NCBI RefSeq assembly: GCF_025602895.1
Contig: NW_026516267.1
Location: 210,068 to 274,067 of the forward strand
From: Polychytrium aggregatum
Taxonomy: Eukaryota; Chytridiomycota; Chytridiomycetes; Polychytriales
DNA length: 64,000 nucleotides
Direction of reading: 5' to 3'
Positions within the stretch are counted from its first letter, which is position 1. Each line of letters begins with the position of its first letter. This document shows, piece by piece, positions 1-64,000 of the stretch. The notes beneath the pieces were generated by a model. That model did not search any database. It saw nothing but the letters and a program-made list of their open reading frames with translations, and was not told the DNA's origin. The translations under genes were made by a program, and so were the position numbers.

Positions 1-103
1 GTTGGAGCGAGAGCGAGCAGCAAAAGAACGGCAGCCGCTTGAAGTTGGATTTCGGCTGCGATGACTTGGCGCCGCTGAGCACGATGAAACAGCACATCCA
101 GAG
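1..103 (+). CDS. Possible internal exon of a gene cut by the window edge
   Basis: Reading from base 3, one frame stays open to base 103, where a strong donor (gtgagt) follows in phase 2. The frame ends in a polar stretch (MKQHIQR-like). I do not recognise the protein and found no clear following exon before 1587. It could also be chance open frame in GC-rich DNA, so confidence is low. Confidence 0.25.
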
Positions 104-1586
104 GTGAGTTGGAGGCAGGCTGATCTGTGTGGAATCGCCAATGTTGCCGGGAGCCCATGCTGTACCATACCGTGGCAGCGATGTCGGTGCATGCACTCAG
201 TCGTCGTTGACAATGCCGCCGTGCTCACCCGAAATCCGTCGCCCACTCGGAGTGCGTGATGTAGAGTTTGTCTGTGTGCTTGCCCATGCTGCTGTCGGGG
301 GAGGTCCGTGGGGTCTGGGTATGCGGCTGGATATGTCAGATACGAGATGCGGTGTGCGTGCTGCTGACGCCCCTCTGCCAGATATCACTGTTGGGTCTCG
401 TCTGCGGATCGTTGCGGATCGTTGCAGATCGTTGTGGATGGTGTCTGATCGTCGCTGGTTGCTGTGTGGACGGCAGACAAACCGGGCTGGCTCGCGCTCT
501 CCAACCGGGACGGCTCGTCGCGGCTGGATCCGGACCGATCCGGTGCACTCGAGCCGCCGCATATTAAAAGTTCATTTGTGCTTCATTTCCTCCAAGCGAG
601 GGCCGAGAGGGCGAGAGCGCCAGCGAGGCGTCCCGAGCGAGGCCGTCCAGCGAGAACCAAACCCGCCGACAGCACGCTCCGTGGCCTTTGCGTTTTCTTT
701 CTTTGGCTCCCTCCCTATCGGATTGCGTCTGAAGCGAGTCGGTTTCTCGTCAGGTAAGATGCGCCGCCATCGCCGCCATCGCAAACACCGCAAGCATCAC
801 CGCCAACGGTGTCCGCACGAGCGTCGTCCGCTGTCGTGCTGGAACCAGAGTCGGCGTGGATGTCTCGACCGCGGGCTCCTCAAGATACACCCACACCTGT
901 CCCAGCCGCGTGCAGGCGAAGCATTCCAATTCGGCTTCTCCCAGAGGCAGCAATCGGCATGCCGCCGCAGAGGAGACATAGCTGGATCGGGCGATATGGG
1001 GCAGAACGAATGCGTCGTCTCTGGATATCGCGGCTCGCTGTCGCGCGGTCGTCAGCAGCATGATCTATGGCAAGCTGTCGACTCTGCTCGCATCTGCAGC
1101 CGCGCCGACGTCATTGGAAACAGACGGATCGATCGACTCCTTGGAGGGAAACACCGAGGCCCTGCATGGATCACCCGGAACGTGCATGGTTCATCCGGAG
1201 CTCATGGCCGGCGGCCGTTCGCCCTGGAATTCGCGTGCCCATCGACGTCCCATGATGTCCACTTGTTGCTGATCAGTCTGTCATGCCTCTCTCTTGTATC
1301 CGCCCCAAACTCCCGACTGACTCGATGGATACATGCCTGCCGCCCGGCTACTCTCTCTCCCTCTCCGACCACGGTCAACGACCCTTCGTCACCTTCGACA
1401 TCAACACCCTCTCCAATTTCATCGACTCTGCTATACGATTGCCGTCTTCGATCATGGGCCCTCGATCCTGATCGACTACATCGCATCTGACTAAATCGGA
1501 TTGGACCCCGATGCCGATACTTGCCCCACGACCGTCTGTGCGCTATCTTTTGCCGTGGCCATGTCGATGCTGGGCCCGCAGACAAG
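104..1586. other. Unassigned stretch at left edge
   Basis: Several overlapping open frames on both strands run through here, including one of 453 codons from base 129 on the plus strand, but none shows a recognisable domain. A plus-strand frame ending at 1471 and a minus-strand frame at 750-1061 with a hydrophobic tail could be exons of an unknown gene. The three reading frames look about equally protein-like, so I assign nothing. Short repeats of a gatcgttg(c/t)(a/g)gatcgttg kind lie near 410-440. Confidence 0.4.
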
Positions 1587-3589
1587 ATGTTTGCCCGTCA
1601 AACTTTGCGCTCGGCTCTGCGAGCAAGCACCATCCCTTCGGTGAAGGGTCGCTCCGTTTCCTCTTTGGTGCCCTCGACCGCCCATACCGCCAAGAATGTC
1701 ATTTCCTCGTTCGAGAACCTGCAGTCCAAGAGAAACGTACGTTGAGCTATGAATCCATCTCGCCGTCGCACCACTATGAAACTCGCAAAGCATTCCTCCC
1801 ATTAGCGAACCTGGCGTCATCATTGGGAGCGACAGACTGGCAACACAGCCGCTTCGCCTTGTCTGCGACTCGCCTCACTCAGTGCCATCTAACGCTGCTT
1901 GCATGCATTTTGCCCCCATCAGGCCTCGCAGCCCACTCTTCAGATGAACCCCGATACCTACACCACCACGACTCGATGGTTCGTTCCCCCAAAAGTCCGT
2001 CAGAACGCCAAGGTCTTGGGTACGATAGGCCGCCGACCAGCTTCCTGGCTCTGGAGAGTGGCGATTGAGGCGTGGCGTCAGACATCGCCGCATGCATCGA
2101 GGCTGTGTTGCGCAGCTTCGCCAAGTGCGCCAACCTCTCGCGTCGGTGTGATGATGTCTAACTGTTCTGTCTATGGCGGCGATGCCCTCAACAGAGGTCC
2201 CTTACTACGAGGGCGAGGAGCCCGCTCTCGAGAGCTTCACCCTCAACTTTGGTCCGCAGCATCCCGCTGCCCACGGTGTGCTCCGTCTCATTCTGGAGCT
2301 GAAGGGTGAGGTCATTGTGCGCGCCGACCCCCACGTCGGCCTGCTGCACCGTGGCACGGAGAAGCTGATCGAGTACAAGACCTACCTCCAAGCCCTCCCC
2401 TACTTTGATCGTCTCGACTACGTCTCGATGATGTGCAACGAGCAGGCCTACTCGCTGGCTGTCGAGAAGCTCCTCAACATCGACATCCCCATCCGCGCCA
2501 AGTACATCCGTGTCCTCTTTGGCGAAATCACCCGTATCCTCAACCACATTATGGCCACCACCACCCACGCTCTCGATGTCGGTGCCCTGACCCCCTTCCT
2601 GTGGCTCTTTGAGGAGCGTGAGAAGCTCATGGAGTTCTACGAACGTGTCTCGGGTGCCCGCATGCACGCCGCTTACGTCCGCCCTGGCGGTGTCTCTCTG
2701 GATCTGCCTATCGGCCTCCTGGACGACATTTACCAGTGGGCCCTGCAGTACGGTGGCCGCATCGACGAGCTGGAAGAGTCGCTCTCCAACAACCGTATTT
2801 GGAAGGGAAGATTGATCGGCATCGGCAAGGTCACTGCCCAGCAGGCCCTGGACTACTCGTTCTCGGGTGTCATGCTGCGAGGCTCCGGTGTCGCCTGGGA
2901 TCTCCGCAAGGAGCAGCCCTACGACGGATACGAGAACTTTGAGTTCGACATCCCCGTCGGCACCAACGGCGACTGCTACGACCGTTTCCTGTGCCGTGTC
3001 GAGGAAATGCGACAGTCGCTCCGCATCATCAGCCAGTGCATCAACAACATGCCTGGCGGCCCCGTCCGCGTCGACGACGCCAAGATCGCTCCTCCCTTCC
3101 GCGCCGACATGAAGACCTCGATGGAATCGCTGATCCACCACTTCAAGCTGTACTCTGAGGGCTACTCTGTTCCTCCCGGCGAGGTACGTACTGTCCGCGC
3201 AGAGGTGTTGGCGGTCCTGTGTCGCCGCTCTGGGCTCGCGAGCCGTCGGTCCAGCAGTCCGCAAAGCATTCCCGACTAACTGTGTACGAAACGCCACTTT
3301 GGCTGGTCTGCGCCTCCTCTTGCAAACATTCTCGGTCGTCAATCGGCTTCTGTCCTGGGGGACACTTGGTTCGCATCCAAAGACCTACACTGCCATCGAG
3401 GCCCCCAAGGGCGAGTTTGGCGTCTACATCGTCTCGGACGGCTCCAGCCGCCCGTACAGATGCAAAATCCGCGCTCCCGGATTCCCCCACTTGGCTGGTG
3501 TTGACTTTATGGGCAAGGGCCACTTCATTGCCGATGCCGTAACAATCATTGGTACCTGCGATGTTGTCTTTGGTGAAATCGATCGCTAG
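1587..3589 (+). CDS. NDUFS2: NADH:ubiquinone oxidoreductase 49 kDa subunit (NDUFS2/NuoD)
   Basis: Core subunit of mitochondrial complex I; it helps form the quinone site in the peripheral arm. Modelled exons are 1587-1736, 1923-2019, 2195-3183 and 3383-3589, giving about 480 residues, which is normal for the family. Exon 1 encodes an Arg/Ser-rich, acid-poor leader starting [14 protein letters not shown], typical of a mitochondrial presequence. The main exon carries the family hallmarks [40 protein letters not shown] and YVRPGGV. The last exon ends [12 protein letters not shown], the usual C-terminus. Introns keep phase (0, 1, 0). The start of exon 2 could instead be 1944, which would remove seven residues. 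The enzyme identity is certain; the leader exons are inferred from splice signals and phase. Confidence 0.95.
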
Positions 3590-4667
3590 ATCGCTTTGCT
3601 CTCCCCCCTCCTCTCCGCATTCGCCCTCTCGCCCCTCTCATTTCCCCCCACGCTTCCCCCCCTCCTCTTCTCCCCTCCCTTCTCTCAACCGCTCCCCATC
3701 CCCCACCATTACCTATCTAAACTTGAGTCCTCCAACCTATTATCGCCATTCTTTACTCTTTATTTTTATTTTTCCTCACCTGAGGGACAGTGGTCTGCGT
3801 GTGGGTGGCGGGTGGCGAGAAAATACACTTGATTCAGAAATCACTCCCATGCCTCGGATACCCAAGGAAAGGGCTCACATCATTGGCTTGATTGTGCATG
3901 GCCATTTGGAATGCTGTGGACTGAGCTGACGCACAGGCAGTCTGAGCTCCTCAAGATTGCACCGCTGATTCCCCCCCCCAGCAGCAGCAATTAATCGACC
4001 CACATCATGTCAAAGTTGCGATGGCACCAGGCACGCAATAATGGGGGACAGCAAAGTCGGGATACGGGGCAGCAAAGGCACTTGTTTGGATGCGACAATC
4101 GTGGAGGTGACGGTGTACTGACACTTGACTCGACAAGACAGCGGCGGCTCTGTTTGAAACAGCAGGGATATAGAATGGAGGGGTGGGAGATGAAGACATT
4201 CGAGGATGGGGGGGGGAAGGTGAAAGAGCAACGGGGTCTGGCTGTGCTCTTCTCACCCGCATCGCCAGAAGCTTGATGACACCAATGGCCTCTGCTCCTG
4301 CGTCAAGGGAAGCTGGAATTGCAGCGGACTTGGGGGGCACAAATGCCGATGACAACGTCGATGGCAATGTGTAAACGTGGATGTGGTCATGGATGTGGTT
4401 TCATAGGTCTGACAGGGAGGAGAGCAGGGACGGTCTCCGTCGTTCAAACTCGATGATCGATCTGGACAGGCCAAGGCGGCGGAATCGTCAGTATCTCGGC
4501 CCATGGATATGAGCCTGGCGTGGAGCCAGCCAGATTCCCGCGCCATCTTCATCACGTTCATGTCTTCTCTCATGAAGTGGGCTGTCGAACACTGCACCAC
4601 AGTCCAGATTATGCGACAACTCACCCCGGCTCTGACTGTTGCGCTGTCGGTTGATGTGCGGTGTTTG
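3590..4667. other. Intergenic, C/T-rich 3' flank of NDUFS2
   Basis: A long pyrimidine-rich tract follows the NDUFS2 stop (about 3600-3720), then short C and G homopolymers (for example 3969-3979). A minus-strand frame at 4257-4367 reads like an alanine-rich exon ending at a gtgaga donor, and an exon-like frame lies near 4490-4620 on the same strand. I could not tie either to a protein family. Confidence 0.4.
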
Positions 4668-7600
4668 TCATGTAAAAAACGTCCCAGGGATGGACCACGG
4701 TCGTGTCGTTGTTGGGGGGGGGGCACCAAGCAGAGAGAGATGAGCATGAGGGGTACTTGTCCATGCCGCACCTCCAAAGGGAATCAAAGGCCGCTCTGTT
4801 GCTTTGCCGACATTCAGGATAAAGGCCCGATACCCGAGCCAGACGGAACGCATACGTACCAGCGACGCCAATGAAGAGCCCCTCAGCATCGCCAGGCGTG
4901 AAACACACGCCTCCGATTTCGCCGAAAAAGTCAATGACCTGCGACCGGTAGTCCGACTCGGCACAGTGCGAGCGCAGATCGAACAGATGCACAAAGTCGG
5001 CCGACTCTGCCATCGCCAGAAACTGGCCGTCATCGCTGAACCGCAGCGAGCGCACGGCGCCCAGATTGGCGCTAAACGTCGCAAGGGTACTCTGGAGATT
5101 GCGGGTGTCGTAGAGGCGTGCTGTGCAGTCTTCACACGTTGACACGCAGGATGGATGGATGGATGGATGGCGTTGACCCGGTCAGCGGAGTTAGCTCTGG
5201 GCCGCCGAAGCACGTCGTGCAACTCATCAGAGTAGGATGAACGGCATTCGCCCAGGTTCGAGAATGTAGATTGAGCAGACAGCGCAGCGAAGCCGTGTGA
5301 TGAAGTGGCAATGGTATTGGGCGCTCAAGGCGCACTTAGATCCACATTAACACCACACTGTCAGCCATACCTTGATTTCCGGTGACCACAAAGCGGCCAC
5401 ATGGCGACCAGGCACACGCAAACGAGTAGTCGATGTGGCCAGTCAGGGTTTCCAGGGCTACAGGAAAGAACCATGGGAATCACTTCAGCATTTCCAGCGA
5501 CGGTGGAGACGTGCTTACTGGGCATGCAGTTTGCTTTGGAAAGCTTGGATGAATCGCTTGCCGCCAACTGCTTCCCGTTACTCGTCCAGAGTCAGTACTC
5601 TCTAAGAGATGCAAGATCACTCTCCACCGATCTTGACTGTCGTGCTTACTTTGTCCGGTCTGCGAGTCAACAATGAGCGAGTCTTTCACGTCACCGACAA
5701 CACAGAGCCGTTTCTGATCCGGACTGCGTGCGCTGCACTGTATCCGACGTACTTGTCCAAGTTAGAGATCGCATATTATTTCTGGAAGCATCGTGGACGA
5801 CCGGGCGTGATAGTGTGGCCTCATAGACGATCGTCGTGAACTCTGACACGGCTCTTTGTCCGAGCAACGCAACCGGATTCGCGACAGCACGATGCCACGA
5901 TGCCACGATGCCACGATGCCACGATGCCACGATGCCACGATGCCACGATGCCACGCTGATGCAATGCACTTACATTGAGCGCCCAATCGAACCGAAATGC
6001 CTGGACAATCTCCCCACGATCCAAGTTCATGACACGCCCAAACTCGTCGTTGCTGGAGATGATGGCCTCGTGGACTGAAGAATCGACGATCGAAGCACAC
6101 GATGCCAGCGAGTCGCTCGGGTCAGTGCGGTCTGCATCTCTGGTCCGATTGCCCTCCGAGGAACAAGTCGACTCAATCAGCGTTACCTCCACTCCGGCTC
6201 TCGACGATATCAATGTGGTTTGTGATGCCATTGGACCGATTCGGCGAGACAGCTCCTGATTTCTCCGCGGAGCCTTCGTTGAGACTCCGAAGGACAAACT
6301 CTCCTTGGTATCCTGCCACATGACATCGGACGGGGTACACAATGTCAGTCGAATGTTCCCGAAGCTCGTCTACAGCGACATCGGCAGTTGTTTTTGGGGG
6401 AGGGGAGGGGAGCGCTTAGGGTTTACGCTCTCAGTGTTGTGGTGCGCATGCAACGACAGCCGAACCTCCAGCAATTAAGTAGTTCATCTTGGCGCACATG
6501 GTGCTGATTCGGATGTGGCTGTGTACTTTCAGAACTGATCGCGCTCGCTTCGAGAGTGGGCACCAATGCCGCACGCTTGAGTTGTCTGGAGATCCAATCG
6601 GTCACGCAATCGACCGGAAACAGCCACGCCGGAGATAATGGTAGCATCAGTCGACAGCATTCCAACAGTGACTCTCGGGCCATGTCACCGATCCAACCAG
6701 CGCCGGATTGTGAGCAGCAGGACATTCATGGATTGAAAAAAAGCGGTACGGCCGGTTGCGAGAGCACTCTTCTTGCTCAGCGATCCGAAGGGGAGCCATC
6801 TGCACCACCGCTGCAATCGAGGAAATTGCGTACGGATGTAGTAGACGTCGTTTTTGCTTGTGGCCCAAATCAGATTCCGCAGCTGAAAGTGGACGATCGT
6901 GCAGACTTGGCTGAGCCGAGTGTATCGAAACTTGTAGAACTGTCCATCGGTTCGGACCCGTGCAATCTCCTGCCCCATGCCATGAAGCGATTGATAAAGC
7001 ATGTGAGTTGTGATATGCTGCATCGGACATGTCCCCAACGCAGCAGTCGCCACCTTCACGAGGCAGAATCGTCGGCTTTCTAGACTCGGGAATGAGTGGA
7101 ATCCGCATCGGTGTCGATGCAAGCTCGTTCGGCGCCCACCTCCTCGACTCTGTCGTATGGAATATCGAGATTCTTGTAGTTCCTGTACTCCACGATACGC
7201 TGATCGCGGTAGTAGGTCCGCGACCGCTGGATCTCGGACCATTTGAGGCCCTGGATGTCTGCGAGACGGACTCGGGTCAGCATTGGCGCAGGAGGCCTTG
7301 GGGGCCGGCTGTGAGGCAGCGGTCGGCGCCAAATCGAGAAAAGCGATTGTGGCTTTGGATCGCGGCTGTGGCAACGACGCTCGATGGACAATGCAGCGAG
7401 TGCATGGCCATGGCCATGGCCCTGTGCATTCACCCCGCGCACTGCCGTTGGGACTTGGGCTTGTGATCACGGATGTCTGATATTGAACCACCGGTCATGA
7501 AGCGGCTGGCTTGGGGGTCAGAGGCGACAGAGCAAGTAATTACCGTGACCCTGTGCAATGTCCTCGGGAGTGACCTCCTCCGGCCGCAAGTCGTCGGTCA

Positions 7601-7900
7601 CGAAATTATCGGCGCTGTCGGCATCATCTCGGCCCGGAGATGCCGGGTCTGTATCTGTGCATGGTGGGATGGCAAAGTTGCAGATATCAGAGTCGAATCT
7701 GAGGTACCAAGGGCTTGGAAATGCAGGCAGGGAGCACCGGCAGTGGAGTTGTGTTCTTCGATGCAGCAGGCACAGAATGTCGAATCGCTCCTCGGCGGAC
7801 AAGTCTCGGTGGACCAGCACCCCAAAGCGATGCGCCGCACAGCTCGACTCAACCACGCAGACGCTGCAGACATACAGCTGTTCTCGGGCGGAACCATGGC
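4668..7900 (-). CDS. WD40-repeat protein of the DUF2415 family (S. pombe C2A9.03-like)
   Basis: A conserved fungal WD40 protein of unknown function. Modelled exons on the minus strand, 5' to 3': one ending at 7544 (start unresolved), then 7258-7140, 6969-6834, 6525-6466, 6312-6187, 6074-5974, 5737-5650, 5457-5371, 5129-4860, and a last exon ending near 4668. From 7544 to 4860 every intron preserves phase. Family-specific stretches are EDIAQGHDIQGLKW, VHFQLRNLIWATSKNDVYYI, GYQGEFVLRSL, SPDQKRLCVVGD, GHIDYSFACAWSPCGRFVVT, LGAVRSLRFSDDGQFLAMAE and FFGEIGGVCFTPG. The first exon is acidic and Asp/Ser-rich before EDIAQ, as in relatives. The C-terminal exon after GLFIGVA is only a guess. The gene is divergent from the zinc-finger gene at 8349. 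The family assignment rests on motif memory and should be checked by search. Confidence 0.8.
5149..5170. repeat. GGAT tetranucleotide microsatellite
   Basis: About five copies of GGAT, in the intron just upstream (in gene sense) of the exon starting at 5129 of the WD40 gene. Confidence 0.85.
5891..5954. repeat. 8-bp minisatellite inside an intron
   Basis: Eight head-to-tail copies of GATGCCAC, perfect over 64 bp. The array lies in the intron between the exons ending at 5974 and starting at 5737 of the minus-strand WD40 gene. Confidence 0.95.
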
Positions 7901-8348
7901 GCTCTGGAGATGGGAACGACGAGGGCAGATTGGCTGGTCGGGTGGATCGGGATGTGGATGGCGATACCGATGGCGATCCGGCCAAGGGCGATGTGTGTGT
8001 GTGGCTGTGTGTTGGTTGTCCACGTGACGAAGGCTGTTCTCGGTGTGCTCTCGGTGTGCTCTCGGCGTGCTCTCGGCGTGCTCTCGGTGCGTGCACACGT
8101 GCGCAGCGCCTGTGCCACCGCGCCAGCCAAGCCACAGCATCTGTGTGCTGCTGGTGCCACGGATCACGTCACGCGATCTCGATCTCGCTCCGCTCTCGCC
8201 CCGCTCTCGTCTCGCCGCCGCCTCGCCTCGCTCTCGGCTCGCCCTGTTTTGTCCGTCGGCTCGCATCATCTCCGTCCTGATCTGCTCTTCGCGGTCTCGT
8301 GCAGTCGCTTCCGTCTTCATCCGTCTCGGCCGTGCCATCGACAACGCT
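7901..8348. promoter_or_regulatory. Divergent promoter region, WD40 gene / zinc-finger gene
   Basis: Between the unresolved 5' end of the minus-strand WD40 gene and the plus-strand ATG at 8349. It holds imperfect 10-bp direct repeats of the type gtgctctcgg (about 8042-8090) and many ctcgc/ctctcg motifs. No gene is assigned here. Confidence 0.4.
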
Positions 8349-10675
8349 ATGGGCAAGGTAGGATGTCGCTTCTATCTATTCTTTGTTGGATCGACAGCCA
8401 GCACACACTGTTTGCGTCCTGCATGGGGAGTCTGCAAAGCGCTTGATCGATCAAAGCCGCCTGCGCGATCAATGGATCGGTCTATATCCCGCGCCGAGAA
8501 CATTCAAGGCGTAATTGTCGCCAACCCGGCTGCTTTCGGTCAGTGTGCTGCTACATTTACCGGCATCGGCGGGAACCGAATCGTCCGCATGACCAAGGTG
8601 TTTGTGGACTGGATCGCCTTGGAAACACCCGGCCGAGTCTCAGGCATCATGGCCAGCTCGTTGTCGCCTTTGGAACCAAGTCACGGCGGCGAGGATTGGC
8701 TCAGCGATCTATCGACGCAAGTGCGATGCAATGGCTGTGGCGCGTGGCTACCGTTGCCATCCAATGAAGCGGCATGTCCATCGTCGCGATCTCGTATGTT
8801 CGTGGATGTGTCGAACAAGAGCGTGCCAAAGCCTGAGCGTATTCCATAGCCGCTGCTGCGAATTGGCCCATATCCGACTCCCAAATCGAGGCCCTATGAC
8901 TGCACAAGAATGGGCACCCCATCGGAACAGCGCTAAGCATATCCAGCAGTTGCCACGCACTAACCCGTGGTTCCTCCCCTCGTGTCCGCTCACAGAAAAA
9001 GAAGAGAGAGCTGAAGCCGTGGTGCTGGTACTGCGATCGCGAGTTTGAGGACGAAAAGGTCCTGATCAACCACCAGAAGGCCAAGCACTTCAAGTGCTCG
9101 CACTGCAACAAAAAGCTCAACACGGCCGGCGGCATGCTGGTCCACATCAACCAGGTCCACAAGGAAACCATCAAGAGGTGCGATACCGAGGCTCTTTCAG
9201 TCGTACGCCGCTGTGTCGATCTGTCTGGTTTCCGAGGTCTTGGCTGGACTTGGTTGGGCTTGACTGAGCCTGGCCGGAAGCTGTCTGCTTCCTGGAACGA
9301 TCACGCGCAGTTCCAGCAGTTGCAAGCTGCCGCATCCGCTGATCTCATCTAGACTGACCCTGGGCCCCGTCCACGATCTCGTTTCGCAGAGTTCCCAATG
9401 CCCTCCCGGGCCGCGACTCGATCGATATTGAGATTTTCGGTATGGAGGGCGTCCCCGAAGAAGACCTCCAAGCCCATATTGCCCAGATCGAGGGCACTGG
9501 CAGCAAGAAGCAAAAGACTGAGGCTGAGATTCTTGCCGAGACGCACCAGGCGGCATATGCCGGCGCATGGAGACCGCCCGTTCAGACAGCGGGGCCGAGC
9601 GGCCCTGCAATGCCAGTCCCGGGAATGCCAGGCATGCCAGGCGCACCACCCCCTGGCGCCCCGATCGGTCCTGTTGCTCCTCCAAGGCCGGTGGGCCCGT
9701 ACGGCGCTGCTGCTCCCATCGCACCTCCGAACGCTCCCGCATATCCCTCGATGCCCTATCAAGCGCCTGCCTATCCTGCATATCCCCTGCCGTCCCGTGG
9801 GGCGGCTCCGCCTGTCATGCCCATGGGGATGCGTCCGCCTATGATGCCGATGCAGGGACCGCCTCCCAACCTACCCATGAGTCGCCCGCCGCCCATGATG
9901 TCCGGACCGCCGCTGCCACGACCCGGAGGACCTCCACCCGGTCCTCCGTCAAGATACGGCGGTCCGCCTCCAACCAGCAACTGGCCTGCTCGGCCGCCCA
10001 TGCCTCAGCAAGGACCTGTCATTGCTTCGGCAAACTTCCAAAACAAGGAGCCCCAAATGCCCCGCCCCCCATTCAATGCCGGAGGTCTGCCACCGACCGC
10101 GCCGCCTACTTCTGGATTACCTGCTCCGATGGCACCTCTGAGCTCCAAATCTGCTCTGGCGCCGACGCATGAGGCGGCTGGTCCTGCCGTGGGCGGCAAA
10201 TCTCAGGCGATCCACATTGTCTACGAGGCCAGCATATCTGTGGTAAGTATTATTCTTGTGCACGTCGCTCGATATCTTCGCCTTGCCCTAGTCGATCCAG
10301 CGGCATCGTCGTCTCCGTGGTCCTGGCGCTCTATCGGCGGTTTCGCTCCGTCGGCGACGCTCGCCACACCAAGCTCGGTCGACCAACGTGAATTTGCAAG
10401 TAGCGGTGTATCCCCATGATCGTTTCGCAGCAACAGACTCAGCTTTCGAGCCACCATGCCTGTCCATCGACCCAACACCACCCGGCCCCCTCCCCAACAT
10501 CAACAGCTCCCACCTGGATCCAGCTGAGCCGTCTGCGCCCGATGTACTAACTGTCTGCCACCCACTGCGTACCGAATGCATCCTGACACTCATGGCCGTC
10601 CCTTGCTCACTATCTCGTTTGCAGGAAGAGCGACGCGCCCAGTATCCAAAGTATAAATTTGTCGAGGACGACTGA
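8349..10675 (+). CDS. ZNF207/BuGZ/SUF4-type C2H2 zinc-finger protein with GLEBS-like C-terminus
   Basis: Modelled exons: 8349-8357 (only Met-Gly-Lys), 8996-9177, 9390-10242 and 10625-10675, about 364 residues; all junctions keep phase. The N-terminus MGKKKKRELKPWCWYCDRE, the two C2H2 fingers (CWYC...H...H and CSHC...H...H), HINQVHKET, VPNALPGRDSIDIEIFGMEG and VPEED are the fixed signature of this family. In animals it binds microtubules, Bub3 and spliceosome factors; in plants SUF4 is a transcription factor. The middle is low complexity, rich in Pro, Gly and Met, as in BuGZ, where it drives phase separation. The end, YEASISVEERRAQYPKY, resembles the Bub3-binding GLEBS motif. A C-terminal splice variant could remove it. 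Which activity it has in fungi is inference. Confidence 0.9.
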
Positions 10676-11090
10676 AGCCCATAGTGAGTAACTGGGGTTG
10701 GCTGCGGGATCTGTGTGTGGAATGTGCTTGGCCAACCTCCTTGCACAATCACCACATCCACATTTGCAATATACGCTTGCAACTCGGCCGCCAACGCAAG
10801 TCGCGGGGCAGGGCGGAGACACCCGCTCTGTTCCTGGTGAGACGAGCTTGCTCTCGGCTCCATCCCTTTCTCCATGTATGCCACACACATCAGACCGGCG
10901 TTCCTCCTTTGCCGTCTCAGCTCCGAATGAGTCTCTTCCGTCCACCCAGGCACGTCTGTGCTATGAAGCCACGTCATCTCGCAGTGTACCGTCTGTGTAT
11001 TGTTCGCTACATGCGCTGCTGCCGTTCAAGGACCCTGCCCGCCCCCGCCCCGGCGCTCACCCTGAGACGCATTGTGGACATTACCTATCG
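10676..11090. other. Intergenic spacer
   Basis: 3' flank of the zinc-finger gene. I see no conserved open frame, repeat array or RNA-like structure. Confidence 0.5.
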
Positions 11091-11979
11091 ATGACCAAAG
11101 AGCAAACAGGCTGGGTGAGTACAGAATACCAATGGATGCACACTCGCACAATCCGAGCCTCAAAGGTGGCGCCAGCAATGTATCAGACTCGAAAAAGTGG
11201 TTGTCAACAAGCGATTGCGACAGTGTCGCATATTCAGGGGATTGACAGATATAGAGTAAAACATCATTTTGCTGGAGCACCTTCTCCCCCCCCATCGATC
11301 ATTGCCAGGAACGCATGTATGTGTGCCTACCTGCATCACAGTCAAGGATCGATGGCGCTGAAAAAAGTGCGCGGCTACAAAGTGGTGGATCCTGGTTGGA
11401 ATTGTTGCGAGAGCGTGAACATAGCAATGGTCAGCAGCCATATTCACAGGGACTGGTGGGCACACAGCAGGCCATCCATGCGCCCAGTAATCAGAACTTC
11501 TTAGAGGTTTGTGGATTATCCTTGACCACGCCTTGCGGGCAATCTCACACAAGAATGGATCATCCTTTGAAGCGCCTCGCCACACAGCCGATCGGGAAGG
11601 AGACGGCGAGATACATACGGCGAAGAGCATTCGTGTGGCGAACGAAGCGCCTGGTGGCCCGAGCACCGACGATGGTCCTGGAGATGGGCGATACAGTTCA
11701 ACGAGAGTGAGTTTGATGCATACTGGCTCGTGCGGTAGCGCATCCAAGACCACACTGGGAAGAGGAGGGCGGCAGCCGATCTGCCGCTGTCTCAGATTCG
11801 CCTTAGCTCTCATCAAATGCTCTTTTGCTCATGCACAACGAATCGCGCTGCCTCGCCTCGCCCCGGCGGCGCAGAGTACCCTGTCGATGAAGGCGTCGAC
11901 CACAGCAGAGCCGCAGGACAAGCGCTCCAGACGCAGGGCGAGTGGCCAGCACGAGGCTGGCTCCGCAGGACGCGGCTGA
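11091..11979 (+). CDS. Hypothetical polar protein, about 148 residues
   Basis: Four exons can be joined in phase: 11091-11114, 11342-11506, 11554-11706 and 11875-11979. The first and third donors are gtgagt; the second is the weaker gtttgt, with a 47-bp intron. The product starts MTKEQTGW, carries GGSWLELLREREHSNGQQ, is rich in Asp, Glu, Gly and Ser, and ends in a basic stretch (DKRSRRRASGQ). It looks disordered. I recognise no family. Support comes only from phase agreement and splice consensus, so it may be a chance assembly; antisense frames here also stay open. Confidence 0.4.
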
Positions 11980-12831
11980 AAGCGCAACGCAGTCAAAGAG
12001 CAGTGCAGGTTACAAAATATCACATCCTTGGACGGCAAGGCAGTCGGCCGCAGCCGCGGGGGATGTGTATCGGCAGCAGCAGCAGCAGCAGCAGCGGCGG
12101 CCAAGAGCGACTCACCAAGGGACACGTCGAGTGAAGGAGGCCAGTTGGGCGGGGGATGAGCGAATCGGCAATATATACTGCGGGCTGCTGCGCATGATCT
12201 CGCGTGCTGTGGCGCAGGGCGCGCCGCATCACCTGACCGAGAACAGGCCCGCCGCGCCTTCTCGCCCGTGCCCAACCACCCGCAGCGCACGGCCCCTCCA
12301 ATCGATTCACTCTGCCCGCCCATCCAATCGAAACTCGCAAGCGTCGTCTGGCCAGCCAGCAGCCAGCACCAGGTATGTACGAGCCAGAAGGCGAGCCGGG
12401 GAGCGTCCAGCAGCGACGCACGGATCGAAGGGTCGCCAGAGCAGCCCTCGCTGTGGTTGCCGGGCCGACCAACCAGCCGCCTCCCGTGTCCCCGCTGGGC
12501 TCGCATTGGCCTCCTGCTGGTCGCCGCGGCCCAGACACTGTCCCTGGACAGACCCATGCCAGCCGTGCTCCAGGGCCGCTGGTCCCTCTGGTGCATGCCG
12601 CGAGCATGCCGGCAAAGCAGGAGCGCCTGCCTGGAGGAGGGCCGGTGTTGGGCAGCGATTGCTTGGCGGCTCTTGCATGTCTTGAGGGCTGGCGGGGGCC
12701 GTTGGCTTTTCGCACCAGACAACAATACCCTTCCCGAGCGCTGATGCAGCCCATTGCCCATTCCCCTCGCTGAACCCCCGCTTTGGCCACCCGCCGCACA
12801 GATCCATCCGCGCTACCAAACCCAGACCAGT
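11980..12831. other. Intergenic region upstream of NF-YB with CAG tract
   Basis: Contains a (CAG)7-type tract at about 12074-12095, the sequence atatatactg near 12172, and long open frames on both strands with no recognisable domain. It probably serves as 5' flank of NF-YB. Confidence 0.4.
12073..12095. repeat. CAG trinucleotide tract
   Basis: Seven consecutive CAG units in the unassigned region upstream of NF-YB. Confidence 0.9.
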
Positions 12832-13968
12832 ATGTCGGACCACGGAGACGACACCGAAAACTCGTCCTGCAAGGAGCAGGACCGATACCTCCCCATCGCA
12901 AACGTCTACCGGCTCATGAAGCGCGCCCTCCCCGTAAACGCCAAAATCTCCAAGGAGGCCAAGGAGTGCGTCCAAGAATGCGTGTCCGAGTTCATTTCCT
13001 TTATCACCTCCGAGGGTTGGTATCTGCAGGCCTGCGCCCTGGCGCCAATGCGGATCGCTGCTGGTGCCGGGTCCATGGGGTTGAGCAGCCCCAAGGGCCC
13101 TTGCCTGCCGTTACTACTGCGCCCTGACTCGCGATTTTCGGTTCCATGCCCCCCTCCAGCCAGCGACCGGTGCCTGACCGAGAAGAGAAAGACGATCAGC
13201 GGCGAAGATATCCTCTGGGCCATGCACTCGCTTGGCTTCGAGAACTACTGCGAAGCACTCAAGATCTACCTGACCAAGTATCGCGAGGTACGTTGGTCGG
13301 TTCGGACAGACTAGTGCTGGTTCAACAGCGTGCCAAGGCGTATCGTGGGTGCTGCGAAGGGAGCAAGTGTCGAAGCAGCAGCAGCTGAGAGCGAACGGCG
13401 AATGGATCGACAGTCGCCCGTTGTCCAAGATGGAGAGGATCAGGCAGGCTCCAAATGATAATCCAATGGGAGCCGCCCCTGCGCATGTTCACGCCGCATT
13501 GACGAAGCTGACTTCTGTTTCTGTGCCGAATATCCCTCCCCTGGCAATCCTCTGCGTCCTGGCCCACCGTCTTACCCGATTGTCTTGCTTACTGCCGTGC
13601 CCGTTGCCTGGCTGCAGTCCACCAAGCTCGAGCGGAGTCAGACCGAGGTCAAGGAGGAGGGCCAGATACACTCGGGATCAAGCGAGCCTGCCGAGTACCT
13701 GCACATACCGTCGATGCATCCCAGCATACAGTCGATGCAGCCCGGACAGAGCCTGCAGTCGATGCAGGCGCTCCAGTCGATGCATCCCATGCAATCGCTC
13801 TCTGTGCAGGCCATCCTCCAGCAACAGCAACAACAGCAGCAACAACAACAGCGCCACGAGCATATGCAACAGCTGCACCAGCAATCCCCGGATATCAAGG
13901 TTCACCACGGCCAGCAGCCCCAGGATCCATCGCAGCCGTCGGGCCCGCCCCAGTACAACTACAGCTGA
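12832..13968 (+). CDS. HAP3: CCAAT-binding factor subunit B (NF-YB / HAP3)
   Basis: Histone-fold subunit of the heterotrimeric CCAAT-box factor; it pairs with NF-YC and is joined by NF-YA. Exons are 12832-13015, 13160-13287 and 13618-13968, about 220 residues. The histone fold occupies residues about 18-105, with [58 protein letters not shown] and YLTKYRE. The first intron splits the fold between TSE and ASDRC, in phase 1. Residues after 105 form a long tail rich in Gln, Ser, Met and His, including an 11-Gln run, likely an activation or interaction region. A Tyr replaces the usual Ser after PIANV. The identity is certain. Confidence 0.97.
13819..13852 (+). repeat. CAA/CAG repeat coding poly-glutamine
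   Basis: Mixed CAA/CAG codons give an 11-residue Gln run in the NF-YB C-terminal tail. The mixed codons make slippage less likely than in a pure CAG run. Confidence 0.95.
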
Positions 13969-14567
13969 GCGCAACAACCCGCCGTGCGGACCCAGCAATC
14001 CCGATCCCCCGCCTGCCCGTCGTCCCTCTCTAGTTTTGGTTTCCAAACAAACGGAGCTCGCAGCCCATATGCCTCTCCTTCCCTCTCTTCCCCTCTCCCT
14101 TTCTTTTTCTGCTCTTGCCGGCCATGTTCGGCGCGAAGCACACCCGCACGGGCGAATACATTCCCCTCATGCCATGCGGTGCATTCAGAGACCCTGGCGA
14201 ACAACCCCTCCCCAGCACAGGACGGCGCTCGGCGAGACCGCTCCGCCCCACCCCCCCCCATTATCAACGTCAGTCATTCCGCCGCCGTCTCCGTCTCTCG
14301 CCCATTGATGCCCCGCTCGCCCCAGCGTCGCTCGGCGTTGCTCTCACCGGCCAGGGAGGACAATCTCGGTTACACAGCCGAGAGGCGAGAGCCGAGCCGA
14401 GGCGGCCCTCTCTCGTCTCGCCTCGCCCCGTCTCGCCCTCGCCCTTCCTCGGCCCAAATGACAAAAATCGGGCTTGGGGTTACTTTGTGGTCTGAGAGCC
14501 CTCTGGTCCGTTCCCTCGCACTGCCTGCTCGAGTACTTCCCTCTCCTCCCTTGGCCAAACGACAGCC
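13969..14567. other. Intergenic, pyrimidine-rich promoter of LSD1-like gene
   Basis: Strongly C/T-rich with a C-run near 14250 and several ctctcgcc motifs. No gene is recognised in it. Confidence 0.5.
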
Positions 14568-17500
14568 ATGTCCGAGGTAATCTGCCTGCCGTGCCGCCGT
14601 GCTGCTCTGTCGCCGATCTTGCTCCCACTGCGCCTGCTTTCTCGCCGAGCATCCACCTCCCGTCGGTCTGGCACCGTCCTCACTCCCTCCTGCTCCATGT
14701 CGTCTCCTCGTCCGCCGGGGACACCCTCGTACCCTCACCAGTGCGACGACCTCAACTACTCGACTCGCCTCGAAAATCGCCGCAACACCGTCAAGCCCGC
14801 GGAGGACCAGAGCAGGGCCGCCACGGCCTCTCGCCTGTCTCCCGATCGCCTCAGCGACGTCGAAAAGCACTTGTTCCCGGTCTACCGCCGCCCAACCATC
14901 CGCTCGTCATACACATATGCCCGAAACCTGATACTGGCCCTCTGGCAGGCCGACCCCACCCTGTGGATCACCAAGGAGGAGGCCATCGACTTTGTCAGCG
15001 GCGGCCAGGACAAAGAGTTTGACCGGATGGTGCGCCAGACATACGACTTTCTAATGCGCTACAGGTACATCAACTTTGGAGTGCCCGACCGACTACCGCC
15101 TGCGCTGCCTCCTCCCTGCAATGACGCTGCCCGGCCTCCCCGCATCGTCATCATCGGCTCGGGCGTCGCCGGCCTCACTGCAGCGCGGGAAATCAAGAAC
15201 CTGTTTGTGGACTGCCCACATCTGCCTGCTCCGAACATCACCGTTCTGGAAGGCCGCAAGCGGATGGGTGGTCGGGTCTTTACCTATCCCCTCATGACAC
15301 GACCCGACGGCACCCAGTCCTCCCACCACTGCGGCATCGACCTCGGTAAGTATCCGCTCGATGCCATTCAATCGCTTTGTCTGGTGTTCGTAGTGCATTC
15401 CACTTGGACGATGTCTTGGACGATGCCTCGGGCATCGGCCGTGCACTTGCCGCCCTCGCTGTGTTCCGCCAAGCCATGCTCCTCGCATAGGTGCTTGGTT
15501 GTTGCATCACCTCCGCCTGTCGGGCCCGTTGGCAATGCTCTAATCGCTAACGAACTGCTGGCTGCGGCGCTGTCTCCAGGTGCCCAGATTGTAACAGGAT
15601 TCGAAGGTATGTGCGGTCGTCCGAGGCTCGCATCACGGCTCTCGAGCATGTCCCTGCCAGACGACACTCTATTGACAGAGCTGCCTCGTTGCTGACCTTT
15701 GATGCGTTGCAAATGCACATGACTTGTCTCTGGTAGGCGGCAATCCCCTCGATGCCATCGTCAAGTCTCAGCTGGAGTTGCCCCTGCACTACCTGCTCAC
15801 CAGTGGCGACGTCAAGCTCTACGACAGCAACGGACAGGTAGTCTCGCAAAAAGCGGACGAGGCCCAAGAGCAGCTCTTCAACGACGTTCTCGACAGCACC
15901 TGCCACACCGTCATCCAGGGCGGCGTGCCAACAGTGGTCTCGAAGCAGCAGGTCCAGATGGTCTGCAAGCAGGAGGAGGAGAACGGCTACAGCAGCCTGT
16001 CGCCGTCGCTCGAGACCATATTTGCGTATCACCTCTCACAGCACCCGCAGTTCCAACAGCTGCAGCCGGCGCATCTCCGCGTCATCAACTGGCACTTGGC
16101 CAACCTCGAATATGGTAAGATCGCTGCGCCGTCTGGATCCATTTGTGTGAAACGGTACTCGGTACAGAGGATGATGATGAATAGGAGATGGTCCTCCAAT
16201 CAAATGCAGTGCCCGCCTCACCATTTGACCCTGTATATCTGTGAATCGTCAGCGAACGCCTGTCCGCTCAAGAAGCTCTCCCTGCATCACTGGGACCAGG
16301 ATGATCCGTTCGAGTTTGGTAAGCGGGAGCCGGACAATGCACTTGGAGCCCTGTGGGGAGCTTTTGTCGAGCATCGCCAGTCCTCGCAATCACACAGCCA
16401 GGATTGTCTGCGTGCCGTATCCTGTGCTGCGGCGAATGGGCAACAGGCCACTGACTGGCTGCATTCACGCATTTTAGAGGGCCCACACTGCAACATCAAG
16501 GGCGGATTCGGCCAGCTGGTATCAGCCCTTGCCAACGGCAGCAACCCTGAACACGACCAAATCGAGATCCACTACGACAAAGCAGTCGACCAAATCGAGG
16601 TGAAAGGCAAGGTGCAGCACGCCGACGACCACCTTCCACCAGGGCCTGTCAAAATCACATGCAAGGACGGCAGCGAGTACACTGCCGATGCCGTGGTGGG
16701 TAGTCGCATCGAGCCCCACACAGACCTCTACTGTCCTGCACCCGCTCCAGCCCCGAATGACTCATCGCCTGGGCTCATTCGATTTTGTAGGTCGTTACGG
16801 TATCGCTCGGCGTTCTGAAAGTAAGTCGGTCCTAGTGCATACGAATAGCCTACTATCGAAAGGCTTTCTGATCGAGGATCTCTAACGGCTCCCATTCCCT
16901 TCTTCTGTGCTCCTCAGGCCAACACAATCGCGTTCAACCCGCCACTGCCGGATTGGAAAACAGAGGCCATCGACCGTTTGAACATGGGTCTGTTCAACAA
17001 GGTTGTGATGGTCTTCCCCAAGCTGTTCTGGAAGGCAGACGTCGACTCGTTTGGCTCGTTGAACGACCCGATTGCCTCCGGTAGCCGAGAGAATGCCCTA
17101 TCTGGCTTCTCTGGCACACGTGGCCGCTTCTTCCTGTTCTGGTAGGTGGACCAACGAGCCCCTTGGAGCGATGGGCCCCTTGGAGCGATGAGCCTCTTGG
17201 AATAGTCAATCTTCGAGAGCGGCGCAGTGCCGTGCACCTCACGCCATCCGCCCGACCCACCATATCCGGCAAAGTGCCATCGACTTGATCACCTGTGCAC
17301 ATTATGCGCCGCCGCTTGATCGCCACCGCACTCACTGCCGTGTCCTCGATTTGCTCTCGCTCTGCGTTCTCTTTCCTCAGGAACATGTACCCCAGCACCG
17401 GCGTTCCTATTCTCATGTCATTCATCTCCGGCGAGGCGGCCTTGGAAATGGAGCACCAGACCGACCGCGAGATTGTGGATCAGGCTCTTGATGTCCTTTC

Positions 17501-19181
17501 GGGCATCTTTTCCTCGCAACGACCTCTCCCCAAGCCCATCGAAACCATGGTCACACGCTGGGGGCAGGACGAGTTCTCTCGCGGAAGCTACTCATGCATC
17601 GGCAACGGCGCGACGGGTAAGTGGTGCGAATCACGCGGCAGTAGTCGTCAATGGATGAGAGTCAAAACCGGAAGGAGGGATGGGTTGTCTTGTGTTGCTC
17701 CTGATCAGATCGAACACCTCAAACTCCTCAGGACGTGATCACGACAGACTCAGCAAGTCGATCGACAACAAAATCTTCTGGGCCGGCGAGGCCACATCAC
17801 GGCAGTACCCGGCCACCGTTCATGGTATGTTGTTGTCCGTTGTAGCACCGTCGATACTGCGGACCTACCATTGTCCGTTTGCTTGGGCGAATCCGCGACT
17901 CCTCGACACCGATCCACTCGTACGGCACTGTTTGACTCTTCTTTCTTTGTTCGTGCCCACAGGTGCGCTCCTAAGCGGTATGCGAGTGGCAACCGAAATC
18001 ACCAACGTGCTCCTGGGCAATTTGCAGTCCGCGTCGCTGGGCAAGGAGCCCAAGAAGGCCAAAGAAAACGAGGGCAACCCCGAGCTCGACGCGACTGCGG
18101 AGACAGAGCCCCAGGAGTCGGCCTCACTGCCGCTTACTCCGCGATGCTGCCTAAGGTCCAACTGCCGGGCCATCATCCCAGAGAACCTGTCGTACTTTGA
18201 CCACTGTCGACAGGAGCATCCCGAGAGCGATCCCAGCGAGGCGCCGTACATCACGACTGTGCTTGGAAAGCGCACCTTCGAGGCGGTTGAAGAGCTCAAG
18301 CTGGATGTGCCGAGCGAAATCCCAGCCATTACCCCAAAGGTCTCTCCGCTTGCCTCGCCGAAGCCCACCGCCCCTACCACCAGCCGGCCAATGGCTTCGC
18401 CGGCTCCGCGCAAGAAGCGTGACTCGACAGCCAAGAAGAACGATGCGGCCGAGGTTCTCGAGGGCGCTCCCGAGCCGCCGCCAAAGAATCCCTTCCTGCT
18501 CTTCAAGAAGGAGAAGCTGAATGACGTCCGAAAGTATCTCGCAGACAACAACCTGAGAGACCGCGCCTCCTTCCCGACGATCCTGGGTCAGTGGTGGAAC
18601 CAAAGGACCCCCGACGAGAAAAAGGTGGGTCGCCGCTTGGACAGGAGCACGCAGTATTGATTCTCTCAATTACCGTCTATAACGATCTCGTCCCAGATGC
18701 GCTCTTGTTGAACGCTGCCCCCTCCCGCCCGTGGGCAAATGGCCTTTGCTGATGCATCGCTTCTTTTCACCCTTCTCGAACCCATCGCGAACATTTGCGG
18801 CGCTATCGGGGCCCGCAATCGTCTTGCAACCCCGAAACCCAACAGGCCTATGAGCTGCGCTGGAGCCAAATGCGAGAGCAGTACGAAGAGCAGGCCCGCG
18901 AGTACAGGCTCAAGTATCCACACCTCGCCGTCGAGCTCGGGGCCTCCTCGACCCGCCGGAACTCTGAACCATCCGAGTCCAAAAAAGCCGACGCCTCGAA
19001 CGGCTCGCGCAATGGCGGGCGGGACTCGGGCAGCGCGCCGACCGAGCAGGACGATGCCGACGCCGACGAGGGATATGCAATCTTTCCGCCACCACCCTCG
19101 GCTGAACGGGCAGAAGTATCCCGCCAAGCACAGCGCGAGGCATTGGAATTCATTGAGATGTCGATTTCCAAGAAGCCTTGA
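14568..19181 (+). CDS. LSD1-type histone demethylase: SWIRM + FAD amine oxidase + HMG box
   Basis: Flavin-dependent lysine demethylase family, nuclear. Twelve exons keep phase: 14568-14576, 14742-15345, 15580-15606, 15737-16114, 16253-16318, 16478-16695, 16791-16820, 16918-17141, 17381-17616, 17732-17824, 17963-18624 and 18846-19181 (about 960 residues). The order is a SWIRM domain with HLFPVYRRPTIRSSYTYARN, the FAD-binding IVIIGSGVAGLTAAREI and GRKRMGGRVFTYP, a substrate region, DAVVVTVSLGVLKANTIAFN, and FWAGEATSRQYPATVHGALL at the second FAD site. A C-terminal HMG box follows (KNPFLLFKKEKLNDVRKYL ... QWWNQRTPDEKK|AYELRW). The HMG box fusion matches fungal Lsd1/2-type proteins. I see no tower-domain coiled coil of the animal type. 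Exon 1 is only Met-Ser-Glu. The catalytic Lys could not be placed with confidence; the role is inferred from family. Confidence 0.93.
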
Positions 19182-19659
19182 AGGCAGCAGCTGCCTGTGT
19201 GAAAGCACAGTCACGATATTGCTGCACGCCAAAGCGAGGCTGCGCTCGTCACCATCATTGGAACACACACACTCATGTTTGCCTCGGCCACGCAATGGAG
19301 AAATATACAACAAACATATGCTACTCTTGGACGCACCCGTAGTCAAGCACCAATCGTAGTCCATGTTTGAGCATCACCGGGCGGGAGTGGGATATTCGAC
19401 GAATTCCACCCGCCTTTCTCAGGGACATGCCCCATGTTCGAAAACAAACCGGACACACCACCTTTCAATCAAACGTGGCATTTTTTTTGAAAATCTGTGT
19501 CCAACAGAGCCATTTGACCAAGAAACTGGGTGTCCTGTTTGTTGCATCGAGTGTGAAGCTGTCCCAGGCTCACTATCGAAGCTGTTGCATGCATATATAG
19601 GCGCTGAACCGAGTCACGGACTGGCACATTCACACTATTGACGGCCAGCAGCGTCGCCG
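19182..19659. other. Convergent intergenic spacer (LSD1-like 3' / BBS7 3')
   Basis: Both neighbours end here. The spacer contains an atatataggc element near 19593 and a T-run at 19482-19489. No gene is seen. Confidence 0.5.
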
Positions 19660-22600
19660 CTATCGGAACCAATCCATCAGACGATCGAGAGTGAATGCCG
19701 AGGTACGAGCGGTGTTTCTGGACTGCTCAATCATCTCATGCAGGTAGTCGCTCAGCTGCCTGTCTTGCTGGCTGATGCGGACGCCGCGCAGCGACATGAC
19801 TGCTCGGAATACGTCCACAGCAACACTAAAGCAGACAAACCAGGAGAATGGAAATCGATAGAGGGCATGTCAGAGTCGGCGTCGCTTAGGACTGCAAGCC
19901 TGCGTTCCCAGTCCAGAACGTGTCCCAAGGTTTCATGTGCGCCAGGCCACCAACCTGATCTTGGAATCGATTTTTGCCTGTGCCATCGGGTTGACAGGCC
20001 CCGATACCCCAAGTTGCTGCCTCAAGTCGAGCGACTGCCCCTCCTGGATCTCGAGCTCCTGTTGGCAGGTTAGAAAAATATGCGATGGAATGAGCGCTCG
20101 TGCATCCAGGGGTGCGATATAGTCAGATGCTGCTCCGATAGGCTCTTTCCGGGAACCGGAGAATGGAGGTACAAGGATGCACTCCGGCGGAACAGAGTTA
20201 TTAACACCGCAGCTATGAACCAGCGACTGCACTGGGATAAAGTATGGTCGGCGCTGGCTACCTTGATGGCCTCGAGGATCATGGCCTGGCGCAAAGCGCA
20301 TATGCACTCAAAGATGGACTGATAGAGGTGTCTCACGACCGTCAAAGTGGCGTCCGGATTCAGTTCGCACTGGAAGCTAACAGGCTGGACCCGCCTCTCG
20401 GCTTCGGAGATAAGGAACTGCTTGACGACCTGGAGCGACAGAGCCGACTCGCTAAAGACGGACAGCAAGCCCTTCCTGTCCAACAGACGGCGGCATCAGC
20501 CGGACCTGCGTTTTGGATAGTGCTCATGTGTGGTCAAGACGCAGCAGTGGCTTACCGAAGCACAAGCGTCACAAACGATGGGAGATAGCTGCATCGGAAG
20601 TAGTAGTGCACCTCGTCTGTGTGTGCCTGAATCGGTCTGTTGTCGGCGAGGAGTCACCAGATTGGAGATGGCGGCGTTAGTGGCGCAGACTCTATTCGGC
20701 CGCCACGGTGGAAGATGCAAACGCTGGCACCTTTCTGGGATTCCGTTGAAACACAGGGAAAGCCATGAGTTGAGCTCGCTCAAGGACAGTTCGCTGCTCA
20801 TCGAGAGGAAGCTTACACTCCTGAATCATGAACAATTACGACTGGTCAGCCGGCATCGAGCATCGCGGACGGCGTGCCGTGGGTTGGCATGAGTGCCGGC
20901 ATGGCGAATCAAGAGCCCATCCCGGCAAACCGAATCAACAGCCGATCAATGTGTCTCTCTGCTATCTGTAGGCGTGCACCGCGAGTATTTATCTGGTTTG
21001 CCCCCCTCCGCCATATGGCCTACCTCTCATCTCCCGGAATGGAACTGATTCGTTCATGCAGCGACATGGGCTTGAAGGTAAATGCAAAGCGACGGCACTT
21101 GCTGTTCTCCATAGCGACGTAGAGGGAAAGGACGCCGTGCGAGTTTTCGGTTGGCATGACCTTGTGTCGGCCGGCCGAACGGATGTGATCACAGATAATT
21201 AACAGCGCTCAGTGTCTCAGAGATCGATTGACCCTCTCATCTTCCGTTGACACCGCTGTGCATCACCGCCTACCTTGAAAACAAGGCGGCGGGTCTTGGT
21301 GGGTGGCCTGTAGGTGGCTAGAAACAGATTTCCCTGGTCCCGATTCTGACATCAGATTGTTGTCAATATACCTGTCGATTGTGCGGGCCAGAGTGTCCCC
21401 AGCCTTTGAGCTGCACAGGATACCTCTTTATCAATCGGAGATATCGACAGCGCGTTCGTATCCTCTGCTTCATCGGCAACGGTGAGCTCAAAGTCGGCAC
21501 GGAGAATGACGAGCGTCGCAAAAGAGGCGCTCACTTCGATCGAGAGCGTGTAGAGCGACTCTTGGCAATCAAAGATCAACATGGTGTTGGTGTCCTTCTG
21601 TGTGAACAAGGAGGTGATCGAGTGGGAAGCAACAGGTTTGGTCGTGGAAGCACTGATGAGCAAACATCAGAGCCATGAGATGCTCATAGTGGCTGACTCG
21701 CAGTTGCAATGCCAGTACTGCGGATGTCATTGGAGAGTCAGCACTGCTCTGCTCAGCTGCCCCTCACAACCCACCTTTGCATCCGAGGGTTCAGTAGGCA
21801 CTGCCGATGCATCTCCGTCGGCAGGTGCTCCATTCAGCGCCTCTACAAGCGGCACCGAGCGGGTCTCTGCGGTCAAATGGAATGTCGTCGTCGGCACCCC
21901 GAGAACGTTTGTCTGGGTCGAGAGCACTGAGCCCGAGAGGGAAGTGTTGGGAGCGAGGGACTGGTTGTGCAAGCCGCCACTACCGTCACTGGCGACGAGA
22001 TCACCAAAGTCGATCGTTGCTATTAAGCCTTGCAGCGCTGAAACAGCCTGTGAGGTGACTTGGTCTTTGGCATCCGCTCCTGATCCAGGCGCATTCTGAC
22101 AAGATATTCCAACAATACGACCCGTGAAGGTGGTTGCCAACAGCCGAGGCAGGAAGCAGTTGCCTTCTTGGATAGCCAAGTTTGTCACCGATTCGCCAAG
22201 TGACGTGGCAAAGAGGAGGACGGGATCAGGCAGCGCCAAGGAGTAGCACTGCACCAGTCCATTTGCATATCCAATGGCCAGGACGCTGTCGCTTCCTTCG
22301 TGCGTTGGATCGGCCAGCGTGAGAACGCTGACAGCCTCGCTGCTCTTGATGATCCACAGCTGGTGATAGGCTTCCGGAGTGAAGTGAACACAGTGAATCG
22401 TTCCAGCGGCTGTTCCAGCGACAATGAACCTGTGGGTGGGCGAGGCGGCAAGCGCTTGGATCAGCTGCAGTCCGGCCTCGGTGAGATCAAGCCGCCCAGG
22501 GTAAGCTCATAGGTGCCTCACCTTCCGGGGAACTTTGCATGGTCCCTATGCCGCAACTCGGCCAGGCACGTCGCAGTGTGCTCCAGATATACATCAAGCA

Positions 22601-23686
22601 AGCTTTGGCCCTGGCAAAGATCAGACACAGTCAGAGTGGTGCACACGACCCGACTCGCTCAGCCCGGCGATCGACGAGGTCGTGATTCCCACAGATGCCC
22701 AACCTGCATGACTTGGACGAGCTTGTTTTCGAATGCGATGGCCAGCGCCTCAGCGTCCCCGAGGTCAAGCAGCAGCATGTCGAGTATTCGATCGCCATAG
22801 GGTTTGTGATGAATGGATCGGCTGCTGTCGATGATTTCGTGGTAGTGATCGCCAGCGATGTGGTAGATGCCGGGTCCCTTTGCGCACGCCAGATGCAATA
22901 CAGCCTCAGCCATATGGGTTTCGATGGTCTCCACGAACTCGCCGCTCTACGGCAACAGAGAAGTTGGGGGAGTGATTAGACCTCCACATGGCCACGGAGT
23001 CGGCCAGCACTTGCTGTTGATGTTCGGTGGGATGTTTTGTGCATCGCATCGGTTGCAGGCTGTCTTACCTCGAGGCCGAGAACGATGATTGCCGATCGTA
23101 CCAAGATGCAGACCTTGGAGGACTCCGTATGTCTTTGAACGCTTTCAATGGGTGCATTAGCCTGGAATGTCCATCTGGGCTATCGCGGAGAGAGAGAGTA
23201 GGTTCGATGGTGCCGGTTCATGTCCAGTGCTGTGACCGAATCCAGCCGTACCACACCCTGCCCAGAATCACTCCGCCGATGGTGCCGCTGCGGGAAGTAC
23301 GGGCTCGGCCAGCAAGATGCCATGGCGCAGATAACTCAATACATACCTCGAGTCGACCGCCTTCCCATGAAAACGACCTCAAGCAGCCAGCCGAGTCGCC
23401 GATAACGACCTTGAAGAAATGCAGATCGTGGGAATCGTGTTCAGAAGCCGGCCATTGCCAGTTCCTGTCCGCCCCCAAAAGCTTGCTCGCTTGGCTGGGG
23501 TTGCTAAAGTTGGGGCTCACGAGGAATATATGTATCAACGATGCCTTCAGATGGCAAACAGGAGGCGCTTACCCTGGCGGCAGCGGTTGCGGAACTGGAG
23601 AACACAACCAGGGTCCTGGTCCTGGTCGATCGTGTGCTGGTATAGTCCACCAGCAAGATGCTGTATTGTGGAGACGCAGCTGCCAT
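19660..23686 (-). CDS. BBS7: Bardet-Biedl syndrome 7 protein homologue (BBSome subunit)
   Basis: BBSome subunit that carries membrane cargo along cilia. Many exons; the stop is at 19660-19662. Pieces in gene order that align with BBS7 are FFKVVIGDSAGCLRSF (exon ending 23347), DRILDMLLLDLGDAEALAIA (about 22.7 kb), DPVLLFATSLGESVTNLAIQ and ATTFTGRIVGIS (about 22.1-22.2 kb), ESLYTLSIEVSASFATLVIL (about 21.5 kb), NLFLATYRPPTKTRRLVFK (about 21.3 kb), FTFKPMSLHERIS, LSLSELNSWLSLCFNGIP (about 20.8 kb) and the helical end AERRVQPVSFQ. This gives a beta-propeller, coiled coil, GAE/platform and C-terminal helical part. The proposed first exon (23686-23573) is uncertain. The gene's presence implies a flagellated life stage, since non-flagellated fungi lack the BBSome. 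Confidence 0.82.
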
Positions 23687-24200
23687 GATGCTGCAGCAAA
23701 CAGATCCGAGATCGGGTGCTCCTGATCAGATGCGGAATCAGTCTGAGCAATATGGAATGAGATGCCTTGGCCGATTGCTGGCCTGCCGACCGATTCTGGA
23801 AATGGGCGCCAGTGGCGGGCGCCTATCACTATCAATTTTTTCCGGCCCCTCGCGGCTGCTCATCTCGGTCACCTGAAAGTCACGTTGTATGTGGCGCAGC
23901 AAAAGTTGGAATCCGGCCATGGTCGGTTGACGGCATTTGGTATCGTCTTGAGCCGATTGACGGTGGTGGTGGGCGATTGGTGTGGAGGAATGACCAATTG
24001 TATCATTGTTGGAAGCTCCACTCCGATTGCGGACAAGAACCACCACCATCTGAATCTCTCTGGTTGGAAACCTAGTCAAGCGTGGCTGTGTGTCAGCGAG
24101 ATGACATGATCGTTTGGCTATCAGGCAAGACTCACCTTGACAAGATGTCTTCCCACGACTGATTGAGCGAGCGATGCGTTTCTGGATCTGAATCAAGGAC
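23687..24200. other. Spacer between BBS7 start and Fanzor-like remnant
   Basis: BBS7 5' flank. Plus-strand frames at 23762-24109 are open but show no recognisable domain; they may be decayed N-terminal parts of the Fanzor-like element. Stops interrupt all three plus frames before 24200. Confidence 0.4.
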
Positions 24201-24206
24201 GCCACT

Positions 24207-24990
24207 GTGAGCATCACTCCCTGCCCAAAATGCGCTGGATTTGAGGAGATTCTTTCTTCCCCAAGGGCAGAACCAGCCATTGTCGCTATTTTCTCGCCAG
24301 ATGGCTCCCCGCAAGCGAAAGGTACCACCCAGGCGACCAAGTGGATCCAGAGCACCCATAAGAACCTTGATCTGCAGCAATGGATGAGCACCACACCAAG
24401 TCCCAAGATCCCTGGGTTGGCTTCCTTCCTGCAATACATTCGCCATGTGTTCGATGGAGACATGCTGGACAAACAGCTGTACTTCAGCCTGACCCGGCGA
24501 CGGCGATTCAAGCGACTGGATCTCCACAGCAAGCGACAGCGCACCGTCCACGAGATGTGCAAGCAAGTCATCGACCAGGCACCAAAGGAGACCGAGGTGG
24601 TGATTGCCTTTGGGAATGCCTCGTGGAAACAGGGGAAGGGATATGCTTCCAGTCCCAGGAGACTCAGGTTTGCCAAGTACTTTGAGCAGTTCCACCACCA
24701 CCAGAGACGACCACCAGACCGATCCGTCTCCAAGATCCATGTGTGCTCGGTGAACGAGTTCAACACATCCCAGGTGTGCTCACATTGCCAGGAATTCAAG
24801 CGACTTGAGTCACCCGAGTATCTTGATGTCGAGAAGCCACACTTTGTCCGGAGCTGTGCAAGCTGCCATACGCTGTGGGATCGAGACATCAATGCGCCAG
24901 GAATATGATCTCGGTATGCCAGTCGATCATCGCCACAGGAGATCGACCGGGTGTATTCAAGACTGTGCTTCCCAAACCAACAAAACAAAG
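24207..24990 (+). pseudogene. Fanzor-like (eukaryotic TnpB/OMEGA nuclease) remnant, frameshifted
   Basis: Fanzors are RNA-guided RuvC nucleases of eukaryotic transposons, related to TnpB. The open frame 24207-24908 carries the C-terminal half: VVIAFGNASWKQGKGY, then VNEFNTSQVCSHC (RuvC-II Glu plus first zinc-ribbon pair), a second pair in FVRSCASC, and WDRDINA (RuvC-III Asp). Around 24895 the frame slips: the original frame reads APGI and stops, while the +1 frame continues ARNMISVCQSIIATGD and on through GVFKTVL, the expected family ending. One base therefore seems lost. No intact RuvC-I Asp region or N-terminus is visible upstream, and stops lie in all frames before 24200. I call it a degraded copy about half the usual length. 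An intron at the slip site is the alternative, but no GT-AG pair fits. Confidence 0.72.
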
Positions 24991-25055
24991 AGATTGCCAA
25001 CGAAGACAGGAGTGCAATGCCATGGCCTGCCCGCTGGGCCGACAGTCAGTCAACG

Positions 25056-25075
25056 GGCTTCAGATATCTGAAGCC
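25056..25075. repeat. Perfect 20-bp palindrome downstream of the Fanzor remnant
   Basis: GGCTTCAGAT followed at once by its exact reverse complement. It lies about 150 bp past the frameshift of the Fanzor-like remnant and directly abuts a second inverted repeat. Confidence 0.95.
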
Positions 25076-25105
25076 AGAAAGGGGAAGTGTCCCGTTTCTT
25101 TCTGG
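25074..25105. repeat. Second inverted repeat / hairpin
   Basis: Arms CCAGAAAG (25074-25081) and CTTTCTGG (25098-25105), with an inner GGG/CCC pairing and a small bulge. It overlaps the end of the 20-bp palindrome by two bases. Confidence 0.8.
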
Positions 25106-25109
25106 ATAG

Positions 25110-25645
25110 ACTGTAAGTATCTTGCACTGTTCCTTGTGCATTTCGACAGTGGATGCCGGGTCGCCCATATTCTGGGCAGTCCACTTCGGGGTTGCCATCC
25201 CTCTTGGGATGGTCGATGGGAGGTGTTTGACTCCCTTGTGCAAAGTGTGTGTGTGTGCCGGCGAGAGGCTTCTCGCCTTCCCTCGGGGGTCTCTCGCCAG
25301 AGACTGCTCTTCTCGCCGACCGAGGTGGCTCCGAGAGCGCGTTTTTTCGTTCTCGCTCATTTTATTAACAAGAACTTTTTTCATAGTGTATTTCCGCGCG
25401 AAAGGGCAAGCCGACCAAGCCAATACACAACACCAGTCCCAGTCCAGCGAGGGTCGCGACAAAACGAGGACGGTGCAGCCATATTGCTTGGACAGATGAA
25501 TGGGCATGAATGTATTGCTGGAAAGGGAGGGGTGAAAAACTAGAGCGCAGGATGGTCTCGGAATCGAAGCATCCCGCCCAAGATTGCACAGACTATGTAC
25601 TGATATTACTGCTTGGAGAAATAGAGTGAAAATCAATGTATACAA
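25110..25645. other. Intergenic 3' flank
   Basis: Between the Fanzor remnant hairpins and the stop of the minus-strand CCHC gene. Contains a (GT)n-like run near 25246 and an A/T-rich patch at 25344-25390. No gene is recognised. Confidence 0.5.
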
Positions 25646-27596
25646 TTAAGCTCGGAGTTCAACTTGGTCGTCCTGGTCTGTTTCGTCTTCGACAGCGGAG
25701 GGTGTCGGTTGTGTAAAGGCCTGTCGAGCCGGGCAATCCCGCGCAACATGGCCCATGCTGTCAAGAGGCATAGGGCGAGTCAGTGACGATTGCGGGAATA
25801 GATCGGCGGTGGCGTCAGAAGCAAATCAACGGCGGGTCCAGCGGTTGGATCGTGAACCAGTCTGGCTCATGGCTGGCTCTTTGTTGTCGGCCGTCAACGA
25901 AACCAGGACAAGAAAGTTACTCACTCGCCACAGCAGAAGCAGCGCCGAGCTTGGGGGCAGTCCTTGGAAATATGGCCAGTTTTGCGGCAGAACCAACATA
26001 GAATAGGGTTTCGGCAGAACTTGGCCGTGTGCCCAGGCATGCCGCAGCGCAGACAGATCACCTGCATCGCAGTCGGGTTTGGCTGATAAAGTAAAGGCGG
26101 TTGGGCAAACGGGGCGCGGTAGTATGCTTGAGTCGACGGATATCCTGCATTTGATGGGCAGTTTCGAGCCATATGCCCGGGTCCGTTGCAGCGACGACAC
26201 ACCACAACGGGCTTCAGTGAGCCTGTTGGTAGACTCGACAGGACAGGCGATATTTGCGCGTCTACGTCAGTTGCGGGCTCGCCGATATACGATGGAGTCT
26301 TGAACGGGACATCTTGAGTGCGAGGCGCTGCGAAGGAAATCGTGTGGGCAACGTCATGCTGCTTGGAGATGGATGGTTCCGTTCCCACGCCAAACGAGTA
26401 CCGGTTCAGGTGAGAGGGGCACTCTACAGATATGGCCAAGAAGTTAGTGCAAACGGACTGCTGGAGGGGATGGAATAGCAGTGCGGGCGGAGTCTGGGAT
26501 GAATGGGACCCAGTGCGAGTGGATCTGGGGCGAGTGGAATCTGGTGCAAGGATGCTGCTCCAATCTTTGGCTTGGGATTAGGGATCGGGAACGGCGTCGA
26601 CCACGCTACCTCGTGCATAGTGGCCCTTGACGGAACAGAGATAGCAGATAGCTTGCGCCCGGTCGGCGCTCTTGGCCAGGATCTTGAGTGGGCAGTCCGA
26701 CGACAGATGGTCCTGGCTGAGAGCGCGGCCGGTTTCGAACGACAGACGACCCGAACGAATCGATATCGGTTCGATTCGATTCGAGAGTGGGAGGTGGTGA
26801 GTTACGGCGATGAGCAACAGAGCTATATGACCCGCAGTTGCTGGATGCTGGATTCCGGATGAGCATGGCCAAGATACACTGCAGGCCAGCACCGGTGCCA
26901 TGTTCATCAGTCCTGGGCGGCATTTGCTTCATGATGGCCAAACCACAGCAGCGGACACACCGGGCTCACCTCTGGCAGCGGAAGCAGCTCTTGGGTGCCC
27001 GAGGTTGAGGACATTGGTTTGAATTATGGCCTAAGCACACGCACCATCGGGTCAGGATGCGAATGCGAAACAGAGCGACCATGCTCGAGCTGCGAGCCTC
27101 CGCAGGGAACATCGACAACAGCTGCATTTGCCACACATACCAGGCTGCTTGCAGTTGTAGCTGATCGCACCGAAGGAGGACCAATGGCGCATTGGATAAT
27201 GGTGTCAGCAGGCGTCGCCAGATCGATGCAGATTTCCAGATGGGTTGGCGCATTCAGAGGCAGGCCAAGACAAATGGGCGATCGGCGAGCGGGATGGTCG
27301 TGGATATGCTCGCAAGCGCCGCAATGGAGTAGGCTTCCGACTGCAAACCGAGCAACATAAGCACCTCTGCTCAGACACGGATGCACTGCTCGGCTCGATC
27401 CCGATGCCCCGCCAACACACTCAAGAGAAGACTGTAGGTACCATAGCGGGACTTGGCTCTGGAGTTGGCACTGGCGAGACAAGTGTCCGCGCTCACCACA
27501 GACGAAGCAGTAGTTCTTTGGGCTTGGGCCCGATGCGGGATTGCGTCCTCGCCCGTATGCGGCCTGCATGGGCTGACTCGGCTGGAGGGGCTGCAT
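25646..27596 (-). CDS. CCHC zinc-knuckle protein with eight knuckles (CNBP/Gis2/Byr3-like)
   Basis: Single-strand nucleic-acid binding family acting in translation and RNA control. Exons (minus): 27596-27442, 27160-27141, 27030-26970, 26716-26610, 26423-25925 and 25757-25646; all phases agree (about 317 residues). Eight CX2CX4HX4C knuckles are visible: CFVCGERGHLSRQC, CYNCKQPGHNSNQC, CFRCQSQDHLSSDC, CYLCSVKGHYAREC, CRRCNGPGHMARNC, CLRCGMPGHTAKFC, CWFCRKTGHISKDC and CFCCGDMGHVARDC. Four introns fall within knuckles, which fixes the joins. The second exon is only 20 nt. A linker of about 90 residues separates knuckles four and five, and the tail is acidic. The start chosen is MQPLQPSQPMQ; the frame stays open further upstream through a hexamer repeat, so the true start may lie earlier. 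Confidence 0.87.
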
Positions 27597-28120
27597 TGGA
27601 AGAGGGCCCGACGGTGGGGAGATACGGATGCAGATGCGGATGCGGATGCGAATGCGGATGCGAATGCGAATGCTGATGCGAATGCGAATGCAGATGGGCG
27701 GCAGGTCGGGCTTCTTCTGGCTGTCCTGACAGGAAATGCCCGTGACAGACCCGGCCAGCACACGGCCGCAGGCTGGCCGGCTGGCAGCTGGCTGGCCACG
27801 GCAGCGGTTAGGTAAGCAGCACGTGTCGCACTCGATCCACGCAAGCCACACAAGCCACACGCCTCTCGAGGTCACATGTCGATGCAGGGCTATAAATGTC
27901 GCGCAGATCGCGATCTGCTCTTTCGCCTCCGGAAACAACGACCAGGTACAGCAGAGACATGTCCTCTCCCGTGGAAGCCGTCTTTCTAGAACCTGTGCAA
28001 GAGCAACAGGCCCTGCAGAGTGTGTTGTGACGGATGCGCTACCGCCCGTCCCGCGCTGCTCCGTGGGCCGACAACCCCTAGCCGTTGTGCGTTGCTTGAT
28101 CGGCTGCTGCGATGGGCCAG
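27597..28120. promoter_or_regulatory. 5' flank of CCHC gene / 3' flank of PEX10
   Basis: Holds the hexamer repeat and no recognised gene. Both neighbours are on the minus strand, so this is the promoter of the CCHC gene. Confidence 0.4.
27626..27695. repeat. ATGCGG/ATGCGA hexamer microsatellite
   Basis: About eleven imperfect six-base units just upstream of the proposed start of the CCHC gene. In the gene's frame it would read alternating Arg-Ile on the minus strand, which is unlikely to be protein. Confidence 0.9.
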
Positions 28121-29655
28121 CTATGCGAGATTGTGGATCCGATAGAGCTGCGATAGCTCTGTGTGCTGCCGGCAGAGCGGGCACTCTGCCTGCCGACGCG
28201 ATCGAGGGTGGGGGTCAGGGGAGCGCCAGAGACGGCATTCGTCGATCGCTGGTAGCATCTGTGCTGGTGCTGGTGCTGGTGCTGGTGCTGGTGCTGGTGC
28301 TGGTGCTGGGGTGAGTGGACTTACCCTCGTTGAGCACCACTCGGCGATGCATTCCCAGCAAAAGACGTGTCCGCAAGACGTGGCAGCGGGATCTCTTCGC
28401 CTGGAAAGACACAGGGTGCACTTTTGCGACTGCGGGACGACGCCGCTCTCGATTGCGCCTTCGCTGGAGCACATAGCAGAGGAGCAGGTGAGCGGGGATG
28501 TCTGCAACGCCGGCAACGCAGTGCGATGCGATGCACAGATCCTTTCGTGTTCATTCCTCGCTGCAAAGGGATCGCACCTCTCGGGCGATGATGCACCCGT
28601 ATCCGGCGTTGCATCGAGTGCCTCTGCGGCTGTCGGCCGGCTCAGCTCCAGGATCTTGGAAATGGCCATCTGCAGAACGATGATCACGCCGAGGATCTCA
28701 AATGTGACGGGCTCGTTCCCAGGCTCAAGTTGGTGTGTGACGATCTGCGACGTCGCTGGTTAGTCTCTGTCCCTGGCGCAGGCATTCCCGAAAAACCCCC
28801 ACTTCGATAGCCAGCTCCACAAGCGCTTACATAGCGGATGTTCGAGAATCGGTTGGAGAGGTTGTAGTGGGCCCCGAAGAAGTAGAAGACAGCCATGTGG
28901 AACAGCCGCACATCTTGTCTGGTGACTCTCTTGAGCCAGGCCAACAGGCCGCCGAGGCGGGACAAGGGCGACGCCGTTGGCCCAGATGCAGCGAGTCCTG
29001 GGATGGATGCAGTGGAGCCAATGGCATTAGCAACGTCGGCGATGCCGGCCAGGGAGCCAAATCGAGACGCATATGCGGCTCACAGGCATCACATGCATCG
29101 CAGGCATCACAGGGATCGCACCGTATCGTACCTCGCATCGCAGCGGATCCTCTGGCCAACGTTGCCGCTCGGTCGAGGGCATACGGAGAGACAATGTGCA
29201 GCAGGAACCACAGCGTCTTGACTTTAGTGCTGGGGAATGTCATGGACTTCTCCTCCACGCGCATGATGTCGCAGTACTCTTCGCCGAGTGTCTGGAGCCC
29301 TGGTTTGGCGAATCAGACACCGCATTGTCAGAACCTTGGCCTGCTTTCGACCCTTCACCCGCATCTCGATAAGCAGTAGTCAGGGAGTCGATCTTGGCTG
29401 TGGACGACACTGACCTTTGGCTGTTGTCAGGCCATAGTAGAGCAGTTCCGAAACCAGAGCTACCTCTGGGCCAAACCGCAGCACCCAGCGGGTTCCCAGG
29501 ATTTGGGAGAGCAGCGAATGGATGCGCTCCTGCAGCGATTCCTTATAGTAGGCATCCTTTTGGTTGGAACGGATGATGTCGGATTGGGATGCAAATGGGA
29601 AGGTGTCGAGGGGCGCATGTGTGGCCGGGACAGGCGGCTGGACGGCGGCAGCCAT
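28121..29655 (-). CDS. PEX10: Peroxin 10, peroxisomal RING E3 ligase
   Basis: Peroxisomal membrane RING ubiquitin ligase that works with PEX2 and PEX12 to recycle PEX5. Exons (minus): 29655-29415, 29299-29132, 29078-28831, 28744-28325 and 28189-28121, about 381 residues, all in phase. N-terminal family motifs are FPFASQSDIIRSNQKD and EVALVSELLYYGLTT; then TLGEEYCDIM, a hydrophobic FYFFGAHYNLSNRFSNIRY, FEILGVIIVLQM, and the C3HC4 RING from CTLCLSRRRDPAATSCGH through CWECIAEWC to ECPLCRQ. The last intron splits the RING between its sixth and seventh zinc ligands and carries a GGTGCT repeat. The gene ends soon after the RING, as usual. It shares a 280-bp divergent promoter with MAP1. Confidence 0.94.
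28261..28309. repeat. TGCTGG hexamer microsatellite in PEX10 intron
   Basis: Eight perfect copies in the last intron of PEX10, next to the donor at 28324. Confidence 0.95.
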
Positions 29656-29935
29656 TGTGTCGATATTGCGCTCTGGCTGACGGAGGGCCGCACACCATGC
29701 GATATCCGGGAAAGCCTGGGGGAGCTTCGGCTGCCTGGGAGAAGAGGTTGGCTTCCGATCGAGGTTGGCTCCGATGCATGTGAGAGCGATCCGGTCACGT
29801 GCAACGCCATGGCTTGTCTCGCCTGGCCTCGGCCGCTCTCGCTCGGTCTCGGCGAGGACGCTCTTTCTGGTTTCGGGACCTCTGCTCTGACCTGATCTGA
29901 CCTGATCTGCACCGTCTGTCTGCACCAACATCGCC
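29656..29935. promoter_or_regulatory. Divergent promoter PEX10 / MAP1
   Basis: 280 bp between two start codons. A direct repeat of CCTGATCTGA (29890-29909) lies 27-46 bp before the MAP1 start. Confidence 0.6.
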
Positions 29936-31868
29936 ATGAGCACCGCCGGACACACCTGCGAAGCATGCGGCGCCCCCGCCAAGCTCCGGTGCCCCACCTG
30001 CCTCAAGATGGCGCTCCCAGATGCATACTTTTGCGGACAGGACTGCTTCAAGAAGAACTGGGCCACCCACAAGACTGCCCACAAGACGACAACGCCTGCG
30101 GGCCAGCAATTCAATCCCTGGCCCGGATACGCCTTCAGCGGAAAGCTGCGGCCTGTCTATCCCCTCACTCCCAAGCGCGCCGTGCCCGAAGCGATCCCTC
30201 GACCCGACTATGCCGCCGATGGTGAGAGCGTGCAAGGCCTCGTCGCTGACCTGCAGAATCGGGTGGCCGTCATTCGTGCGGGCGCAGTCCGAAAGCACCC
30301 AGCATCCATGGCGGCAACTGCCCTCGGTGCTGTCTGTCGATCAGCGTGGGATATAGATGGGACACACATGCTTCTCTGCCGCAGTGGCCTTCCGATCCGC
30401 GGACCATGCCGGCGCCACTGTCCACTCATTTCTTGCAATTGCGCTTCTCCCAAGGCCGCCCCTACAGCGAAATCATGGTTCGAGGAAGTACACAGATCCA
30501 AGTCCTGACGCCCAAGGAGATCGAGGGCATGCGCACCGTCTGTCGGGTATGCGCCCCCGCTGGCCAACGATTGCACAGTGCCTCCCGTTATACAGAGTGT
30601 CGTCGTTGATGCATCCGAGTCCGGTCAAGGGACATCGCAGCATCCAGACGACCTCTCTCGCTCGTAGCATCGTGATCGGACGATTCATTCTGCTTCATGT
30701 GCGACTCTATCTCTGCGCCAGCTCTCCCGCGAGGTCCTGAACGAAGGCGCCAAGGTCATCAAGGTCGGAGCCACCACGGACGAGATCGATCGGGTGGTCC
30801 ACGATGCCTGCGTTGGTAATATCCACGATCGAGCTTTGATATCTGAAGCGCTGGCAAGGCGCAGCAAACATGGGCTCTCCAGAGCGGCTGCGTCGTCGTC
30901 CGGTTCCGAACACTCACCTTCCTCGCGGCCTGGTCCTGGTTTGTAGAGCGTGGCATGTACCCATCGCCGCTGAACTACTATGGCTTCCCAAAGTCATGCT
31001 GCACGTCGGTCAACGAGGTCATCTGCCACGGAATCCCAGACCAGTACGAGCTGCAGGACGGCGACATTTGCAATCTCGACGTCTCGTGCTTCTATGAAGG
31101 GCTTCACGCCGATCTCAACGACACCTTCCTCGTCGGCAACGTGGACGACGCTGGCCGCAAGCTGGTTGAGACCACCAGAAAGTGCCTCGACAAGGCCATC
31201 GAGATGGGTGAGTCACCGCTTCTCAGGCTGCTGTCCCACGATCACTCCACAGGCCTGCATCGACTGTCCCACCACCCCCAGAGCCGCATCGGGCCAAGCG
31301 ACCGAGCGCCGCACCCCCTCGATGATGTCCATATTGATCACTGACTCCCTGGCTCCCTCCCATCTGCATGGCCACTCTCTGGCAACCTCAGTCCGGCCCG
31401 GCACCCTGTACCGTGATGTCGGCAACGTCATCTCCAAGGTCGCTGAGGCTGAGGGCTATTCTGTCGTGCGTTCTTACTGTGGCCACGGCATCAACGGACT
31501 CTTCCACGCCGCCCCCAGTGTCCCTCACTATGCCAAGAACAAGGCTGTCGGCGTCATGAAGCCAGGCCATACAGTAGGTTCTCTGCGGCAACATGGACGG
31601 CTGTCGGCATGGGAAGATTTAGATCCAGCACGGCTCCTTTCTCCGAGTGCTGACCACGATTATTCTCCTTTCGCCTGCTGTGATTCCCCCTTCGCCGTGC
31701 CAACAGTTCACCATCGAGCCCATGATCTCGGAGGGTGTCTGGCAAGACGAGCAGTGGCCCGATGGCTGGACCGTTGTCACCCGGGATGGCAAGCGATCGG
31801 CCCAGTTCGAGGAGACCCTCCTGGTGACCGAAACAGGCGTCGAAGTCCTCACGGCCAACTTCCAGTAA
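29936..31868 (+). CDS. MAP1: Methionine aminopeptidase type 1
   Basis: Cytosolic enzyme that removes initiator Met from nascent chains. Exons: 29936-30221, 30455-30546, 30722-30815, 30947-31207, 31392-31573 and 31707-31868, about 358 residues. The N-terminal MYND-like zinc domain ([15 protein letters not shown], then CGQDC) docks type 1 enzymes on ribosomes. The pita-bread catalytic domain contains [20 protein letters not shown], the metal ligands Asp (NLDVSC) and Asp (DLNDTF), His (YCGHGI), Glu (TIEPM) and Glu (QFEETLL). The substrate-gating region looks normal. Introns preserve phase. An AATAAA signal follows at 31921. A divergent promoter is shared with PEX10. Confidence 0.96.
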
Positions 31869-31920
31869 GCGCCCTGCACGGCACCGTGAGACACCCTGTC
31901 CCTCTCTCGTACCAAGCAGC

Positions 31921-31926
31921 AATAAA
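31921..31926 (+). terminator. Poly(A) signal AATAAA after MAP1
   Basis: Perfect AATAAA 53 bp after the MAP1 stop codon. Confidence 0.6.
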
Positions 31927-32112
31927 CTGGATATACAAGCCACCTCCCACACTCATGTCGCAGGGCTTGACGTGAAACCTCAGTGGTGGTCAAGGCAGAC
32001 GTGGTCTCGTACTATGGCCCACAGTGTATTGATAGCTCGAGGGCTTGCCCAGCGCCCGGCCGCTTGTCTCCTCCTCAGTCGAGACAAGCAGAGTGCGTGC
32101 GACACCCCGAGC

Positions 32113-34306
32113 TCACGGCTGATAGGGCTTGACGAGCATCTTGGAGAACTCCTTGATGGCGTCGGGGCCGCGCACTTCTTTCGTGAGCAGGGGCAGCTTG
32201 ACAACATGGAAGTCTTCGTATAGCTCATCAATCTGGTCGAGGTACTTTTTCTGTGTTGTAGAAGGCGCCGGTTGAGCAACCAGCGTCAGCTACTTGCAAA
32301 TCGAGTCTGCCTGACAGCTGCTGTACAGACGAAGCCCCACACGGAGCAGCAGGTGGGCGTGGAACATTACCTGGATCTTTCGTCGAGCCAGACACTGCTC
32401 GCAGTTGGAACCTGTGAAAGATCATGCAGACCCAGTGTTAGGATAATGGACGTGGCTGCTCGACTGCCGCCCTCACACCACAAAAGGCGGCGGATACAAC
32501 CATCTTTGGGGAACAGAAGCTGGTTGACGATGATGTTGTGGGTGTCGATATGATAGGAAGTCAGCTCCTGGACAAGACGTTCCGTCTCGTAGAGCGACAG
32601 GAATTCCGAGATGCAGACGCAGACAAAGGTCGTCTTGTTCTGATTGGGAAAATCCAGGAGGGGAAGAGACAGTCAAGGAAATGATCTATCGTTTTGACTG
32701 AACAGAGGATCGGCTGTCGAGTGGCTGGTTGCCGAGTGACTGTTGCGCGATCGGCACGATCCGTCGCTGACACGTTAGCGAGTGCTCGAGCATGGGATAC
32801 ACTCACCTCATCCTGAAACTGGGCATTGACCTCCTGGATCACGGTTCTCATTTCTTCCAGCTTGCCGAAGAGGTCCTCCTGATCGGCGTTTCCGCCCATG
32901 AGACCGCTCATCTGCCACAAGTCGGTCCAATGTGAGCGCCCCATGTCTTGGCCATCCCTGCCATTTCCGGTTCGATACGAGTGCGATTCATGTGGAGTCA
33001 CAACAGAGGCGACTCGAATCGTGGGCAAGTGCAGAGGGCATATGGAGCCGCCGAGGACACATGGAGCCGCCGAGGGCAGCACACATACCTGTTTGATCAT
33101 GGGTCCAAACTGACCGCCAAGCTGTCCGAGCTTGCCAAGGGCCTTATCCAGCACGGTCGGGAAGGACAGGAACCGCAGGGTGTGTCCCGTAGGAGCGGTA
33201 TCAAAGACGATGCAGGAGTACTCCATAGACTTGACGAGTCTAACCCATAGCCGTGCGACGTGAATGAGCAAAGCGAGGGAGGTCAGATCGGCTCGAGTGG
33301 GTGAGGGTGCCAAGGAACAGTTGTCGCGGTGGTCGAGGGCCAGACTGACAGAAGCAACAGCCGGTACTCGCTCGCAGAGCCGGGCGTGCTTTGACACGGC
33401 TCTGGGTATCCAGCCTCGTTGCTTCCCGATGCAGTATTTCAAACGTACTTCATGACCTCGGCAAAGCTCATGGCTTCATCAACACCAGGGATGGCAAAAG
33501 CCAGGTCCTGCATGTGTGAAGCGAGGTTGGAGTCGTTGGCTGCAAGGAAAGATGAGAATCGTCAGTCGTCGACGCAAATGACCACACTTGTGTGTGGCAA
33601 CGACTCGATGCATTTTGACCCAAGCCCGCAAGATGCATTGCAGCGATGCCCGACACCGAGTTCCTCCAAATTGCACCGCGCCACGTTCGTCCTCGGCGAG
33701 CCGGGGATGTGCACCATACACTTTTCGATCATTTCCTGGATGCTTCCATTGGGGTCGATTTCCTGCAGGAGGCAAGGACAAACGAAGCAGCGGTTGAGTC
33801 TTGCGATCCACGGTGATGCGGACTTCTTTCCCCAGTCCCCTTTCCCCTTTCCCGCAGCATCGTCTCGTGCCGCAGCGCTGACCATCGCATAGAGGTTGTT
33901 GAATCCGTTGACCAGGGTGGGATTCTTTGAGAACTTCTGGCCAAAGGCGTCTGCGCGGAACGAGCGATTCCGCGGACCAGTGACAACGACAGCCGCCGTG
34001 GATCCAGAAAGCAAGAGTATCGGGATTAGCAACTGCCACGTGCGTGGCGGCGACTCTCACGGCATAGGAGTTCGAGGCACGGCAGGATGTAGCGGGCGGA
34101 TGGATGGGCTGCAATCGGGACGCACCAGACAGGTTGTGGGCAGGGTCGGTCGAGATCAGCAGGACGGACTCGCGGACAGAGGCGAGCTGGACAGCAAGCG
34201 AGCACGACGAGGTCGTCTTGCCGACACCGCCCTTGCCTCCGACAAAGATCCACTTCAGGGAGGTCTGGTCGAGGATGTTCTGCAGGGTGGGTTCCATGGC
34301 ATCCAT
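32113..34306 (-). CDS. GET3: GET3/ASNA1 ATPase for tail-anchored protein insertion
   Basis: Cytosolic ATPase that hands tail-anchored proteins to the ER receptor. Nine exons (minus): 34306-34126, 33950-33883, 33762-33720, 33539-33449, 33239-33089, 32911-32807, 32639-32501, 32411-32371 and 32250-32113, about 318 residues. Motifs are the deviant P-loop [12 protein letters not shown], switch [50 protein letters not shown] (switch II), the hydrophobic-groove segment [17 protein letters not shown], the zinc-binding CEQC pair and [13 protein letters not shown] near the C-terminus. The seventh donor (gttgta) is weak. The phases support all joins. Confidence 0.95.
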
Positions 34307-34793
34307 TGCGGCGGGAGGCTTTCGAGCGAGGCAGACAGCGAGGCAGACAGCGAGGCAGACAGCGGGCAGAGAGAGGGAGTGCCAAGGCTGCCGGACTGCC
34401 CAGCAAGTGCCCAGCAAGTGCCCAACACGCCCGTTTCATCCTTGGCGATCGGGCCCAAAAAGGCAATAGGCTGGCCGGTTCGAGCCACATGAGCCATCCC
34501 TGTCTTTGATCCGGCTTCTCCTCTCGATCAGCCAACCCGTCGATTCTGTATCCGTCACCCGGCGCTCCAGCCAGCACACAGCCAGCACACCAGCCAGCGA
34601 CTCCTTCCGCCTCCAGCGCCATCCTCTGTCGCATCCCCTCCGCCGTCGCCCATAGCTGAAAATACCCACCCGTCTGCTCCACCGCTTTCTGTCCAGCCGC
34701 TTCGTTAGCGCATCGCTGCTTTCGCCGCGGTCCCGATCCCAGCCAAAGGCGCACTACGTCCACCCAGCCACTCACCTTGCCCAAACCTCGGTC
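34307..34793. promoter_or_regulatory. Divergent promoter GET3 / BPL1
   Basis: 487 bp between start codons. Includes a 10-bp direct repeat (GAGGCAGACA, three to four copies, about 34328-34365) and repeats of gtgcccagcaa near 34400-34420. No gene is seen inside. Confidence 0.6.
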
Positions 34794-36178
34794 ATGAATG
34801 TGCTTGTATATACGGGCCCTGGTGCAGGCAAGGGCCCAATCGAACAAACCATCGGGACCCTCAGGCTCCATCTCTCCGACTCGTATGACATCATCTCTGT
34901 CGACGCAGCCACGTTGCTCAAGGAGCCTTGGCAGGCCACCACCAAGCTGCTCGTTCTTCCAGGCGGCCGAGACCTGCCGTACGTCGAACAGCTGTCGCCC
35001 AAAGTGACCTCGCTCATCCGCGACTGGGTCGCCAATGACGGCGGCTCCTTCCTTGGTATCTGCGCTGGCGCCTACTTTGCCAGTCGCCAAGTCGACTTTG
35101 AGCCCGACCGGCCCAGCTACAAGGTCGTTGGCGAGCGCGACCTGCGATTCTTTGATGGCTCGGCTCGCGGCAGCATCGCTGACGGCTTCATCTACAACAG
35201 CGAGATGGGCTCCAAGAACTGCAGCATCACACTCGACAAGCCGGCGCTCGGACTCGACTTTGACAGTCTGCAAGTCTACGTCAATGGCGGGCCCTACTTT
35301 GATCTCGAAAGCCTGCTTCCCGAGAGCCCGCAGCCGACCGTCTTGGCCGAATACGATCCCAAGGACGTCTCCGACAAGTGGAAAGCCGATAGCGCACAGA
35401 ACAAGCGATACCCTGCCATCCTTGAGTGCGCTATCGGTCGTGGAAAGGCCATCTTGACTGGCCCGCACATCGAGTACCAGATGCGTCCTCTCGGGAGTGC
35501 ACTCGCCGCCAAGCCGGGCTCAGAAGCGATCGAGTGGCGAGATGCCGTGGTCTCGGGCCTGCTGCCGTTTGAGAAGCAGCGATCGCGGTTGTTCCGAGAG
35601 CTGCTGATTCGCCTGGGTCTGAACACCAACATCCGTCCCGAGCGATCCGACCTGGATACCAGCCACGACGAGCCGCCAAAGTTGACACCTATGTTCCTGT
35701 GCTTCCAGCCCAGCCCCCACGTTAATGTCGAGGACAAGATCGCCCAAATTCGCAGGCCCTTTGATGCCGCCGCCCGCTCGCCCAACGAGCCGTGTGTTCT
35801 GGAGGACGATGTCAACCGCTTGGTGCTCGAAGACCGGCAGCAGGATCAGTACAGCGACACCATGCCTGTGCTCGAATGCGAGCAGGATGATAGGCCACAC
35901 AAGTCTGTCGTCAAGCTCTGTGTCTGTCGCGATCTGAGCCAGATCCCCAGGCGCGATCTACTCCAGTTCAACATCGACCGGTATCTTGGATATCTGAAGG
36001 AATATCAGGACCACTGGACCAAGAAGCAGCGCTGGCTCGAAGGCACCTGGAAATGTGGATCGGTGATGCTCTATGGCGACATTGTCGAATCTACCCAAAC
36101 ACTGCTGGACCGGTAGGCGTGCCTCTCGGTAGTGCAGCGGCAGTGTGGCATGGATGGATGCAACGCTAGTCGCCTTTC

Positions 36179-36257
<79 letters not shown>

Positions 36258-37633
36258 ATTGGCACAGCAATTACAAGTTCTCTCAGTCGTTGCCTGAAGG
36301 ACTGGTGTGCGTGGGCTCCCACCAAACCGCCGGCCGTGGTAAGCCATCGTGATGGCAGTCAATGTTGCTCAGTTTGGTGTGAGCGACATTAGCACAACCA
36401 AGAAACGTTTGCCACCATCACCCTTCTGGATACCCCCACCGCGTCTCCACCGATTATAGGGCCAAATCCTTGTGTCCTTGGAAGAGAGTGAGGCTTGCGA
36501 GCGAGTGAACATGCTCGCTGCTGGCCCAGTTGCCTAATGACAGTGCCTACCCACCTAGGTCGCGGACGTAACTCATGGATATCTCAAAGCGGATGTCTCC
36601 AGTTCTCGCTGGCCCTCAGACACAACGACCACAAGTCCATCATCTTCATCCAGTACCTGTTTGGCCTTGCTGTCGTGCAGGCGCTCAAATCGCAATCTGG
36701 ATATGAGGTTTGCATGCTGCGTTGAGCTGGTTGCCAATTCCATGCCGCTTAGGGCCGAGTCTCGCTGCGCGCCCTTCCAGTTCAACCATATTCTAACACC
36801 TCCGCGATCACTTGGTAGGAGCTCCCAGTTCATCTCAAATGGCCCAACGACATTTATGCGCGCGTCGGCCCTGGTCCTGAAGGACTGAAGAAGATCGGCG
36901 GCATTCTCGTCAACTCAAGTTACCAAAGCGGAAAGTTTTCGCTCGTCGTCGGTAAGGCCCCATTTGCCTCACTCGCGGACGCGGCAGCTGGATCGCTGTG
37001 GCTGCCGAGTCTCTCCGGGCACATGACACATCTATCGAGCATTTACCCCCCGCGATGATGGAGATGGGATACACTTTGGCCGCATGCCCTTGGATGGACC
37101 CATCGTTATCCAGCTGGCTGGACACAGAGTCAAGGGCAATGATGCGAGACGAGTGACTCTGTGGTATAATTTCTCACTCGCATCTATCCGCGGACACAGG
37201 CTGCGGACTGAACGTCTCCAACACCAAGCCCACGCTCTCAGTCAATCAACTAATCAACAGCTTGCCTGGACAGCCGGAGCCCTACACAACCGACAGGGTG
37301 CTCGCGTTGATCCTCGCCACCTTTGAGAACCTCTACCATGAGTTTGTGGCTGCCGGGCTCACGGTCAAGAGCGACCTGGACTTTTTCGACCAGACGGGAT
37401 ATCGGTCGGCGTTCGAGCCCTTCCAGCCTGCCTACTATCGCGCATGGCTGCATTCCAACCAGCTCGTGACGCTCAAGGAGCACGGTGTCTCGGCGAAGAT
37501 CGTTGGAATCGACTCGTCGGGGCTGCTGAGGGCTGTCGTTGTCGATGGCCCCAACAAGGGCCAGGAACACCGATTGCAGCCCGACGGTAACAGCTTCGAT
37601 ATGATGCACGGGCTCATTATGGTCAAAAAGTGA
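34794..37633 (+). CDS. BPL1: Biotin-protein ligase (holocarboxylase synthetase)
   Basis: Attaches biotin to carboxylases by way of biotinyl-AMP. Exons: 34794-36112, 36268-36338, 36559-36707, 36819-36951 and 37200-37633, about 701 residues. Residues 1 to about 270 form the BPL_N glutamine-amidotransferase-like domain (MNVLVYTGPGAG, LLVLPGGRDLPYVEQL, GICAGAYFAS with the nucleophile-elbow Cys, AILTGPHIEY). The catalytic half has STQTLLDR, GLVCVGSHQTAGRGRGRN (biotin/ATP loop), LKWPNDIYA, KIGGILVNS and VVGCGLNVSN. The C-terminal SH3-like domain follows (VTLKEHGVSAKIVGIDSSG). This layout is the fungal one, as in yeast BPL1. The first intron contains a long ATC microsatellite. Whether the N-terminal Cys is active is unknown. 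Confidence 0.95.
36181..36257. repeat. ATC trinucleotide microsatellite in BPL1 intron 1
   Basis: About 26 uninterrupted ATC units, ending 10 bp before the acceptor of exon 2. Confidence 0.98.
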
Positions 37634-37870
37634 GCCCACAAACCGCAATGCCACTGTGTCGCTGCGAACGGCTAATTGCCGCACCGCAAAGTCTCGACAT
37701 TTCAGCGCCCATTACCAATGGCGCTGTTTCGATTTTTAAGCCCCGTATCGCCCTGAATAGCACTGATTGTCGCTCATAATGCTGTGGCCGGCGCAAATAG
37801 TCTTTACTGCAAATGCTGTTTTCAGATAGTGGGTGCGTTCTGGGCGAAAGGGTCCAGGCACCAAAGCCAA

Positions 37871-40252
37871 TTACAAAATGCGGCTTCGGATGCTGTTCGC
37901 CAACATGGCCAGCTGGCTGACAATCTCGTTAGAGACGTGTTCGGTGGCGACGTCCACAAGGAGATATCTGCCATACCGCAGCGCGCAAGTGATCGGAGCA
38001 GCGGGAGCCGAGGGAGCGAAGTGGAAACAAACCAGCCCGAGACGGACGGCGAACCGGACAGCGTCAGATCATTGCATTTTTTGCATGAGATGCACGACTT
38101 ACACCATGCGTGACGCTGATTTACACCATCCACGAAAGCGATATACCAGAGCCCATCGAGCAATCAACGCTTACCCCATGCCATCCTTGGTGTCGAGGAT
38201 CTGGCGGCCGACATTGTATGCGGAGAGAATGTTGCTGATTTCCTAGATCCAGCCACGGGAGTAGCAGAGTGAACGGAATGTTAGAACCGTAACTGGTGCT
38301 GGTATTGGTGAAGTCGCTCATGGAATCAACCATCGACGAAGCAGGATAGGCTCATGCGATGGTGAATCTAGATCAACAAACGCAAGTCTCATTATCGTGA
38401 CCGGCGCACTCCCCCAGTCCGTGTTCGAACCGAGCCATATCGGTCCAGTTAAACTCACATTCAGAACACCTCGGATGTTGCGGTGCATGTTAAGGACCCG
38501 CCGCGTGCCCGGCTGTATGGGCTTGGCCACGATATTGGGGAAGTTGACGGCCCCAACGGTGGAGCCGTCATAGAGGTAGTTGCGCAGAAACATGCCAACT
38601 TCGGTTCCCACACGCTCGCGAGCTTCGACGGTCTTGTCGGCGATCGAAGGGGTCATCAGAACATTCTTGAGGCCCTGGAGCGGACACTGGAATGTGCTGT
38701 TTCTGCTTTGCAGCGATGCTGGATAGACGTCAAGGTAGGCACCCCCGATATGACCGGACTTGATTGCATCAGCAAGGGCGTTGATGTCGATCTGGCGGTA
38801 AAGGTAGGTGAGTCAAGGTCCAGATGATGCACCAGCGGGTAGACTCCCTGCTCTCGGCCGACTTGCGTACACTCACCGCGTCGCCAAAGCTGGTGTTGAT
38901 GACATAGCTGCCCTTCTTCATGATCGCAAACTGAGCCTGGCCCATCATCTTGACGTTCTCTGGGATGGCCGAGACGTTGACGGCAACGAAATCGGCCTCA
39001 CGCAGCAGCAGCTCCAGCGTGTCGCGGGGCTCGGCGCACCCGATTGGCATCAGCGACACATTGTCGTAGAAGATGACTTTGAGGCTCAGGGCCTCCGCCA
39101 TGATGCCAAGCTGCGAGCCAACGTGCCCATAGCCAATGATGCCAAGGGTCTTACCGCGGACTTCGAAACAGTTGCTCGAGACCTGCACAGAGAGCAGCAG
39201 TTTGTGGGCCGGTTCGAGGACGCGGTGGAACTCTGTGTGAGTGATATGCTCGCCAGGCAGCATGCTCAGATGCAGAACACCCACCTTGTTCCAGTCGCCG
39301 CGGTGAATCTCTCTGGATCGATCGCCGATCTGGCGTGCCAGCAGCACGAGGCTCGATAGGATGATTTCGGCTGGATCGGCGTCAGCTCGAGTGTGGGACT
39401 CGTGCACCTCCCGCCCACCTCTGGAGCCGTTCCCAGCGTCCCGCTGAATGATCGGTGAGTACAAAGCACCTACCGACGCTGTGATGATGCTGGTATGGCG
39501 AGGCAAAGACTGGGATCTGCGGGGAAAGGGAGTCAGTTTTGATTAACTGGAGCAAAGCTACTGCGAGCCCGATGCCACAGTGCGAAGTGTCAGAAAGCGA
39601 GGGCTGTCACCAATGCTAATCCGATACGACCACAAGCACAAGGCCCCAGCGCAGAGCCGGCCAGGCCGATCAGGTCAAGCACTCACACCCATGGTCTGGG
39701 CAGTGGCCAGATCCACCTGCTGGGTGGATCGACTGAACATTCCAATAGCGAGGAGACGGTGCGCCGATCGCAACACATCCTCCGTCAGATACACTTCGTC
39801 TCTCTCCTTGCTGTGTGTGAAGCGAGGAAGACGGGTTGTGAGCAGTCCATGAGCAACGGGGTCAGTGGCTGCATTCAGGACCGTGACTGTACCTAACGCA
39901 GACGATCTGGTAGTCTCCAATCATTTTCAAGAGCGAGCCTTCGGTTTGTTCCTCGAAACACTCGTCGATCTGGCCAGGCAACCGATGTCGCACCTCCGGG
40001 TAAGTCGAGAGAGCATGATCAGGAGCCAAGCGTACCAAGCAAGCCCAAAGCGTGTCCACCAGAGACTATCTGCTGTGCCGAGAGTGGCTCCTGTCCAAAC
40101 GGAGCAAGGGGCAGCACGATGCAAGGCTGCCGACCCGCAAGATGGGAACTTGCCTTGAAATTGATGTCCTGGAAGGCCGCCTTGGCCGCCGACGGGATCG
40201 GGTCGAGCAGCAAGACGCGTATCTCTTTGGAGTTGAGCGACAGGGTGGACAT
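37871..40252 (-). CDS. SER3: D-3-phosphoglycerate dehydrogenase (serine biosynthesis)
   Basis: Oxidises 3-phosphoglycerate to 3-phosphohydroxypyruvate, the first step of serine synthesis. Nine exons (minus): 40252-40154, 39993-39893, 39810-39687, 39516-39474, 39370-39285, 39182-38877, 38791-38459, 38242-38175 and 37967-37871, about 418 residues. Motifs: IRVLLLDPIPSAAKAAF, LLAIGMFSRSTQQVDLATA, LLARQIGDRSREIHRGDWNK, the Rossmann GIIGYGHVGSQLGIMAEAL, GSYVINTSFGDA, IGGAYLDVYP, LMTPSIADKT with the region of the catalytic His, and a C-terminal ACT-like domain (NIRGVLNEISNILSAYNV ... YLLVDVATEH). Intron 1 has a GC donor (AAG|GCAAGT). SIADKT replaces the common HIGGST, so the usual His looks absent or moved; this is worth checking. 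Confidence 0.92.
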
Positions 40253-40549
40253 TGGCAGCAAATTGGATCGACGGAGAGAATGCGCTGGGATGGCCGAGCA
40301 ACATGTAGGTGTCGATCGGCAGCCGGGGGGAGGGTGCTGCCTGAGACCGCCGGGGTTGGGGCGGACTTTGGCTGGCGGGAAGGCGGGAGCCCTGGCTCGA
40401 GCCGGCTTCGAGCCAGGGCGATTGTTCGCTGGCCCTGGCTGATATCGTTGGGCGTTGGTGGCTCTCGCATCCGCCTGCATCGCCCATCGCCGGCCCGACC
40501 ACAGCATCGCCCGCTGCTCTCCCGGCACCCGCATCGCGCAGCCTTCACA
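40253..40549. promoter_or_regulatory. Divergent promoter SER3 / calcipressin
   Basis: 297 bp between start codons, G/C-rich with a G-run at 40325-40330. A 12-bp inverted repeat, GGCTCGAGCCGG then CCGGCTTCGAGCC-like bases, lies around 40392-40415. Confidence 0.55.
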
Positions 40550-41600
40550 ATGTCAGGCCTGCTGGCTCCGGATATGGTCGTCTCTCCAGAGTGCATCCAG
40601 ACCAACACCCTCATTTTCACCAACCTCGAGCCCGAGGCCTTCTTGGACGGCGGGGAGGCCCTGGTGGCCTTTGTGCAGTCCGCCGTCGAGACCAAGCCGG
40701 TCCGGCTCACGCCACTCAAGTCGCTGAATCGGTTCTTGATGATCTTCGAGTCGTCTGACATTGCCTCGATGGTGCGGGAGAGCCTGCACAAGACCGACTT
40801 TCTCGGCAAGCGACTAATGGTCTACTACGGGCAGGTACGACGGGCACGAGGCACTGAGGCAGAGGCAGCGGCAATATGCGGTAGCGATGTGGCGGTGATG
40901 GGCAGCATGTCTCGGTGACCTGCTTCAGAGCTCGTCGACCGACAGCAGCATGCATCCGCTCGACCACAGCCAGGAGAATCGGTGCGCAAGGCGTGAATCC
41001 TTACGATATGCGCCAAGTGCTTCTGGTCCCTATCGTCCCTAATCAGCCCATGGTTGTCTACGGTGCCAGCAAAGCGATATCAACACTCTAAGCACCGGCG
41101 AGTCCGTCAAGATCAACCTCCTGCAGGTGCCCAAGATCGAGCGCAACTTTCTTCTCAGCCCACCAGGCTCCCCGCCTGTCGGTTGGGTTCAGCCCGAGGA
41201 ATCTGGCCCCAGCGCCGGCGGCCACACGGCCCTATACCTCGACTTGGATCACTTCAAGCTTGATATGGATGCGGGCGAAGTTGCGGATGCAGTTGATTCA
41301 ACAGACGCAGCCGGCTGCCCATCCATCCGTTTTGGCGAGCGAGAGCGTGATGTGTGGGAAGAGGGTGGCAGCCTCGAGGTTGCCATGGAAGGCTCAAGCG
41401 TCAAGCACGTCCTGAGCTTCAGCATCCCAAATGCACACCGCAAAGGCGACGGCAGCGATCCAAGTTTGCCCACGATTGTTGTTGAGGAGGCAGCCGAGGA
41501 CGACGACGATGGCGGTGCCGCCTGGCAGGGATATGCGGCGCCCGCGAGCCACAAACGATCGCCGACGCCGATTCCGAAGACGAGGCTGCCTATTCAATAG
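40550..41600 (+). CDS. RCN1: Calcipressin (RCAN), calcineurin regulator
   Basis: Binds and modulates calcineurin. Exons 40550-40834 and 41070-41600, about 271 residues. The RRM-like N-terminal part has NTLIFTNLEPEAFLDG, LKSLNRFLMIFESSDIA and LGKRLMVYYGQ. The conserved signature FLLSPPGSPPVGW follows VPKIERN; its Ser residues are phospho-regulated in the family. Near the C-terminus, SLPTIVVEEA fits a PxIxIT-type calcineurin docking motif, followed by an acidic stretch and a basic end. The intron is in phase 0. Direction of effect (activator or inhibitor) cannot be told from sequence. Confidence 0.92.
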
Positions 41601-42011
41601 AAGCGGGGGGATGGTTGCAGGAGGGGCGATGCGATGATATCGACGGTGCGGTCCTGGATGATAATGCGTTCGCTACAACATGGTGTCGTTTCCCGACCAC
41701 AGCCGCCCTGGACGAAGCGGTGCTTGGGTCTCTGTTTCGGTCGCACCTCTTGGAGAGACATGGAGGCATCGAGCAGTTTTCCCTCTCCGCAGGATCTTCA
41801 CGTGCCCAGCACCATTGTGTTTTTGCAGAGCCGAGGTCGCATCCAAACCGTATTCGTCCTTGGCAATCGTCTCTGCTGGCCGCACCATCGCCGTCTGGTG
41901 CTCCATTGCGATCTGGAGCTCTATTGGCATTGCCGCTATCATTGCCACTGCCGCTGCCGCTGGCCAAGACCTCCACTCCTGCACTCGAGCTCTCCCTGGG
42001 CCTCCCCCTCC
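41601..42011. other. Intergenic spacer
   Basis: Between calcipressin and the next start. Open plus-strand frames run into the next gene's ATG but show no domain. Nothing else is seen. Confidence 0.45.
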
Positions 42012-43457
42012 ATGACCACGCCGCCAAACCCGGACCCAACCGGCTTCGACGAACCTGTCCCGCCGACATGGCCATATCGCCGGACGGCCGACTCCGAGTT
42101 TGCAGTCTACAAGAGGGCTTTCTTTCAATACTATAGTGAGTATTGCTGAATCTCCAGAGACGTTGCGCTGGCAGTATTTATATGGGCCGCTGTGATCATC
42201 TGGCTTGTCCACTCCCTCCGGTCTGCAGATCGCATCGACTGCAGTCTGCAGCGACCGGAGAACACTGCCAATGTCAGTTTCAGCACGGGCACCCACACTC
42301 AGGCGGGCGCTAACTCACTCGGATCATGCCCCTCCCTTCCAGAGGCAGCCAGAGACCGCAAACACGATCTGCCTGTTCCGAGGGACGCCGAGGAGATCGA
42401 GGAGTTTGAAACCTTTATCAATATTGTCAAGTTCAACATGTAAGCCTCCACCAAACTCCTAGCAGCGCCAGTCGCAACCCTGCCTCGATGATCGCTCGTC
42501 CGGTACTTGCCTGCGGACTCTTGGCTGATACGCTAACCCGGGCCATCGGCGCTGATCTGCAGGCGCACATCCTACAACATCACCTCCTTCTGCATCCACA
42601 TCTACTTAATCTACAATGCCGTCTATCGGGTCCTGTGGTGGTGCCCTCGGAGCTCCTACCCACGCCGCGACTTTTATCTCTTTGACAATACCTCGACTCC
42701 CAACGGCACCGGCACCGGCTCCGGCTCCGCTGGGCTGCTCTCGCTGCTGGAAAACACAACATGCGTCCTGCATCCGACGTCTCCGCCTACATTCATCCAT
42801 TTTACAGCCTGGTTCCAGGCGCTGTTCCTGCTGGCCGTACTCCTGAGCCACTTTTGGGCCCCGCGGCTCGAGCGCCTGCTCTATCTGCACGGCCTCTATC
42901 TCCTGAATGCAACGATGCTCCTTCCGGCGTGGATCCTCAACTCCAAACGCTACGGCCCCGGAGCCTCGTTTGCGGCCGGGCTCCGGATGGGCTGGATTCC
43001 GTTCATTCTGTGGTGGGTGCTCCTGTATCAGCGCCGGCATTCGATAACGACCTGGTTTTGGGAACTCGAAGCCAAGATGACGGACTGCATCGTGATCGAA
43101 CGACCGCCGAACGATCCCTCGCCAGGCTATCTGTCGACGTACAAGCAAGAGGGGCGGGAGCGGCTGCTCGGCATGAGCCGCATCTGGCGGATTTCGTCGC
43201 CGGTGCTGTTGCTGACTCTGTGGGAGTGGTGGTTGAAGCCCAGCGGGTATCTGGCTGTCGAAACAACCGATCTGCCAATGTGGCCGGGACTGATCTGGAC
43301 GACCCTTGGTTGCGCTGCAGCTGCCCTGCCGTTGGTCGTCTATCTCAGCATCTTTACCTTTGCACGGGCCGCCCTGATCTGGATCGACCCGGACGAGTCG
43401 AGGGGCGTCGTCTTGGACAAGATGGGCGATGCTATGGCCGTGGGACTCCTATATTAA
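42012..43457 (+). CDS. Uncharacterised multi-pass membrane protein, about 371 residues
   Basis: Exons 42012-42135, 42343-42439 and 42563-43457 join in phase. The first about 75 residues are soluble and charged (DAEEIEEFETFINIVKF). Then come about six hydrophobic segments, including FCIHIYLIYNAVYRVLWW, WFQALFLLAVLLSHFW, LYLLNATMLLPAWIL, WIPFILWWVLLY and LGCAAAALPLVVYLSIF. Between segments one and two is a Gly/Thr-rich loop with Asn-X-Thr sites. A soluble loop after segment four carries ERPPNDPSPGYLSTYKQE. I do not recognise a family. It could be a receptor or transporter-like protein; no function is claimed. Confidence 0.75.
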
Positions 43458-43763
43458 CCGGGTGTCCGTTTTGAAACCTGCGTTTGTCTGGAAGAAATGA
43501 ATGCCATATTGTCTTTTCAACACGCTGTTCAGAACAAAACGGGTGAGCACCCCGCCTCTTGGGGGGGGGGAGGCTGGGCATTGTGAGTGGCCGATGGGTG
43601 TTGGATTCAAGTCCTGTGAAAAGTCGTCATCTGCGCTCAGAAGTATCCTGTTCAGCGTCAGGGTATTTTGTCACAGCGACCCGTCCTTGCTGCTGCCCAG
43701 ACCCATTTCGACCACCATCAACCCTGCCCGGACCCACCCGCTCATCCTGGAGCCGGAGCCATA
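43458..43763. other. Spacer with one copy of a dispersed repeat
   Basis: Holds the first copy (43527-43655) of a diverged repeat also seen at 46766-46890. Otherwise it is the YAF9 5' flank. Confidence 0.6.
43527..43655 (+). repeat. Dispersed repeat, copy 1
   Basis: Shares blocks with 46766-46890 in the same orientation: TCAGAAC.AAACGGG, CCCCG..TCTTGG, GTG.GTGGC.GATGGGTGT and GAAAAGT.G..TCTGC.CTCAGAA. By eye about 65-75 percent identical with small gaps. Confidence 0.75.
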
Positions 43764-45071
43764 ATGAGCACCCGCATGAAAGTGAGCGTGCCCCCCCCCC
43801 GCTACATCTCTTTCGATCCAGACCTTGCTCTGTCGTCTCGTTCATGGAAGTTGCTGATCGCCGATTGCCCATCGCCGATTGCTGATCGCCAACTGTTCGC
43901 ACATCAGGGGGTTACCCTCGAGCGCCCGCTCGTTTACGGCACCCAGGCCACGCTGATCAACCGCAAGGAAACCCCAGATGCACCCGAGGACCATACCCAT
44001 CGGTGGACGGTCTTTGTCCGGGGGCCCTACGGCGAGGACATTTCGACGTTTGTGAAGAAAGTCCAGTTCAAGCTGCACGAGAGCTTTGATCCGCCAGTCC
44101 GGTGTAAGTCAGGCAGTGCGGCAACCAGAGCCCTGCTTAAACAGAGCCTGGGCAGATTCACCAGCCCATGCTTTTCAAGCCCGTCGTCAGCCATCTTTCC
44201 TCTCAAGTTGTGATGAGATTTGACCCATGGAACAGATTTTCCCAACATCGCTTTCTAACGCATGCCCTCTGGGCCGGGGAACCCGACTCGACTGACACTC
44301 CAAAACGCTTTGGCCAGCTCTCGAATCGCCTCCCTTCGAGATCACCGAGACCGGCTGGGGTGAGTTTGAGATCGCCATCAAGATCTTCTTCCACGACGCA
44401 ACCGAGAAGCCAGAAAAGCCCATCACCTTCTTCCACCCGCTCCAGCTCTACCACAAGGATGAAACGGCCGGACCCAAGAAACCTGTGATTGTCGAGAACT
44501 TTGAAGTGATTGTAAGATCCACGGCGATGGTTTCGTCGCCCTCAGCACTGCCCATCTCCTCCTGTCCGTGCTCGCGGTCATGACGCTGATGCTGACGGCG
44601 GCGATGCCTCGGTTGGGCCAACAGGTCATCCAGGACCCACTCGAGGAGACGTTTGAGGTCCTGAGCAAGAGCGGCCAGGGCATTTTCAAGAAAGGCTCAG
44701 CCAGCTTCAGTAAGTAGCGAGCACAGCTGCATCACAGCGCTTGCGACATGGGCAGTTTGGATTCCGAGCGGCTGGCCTCCTGGGTTCGATACAAGATTCG
44801 ATACAGGATTCGATACAAGATTTGATACAAGATTCGATACAAGACTCGATTCCCGTGCCGCTGACACACTCTTCTGATATACTCCACATACACGGGATCA
44901 CCGCTGCCGTCGCCAGCGCCCGAGATGGAAAAGATCGAGCTGCGCAAGATTGCCGAGGCGAACGACAAGATCGAAATGGAGATCGAAAACTACCAGATCC
45001 TCTTGAAGAAGGTCGAGGAAGACATGAAGGCCCTTCAAGGCGAATCCAAGAGCCCAGAGATCAAGTCATGA
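43764..45071 (+). CDS. YAF9: YEATS-domain protein YAF9/GAS41
   Basis: Subunit of SWR1 and NuA4 chromatin complexes; its YEATS domain reads acetylated histone H3. Exons 43764-43781, 43908-44103, 44318-44511, 44625-44709 and 44917-45071, about 215 residues, all in phase. The YEATS fold is shown by LERPLVYGTQATL, HTHRWTVFVRGPYGEDIS, VQFKLHESFDPPVR, PPFEITETGWGEFEI (the acyl-lysine pocket WGEF motif) and FFHPLQLYHKDE. The C-terminal coiled coil (ELRKIAEANDKIEMEIENYQ) is what joins it to its complexes. The fourth intron carries a 12-bp repeat. Confidence 0.95.
44784..44850. repeat. 12-bp minisatellite in YAF9 intron 4
   Basis: About 5.5 copies of TTCGATACAAGA with single-base changes. Confidence 0.93.
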
Positions 45072-45371
45072 GCGCGGCCCATAGTCGCCGCCTCTCATTC
45101 CACAACCCCCATTTCATAATCTCGGCATCGAGACAATGGTCACACCCGCTCGCTGGGCAGTGTGGGAGCACGAGTGCTATCCTCCGAGCCAGCGACCGAC
45201 TCGACGGAGCGTCGGGCTGAGATGCAGGATACAGGATGCAGGATACAGGATGCAGGTCGTCGCTTGAGAGTGGCAGCAAATGCCCTTTGCCGAAGTGGAG
45301 TGCAGTATATTCCGCGTCGATGATACAAGAAGCTTGTCGGAGGGCAGGAGCACGGTGATGCTGCAGATTGC
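45072..45371. other. Convergent spacer YAF9 / LSM12
   Basis: 300 bp between two stops. Contains a GATGCAGGATACAG tandem repeat at 45221-45255 and nothing gene-like. Confidence 0.6.
45221..45255. repeat. 14-bp tandem repeat
   Basis: Two and a half copies of GATGCAGGATACAG in the convergent spacer. Confidence 0.9.
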
Positions 45372-46293
45372 TCATAGTCCCAGCTTTCTTCGCTCGCCCT
45401 CAAGCACTTTCCGGACTCGGGCGACCATGTTGTCGTCGGTTCTTTTGTCCTTGGGCTTGCAGCTCGAGGTGTCGTAGGGTGGGACAATCAGAACCTCGTC
45501 CATCACAACGATGGTGTCATTCCTCCATGTTGTCGGGTATGTTTTGGCAAAGGCATCGAAGATTTGCTGTGAGCGGCAAGAGAGACACGCAAACGGGGTT
45601 ACGATTCCGGCCGGGTATACCGTGGGTTTCGGGCGAGCACAACGATCGCTTAGCACGAGACGATCGGATTCCGATGGCCGGCAGCTCTGACTCAAAGAGT
45701 CGCTACTTGATCTAGTCTCCCCAGAAGATCTCGGGGGAGGGAGCTCGAAACACGGGTCAACGACCCCCCAGATCCGGCATCGCCTCGATCGGCCACGCCC
45801 GAGCCCGATTCTGGATCTGGAGGCGCTGTTTTCGAATTCGCTCTTGGCCTACCTGGGCTTCGGGAGTCACATTCACGCCGACCTTGAGCTGTCGCTCCTT
45901 CTCCAGCCGGAGATTCAGCTGCTCTCGCTGAAGCGCCTTGTCCATCGAGACGGTGGTGACCGGCACAAGCGGGGGGAGAATGCTTGGAGTGTCGTCCTTT
46001 GGGACAACCTTGACGTCCTTGATGCCGTTGATTTTGATGACGTGGAAGTCGTTTTTGCAGGTCAGGGTCGTGTTGGGGTTGAAGGCGGCCGAGAGCGACT
46101 GGAGCACGAGCAGCCCAAGCTGGCTATCCCAGACGTAGATTAGTCCATCGTAGGTGACATCGTTTTGGGTCGTGACAGAGACATAGGTTCCGATGCCAGG
46201 CTGCGGCTGCTGGCTTTGTTGGAGCGGCTGTTGCTGGAGGGGCGGCTGTGGTCGAGGGGTTGGGGATGGAAGGTCTGGAGCCGAGGAGGTCAT
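45372..46293 (-). CDS. LSM12: LSM12 homologue (LSm + anticodon-binding-like AD domain)
   Basis: RNA-linked adaptor; in animals it joins ataxin-2 complexes. Two exons (minus): 46293-45853 and 45566-45372, about 211 residues. After a Pro/Gln-rich start, the LSm-like part has YVSVTTQNDVTYDGLIYVWD, LLVLQS and FHVIKINGIKDV. The exon ends in GVNVTPEAQ and the next opens QIFDAFAKTYPTTWRNDTIV, the conserved AD-domain junction, then VVMDEVLIVPPYD and VARVRKVLE. The intron is in phase 0 with a gtaggc donor. The gene is convergent with YAF9. Confidence 0.93.
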
Positions 46294-46699
46294 CGAGGGC
46301 GAGGGGCCGAGAGGGACAGCAAGGATATCGGAGAGGGGGGCGTGGCTCCAGGGACCAGCAATCAGATGCAGGGACGAGTGGTTGGAGAAGACTGGCCGGC
46401 GACGGACAGGGGAGGCTTCAGCGGACGGCTGTGGAACTGGGCTGGGGACGGCAGGATCATGCAGAACACCAAGGGCAGAGCGATGCGGGGAGGTGGGAAA
46501 GGACGACTTTGATCGGCCGAGGGCGGCGAGGCGAGAGTGGCCTCTCGCTGGGCTCTCGGCGAGAACGGGTGAGGGGACAGGCGGATGCCGTGTCGGGGTC
46601 TGTTTCCAAGAATCCGTCGCCGGAGCACCAGGGCGCTCGCACGCAGCCGAGGGGGACAGGATGCGATCGCTGCGGTTGCGCTGAGGCGGTTGATGTGTC

Positions 46700-46749
46700 C
46701 AGTGCGGTTCAGTGCGGTGTGTTCAGTGCGGTGTGTTCAGTGCGGTGTA
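46700..46749. repeat. 14-bp tandem repeat
   Basis: About 3.5 copies of TTCAGTGCGGTGTG, the first shortened. Confidence 0.93.
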
Positions 46750-46765
46750 TAATGAACGACAGTTT

Positions 46766-46890
46766 GCTCAGAACGAAACGGGACAGCGCCCCGTATTCTT
46801 GGACGCATTGGCTGGAGAGTGTGAATGGCAGATGGGTGTGTATTCAGGGTCCATCGAAAAGTGGCCGTCTGCACTCAGAAAGAGTCTCGT
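46766..46890 (+). repeat. Dispersed repeat, copy 2
   Basis: Direct-orientation partner of 43527-43655 with the same conserved blocks. It lies just after the 14-bp tandem array and before the GPN3 stop. Confidence 0.75.
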
Positions 46891-46942
46891 TTCGGTGTGC
46901 GCTGTATCTCCCTGACACTGGTTCCAGTGGCCCGGTGACATG

Positions 46943-48851
46943 CTACTGAAAGTACTCAATATCGCCCTCCTCGTCTTCGGGGTCGGCGTCGTCCTACAGA
47001 AGTGTTGTGTATCCATCAGTACTCGCTGCGTTTGGCCAAAGGCCATCAATTGCATCTCCATAGCGAAGGCTGCTGTCACACCTTGGGCTCTTTGGGCTCG
47101 ATGTCCTCGCCATACTGGATCGCATTGTCGATATGCTGTAGGACCAACGATATCGACTCCTCTTCCTTGATGTTGAGCGGAAGGAAGCTAACCATGTTGT
47201 ACTCTTCGATCTGCGGGGGACCAGAGCCGTCTGTCAGGAGCGGCACGCCAGAGGTTACCAATAGCCGCGGTCCTCGACCATAATAACCGCAGGGCTCACC
47301 AGGCGCAGGAGTGCAAGATTGAGACCGTGGAACTTGGAGTGGGTTTCTATATTGGCACTCTCGGCCAGCAGGCTGGGATCGGGGTCGAGGAATCTGCATT
47401 GTGGCATTCGTGGCTCCTTCGAATCAGTGCTTTGCCTTTTGTCGCAGGATACTTTGTCCGAACAGATTGCCGCATAATACAGCGCAGCCCAGCATACCTT
47501 TCCATCCGCGACGACTGTGCTCGGTCGCCCAACAAATCCATCTTGGTCATGACGTTGACGTGAGGAATTTCGAGTTGGACCATCGCAGACATGGCGCTCA
47601 GGACTCCAGAAAAGTACTTTGGGATGTCATCAATGAACTGGCTGTCGAGACAGTATACACCGCACACTCGATAGCCGAGGCGCTGCATGTTTTCGACAAG
47701 CCGCTTCATGATCGGGAAGTGCGTATAAAGCTCGATTTGACCTGTATCAGACAGTCCTGTTAATTTGATGTCTCCCATATCTGCAAATCCAGTCGATTGG
47801 GGCAGCTGCGCCCGATTGCAGATCAATGCATCACATGTTCGGCTACAGCTGCCTTGATGGCCAGAGCCCAATGCTGATCGGAACCATGAGACAACGCAGA
47901 CGCACCAGGACAGTCGATGATGAGATAGTCGTCGTCAAAGTTGTTGAGCTCCTCTTCGAACCAGTCCATGTTGTTGATCAGAAACCTATGTAAGGCAGGG
48001 AGAGAGAATCAAAATGTGCGTTCGGGGCCAGATTCCGCTTGCGCGGACAGCCCAGCCTCGGATTCTTCCGTTGCAGTGCGAGAGTTCAGACACGCTTACT
48101 CCAAGCAATAAATCAAGCCGCCGTTGGGTCCATAGTGCAGCTCCTCTACAACATCTTCGAGTGTGATGAGATCGCGGATGTCTGTATGTGCGACGCAAAC
48201 AGGCATGAACGGGAATGAAAATCGCTGGATGGGATCTCAGACAAGACGATTCCCGCAATAGCGACAGCTCCACAGACAAAGAGATGGCCGCAGAATGACA
48301 TATCGGCCAGTTGAGGCTCAAACCCACCAATCGTTGGCTCGTAGGTGAACTTTTCGGCCGCCGGATCGAGGTTGACTAGATGGACGACTCTTGCCAGCGA
48401 TTCACAGTGGCCAACCATCGTCGAGCAGTATGTTGACTAGGTCAGGTACAGAGTATTGGTGAGCTATCAGCGGCAAGTGGGTGGATGACCCTGATCATGC
48501 CCTCCAGCCCAATGATCTTGGCTGTGCGATCGGCGCTGAGCTACTGATGCTGGCTATTGGGTAAGATCTTGACGGAGAGGTGCTTGGCCATCTGCGCCTT
48601 CCGCCTTGAAAAGCAGCTTGGATCCATCTACTCAATCGATGGATTCCGTCCGATATCTACCTTGCCGCTGCCGGCGGGCCCCATCACGAGTTGACACAGC
48701 TTTCCCCTACAGAGAGAGAGAGTCACGGCGATGAGTCCACCCAGCAGGAAGGGCGAGGCCTGTGTGCACTCGGCGCTGTGTGCACTCGGCGCTGTGTGCA
48801 CTCGGCGCTGTGTGCCCGTCTCAATATTCGAATGTTGTGCGAATCCTACAT
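46943..48851 (-). CDS. GPN3: GPN-loop GTPase 3 (RNA polymerase II assembly/import)
   Basis: GTPase that works with GPN1/NPA3 in RNA polymerase II assembly and nuclear import. Exons (minus): a proposed 5' exon ending with AT at 48850, then 48706-48661, 48436-48328, 48181-48100, 47985-47906, 47741-47498, 47393-47300, 47210-47082 and 46993-46943; about 278 residues. Motifs: [15 protein letters not shown] (P-loop), [21 protein letters not shown] (the GPN loop), [34 protein letters not shown] (nucleotide specificity), FLDPD, and [18 protein letters not shown], with an acidic tail [13 protein letters not shown]. The P-loop exon starts with G in a phase needing two bases, so the ATG appears split by the first intron. 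The exact first exon is inferred. Confidence 0.92.
48761..48816. repeat. 16-bp minisatellite in GPN3 first intron
   Basis: About 3.5 copies of TGTGTGCACTCGGCGC. Confidence 0.95.
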
Positions 48852-49089
48852 CTCGATATGCGCTTGTCCTTTAGAGCTGCGGGCCGGGACTGTTGCTGGC
48901 TTTGCTTGCGGGAGATCGGCAGTCTTGCTCGGGGCCAGGTTCGGGTTTGCGCTCTGGGCGGCAAACCAATGTGCTGGCGGCAGCACCACGTGACTGCACC
49001 GATGTCCATTCCGCCGCCGATTGGCCGGCTGGTTGCCTGCTCCTTTGCTTGTCCAGCTCGCTCGGCCGATCCGCTCGTCTGATCCAGCC
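48852..49089. promoter_or_regulatory. Divergent promoter GPN3 / small gene
   Basis: 238 bp between the proposed starts, G/C-rich, with no open gene. Confidence 0.45.
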
Positions 49090-49653
49090 ATGGCATCGCT
49101 CAAGCGGGAGGATCTGTCGGCAGCGTCCATCGCAGGAGCGCTGCAGCAGCTTCATGCTGTGCGCCAGCTCGGAAATGCATTTATCGACCAGATGTGAGTG
49201 CGATGGCATGCCAGCAGGACCCAATGCCCCGATCGAGCCGGCGCTGATCCAACTCGATTCCTTTGGTTGTCGACATCGGCAGAGACGGTTCCCTGGCGGC
49301 ACCAGACAAGTCACTGGCAGTACCAGGTACAATGCACTCCGCCGCAGCTGCTCCATTCAACAGTGCGAGCGTGTGTCTCGGACGCTCCACAGCCAAATGC
49401 AGGTCGCTAATGCCGTTTCCTTCAATCAGACAGCGCAAGGGGTCTGGGACAGGCGCTCGACGAGTTCAATAGCAGCGTCCGAGCAAATCCCGGTATTGCT
49501 TTTCTGTCGAAAACAAGTCCATTGGCGGATCCTCTGGCGCCCGGAGCCGCTCAGAGCCCGCTGGACTCGCTCAAGGACAGCCTAGGCACTCTCGAAGCCT
49601 CGTCCAAGACACTGCGGCTCTCGATCCAGGCGGCCATTGAGGCGACCCGGTAG
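49090..49653 (+). CDS. Small coiled-coil-like hypothetical protein, about 107 residues
   Basis: Exons 49090-49193 and 49434-49653 join in phase 2 with a gtgagt donor. The protein starts MASLKREDLSAASIAGALQQ and has long amphipathic stretches (LHAVRQLGNAFIDQIARGL, DSLKDSLGTLEASSKTLRLS) and a central Pro/Ala/Ser-rich linker. Its size and helical nature suggest a small complex subunit such as those of Mediator or BORC, but I cannot name it. It is divergent from GPN3. Confidence 0.7.
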
Positions 49654-50058
49654 CAACATCGGATATGGACAAGGCTGACCTGCCAATTCTGGACCAGCGG
49701 CCGAGAGAATCTTGGATCCTTGAGTGGGGCCATCGTTCGGAGGAATGTCTCAATACAGATCATATCCCGACAGGACATCCCAAAGAGAGCACGGAGCTTG
49801 GGGTTAGAGAGGCCAGCAGTCGACCAAGTCGTATGCAGCCTTGATATCCACTGAAGCAATGCCGGCACAACTCCATGTCCCCCCGGTTCGTTTCGGAACG
49901 ATCGACTGGCTGAAGGGCCTGCTCTTGTGTTGATTTTGTTGGACGCTATCCCGCCCCGTGACACTACATGTGGCTTGGGTCCCCAACTTCGCCTTCGTTG
50001 CCAGGCTCGCTTCCTCCAACTCTGCTCCTGTCCCCCATCATTTGCTGTATCCTGCGAC
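49654..50058. other. Spacer with reverse-transcriptase scrap
   Basis: Lies between the small gene and the intronless kinase. Contains the minus-strand reverse-transcriptase fragment described separately. Confidence 0.5.
49735..49870 (-). pseudogene. Fragment of a LINE-type reverse transcriptase
   Basis: The minus strand reads ASVDIKAAYDLVD, which fits the first catalytic block of non-LTR reverse transcriptases (D-I-K-x-A-Y-D). After a one-base slip another frame gives NPKLRALFGMSCRDMICIE, a plausible continuation. The fragment is about 45 residues, without the YADD box. It is a decayed scrap at best, possibly chance similarity. Confidence 0.45.
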
Positions 50059-52077
50059 ATGGCCAGCAAAGGCTTTGCTCCCACTGGCCCCGAACCCACT
50101 GAGCGACCGCCCTGGTTCATCTCGCCCAGCGACATTACCGATCGCTCGGCCAACCCCATCGGCCGCGGTGGCTTTGGCGAGGTCTTTACTGGCTCCTACT
50201 TTGGTACCAAGGTCGCCATCAAGCAGCTCCTTGGCACCTGCAACAAACGCCAGCTCGCTGAATACAACCATGAAATCAGCATCTGGAAGCAGCTCAGCTA
50301 TCCACATGTCCTCCCTCTGCTCGGTGCCTGCGACCAGGACGAGGATGGTAACCCGATTCCTCCCTTCATGGTGTCGCCTTTCATGCCCAACGGCACTCTC
50401 CTTAACCATGTGTCCGACCCCAATACCCATGTCCCTCTTGAGGAGAAGCTCCGTTTGCTCCGCCAGGTGGCCTCGGGAATGGCCTATCTTCATGGCCGCC
50501 GCATCATCCACGGCGATCTCAAGGCAGCGAATGTCCTCCTGGACGGCTTGAACAATGCCGTCGTCACCGACTTTGGCATGTCCCGCACCAAACACACCTC
50601 TGCCTCGTTGAACCCGAGCAAATCCAATGGCCCGAACGGCGGCACCGATGGTTACATGGCGCCCGAGATGCTTGATGAAGACGACCCCAGCGGTACCACC
50701 ATGAAGACCGACGTCTTTGCCTTCGCCATCATGATGCATGAAGTCCTCAACGATGCAAACCCCGTCTGGGTCACTGCAAACGGCCAGGCAATGAAGCCAT
50801 TCCAGATCCTGTCGCAGCTCATCCAGCACAAGCGTCCCAAGCGATTCAATGGCATTCCCGACGATGTCTGGGCCCTTATCGAGCGCTGCTGGGCCCAAGA
50901 TCCCGCAGATCGCCCTGCCTTCCCTGACATCCTTGCCGCTCTCCAGCCATACAACCGAGCCGCTGCCCCTGCCGTTTCCGCTCCCGCCACTGCCAAGGCC
51001 CCAGCTATCAGTCAGGTTTCAAGCAATTTCACCACTCTCAGTGTGGATAATTACTCCCCATCCCAACCTAGCAGCCATGCCGAGCTCACGTTCGAAGGTA
51101 TCAACAATGCCATCCACCGCCTGCCTGATCAACTTGTCTCGCGCGCAAAGCAAGGTGATCCCGCTGCCTGTCTCGAAGCGGCCAAGTTGGTCTCGGAGGG
51201 CCTCCCAGCTCACCACAGCGACTGGAAGCTCGCCGCCCAGCTCTTCGGGGCCGCCGCCGACCGCGGTAACCTCGAGGCATCCTTCCAGATGGCTTGGTTT
51301 GCGCTGATCGGCCAGGAAATTCCTCAGAGCGATCACTATGCCTTCTGGTTCTGGGAGGAAGTCAGTAGCAGGTCCACCGATCCCGTTCTCAAGCCCATTG
51401 CCACGCACATGGTCGGGTGGATGTACTACTTCGGCCGGGGCACACAACAAGATCAGCAGAAGGGCATCAAGATCATCCGAGATAATGAATCGGATGGGTT
51501 CAAGTTTGGAGAGGCCGAGTGTCTGGCAAGGTGGAATACGGCCTCATCTGACTCGCCCGCGTCCTGCAAGTTCTTCTCGCTGTGCCAGCTGGGATCGGAC
51601 CGCGATTGGCTGTGTAAGCATCTTATGGGTGTCTGTTTATCTCTTGGATTCGGTACCGCAAAAGACGAGAAGAAGGCAGCGGGCATCTTTGAGCAACTCG
51701 CCACCGACGGCCACAGTGATAGTCAGTACTGGGTTGGCGAGTACCTTTACCGTAGCGGAAAGGTATCGAGTGACTACAAGAAGGCATTCGAGTGGTACTA
51801 CAAGTCAGCCGACCAAGGCAACTCTTACGGCCAGTGGAAGGTTGGTCGCTACTACTGGAACGCAATTGGGGCTCCTCGGAACAACGCCAAGGCAATCGAG
51901 TGGCTCCGCAAGTCGGCTGAGCAGGGCAATCGATATGGACAGTATGATCTCGGCGACTGCTACGAAAGTGGTGAAGGCGTTCCCAAGGACATTGGTACCG
52001 CCATTTACTGGTATCGCAAGTCCGCGGACCAAGGTCATGAATATGCCATTCGTAACCTCAAGGAACTCGGCAAATGA
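50059..52077 (+). CDS. TKL-type protein kinase with C-terminal Sel1-like repeats, intronless
   Basis: A single open frame of 672 residues. The kinase domain (about residues 25-310) has GRGGFGEV (35-42), VAIK with Lys55, HGDLKAANV with Asp153, DFG at 171-173 and GYMAPEM; HGDLKxxN in place of HRD-L is common in tyrosine-kinase-like kinases. A Pro/Ala/Ser linker (about 315-360) leads to a row of Sel1/TPR-like repeats, seen as HMVGWMYYFGRGTQQD, SLGFGTAKDEKKAAGIFEQL, KKAFEWYYKSADQGN, AKAIEWLRKSAEQGN and GTAIYWYRKSADQGH. All catalytic residues are present. The lack of introns is unlike every other long gene here. Such kinase-Sel1 genes are expanded in some early-diverging fungi. The start ATG was chosen because the frame upstream looks non-coding. 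Confidence 0.95.
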   Translation: MASKGFAPTGPEPTERPPWFISPSDITDRSANPIGRGGFGEVFTGSYFGTKVAIKQLLGTCNKRQLAEYNHEISIWKQLSYPHVLPLLGACDQDEDGNPIPPFMVSPFMPNGTLLNHVSDPNTHVPLEEKLRLLRQVASGMAYLHGRRIIHGDLKAANVLLDGLNNAVVTDFGMSRTKHTSASLNPSKSNGPNGGTDGYMAPEMLDEDDPSGTTMKTDVFAFAIMMHEVLNDANPVWVTANGQAMKPFQILSQLIQHKRPKRFNGIPDDVWALIERCWAQDPADRPAFPDILAALQPYNRAAAPAVSAPATAKAPAISQVSSNFTTLSVDNYSPSQPSSHAELTFEGINNAIHRLPDQLVSRAKQGDPAACLEAAKLVSEGLPAHHSDWKLAAQLFGAAADRGNLEASFQMAWFALIGQEIPQSDHYAFWFWEEVSSRSTDPVLKPIATHMVGWMYYFGRGTQQDQQKGIKIIRDNESDGFKFGEAECLARWNTASSDSPASCKFFSLCQLGSDRDWLCKHLMGVCLSLGFGTAKDEKKAAGIFEQLATDGHSDSQYWVGEYLYRSGKVSSDYKKAFEWYYKSADQGNSYGQWKVGRYYWNAIGAPRNNAKAIEWLRKSAEQGNRYGQYDLGDCYESGEGVPKDIGTAIYWYRKSADQGHEYAIRNLKELGK

Positions 52078-52679
52078 ACCTGAATTCCGAGGCACTCCCA
52101 TGTCCCATATCCAAGCACCCATGTCGCAATCATGACCCTGCAAACAGAACGGTCAAGCAAACTGTACCGCGAGCACTCACTCCACACACCACGGTGCCAC
52201 ACAATTGACTCGCAAGGCGGTTCCGTTGAAGCGGTGGTGAATGAGTTGTGTCGTATTGACATCCAATACATTCAATACATCCAATACATTCAATTCACCC
52301 AATACATTCAACACATACATCCCTAAGCGAGGATGGGAGCCCGTCCAGCGCAGAGCAGCGAGACACATATGGTATTATTGTCTGCGAGATTGTGATCGGC
52401 GCTTGGTCGATCCTGGCTGCCGCTGGCTACATATGTACGCAGATGTCGGCTGGTCGGCCAAGCGGTGGTGTGGTCCCGATCCAAAACTGATTGATCTGGA
52501 TCTGACGAGGCGGGAGCCATCGATAGGTTGATTTCGACCATATGCAAATACTTTCCTCGAGAGTTGCACGCATCCTATCGTCGAGCCTCTGAATCGTTTC
52601 TTGAATCTGGCCGAGACAGATTCTGTTCCTTTCTCTCCCTCTCCCTCTCCCTCTTCCGTCGTTGCCCAACACGATCCAC
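52078..52679. other. Intergenic spacer with AATACATTC repeat
   Basis: Follows the kinase. Holds a 9-10-bp repeat (52261-52320) and a ctctccctctccc tract (52632-52655) just before the next start. No gene is seen. Confidence 0.55.
52261..52320. repeat. AATACATTC/AATACATCC tandem repeat
   Basis: Six imperfect units of 9-10 bp. Confidence 0.88.
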
Positions 52680-54090
52680 ATGGATCCAAATCTCTCTGCG
52701 GCGACCAGTGTCCTGGAACAGACCGAAGACTATGGCGGATTCCCATGCTTCTGCTCCTTGCTGATTCTGATGATTTTGGAGCGAGGCCATATCTCGACAA
52801 GGCTACTTGAGAATCTCCTCGCATATATGATCTACAGCGGGTGTCTGGGCCTGTTCGTTCTGTGGATAACCCCGATGTGGGCTACGGCAACGCCGTGTCA
52901 AGTAGCGTGGCTGCACTGGTTCTCCGATATGGTGTTCTCCCTCAAGGCAAGTGTGGTTCTGGCAGCCAGCTTTGGCCGGAATCCCGGGCCCATTCTCACC
53001 AGCAATCCGCCCATGACCTCTTTCCCACCAGACGGCGTTCCAGTGTGGCTTTCTTGTCTTCAGGACGATCCAACTCTCGCGTCTTCAAAGCAGCATAGCC
53101 CGGAAAGCAACCTGGATAATGATGGGGCTGTCTCTGGGCATCTACCAAGTCTTCATTTGGACTTACTACCGTCTCTTTGGTACGCAGTCGATCACTCGCC
53201 CATGCTGGCGCTTTGTTCTATGACGGGCGAGTGCTGACTCGGTCTCTCGGCGTTAGACACATGTGCCTGGGTCTTGCCAAATATCAACACGAGCATCGCA
53301 ATTGCAGTCTTGGATGTCTTTTGGATCATCGTCCAACTCGCCGTCAGCATCCAGCTCGTGCGGATCCTCAACAACCTGCAGGCACGGCCGTCTTCACCAC
53401 CCGATGAAGCCCCTTCCTCAACACCAGGATTACTGTCTGCCTTTCGGCTCTCGGTGGCTCGGGCTCGCGGATCGGTATCGGGCCCGTTGCCCGATTTACC
53501 AGCGACGCTGGCAACTTCGGCTTCTCCGCGGCCGTCTCAGCTCCTGCTCCAACTCCAGCCATCTCCTCAGCCGCCTCCATCGGCAATGAAAGCAAAACTG
53601 TTCCGGAGCCAGTGCCGGATCATTCTCTGCTCTACCCTGCTCGGCACCTTTGTGTACACTATTGGACTGATCGAGCTGATTATGGGCATGAGGCTATTTT
53701 ACATGTTCGGGGTCTTGCAGTCGTTTTGTGAGTATTCGACGCCATGAACACACCAGACTGCTTTTGCATCGGCAATTCCGGCCCCTGGCATGTCGGGCGC
53801 GCAACATTATGGACAGCCCAGCCGGAGGAGCGATTGTCGTGTCTCGAATCGATAGCCTTACTGACTGCCATGTCTTTTTACACGAATGCAATGCCAAACA
53901 ACTTTGCTCTGCAGCGGAACTATTGCTGGTTATTACACTCATCGATCCTAATCGACAGCCAAGTCCGACCGCACGCATTGATCGAGAGATACGACCAAGT
54001 CCACTCATCGACGAGCGGCTGGACACGGCACAAACGGCCTCTGCAGCTCCTCTCATGAAGCAGGGAGTCAAGACGCAACAAGGTGTCTGA
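52680..54090 (+). CDS. Uncharacterised multi-pass membrane protein, about 384 residues
   Basis: Exons 52680-52946, 53032-53179, 53257-53727 and 53822-54090 join in phase. The first donor is GC (AAG|GCAAGT). Hydrophobic segments include FCSLLILMILER, MIYSGCLGLFVLWITPMW, TAFQCGFLVFRTIQL, MMGLSLGIYQVFIWTYY, AIAVLDVFWIIVQLAVSIQL and LLGTFVYTIGLIELIMGM. A long Ser/Pro-rich loop of about 85 residues separates the last two. The C-terminus is soluble. The layout is like a receptor with a long cytoplasmic loop, but I see no family motif. The last exon is the least certain. Confidence 0.72.
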
Positions 54091-54206
54091 AAGCTGGCGG
54101 GATGTATTACGCCCATTGGTGTGTGGACGGTGGCTCGGGTCGCTGGCTATTCGCAAGTCCCAGGAGCGATAACACAAGCCGAGCCAATGCATGCCACTAA
54201 GCAGCC

Positions 54207-57200
54207 TCACTGGATCAGAGCCGTGAGTTGCTGCTTCTCAGCTTCGCTCAAGTATTGCTCGCACAGCCATCGGAAGTTGTTCGTGTTCTGCTGGTAGGCA
54301 CTCTTGAAGAATCGAAGAATGTGATCCTGGCATCCAAGAAACAAGTCAGCACATACTCTGTGTCCCCCAAGAGCCTGCCGATGTAAGTCTCGGTTACCTC
54401 CAAGTTCACAAGAAAGACCGGATCTTTGGCAATGTCGTCGTCGGCTTCATCCTCAATGGCACTGTCATCCATAGCGAGATCTGGGTTGCGATAGGCTCCT
54501 TAGCACCAGCAATAAACTTGCTACCATCGACACACCCACAGGACCCACTGTTTCCAAGGTAGGGTTCCCGCTCACAATGGGTTCACGCCCCTCAACGCCC
54601 TATTCGATGGCACCCAAATACTGCTGCCCGGACATGATGGCTGTTCACATTACCGACAAGATGGCAGCGCTTCTCGATGCTGCCCAAAGAGGAGTCGCCA
54701 TATTCGTCGTCGTCGTCTTCGTCATCCTGCATCGAGTACAACAGTGCTGCCCGTTAGCCCCATCACTCGGCCAGATAAAGGTAGTTGAATCTTGTGATCA
54801 AGCCTTCGACTCACGCACCGCAGCGCTACCCACAGGACTCACCGTAAACCCGTCTCCGTTCAAGAAAGCCGAAGCGACTTTGTCGTCCTGAGCGTTGATG
54901 TCTCGCATGTTGATCAGATCGTGCAGCATAAGCTTGATGACCTTGGCTGGGAAAGGAACTGAGGTGTAGACCTCCGGAGCTACAGAACAAAGTTCCGAAG
55001 GGGTAGCCGGTTATAACCCAGCGCCACGGAGGCTCTGATTTGCTGTGCTCGTATACCAAGAAGCAGATTCGCACCTTTCTTTGCCTGAGATCTTGTCTTG
55101 ATGCCTGAGCGTCACATGGAGAACAGGCCGTCCGGGGAACAGATGTGAGGCCACATGCGACGGACAATAGCGGTGTCCGACAGAGACGGGTACTGTCAAG
55201 ATTACTTCTGCACACAGCCACAGTACCTGAGGTGGTGGCAACGAGGTCGCCACGCACCGCGATGCTCTGGATACGAGGGTCGCTCGACTCAAAGAGCTTG
55301 GTCAAACTCGTGGCGCTACAACAGCAAGGAAAGAAACGATACGAGGGTCAGCACGATGCAGGGACTATGTGCGGTGCTTCAAGAGAAGTCCCGCCCGATG
55401 GGCGATGCTTTCAGTGTTACGACGCGCCGCTTCGACGATATTCTATCAATCTAGCGCTTGTAGCTCACCTGACTTTGAGTGCATACGATCCCTGGAAGGA
55501 GTCATAGTGCTCACACCAAGTCTTCAGAAGGATCGCAAGACCCTTTTGGCCACCAACAAGCAGTCCGTCCAGGAATTCGACCACTTTCTCCAGCTGGGAC
55601 TGGATCAAATGGGCAAACACGATCACAAGGGACTGCGGAGCAGCCTATGTCAGACCAGTTGGACGATGGGGACAGCGACCACTGGTCACGAAGGGAATAA
55701 GAACTCACCTGGATGAATGTTGGCGTCTGAGCCGTCGCGAGACGCTGGGCAACTGCCTTCAACAGCTCAGGCAACACAGATGCGAGCTCGGCTCCAGCCT
55801 GAGGCAATGGATGAGGGAGGGGATCAGTCAGGCAAACTCGCCGGCAGAGACTTTCTTGGTCCACAAACCGCGATAGCTGCGGACAGTCGCGGGTTGGATG
55901 CTGGTCCGCCAGCTCACCTTGAGGATCAGCTTGCTGATGAGGTCACCAACAAACACCGCGGCCGTCTCGGCCTGTGTGGGGTGCAACAGCTTCGCAATAA
56001 ATTGCATGATATAATCGAGGCCCGACTTGGTGCCATCTGACCAATGAGCGACACCGTGTGTGTCTTTGCTAACGAGAACCTTGAGGAGCTCTTGCCCAAC
56101 CTGGCTTGGCAGCAACCGAACGACGGTGAGCGGAGATCACGATCATGGTTAGTATGTGCATCCGACCACCGAGCTGCGGTTGGGTATTTGGTTGCTCGGG
56201 TATGAGTCGATACGACCGACGCACCTGCATAATGGTGTGGTCCTCGGTCACGAGCAGCAGATGCATGACGTGAGGGAACACTTGCTGAACATAAGCAGGG
56301 GCAATGGGCACGGGGGCCTGCTTGAGCAGAATCTCGACCATTTCCAGAGCGGCCTGGATAATCAGCGCATATCAGTCAGACACACAATCCGAGAATCTAT
56401 AATCTGTCACTTTTGTGCGCGCAGGATCGCCGGAGAGATGGCCGAACTAGCATAGACATACCGCAACCACACCGGACTCTAGCTCGCTGCTGAGCAAAGC
56501 TGTGTGAAGCACAGGCAGGAGAGTCTTTTCAAGCTGTGGGTGGAGCAGTTTGTTGGACGCAAGGCACTCGAACAGATCCTGCACCGTCGTGGTCATCATG
56601 GGATCTGGAAGCATTCGTCACTTGGCTGTCAGCAGTCTTGTCGAAGTGACTGACGTATGACCATATGTAGCTGCTGTTGTGAGCAAGGCAGTTGGCGACA
56701 GCATTGCACTCTTTCCACTCACCATTGGTATGGAGCGTCCAGACAGACGAGATCAGGTTGCAGATGGCTACGCCCTTTTCTGCCGTCACGGCCTCGTTGA
56801 TCTGGTCAAATATTTGTCCGATTGGAAGGGTAGGAATGGGTCAAGAGTGGTGTCTTATCCGATGCCGAATCGCCAGCGAAATACGGATTGGACAGTATTG
56901 GACAGCACTGGACAGCACGAAAACCCACCTTGACTGCAACCGTGAGGGTATCAAGGACAAGGCACACCGTGTACTCGCTTCCACCCTGAGCCATGGGGAT
57001 AGTCTGCTCGATGATGACAGACACATGGGGATAGAGAAGCTCGCGGCTGCACTCGTCGCAGAATCTGGAAGACACAGCCGGCATGCAATAGAGCAGATGA
57101 GTTAGCGACGCCTGTATCGTTGGCCATCTACGAGTCGATATGCTTGAGGTAACATTGACCACAGGTCGTGAGGCTCTCTATCTGCGGCACCGGCCACATA

Positions 57201-60098
57201 CTGACGAAGGGCTCGGAGGCCCGAGACTCGCACACAGAAATTGGGCGACTTGAGCGAGTCCACAGCTGCGGTGACATAGAGATTCAAGAGTTCCGGAGGC
57301 AGCTGGGACGAAAACTGTGCAGAGAACCAAAGGGCGCGACCCTGCAGGAAGGGAGAATCTGCGCAGGTACATGGCCAAGCGGTTAGCCAGAGTCGCGCGG
57401 TCCAAGTGGTTTGGTACAGAGTGTGACAGCCAAGCTTACCGTTGGCTCGCAGGCTCTCCAGAACAATGTGATCAAAGAGACCCTTGAGATCGTAGGTGAA
57501 TTCTCCGGCGAGGATTGCATCTTGGACATCGTCCGCGGCCCGACCAAAGATGAGCAGGCATGCCTCAGTGAGCCTCCACCTGGCAGCAAGGAGAGGCGTC
57601 AGCGATCAACCGATGCAAATGCCTGGTGCGCTTTTAACAGAGAGACAGCCAGCCAGACAAAGCAAGAGGGCGATTTAGGACATACAGCACAAGCACCGAG
57701 ATCCTACCAGATGGGGTTGCTGGCTGATTTGATTTCTGCAGAGTGAACCAGTCCGCTGCGGACTGCACCACCGAGGGCAATCAGAGTCTCGAGTCGGTAA
57801 TGGGCCAGCAATTCCTTTGGGATCGTGAAAGTACCATACACAGAGCAAATGAATCAGCTCGAGTGTCGGCACCAAAGAGGTACTCCGTGCAAGACCAAAG
57901 CACTCCCAAATGGACGTGCATATATCAGTGCGAACGAGGACAGTGGTATCGAACACAGCAGGCGAGGGTTGGTACTGGCCGTCCGCGCATATCTCCAGAC
58001 AGCCCTTACATGAACAAGCTCTTGAACAGCAATGCGGGGATTGTAAGCGAAACCTTCGTCCTCTTCTTCCTGGATAAAGAGGCTCGTGTCGGATTCCCAC
58101 GTTTCGATCTGGGAACGGGTGGTTATGGACCAGAAGTCACCGATAAGTCCGTGCTCGTCAAAGCAGTGCCGCCAAAGACACGCAAACGGCACGCCAATGG
58201 CAGCCGCAAAGTCACAGACCTGATCATTGGTGATCTGGAGATAAGAGAGCGCCACTTCGAGTAGGCGGCACAGAAACTCGCTTGGGGCGGCCGCGGAGCC
58301 TGCGGGGACGTTCGCCCTGAACACCGCCACAACAGAGCGCTTTGGAACGCACTGCTGGATGAGGTCAAAGAGGCCGCAGACGAGCGACGAGGTCGAAATG
58401 ACTTCGCCATCCGAATCCATGGCTTCCGAGACGGCCTCGCCTTGCACAACCGTCTCGACGTATTCGGCTCTGAGCGCAACCAGCTGTGTCCACACGCCTT
58501 CCAGCAGCTGGGGCAGGTAGGGCCTCATGATCTTGTCAAAGCCCCGCACAAGCACTTTGAGAGTCTGTCATGTCAATCGGATTCGAGCTTGTTAACGACC
58601 GTGGATCCGGGTAATGCACCCGGATTAGTGAGGCCAGGCATGGTCTGCACTGCACAGCCGACCGAGCAAAACTTGCCTTGAAGATCTCATTCCTGATCCA
58701 GAGGGTCTCGGCGCCGACTTGGGTCTCTGCCAGCGACGCTCGAAAGACTTCGATCCAGACAGGCAGCATCGGGGTCAGGTAGGCAGCGATTGCCTCAGGA
58801 TACTCGTCCTTGACTGTTTCCAGGTTTTGGATAAAGTCGTGCAGGATCGAGACCACACGGGCCCGGATGCTGGGCTCGTAGACCTGAATACAGCCCGGAG
58901 CGTCAAAAGGGAATGCTGGACGAGGAGCCCACTTTCGAGCCCGTCGCGTGATGTCGCCCGATGCCAGACATTGCCACCAAGATGACTCCGAGTAACTCGT
59001 CCATGCTGCCTCGCCCCGTGACTGTAGATGCCTTGGTTACCTGGTCTTGACAGAATACCGTGTAGAGCTCCGGAAGAAGCACGGGCACGATAAACGGGAT
59101 CTGCTGCTCGGAGAGCTCCTCGCGGACAAACTCGTCGAGCACTCGCATGGTACCATGCACAAGATGCGGATTGCCGCTTTTCATACCCGCAATCAGCGAG
59201 TCAAAGAGTGTTGGCCAAGCGTCGGGCCAGTCATAGGACGCGATCGTGGAGATGCAGTAGGCCTACGGACACAAGCACAGAGAGTGGTTGGTACAAATGG
59301 CTATTGTAAATGTGTCGGCGCGAACGACAAAGCAGGCGGACGGACGCACTGTAGCAACTCGGAGTCGGCTGATGTCAAGTCCGAGACCATTCAAGAGATT
59401 GGTGCGAATGAACTCCTTGGTCTGGGGGACGGCGGCATCGGGGAAACAGCAAAGTTAGAGGCAACTTGGCTCGTTGAAGCTCGGTCAGAGGACAGGGTGC
59501 TTCTGGAGGAAGTGTTGCAGAGTTTGCTGACGCACCTCAGTGGAAGTCTCGAATTCCGAGAAGGTCTCACTCTCGGTGGACCAGTGCCGGTCGATGTACT
59601 TTTTCAAGGTAAATGCTGCGAGGTGTTAGAGCAAAAGCAAGGGGGAGAGCATCCGCGACGGTGCCAGGTTGGAGATGAGGTGGGGGCAGACGGTGGCGGC
59701 GGGATTGAGGGCAGGTCGGCGAGTCAAGGAAAATGGCGCAACTGTCTGAAATCGATCGTTCATACTGAGCACCCGCGGACCGACGGAAATGAAAAAAGGA
59801 TATCTGACGTTCTGGGAATCCCAGATCGGCACCCAAGATGACCTTGACGATAACCTTGGGATACTCTGCGAGGTCGAAGGGCAGTTTTGAAGACGGTGAG
59901 TGTTGCGGTGGAAGGCGCTCAATCCAGATCTTTCGAGACTCCCGTGTCGTTTCCGGGGTGGCCGACGAAACGAGGATATTGTCGCTGACCTGGGTTCTTC
60001 TCTAGCTCCAGCTGGCTTGTTTCGGCGGCGAGGCGGACGTCATGGTCGTGGGCAAGACACTGGGTCAAATTGGCAAGCACGGCGTGTTCGAAAGACAT
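54207..60098 (-). CDS. KAP114: Importin-9 / KAP114-type karyopherin beta
   Basis: Nuclear import receptor of HEAT repeats; the family carries histones and TBP. Many exons. The start at 60098 gives MSFEHAVLANLTQCLAHDHD, the importin N-terminal repeat. Other aligned pieces: LKKYIDRHWSTESETFSEFE (about 59.6 kb), TKEFIRTNLLNGLGLDISRL, AYCISTIASYDWPDAWPTLF, VHGTMRVLDEFVREELSEQQ (about 59.1 kb), WIRNEIFKASF, SDGEVISTSSLVCGLFDLI (about 58.4 kb), LYHLLRDPAL-like acidic and HEAT segments downstream, EVYTSVPFPAKVIKLMLHDL (about 54.95 kb) and TKLFESSDPRIQSIAVRGDL (about 55.3 kb). An acidic patch DEDDDDEYGD precedes the final exons; the last is 54326-54207, ending QQLTALIQ. Internal exon limits were not all fixed. 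An in-frame ATG at 60110 is an alternative start. Confidence 0.85.
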
Positions 60099-60987
60099 TC
60101 CTCCGAGCATTCCTTTAGACCGAAACGGAGAGACTGCTGGTGCGGATGCGATTTGGGCTGGCACTGATGCAAGAGGGCAGCTGGTGCAAGGGGGCCTGAG
60201 ATGAGACAGCGCAGTGGCGAGCCAGATCGAAGCAGGTCCTGGACCTGTTTGCAGAAAGCGAGGGCGGGGTGGGGCGGAGGCGGCATTCAATTGTGCCTTT
60301 TTTGGTATGCGGCTCGAGCCGGCTTGACCAGCCAGGCCATTCTGTCGCGGGATTCAACGAAGTGCCAGCACCCACGACCGCAGCATCACGATATCCAGGG
60401 CAGGCAGCATGGTCGAACCGATGGAGAAGCGGACATACGGATTGATGGGGGAGGGGAAGGCGCATGGCCTCTCTATTGATTCAACGCAGTCAAAGACGGC
60501 CACAATTCATTCTCTGGTGTCCCGGTTCTCCAAACAACGGAACGAGACAGTCCCGTATCCAGGGGCTTGCTCATAGGACCAGGCAAGCGCTATCAGTGTC
60601 GGCGTTCGATTCAAGAGAGCACGTTTGCCCACGACGTCGATAGGGGGGGGGTTGGAAAGAGGAAGGGAGGACAGCCCGGGAGAGGCTGGGATGGGAGCGG
60701 AGGGGGAGAGTAACGAAGGGAGTAACAAAGGGAGCAACGAAGGGAGAGTAACGGAGGGGAAGAGCGGAGCCGGCATGGCAAAGACAGACGACACAAAACC
60801 ATTTCAAGGACCCTGCACCAGGAGCAAGGCACAAGGCATATATGGAGGGTGAGAGGTGATGGCAGCTCTCAACGAGAGACAGGCCGAAATCAACTGAGGA
60901 TGGGGGTTTGGAACAAAGAATAATATAACAGGGTCAAAAGTCTATCAGTTCATAAGAAATACCAAAGGAAGAACAAAGAAAATTACA
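60099..60987. other. Spacer between KAP114 start and PKA stop
   Basis: Contains a purine-rich GGGAGTAACGAA-type tandem array (60701-60761), G-runs at 60643-60651, and an A/T-rich stretch (60910-60987) that suits the PKA 3' end. No gene is seen. Confidence 0.6.
60701..60761. repeat. GGGAGTAACGAA-type tandem repeat
   Basis: Four to five imperfect 12-15-bp purine-rich units on the plus strand. Confidence 0.88.
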
Positions 60988-63340
<2,353 letters not shown>

Positions 63341-64000
63341 GGCTGCAGGCCGGCGACAAACCGAGAGCCGCAAATGTGGTTAGGCCAGCGAGTGGAGAGC
63401 GAGAGAATGCTGCATAGAGCGGTGGCAACATCGGTGCGCCAGCCCAGGCGGATGATGCCTGATCAGTCGGGCCGGTGCAGGTCGAGTGATCGAGCGGGTC
63501 CGGTGGTAACGCACCTGTGGTTACGGCACACAGTTAGACTCGATCTAGGCTCGACAGTGCCGGCCAGCACAAATACGATGGCAGAGAAGGCAGACGCTCC
63601 AGAGGCCAGGCAGCAGGGAGGTCCGGCGAGGCAGCGGCGGCAGCAGCAGCAGGACGGACAGGCGAGCCAGCAGACAGGTCCGGTACGATGAAGAAAGAAC
63701 AGCAGGCCGAGAAAAAGCGGGGCAATTGGGAGCCACAGCAGCCGGCCGAGAGAGGGCAACGGGGGAGGCGGCGAGAGCGCGAGCGAGAGAGGCGCCGCGA
63801 GACGAGACCCCAGCGAGAACACCCACAAGAGAGAGCACTGCCGAGAGAGAACGCAGCCGAGAGCACTGCCGAGAGCACTGCCGAGAACACTGCCGAGAAC
63901 GCGTTTCATATTCCGGCCGTTGCGCCGCGGCGCCAGGCCTTGTGCGTCTCGCGCAAACACACCACCCTTTCCCAGCCAAGTTCGCACGGCGTGCCGCCTT
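63341..64000. promoter_or_regulatory. 5' flank of PKA
   Basis: G/C-rich, with CAG-like tracts (63634-63660) and a GAGAGCACTGCC tandem repeat (63856-63901). No gene is recognised; PKA 5' untranslated exons may lie here. Confidence 0.45.
63856..63901. repeat. 12-bp tandem repeat GAGAGCACTGCC
   Basis: About four copies with A/G changes upstream of PKA. Confidence 0.9.

Follow-up and report, generated by a model that had tools for sequence, protein, structure and literature searches.

We found that the window, by which we mean the whole stretch of 64,000 nucleotides of Polychytrium aggregatum DNA analysed here, holds one member of a multiplied repeat family at 23827–25388. Judged from its sequence, this member is very probably (about 0.85) a non-autonomous CACTA-like transposon with the dead C-terminal end of a Fanzor1 gene as its cargo, the gene having arrived in a nested mariner-Fanzor element that was later internally deleted. 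The element has readable ends with target-site duplications, occurs in many copies, contains relics of another transposon and has a broken coding frame. The window copy would thus record how a Fanzor gene can change vehicles. The mariner form, the scarred CACTA-like form, deletion derivatives and gene-free ghosts are all present in one genome, so that the order of events is testable. The features are as follows.

23824–23826, no strand: left copy of the target-site duplication, TAT, which flanks both sides
23827–25388, +: whole non-autonomous CACTA-like element, CACTATC...CATAGTG (from aligned ends and end k-mers)
23827–24142, +: CACTA-like left arm; the match to the mariner-type elements L069 and L070 begins only at 24143
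23977–24186, +: 5' block poor in shared variants (4, beside 19 singletons)
24143–24195, +: relic of the 3' end of a mariner (IS630) transposase, with DVFPRLIERAMRFWI and a stop at 24144–24191 (53 bp, 88.7% identity to L069/L070)
24301–24321, +: remnant of the start of the Fanzor (MAPRKRK), not in frame with what follows and like the start in full-length frames
24321–24327, +: junction of the internal deletion, with CACC microhomology (~1.87 kb missing relative to L071)
24324–24908, +: Fanzor1 C-terminal remnant without RuvC-I (82–97% amino acid identity to 149 other listed matches)
24895–24896, +: one-base deletion that shifts the C-terminal end (2 of 37 aligned copies)
24988–25115, +: candidate omegaRNA scaffold that runs up to the relic mariner terminus (predicted fold, z −2.5)
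25088–25115, +: remnant of the right terminal inverted repeat of the mariner (matches the left end of L070 in inverse over 30 bp)
25116–25388, +: CACTA-like right arm with TCTCG/CGAGA motifs and a GT repeat; the smallest ghosts keep its last 175 bp
25147–25236 and 25267–25356, +: 3' blocks with few shared variants (p = 0.009 and 0.018 against the frame)
25389–25391, no strand: right copy of the target-site duplication, TAT

Copies and ends of the element

We searched the P. aggregatum genome (64.7 Mb, 418 contigs) with DNA, protein and domain queries. The DNA search scored the best 40 of 1426 candidates, the window copy among them, and the 39 other listed matches showed 90–95% identity, most of them across the same ~1565 bp. 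When the window frame was used as a protein query, the best 150 of 1243 candidates were scored; the short copies among the listed matches had frames of mostly ~290–315 aa, and long copies were also present, at least 38 of the listed matches lying in stop-free frames of 768–1011 aa (counted by hand). With PF07282, the best 150 of 663 candidates were scored and all 150 were over the cut-off. The many copies in these searches rule out a single dead copy. The preliminary description had implied intact relatives elsewhere in the genome; full-length uninterrupted frames were found, as were the ends of the copies, which give the unit as the 1562-bp element at 23827–25388. In viral contigs, 41 stretches fitted a pattern and tblastn confirmed none of them as a relative.

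The terminal repeats of the element begin with CACTA, reading CACTATC at the left end and CACTATG, in inverse, at the right end (CATAGTG), and TAT is duplicated outside. We counted 145 genome matches to the left-end 18-mer (up to 2 mismatches) and 126 to the right-end 24-mer (up to 3 mismatches), compared with 0 for the reversed control in both cases. From 100 listed left ends (of 145) and 100 listed right ends (of 126) we obtained 63 pairs, of which 3 spanned 278–665 bp, 30 spanned 1550–1639 bp, 3 spanned 2175–2614 bp and 27 spanned 3343–3767 bp; 37 listed left ends were unpaired. Target duplications were counted over 42 copies, 10 of which were second copies of the same site; 21 of the 32 sites left had both ends readable, and 16 of these 21 independent insertions showed a perfect 3-bp duplication. 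We also looked in the genome for an unoccupied target of the window copy; a query made by joining its two flanks matched nothing but those flanks themselves.

The three smallest elements (L073–L075) contained no Fanzor domain and kept the first 89–202 bp and the last 175–434 bp. They occupy two sites, L073 and L074 sharing flanks; a perfect duplication surrounds L075 and is missing from L073 and L074.

Several further arrangements were seen around these ends. Three short-class copies at two sites (L015, L034 and L037) hold 0.6–1.05 kb of extra DNA near element position 143–220. Facing left-type ends lie ~1.1–1.3 kb apart at C51:45753(+)/46807(−) and C142:26633(+)/27897(−), and these pairs are perhaps CACTA-like elements without a Fanzor. 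In L010, the T-run of a CACTA-like right end gives way at once to a mariner-type left end, which takes the place of the terminus: here a mariner has inserted into a CACTA-like element. In the window, zf-CCHC zinc-knuckle frames lie just 3' of the element (25921–26574 and 27024–28184, both −), and a neighbouring frame at 21727–22506 (−) matches the BBS7 beta-propeller (E = 4.9e-8), pointing to a ciliated or flagellated host.

The Fanzor frame

The open frame at 24192–24908 (+, 238 codons) matched PF07282 (Cas12f1-like_TNB) with E = 4.7e-8, exceeding the curated cut-off, and this was its sole Pfam match at E up to 1, with the TNB domain at ~24732–24896. Weak NCBIfam matches to guided_TnpB, IS200_TnpB and Cas12f2 were under their cut-offs, and PDB sequence searches (phmmer and profile) returned no significant Fanzor relative, the best match in one of them being a Cas12m at E = 0.18. 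The Fanzor fingerprint is described as DPG at RuvC-I and a relocated Glu six residues before a zinc finger, a C4 ribbon and the RuvC-III D (Yoon 2023, PMC10711439), and the Fanzor1 motif as D-X(125-275)-[TS][TS]-X-X-C4-X(5-50)-RD (Bao & Jurka 2013, PMC3627910). The window frame reads E189FNTSQV followed by C..C, a second C..C and WDRD; that is, the relocated Glu six residues ahead of the zinc finger, the C4 ribbon and the RuvC-III D are present, as they are in the full-length element L071. The RuvC-II Glu, the two Cys pairs and the WDRD block that had been pointed out earlier were therefore all found, and the Fanzor-like identity proposed with them was borne out, as Fanzor1-like, by the TNB profile match and the motifs. 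DPG is absent from the window copy because RuvC-I has been deleted. All four aligned full-length proteins (L069, L070, L071 and L072) have DPG, the glutamate, the C4 ribbon and WDRD; in L071, RuvC-I reads GIDPGVG with D582, and the Bao & Jurka motif runs from D582 to TS780 with ~197 residues between, a D-to-TS spacing that the window fragment cannot satisfy. These motifs indicate that the window frame is the C-terminal remnant of a Fanzor1-type nuclease without RuvC-I, and the copy should yield no working Fanzor or nuclease.

L071 and L072 are full-length Fanzor elements that match the window element at both ends, and each is flanked by TCA on both sides. Relative to L071, the short class lacks ~1.87 kb. 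The deletion junction carries CACC microhomology. In the 37 aligned copies the start MAPRKRK, similar to that which begins the full-length frames, no longer shares a frame with the C-terminal part, according to the majority frame and visual inspection of the alignment. The alignment comprised 37 of the 42 copies, L015, L030, L031, L034 and L037 being omitted for inserts or truncation; L055 and L061, at one site, have also lost the ATG. Alignment thus indicates that the non-autonomous class of 1.55–1.64 kb derives by internal deletion from full-Fanzor elements of 3.3–3.8 kb.

The base said in the preliminary description to be missing near 24895 is indeed missing, in 2 of the 37 aligned copies (the window copy and L016, at another site) and perhaps in a third, C212:141152, which lies outside the alignment and was judged by match extent. 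The view of the locus as a degraded, dead copy holds insofar as no nuclease is possible; however, the frameshift also occurs in another copy and comes second to the main lesion, the deletion of RuvC-I and the N-terminal half shared by copies of the short sub-family, and the copy is not a lone one but belongs to a multiplied non-autonomous class. Its supposed recent age is probable, as the window copy has 1 private substitution among the 37 aligned copies, although exchange between copies can mask changes.

Long antisense frames mirror the Fanzor frame at 23738–25045 (−) and in L069–L072 (256–507 aa where listed), in full and short copies alike, and are probably an effect of codon composition.

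Mariner relics and a probable change of vehicle

The Fanzors of L069 and L070 share 86% DNA identity with L071 and sit behind an IS630/Tc1-mariner transposase. A full frame of this transposase in L004 matched DDE_3 (E = 6.6e-23) and IS630 (E = 2.3e-35), and its C-terminus is DVFPRLIERAMCFWA. The right end of L069/L070 reads ...TGTCCCGTTTCTTTCTGGTTTGACTGTA, after which the flanks are unrelated, and the left end is its imperfect inverse. With TA at the ends, matching terminal repeats and a DDE_3/IS630 transposase, these relatives have the features of Tc1/mariner elements. Among the 150 listed TNB matches, 49 had a same-strand DDE_3 match upstream of them (48 at 2566–2910 bp, one at 3460 bp); the controls, downstream and on the opposite strand, each gave 0 (150 listed TNB matches and 150 listed DDE_3 matches). 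A further mariner-type family, of which 14 right ends were read, has another form of the repeat, followed by flanks that differ except in two same-site pairs. The left flanks of mariner-type elements end in TTTA in 4 of 4 cases read (L070, two in L004, and L010), which could be an insertion preference or an adjacent motif of the nuclease.

The window copy has neither a mariner transposase of its own nor two flanking mariner ends; all that it retains is a ~15-codon tail and, inside the unit, a single right end. The tail corresponds to the last ~15 codons of the mariner transposase, and 25088–25115 gave its inverted match to the L070 mariner left end with E = 0.003 in a two-sequence search. Both relics also occur in L071 and L072. 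Because mariner relics lie inside CACTA-like ends and mariner-Fanzor elements are common in the genome, the Fanzor seems to have left a mariner vehicle for a CACTA-like one. In the simplest history, a Tc1/mariner (IS630) element with a transposase and a Fanzor1 would have nested in a CACTA-like element; its transposase would then have eroded to the last ~15 codons, with the mariner right end retained internally, while mobilisation passed to the CACTA-like ends. The CACC microhomology would later have been the site of a deletion that removed RuvC-I and the N-terminal half, giving rise to the short class, which then multiplied.

Probable mobilisation by CACTA-like ends

CACTA/EnSpm transposons are recognised by a CACTA core at their ends and a 3-bp target duplication. 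Both are found here, and in the history outlined above the element would be moved in trans by a CACTA-type transposase acting on both arms. The CACTA-type transposase domain PF02992 had 29 matches in the genome; one of the 29 had a listed element end within 20 kb, ~12 kb off, and none was tied to these ends. Counting against the CACTA reading, the terminal inverted repeats measure only ~7 bp and 5 of the 21 readable insertions have no perfect 3-bp duplication. In addition, the left-terminal 120 bp, with 25 singletons and 39 shared variants, did not exceed the frame in conservation (p = 1); this argues against a strictly constrained left end, though a transposase should need it.

The ends might instead belong to another superfamily with 3-bp duplications, or the element might be moved by the Fanzor itself. 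The very short inverted repeats, the missing link between any transposase and these CACTAT ends and the unconserved left-terminal 120 bp all suit such an explanation, as does Spizellomyces punctatus, in which no transposase was reported within Fanzor repeats either, in the text available of PMC10432273. We nevertheless consider it unlikely. The CACTA core together with the 3-bp duplication fits CACTA, as do the TCTCG/CGAGA motifs (6 in 175 bp of the right arm, a raw count with no shuffle control) and the occurrence of PF02992 in the genome. The Fanzor-less derivatives also keep both ends at two sites, with one perfect duplication, although deletion in place could form them as well.

Probable exchange between copies

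Four-gamete conflict among 154 two-state sites was 0.34 below 20 bp, 0.64–0.68 at 20–100 bp and 0.73 beyond, and the observed local value was reached by 0 of 1000 permutations. Ten same-site pairs were recognised by their shared left flanks; summed over these pairs, 26 of 17,577 flank positions differed, compared with 276 of 16,254 element positions, i.e., ~11-fold more inside the element. The best reading of this excess appears to be ectopic gene conversion. Assembly or polishing errors at a repeat could also produce a mosaic and excess divergence, and we regard this as a doubtful but real alternative: high-copy repeats are prone to such errors, and many of the contigs resemble unmerged haplotypes. 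However, in the nine aligned same-site pairs, 215 of 299 differing sites had both states in at least two other copies (299 differences by multiple alignment, 241 by pairwise alignments), and in one pair all 17 differences were confined to ~210 columns. A Fanzor2-like repeat, examined in three same-site pairs, showed no clear excess in the protein part, which also speaks against error. In the further mariner-type family, the two same-site pairs leaned the same way, differing at 6/142 element vs 0/161 flank positions and at 3/143 vs 1/158, on little sequence. Whether RNA-guided cutting drives gene conversion among transposon copies could be addressed through such same-site pairs.

Variation within the frame

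Over 24324–25258, a region that extends beyond the likely protein end, singletons comprised 26 synonymous, 73 non-synonymous and 4 stop changes against a neutral expectation of 29/65/6%, and are near neutral. Variants found in two copies (25:33:1, synonymous to non-synonymous to stop) and in at least three copies (68:81:3) were both rich in synonymous changes, and neither of the two shifted control frames showed a synonymous excess in shared variants. The synonymous-rich shared variants point to selection or to exchange with intact copies.

If selection were responsible, the short element might encode a functional truncated Fanzor-like protein, e.g., a nuclease-dead regulator. Many short copies are open for ~290–315 aa, and the 68:81:3 ratio, counted past the likely protein end, is confined to the true frame. 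However, the usual ATG is out of frame in 37 of 37 aligned copies, two of which (one site) have also lost it, the singletons are near neutral, the frameshift occurs at two different insertions, and strong exchange between copies could import the synonymous excess from full-length elements. The out-of-frame start and the near-neutral singletons led us to judge a selected mini-protein very unlikely.

The 5' block at 23977–24186 had 19 singletons and 4 shared variants, compared with 67 and 103 in the Fanzor frame (Fisher p = 9.8e-5); like the two 3' blocks, it was delimited after looking, and the copies are non-independent. Within it, 23955–24055 forms an imperfect palindrome (z −5.4 on the plus and −4.3 on the minus strand against shuffles), a stretch also picked after looking.

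A possible guide RNA

Fanzor1 RNAs sit at the right end of the element and extend ~15 nt past it, this extension being the guide (PMC10432273, PMC10711439, in the parts available). The homologous terminus in the window element lies buried 273 bp inside, which raises the question of how a guide is chosen once the guide-defining end has become internal. Folding of the 3' flank in search of an omega-type guide RNA had been suggested. A candidate scaffold lies there, at 24988–25115; its alignment gave a weak consensus fold and no covariation support. In some copies the 128 nt before 25115 took a three-stem-like fold (z −0.2 to −4.1, 10 sequences folded). The region was no more conserved than the frame (p = 0.42), and a search for known RNA families gave 2 matches, both far under the gathering score. 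Beyond 25115, the CACTA-like copies are much alike, with few alleles and short indels. With a buried terminus and a downstream sequence this similar, the guide may be nearly fixed, the RNA may reach the new end, or the RNA may have been lost.

It is possible, though we hold it only tentatively, that the guide RNA of the CACTA-like Fanzor runs to the new right end, so that the variable outside flank is the guide. The strongest predicted fold in a sliding scan lies at 25060–25300 (z −2.9 to −4.7, three 120-nt windows, both strands), where the two 3' blocks with few shared variants are also found, and in published work the terminal repeat and the target-site duplication are predicted to form part of Fanzor1 RNAs (PMC10711439, in part). 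Against this, the mariner-type elements terminate where the relic lies buried here, the right arm may hold transposase-binding repeats instead, and no more than 175 bp of it survives in the smallest ghosts.

A further reading, which we think improbable, is that nesting fixed the guide. The scaffold would still end at 25115, nearly the same internal guide (starting AGTATCT...) would be shared by the CACTA-like copies and aimed at empty copies of the new vehicle instead of each insertion site, and full-length Fanzors served by RNA from dead copies would cut the family and drive the gene conversion of the same-site pairs; if so, an RNA-guided nuclease would have turned into an engine of homogenisation and homing across the family. 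Two exact patterns for empty targets of a fixed internal guide gave 1 and 0 genome matches, and the single match was a truncated filled copy, not an empty target.

Relation to known elements

Like non-autonomous CACTA/EnSpm elements, the window element has a CACTA core, a 3-bp duplication and derivatives formed by internal deletion; unlike them, it has a Fanzor as its cargo, and no transposase is linked to its ends. Fanzors are known from many transposon families, and the Fanzor1 vehicles described include Helitron, IS4-like, Sola and MuDr elements (PMC3627910), which resemble the present case in that an unrelated transposon captured the gene. CACTA is not among the vehicles in the available part of that survey, whereas here both vehicles and the relics of the switch occur in one genome. 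The same source describes PGv-1, PUl-1 and PUl-4, with a mariner transposase and Fanzor1, or Fanzor1 alone, between mariner ends with TA duplications. L069, L070 and L004 of P. aggregatum resemble these elements; in contrast, the window element has CACTA-like ends and only relics of mariner. Spu-1 of Spizellomyces punctatus (Saito 2023, PMC10432273, in part) likewise comprises full, partial and Fanzor-less elements with related ends, ghost elements having been described there already, and its RNA lies beside the right end, as does the candidate here. Spu-1 differs in having 30-nt inverted repeats after CA, compared with the CACTAT ends, 3-bp duplications and internal mariner relic of the present family. 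In the literature searched, as far as its text was available, we found no CACTA-like Fanzor vehicle with a buried mariner end, which other Fanzor surveys may hold, no Fanzor linked to CACTA or EnSpm (an alga paper naming Fanzor and EnSpm links neither in its available part) and no description of how a Fanzor changes its vehicle.

A separate gene of 477 aa was noted in the same genome. Its frames lie at 280–1710 (+) of L003 and 1486–2916 (−) of L002, the two copies lying inverted to each other on C124 at a distance of 5.1 kb, and the same arrangement occurs on C379 (L006 and L007); shorter relatives are present in L001, L005 and L008. The N terminus is that of an IS607 TnpA (NCBIfam transpos_IS607, E = 4.3e-12 over residues 13–81), the genome having only 2 weak partial resolvase matches, and the rest of the protein, which is Fanzor2/TnpB-like, carries both DPG and the relocated Glu.
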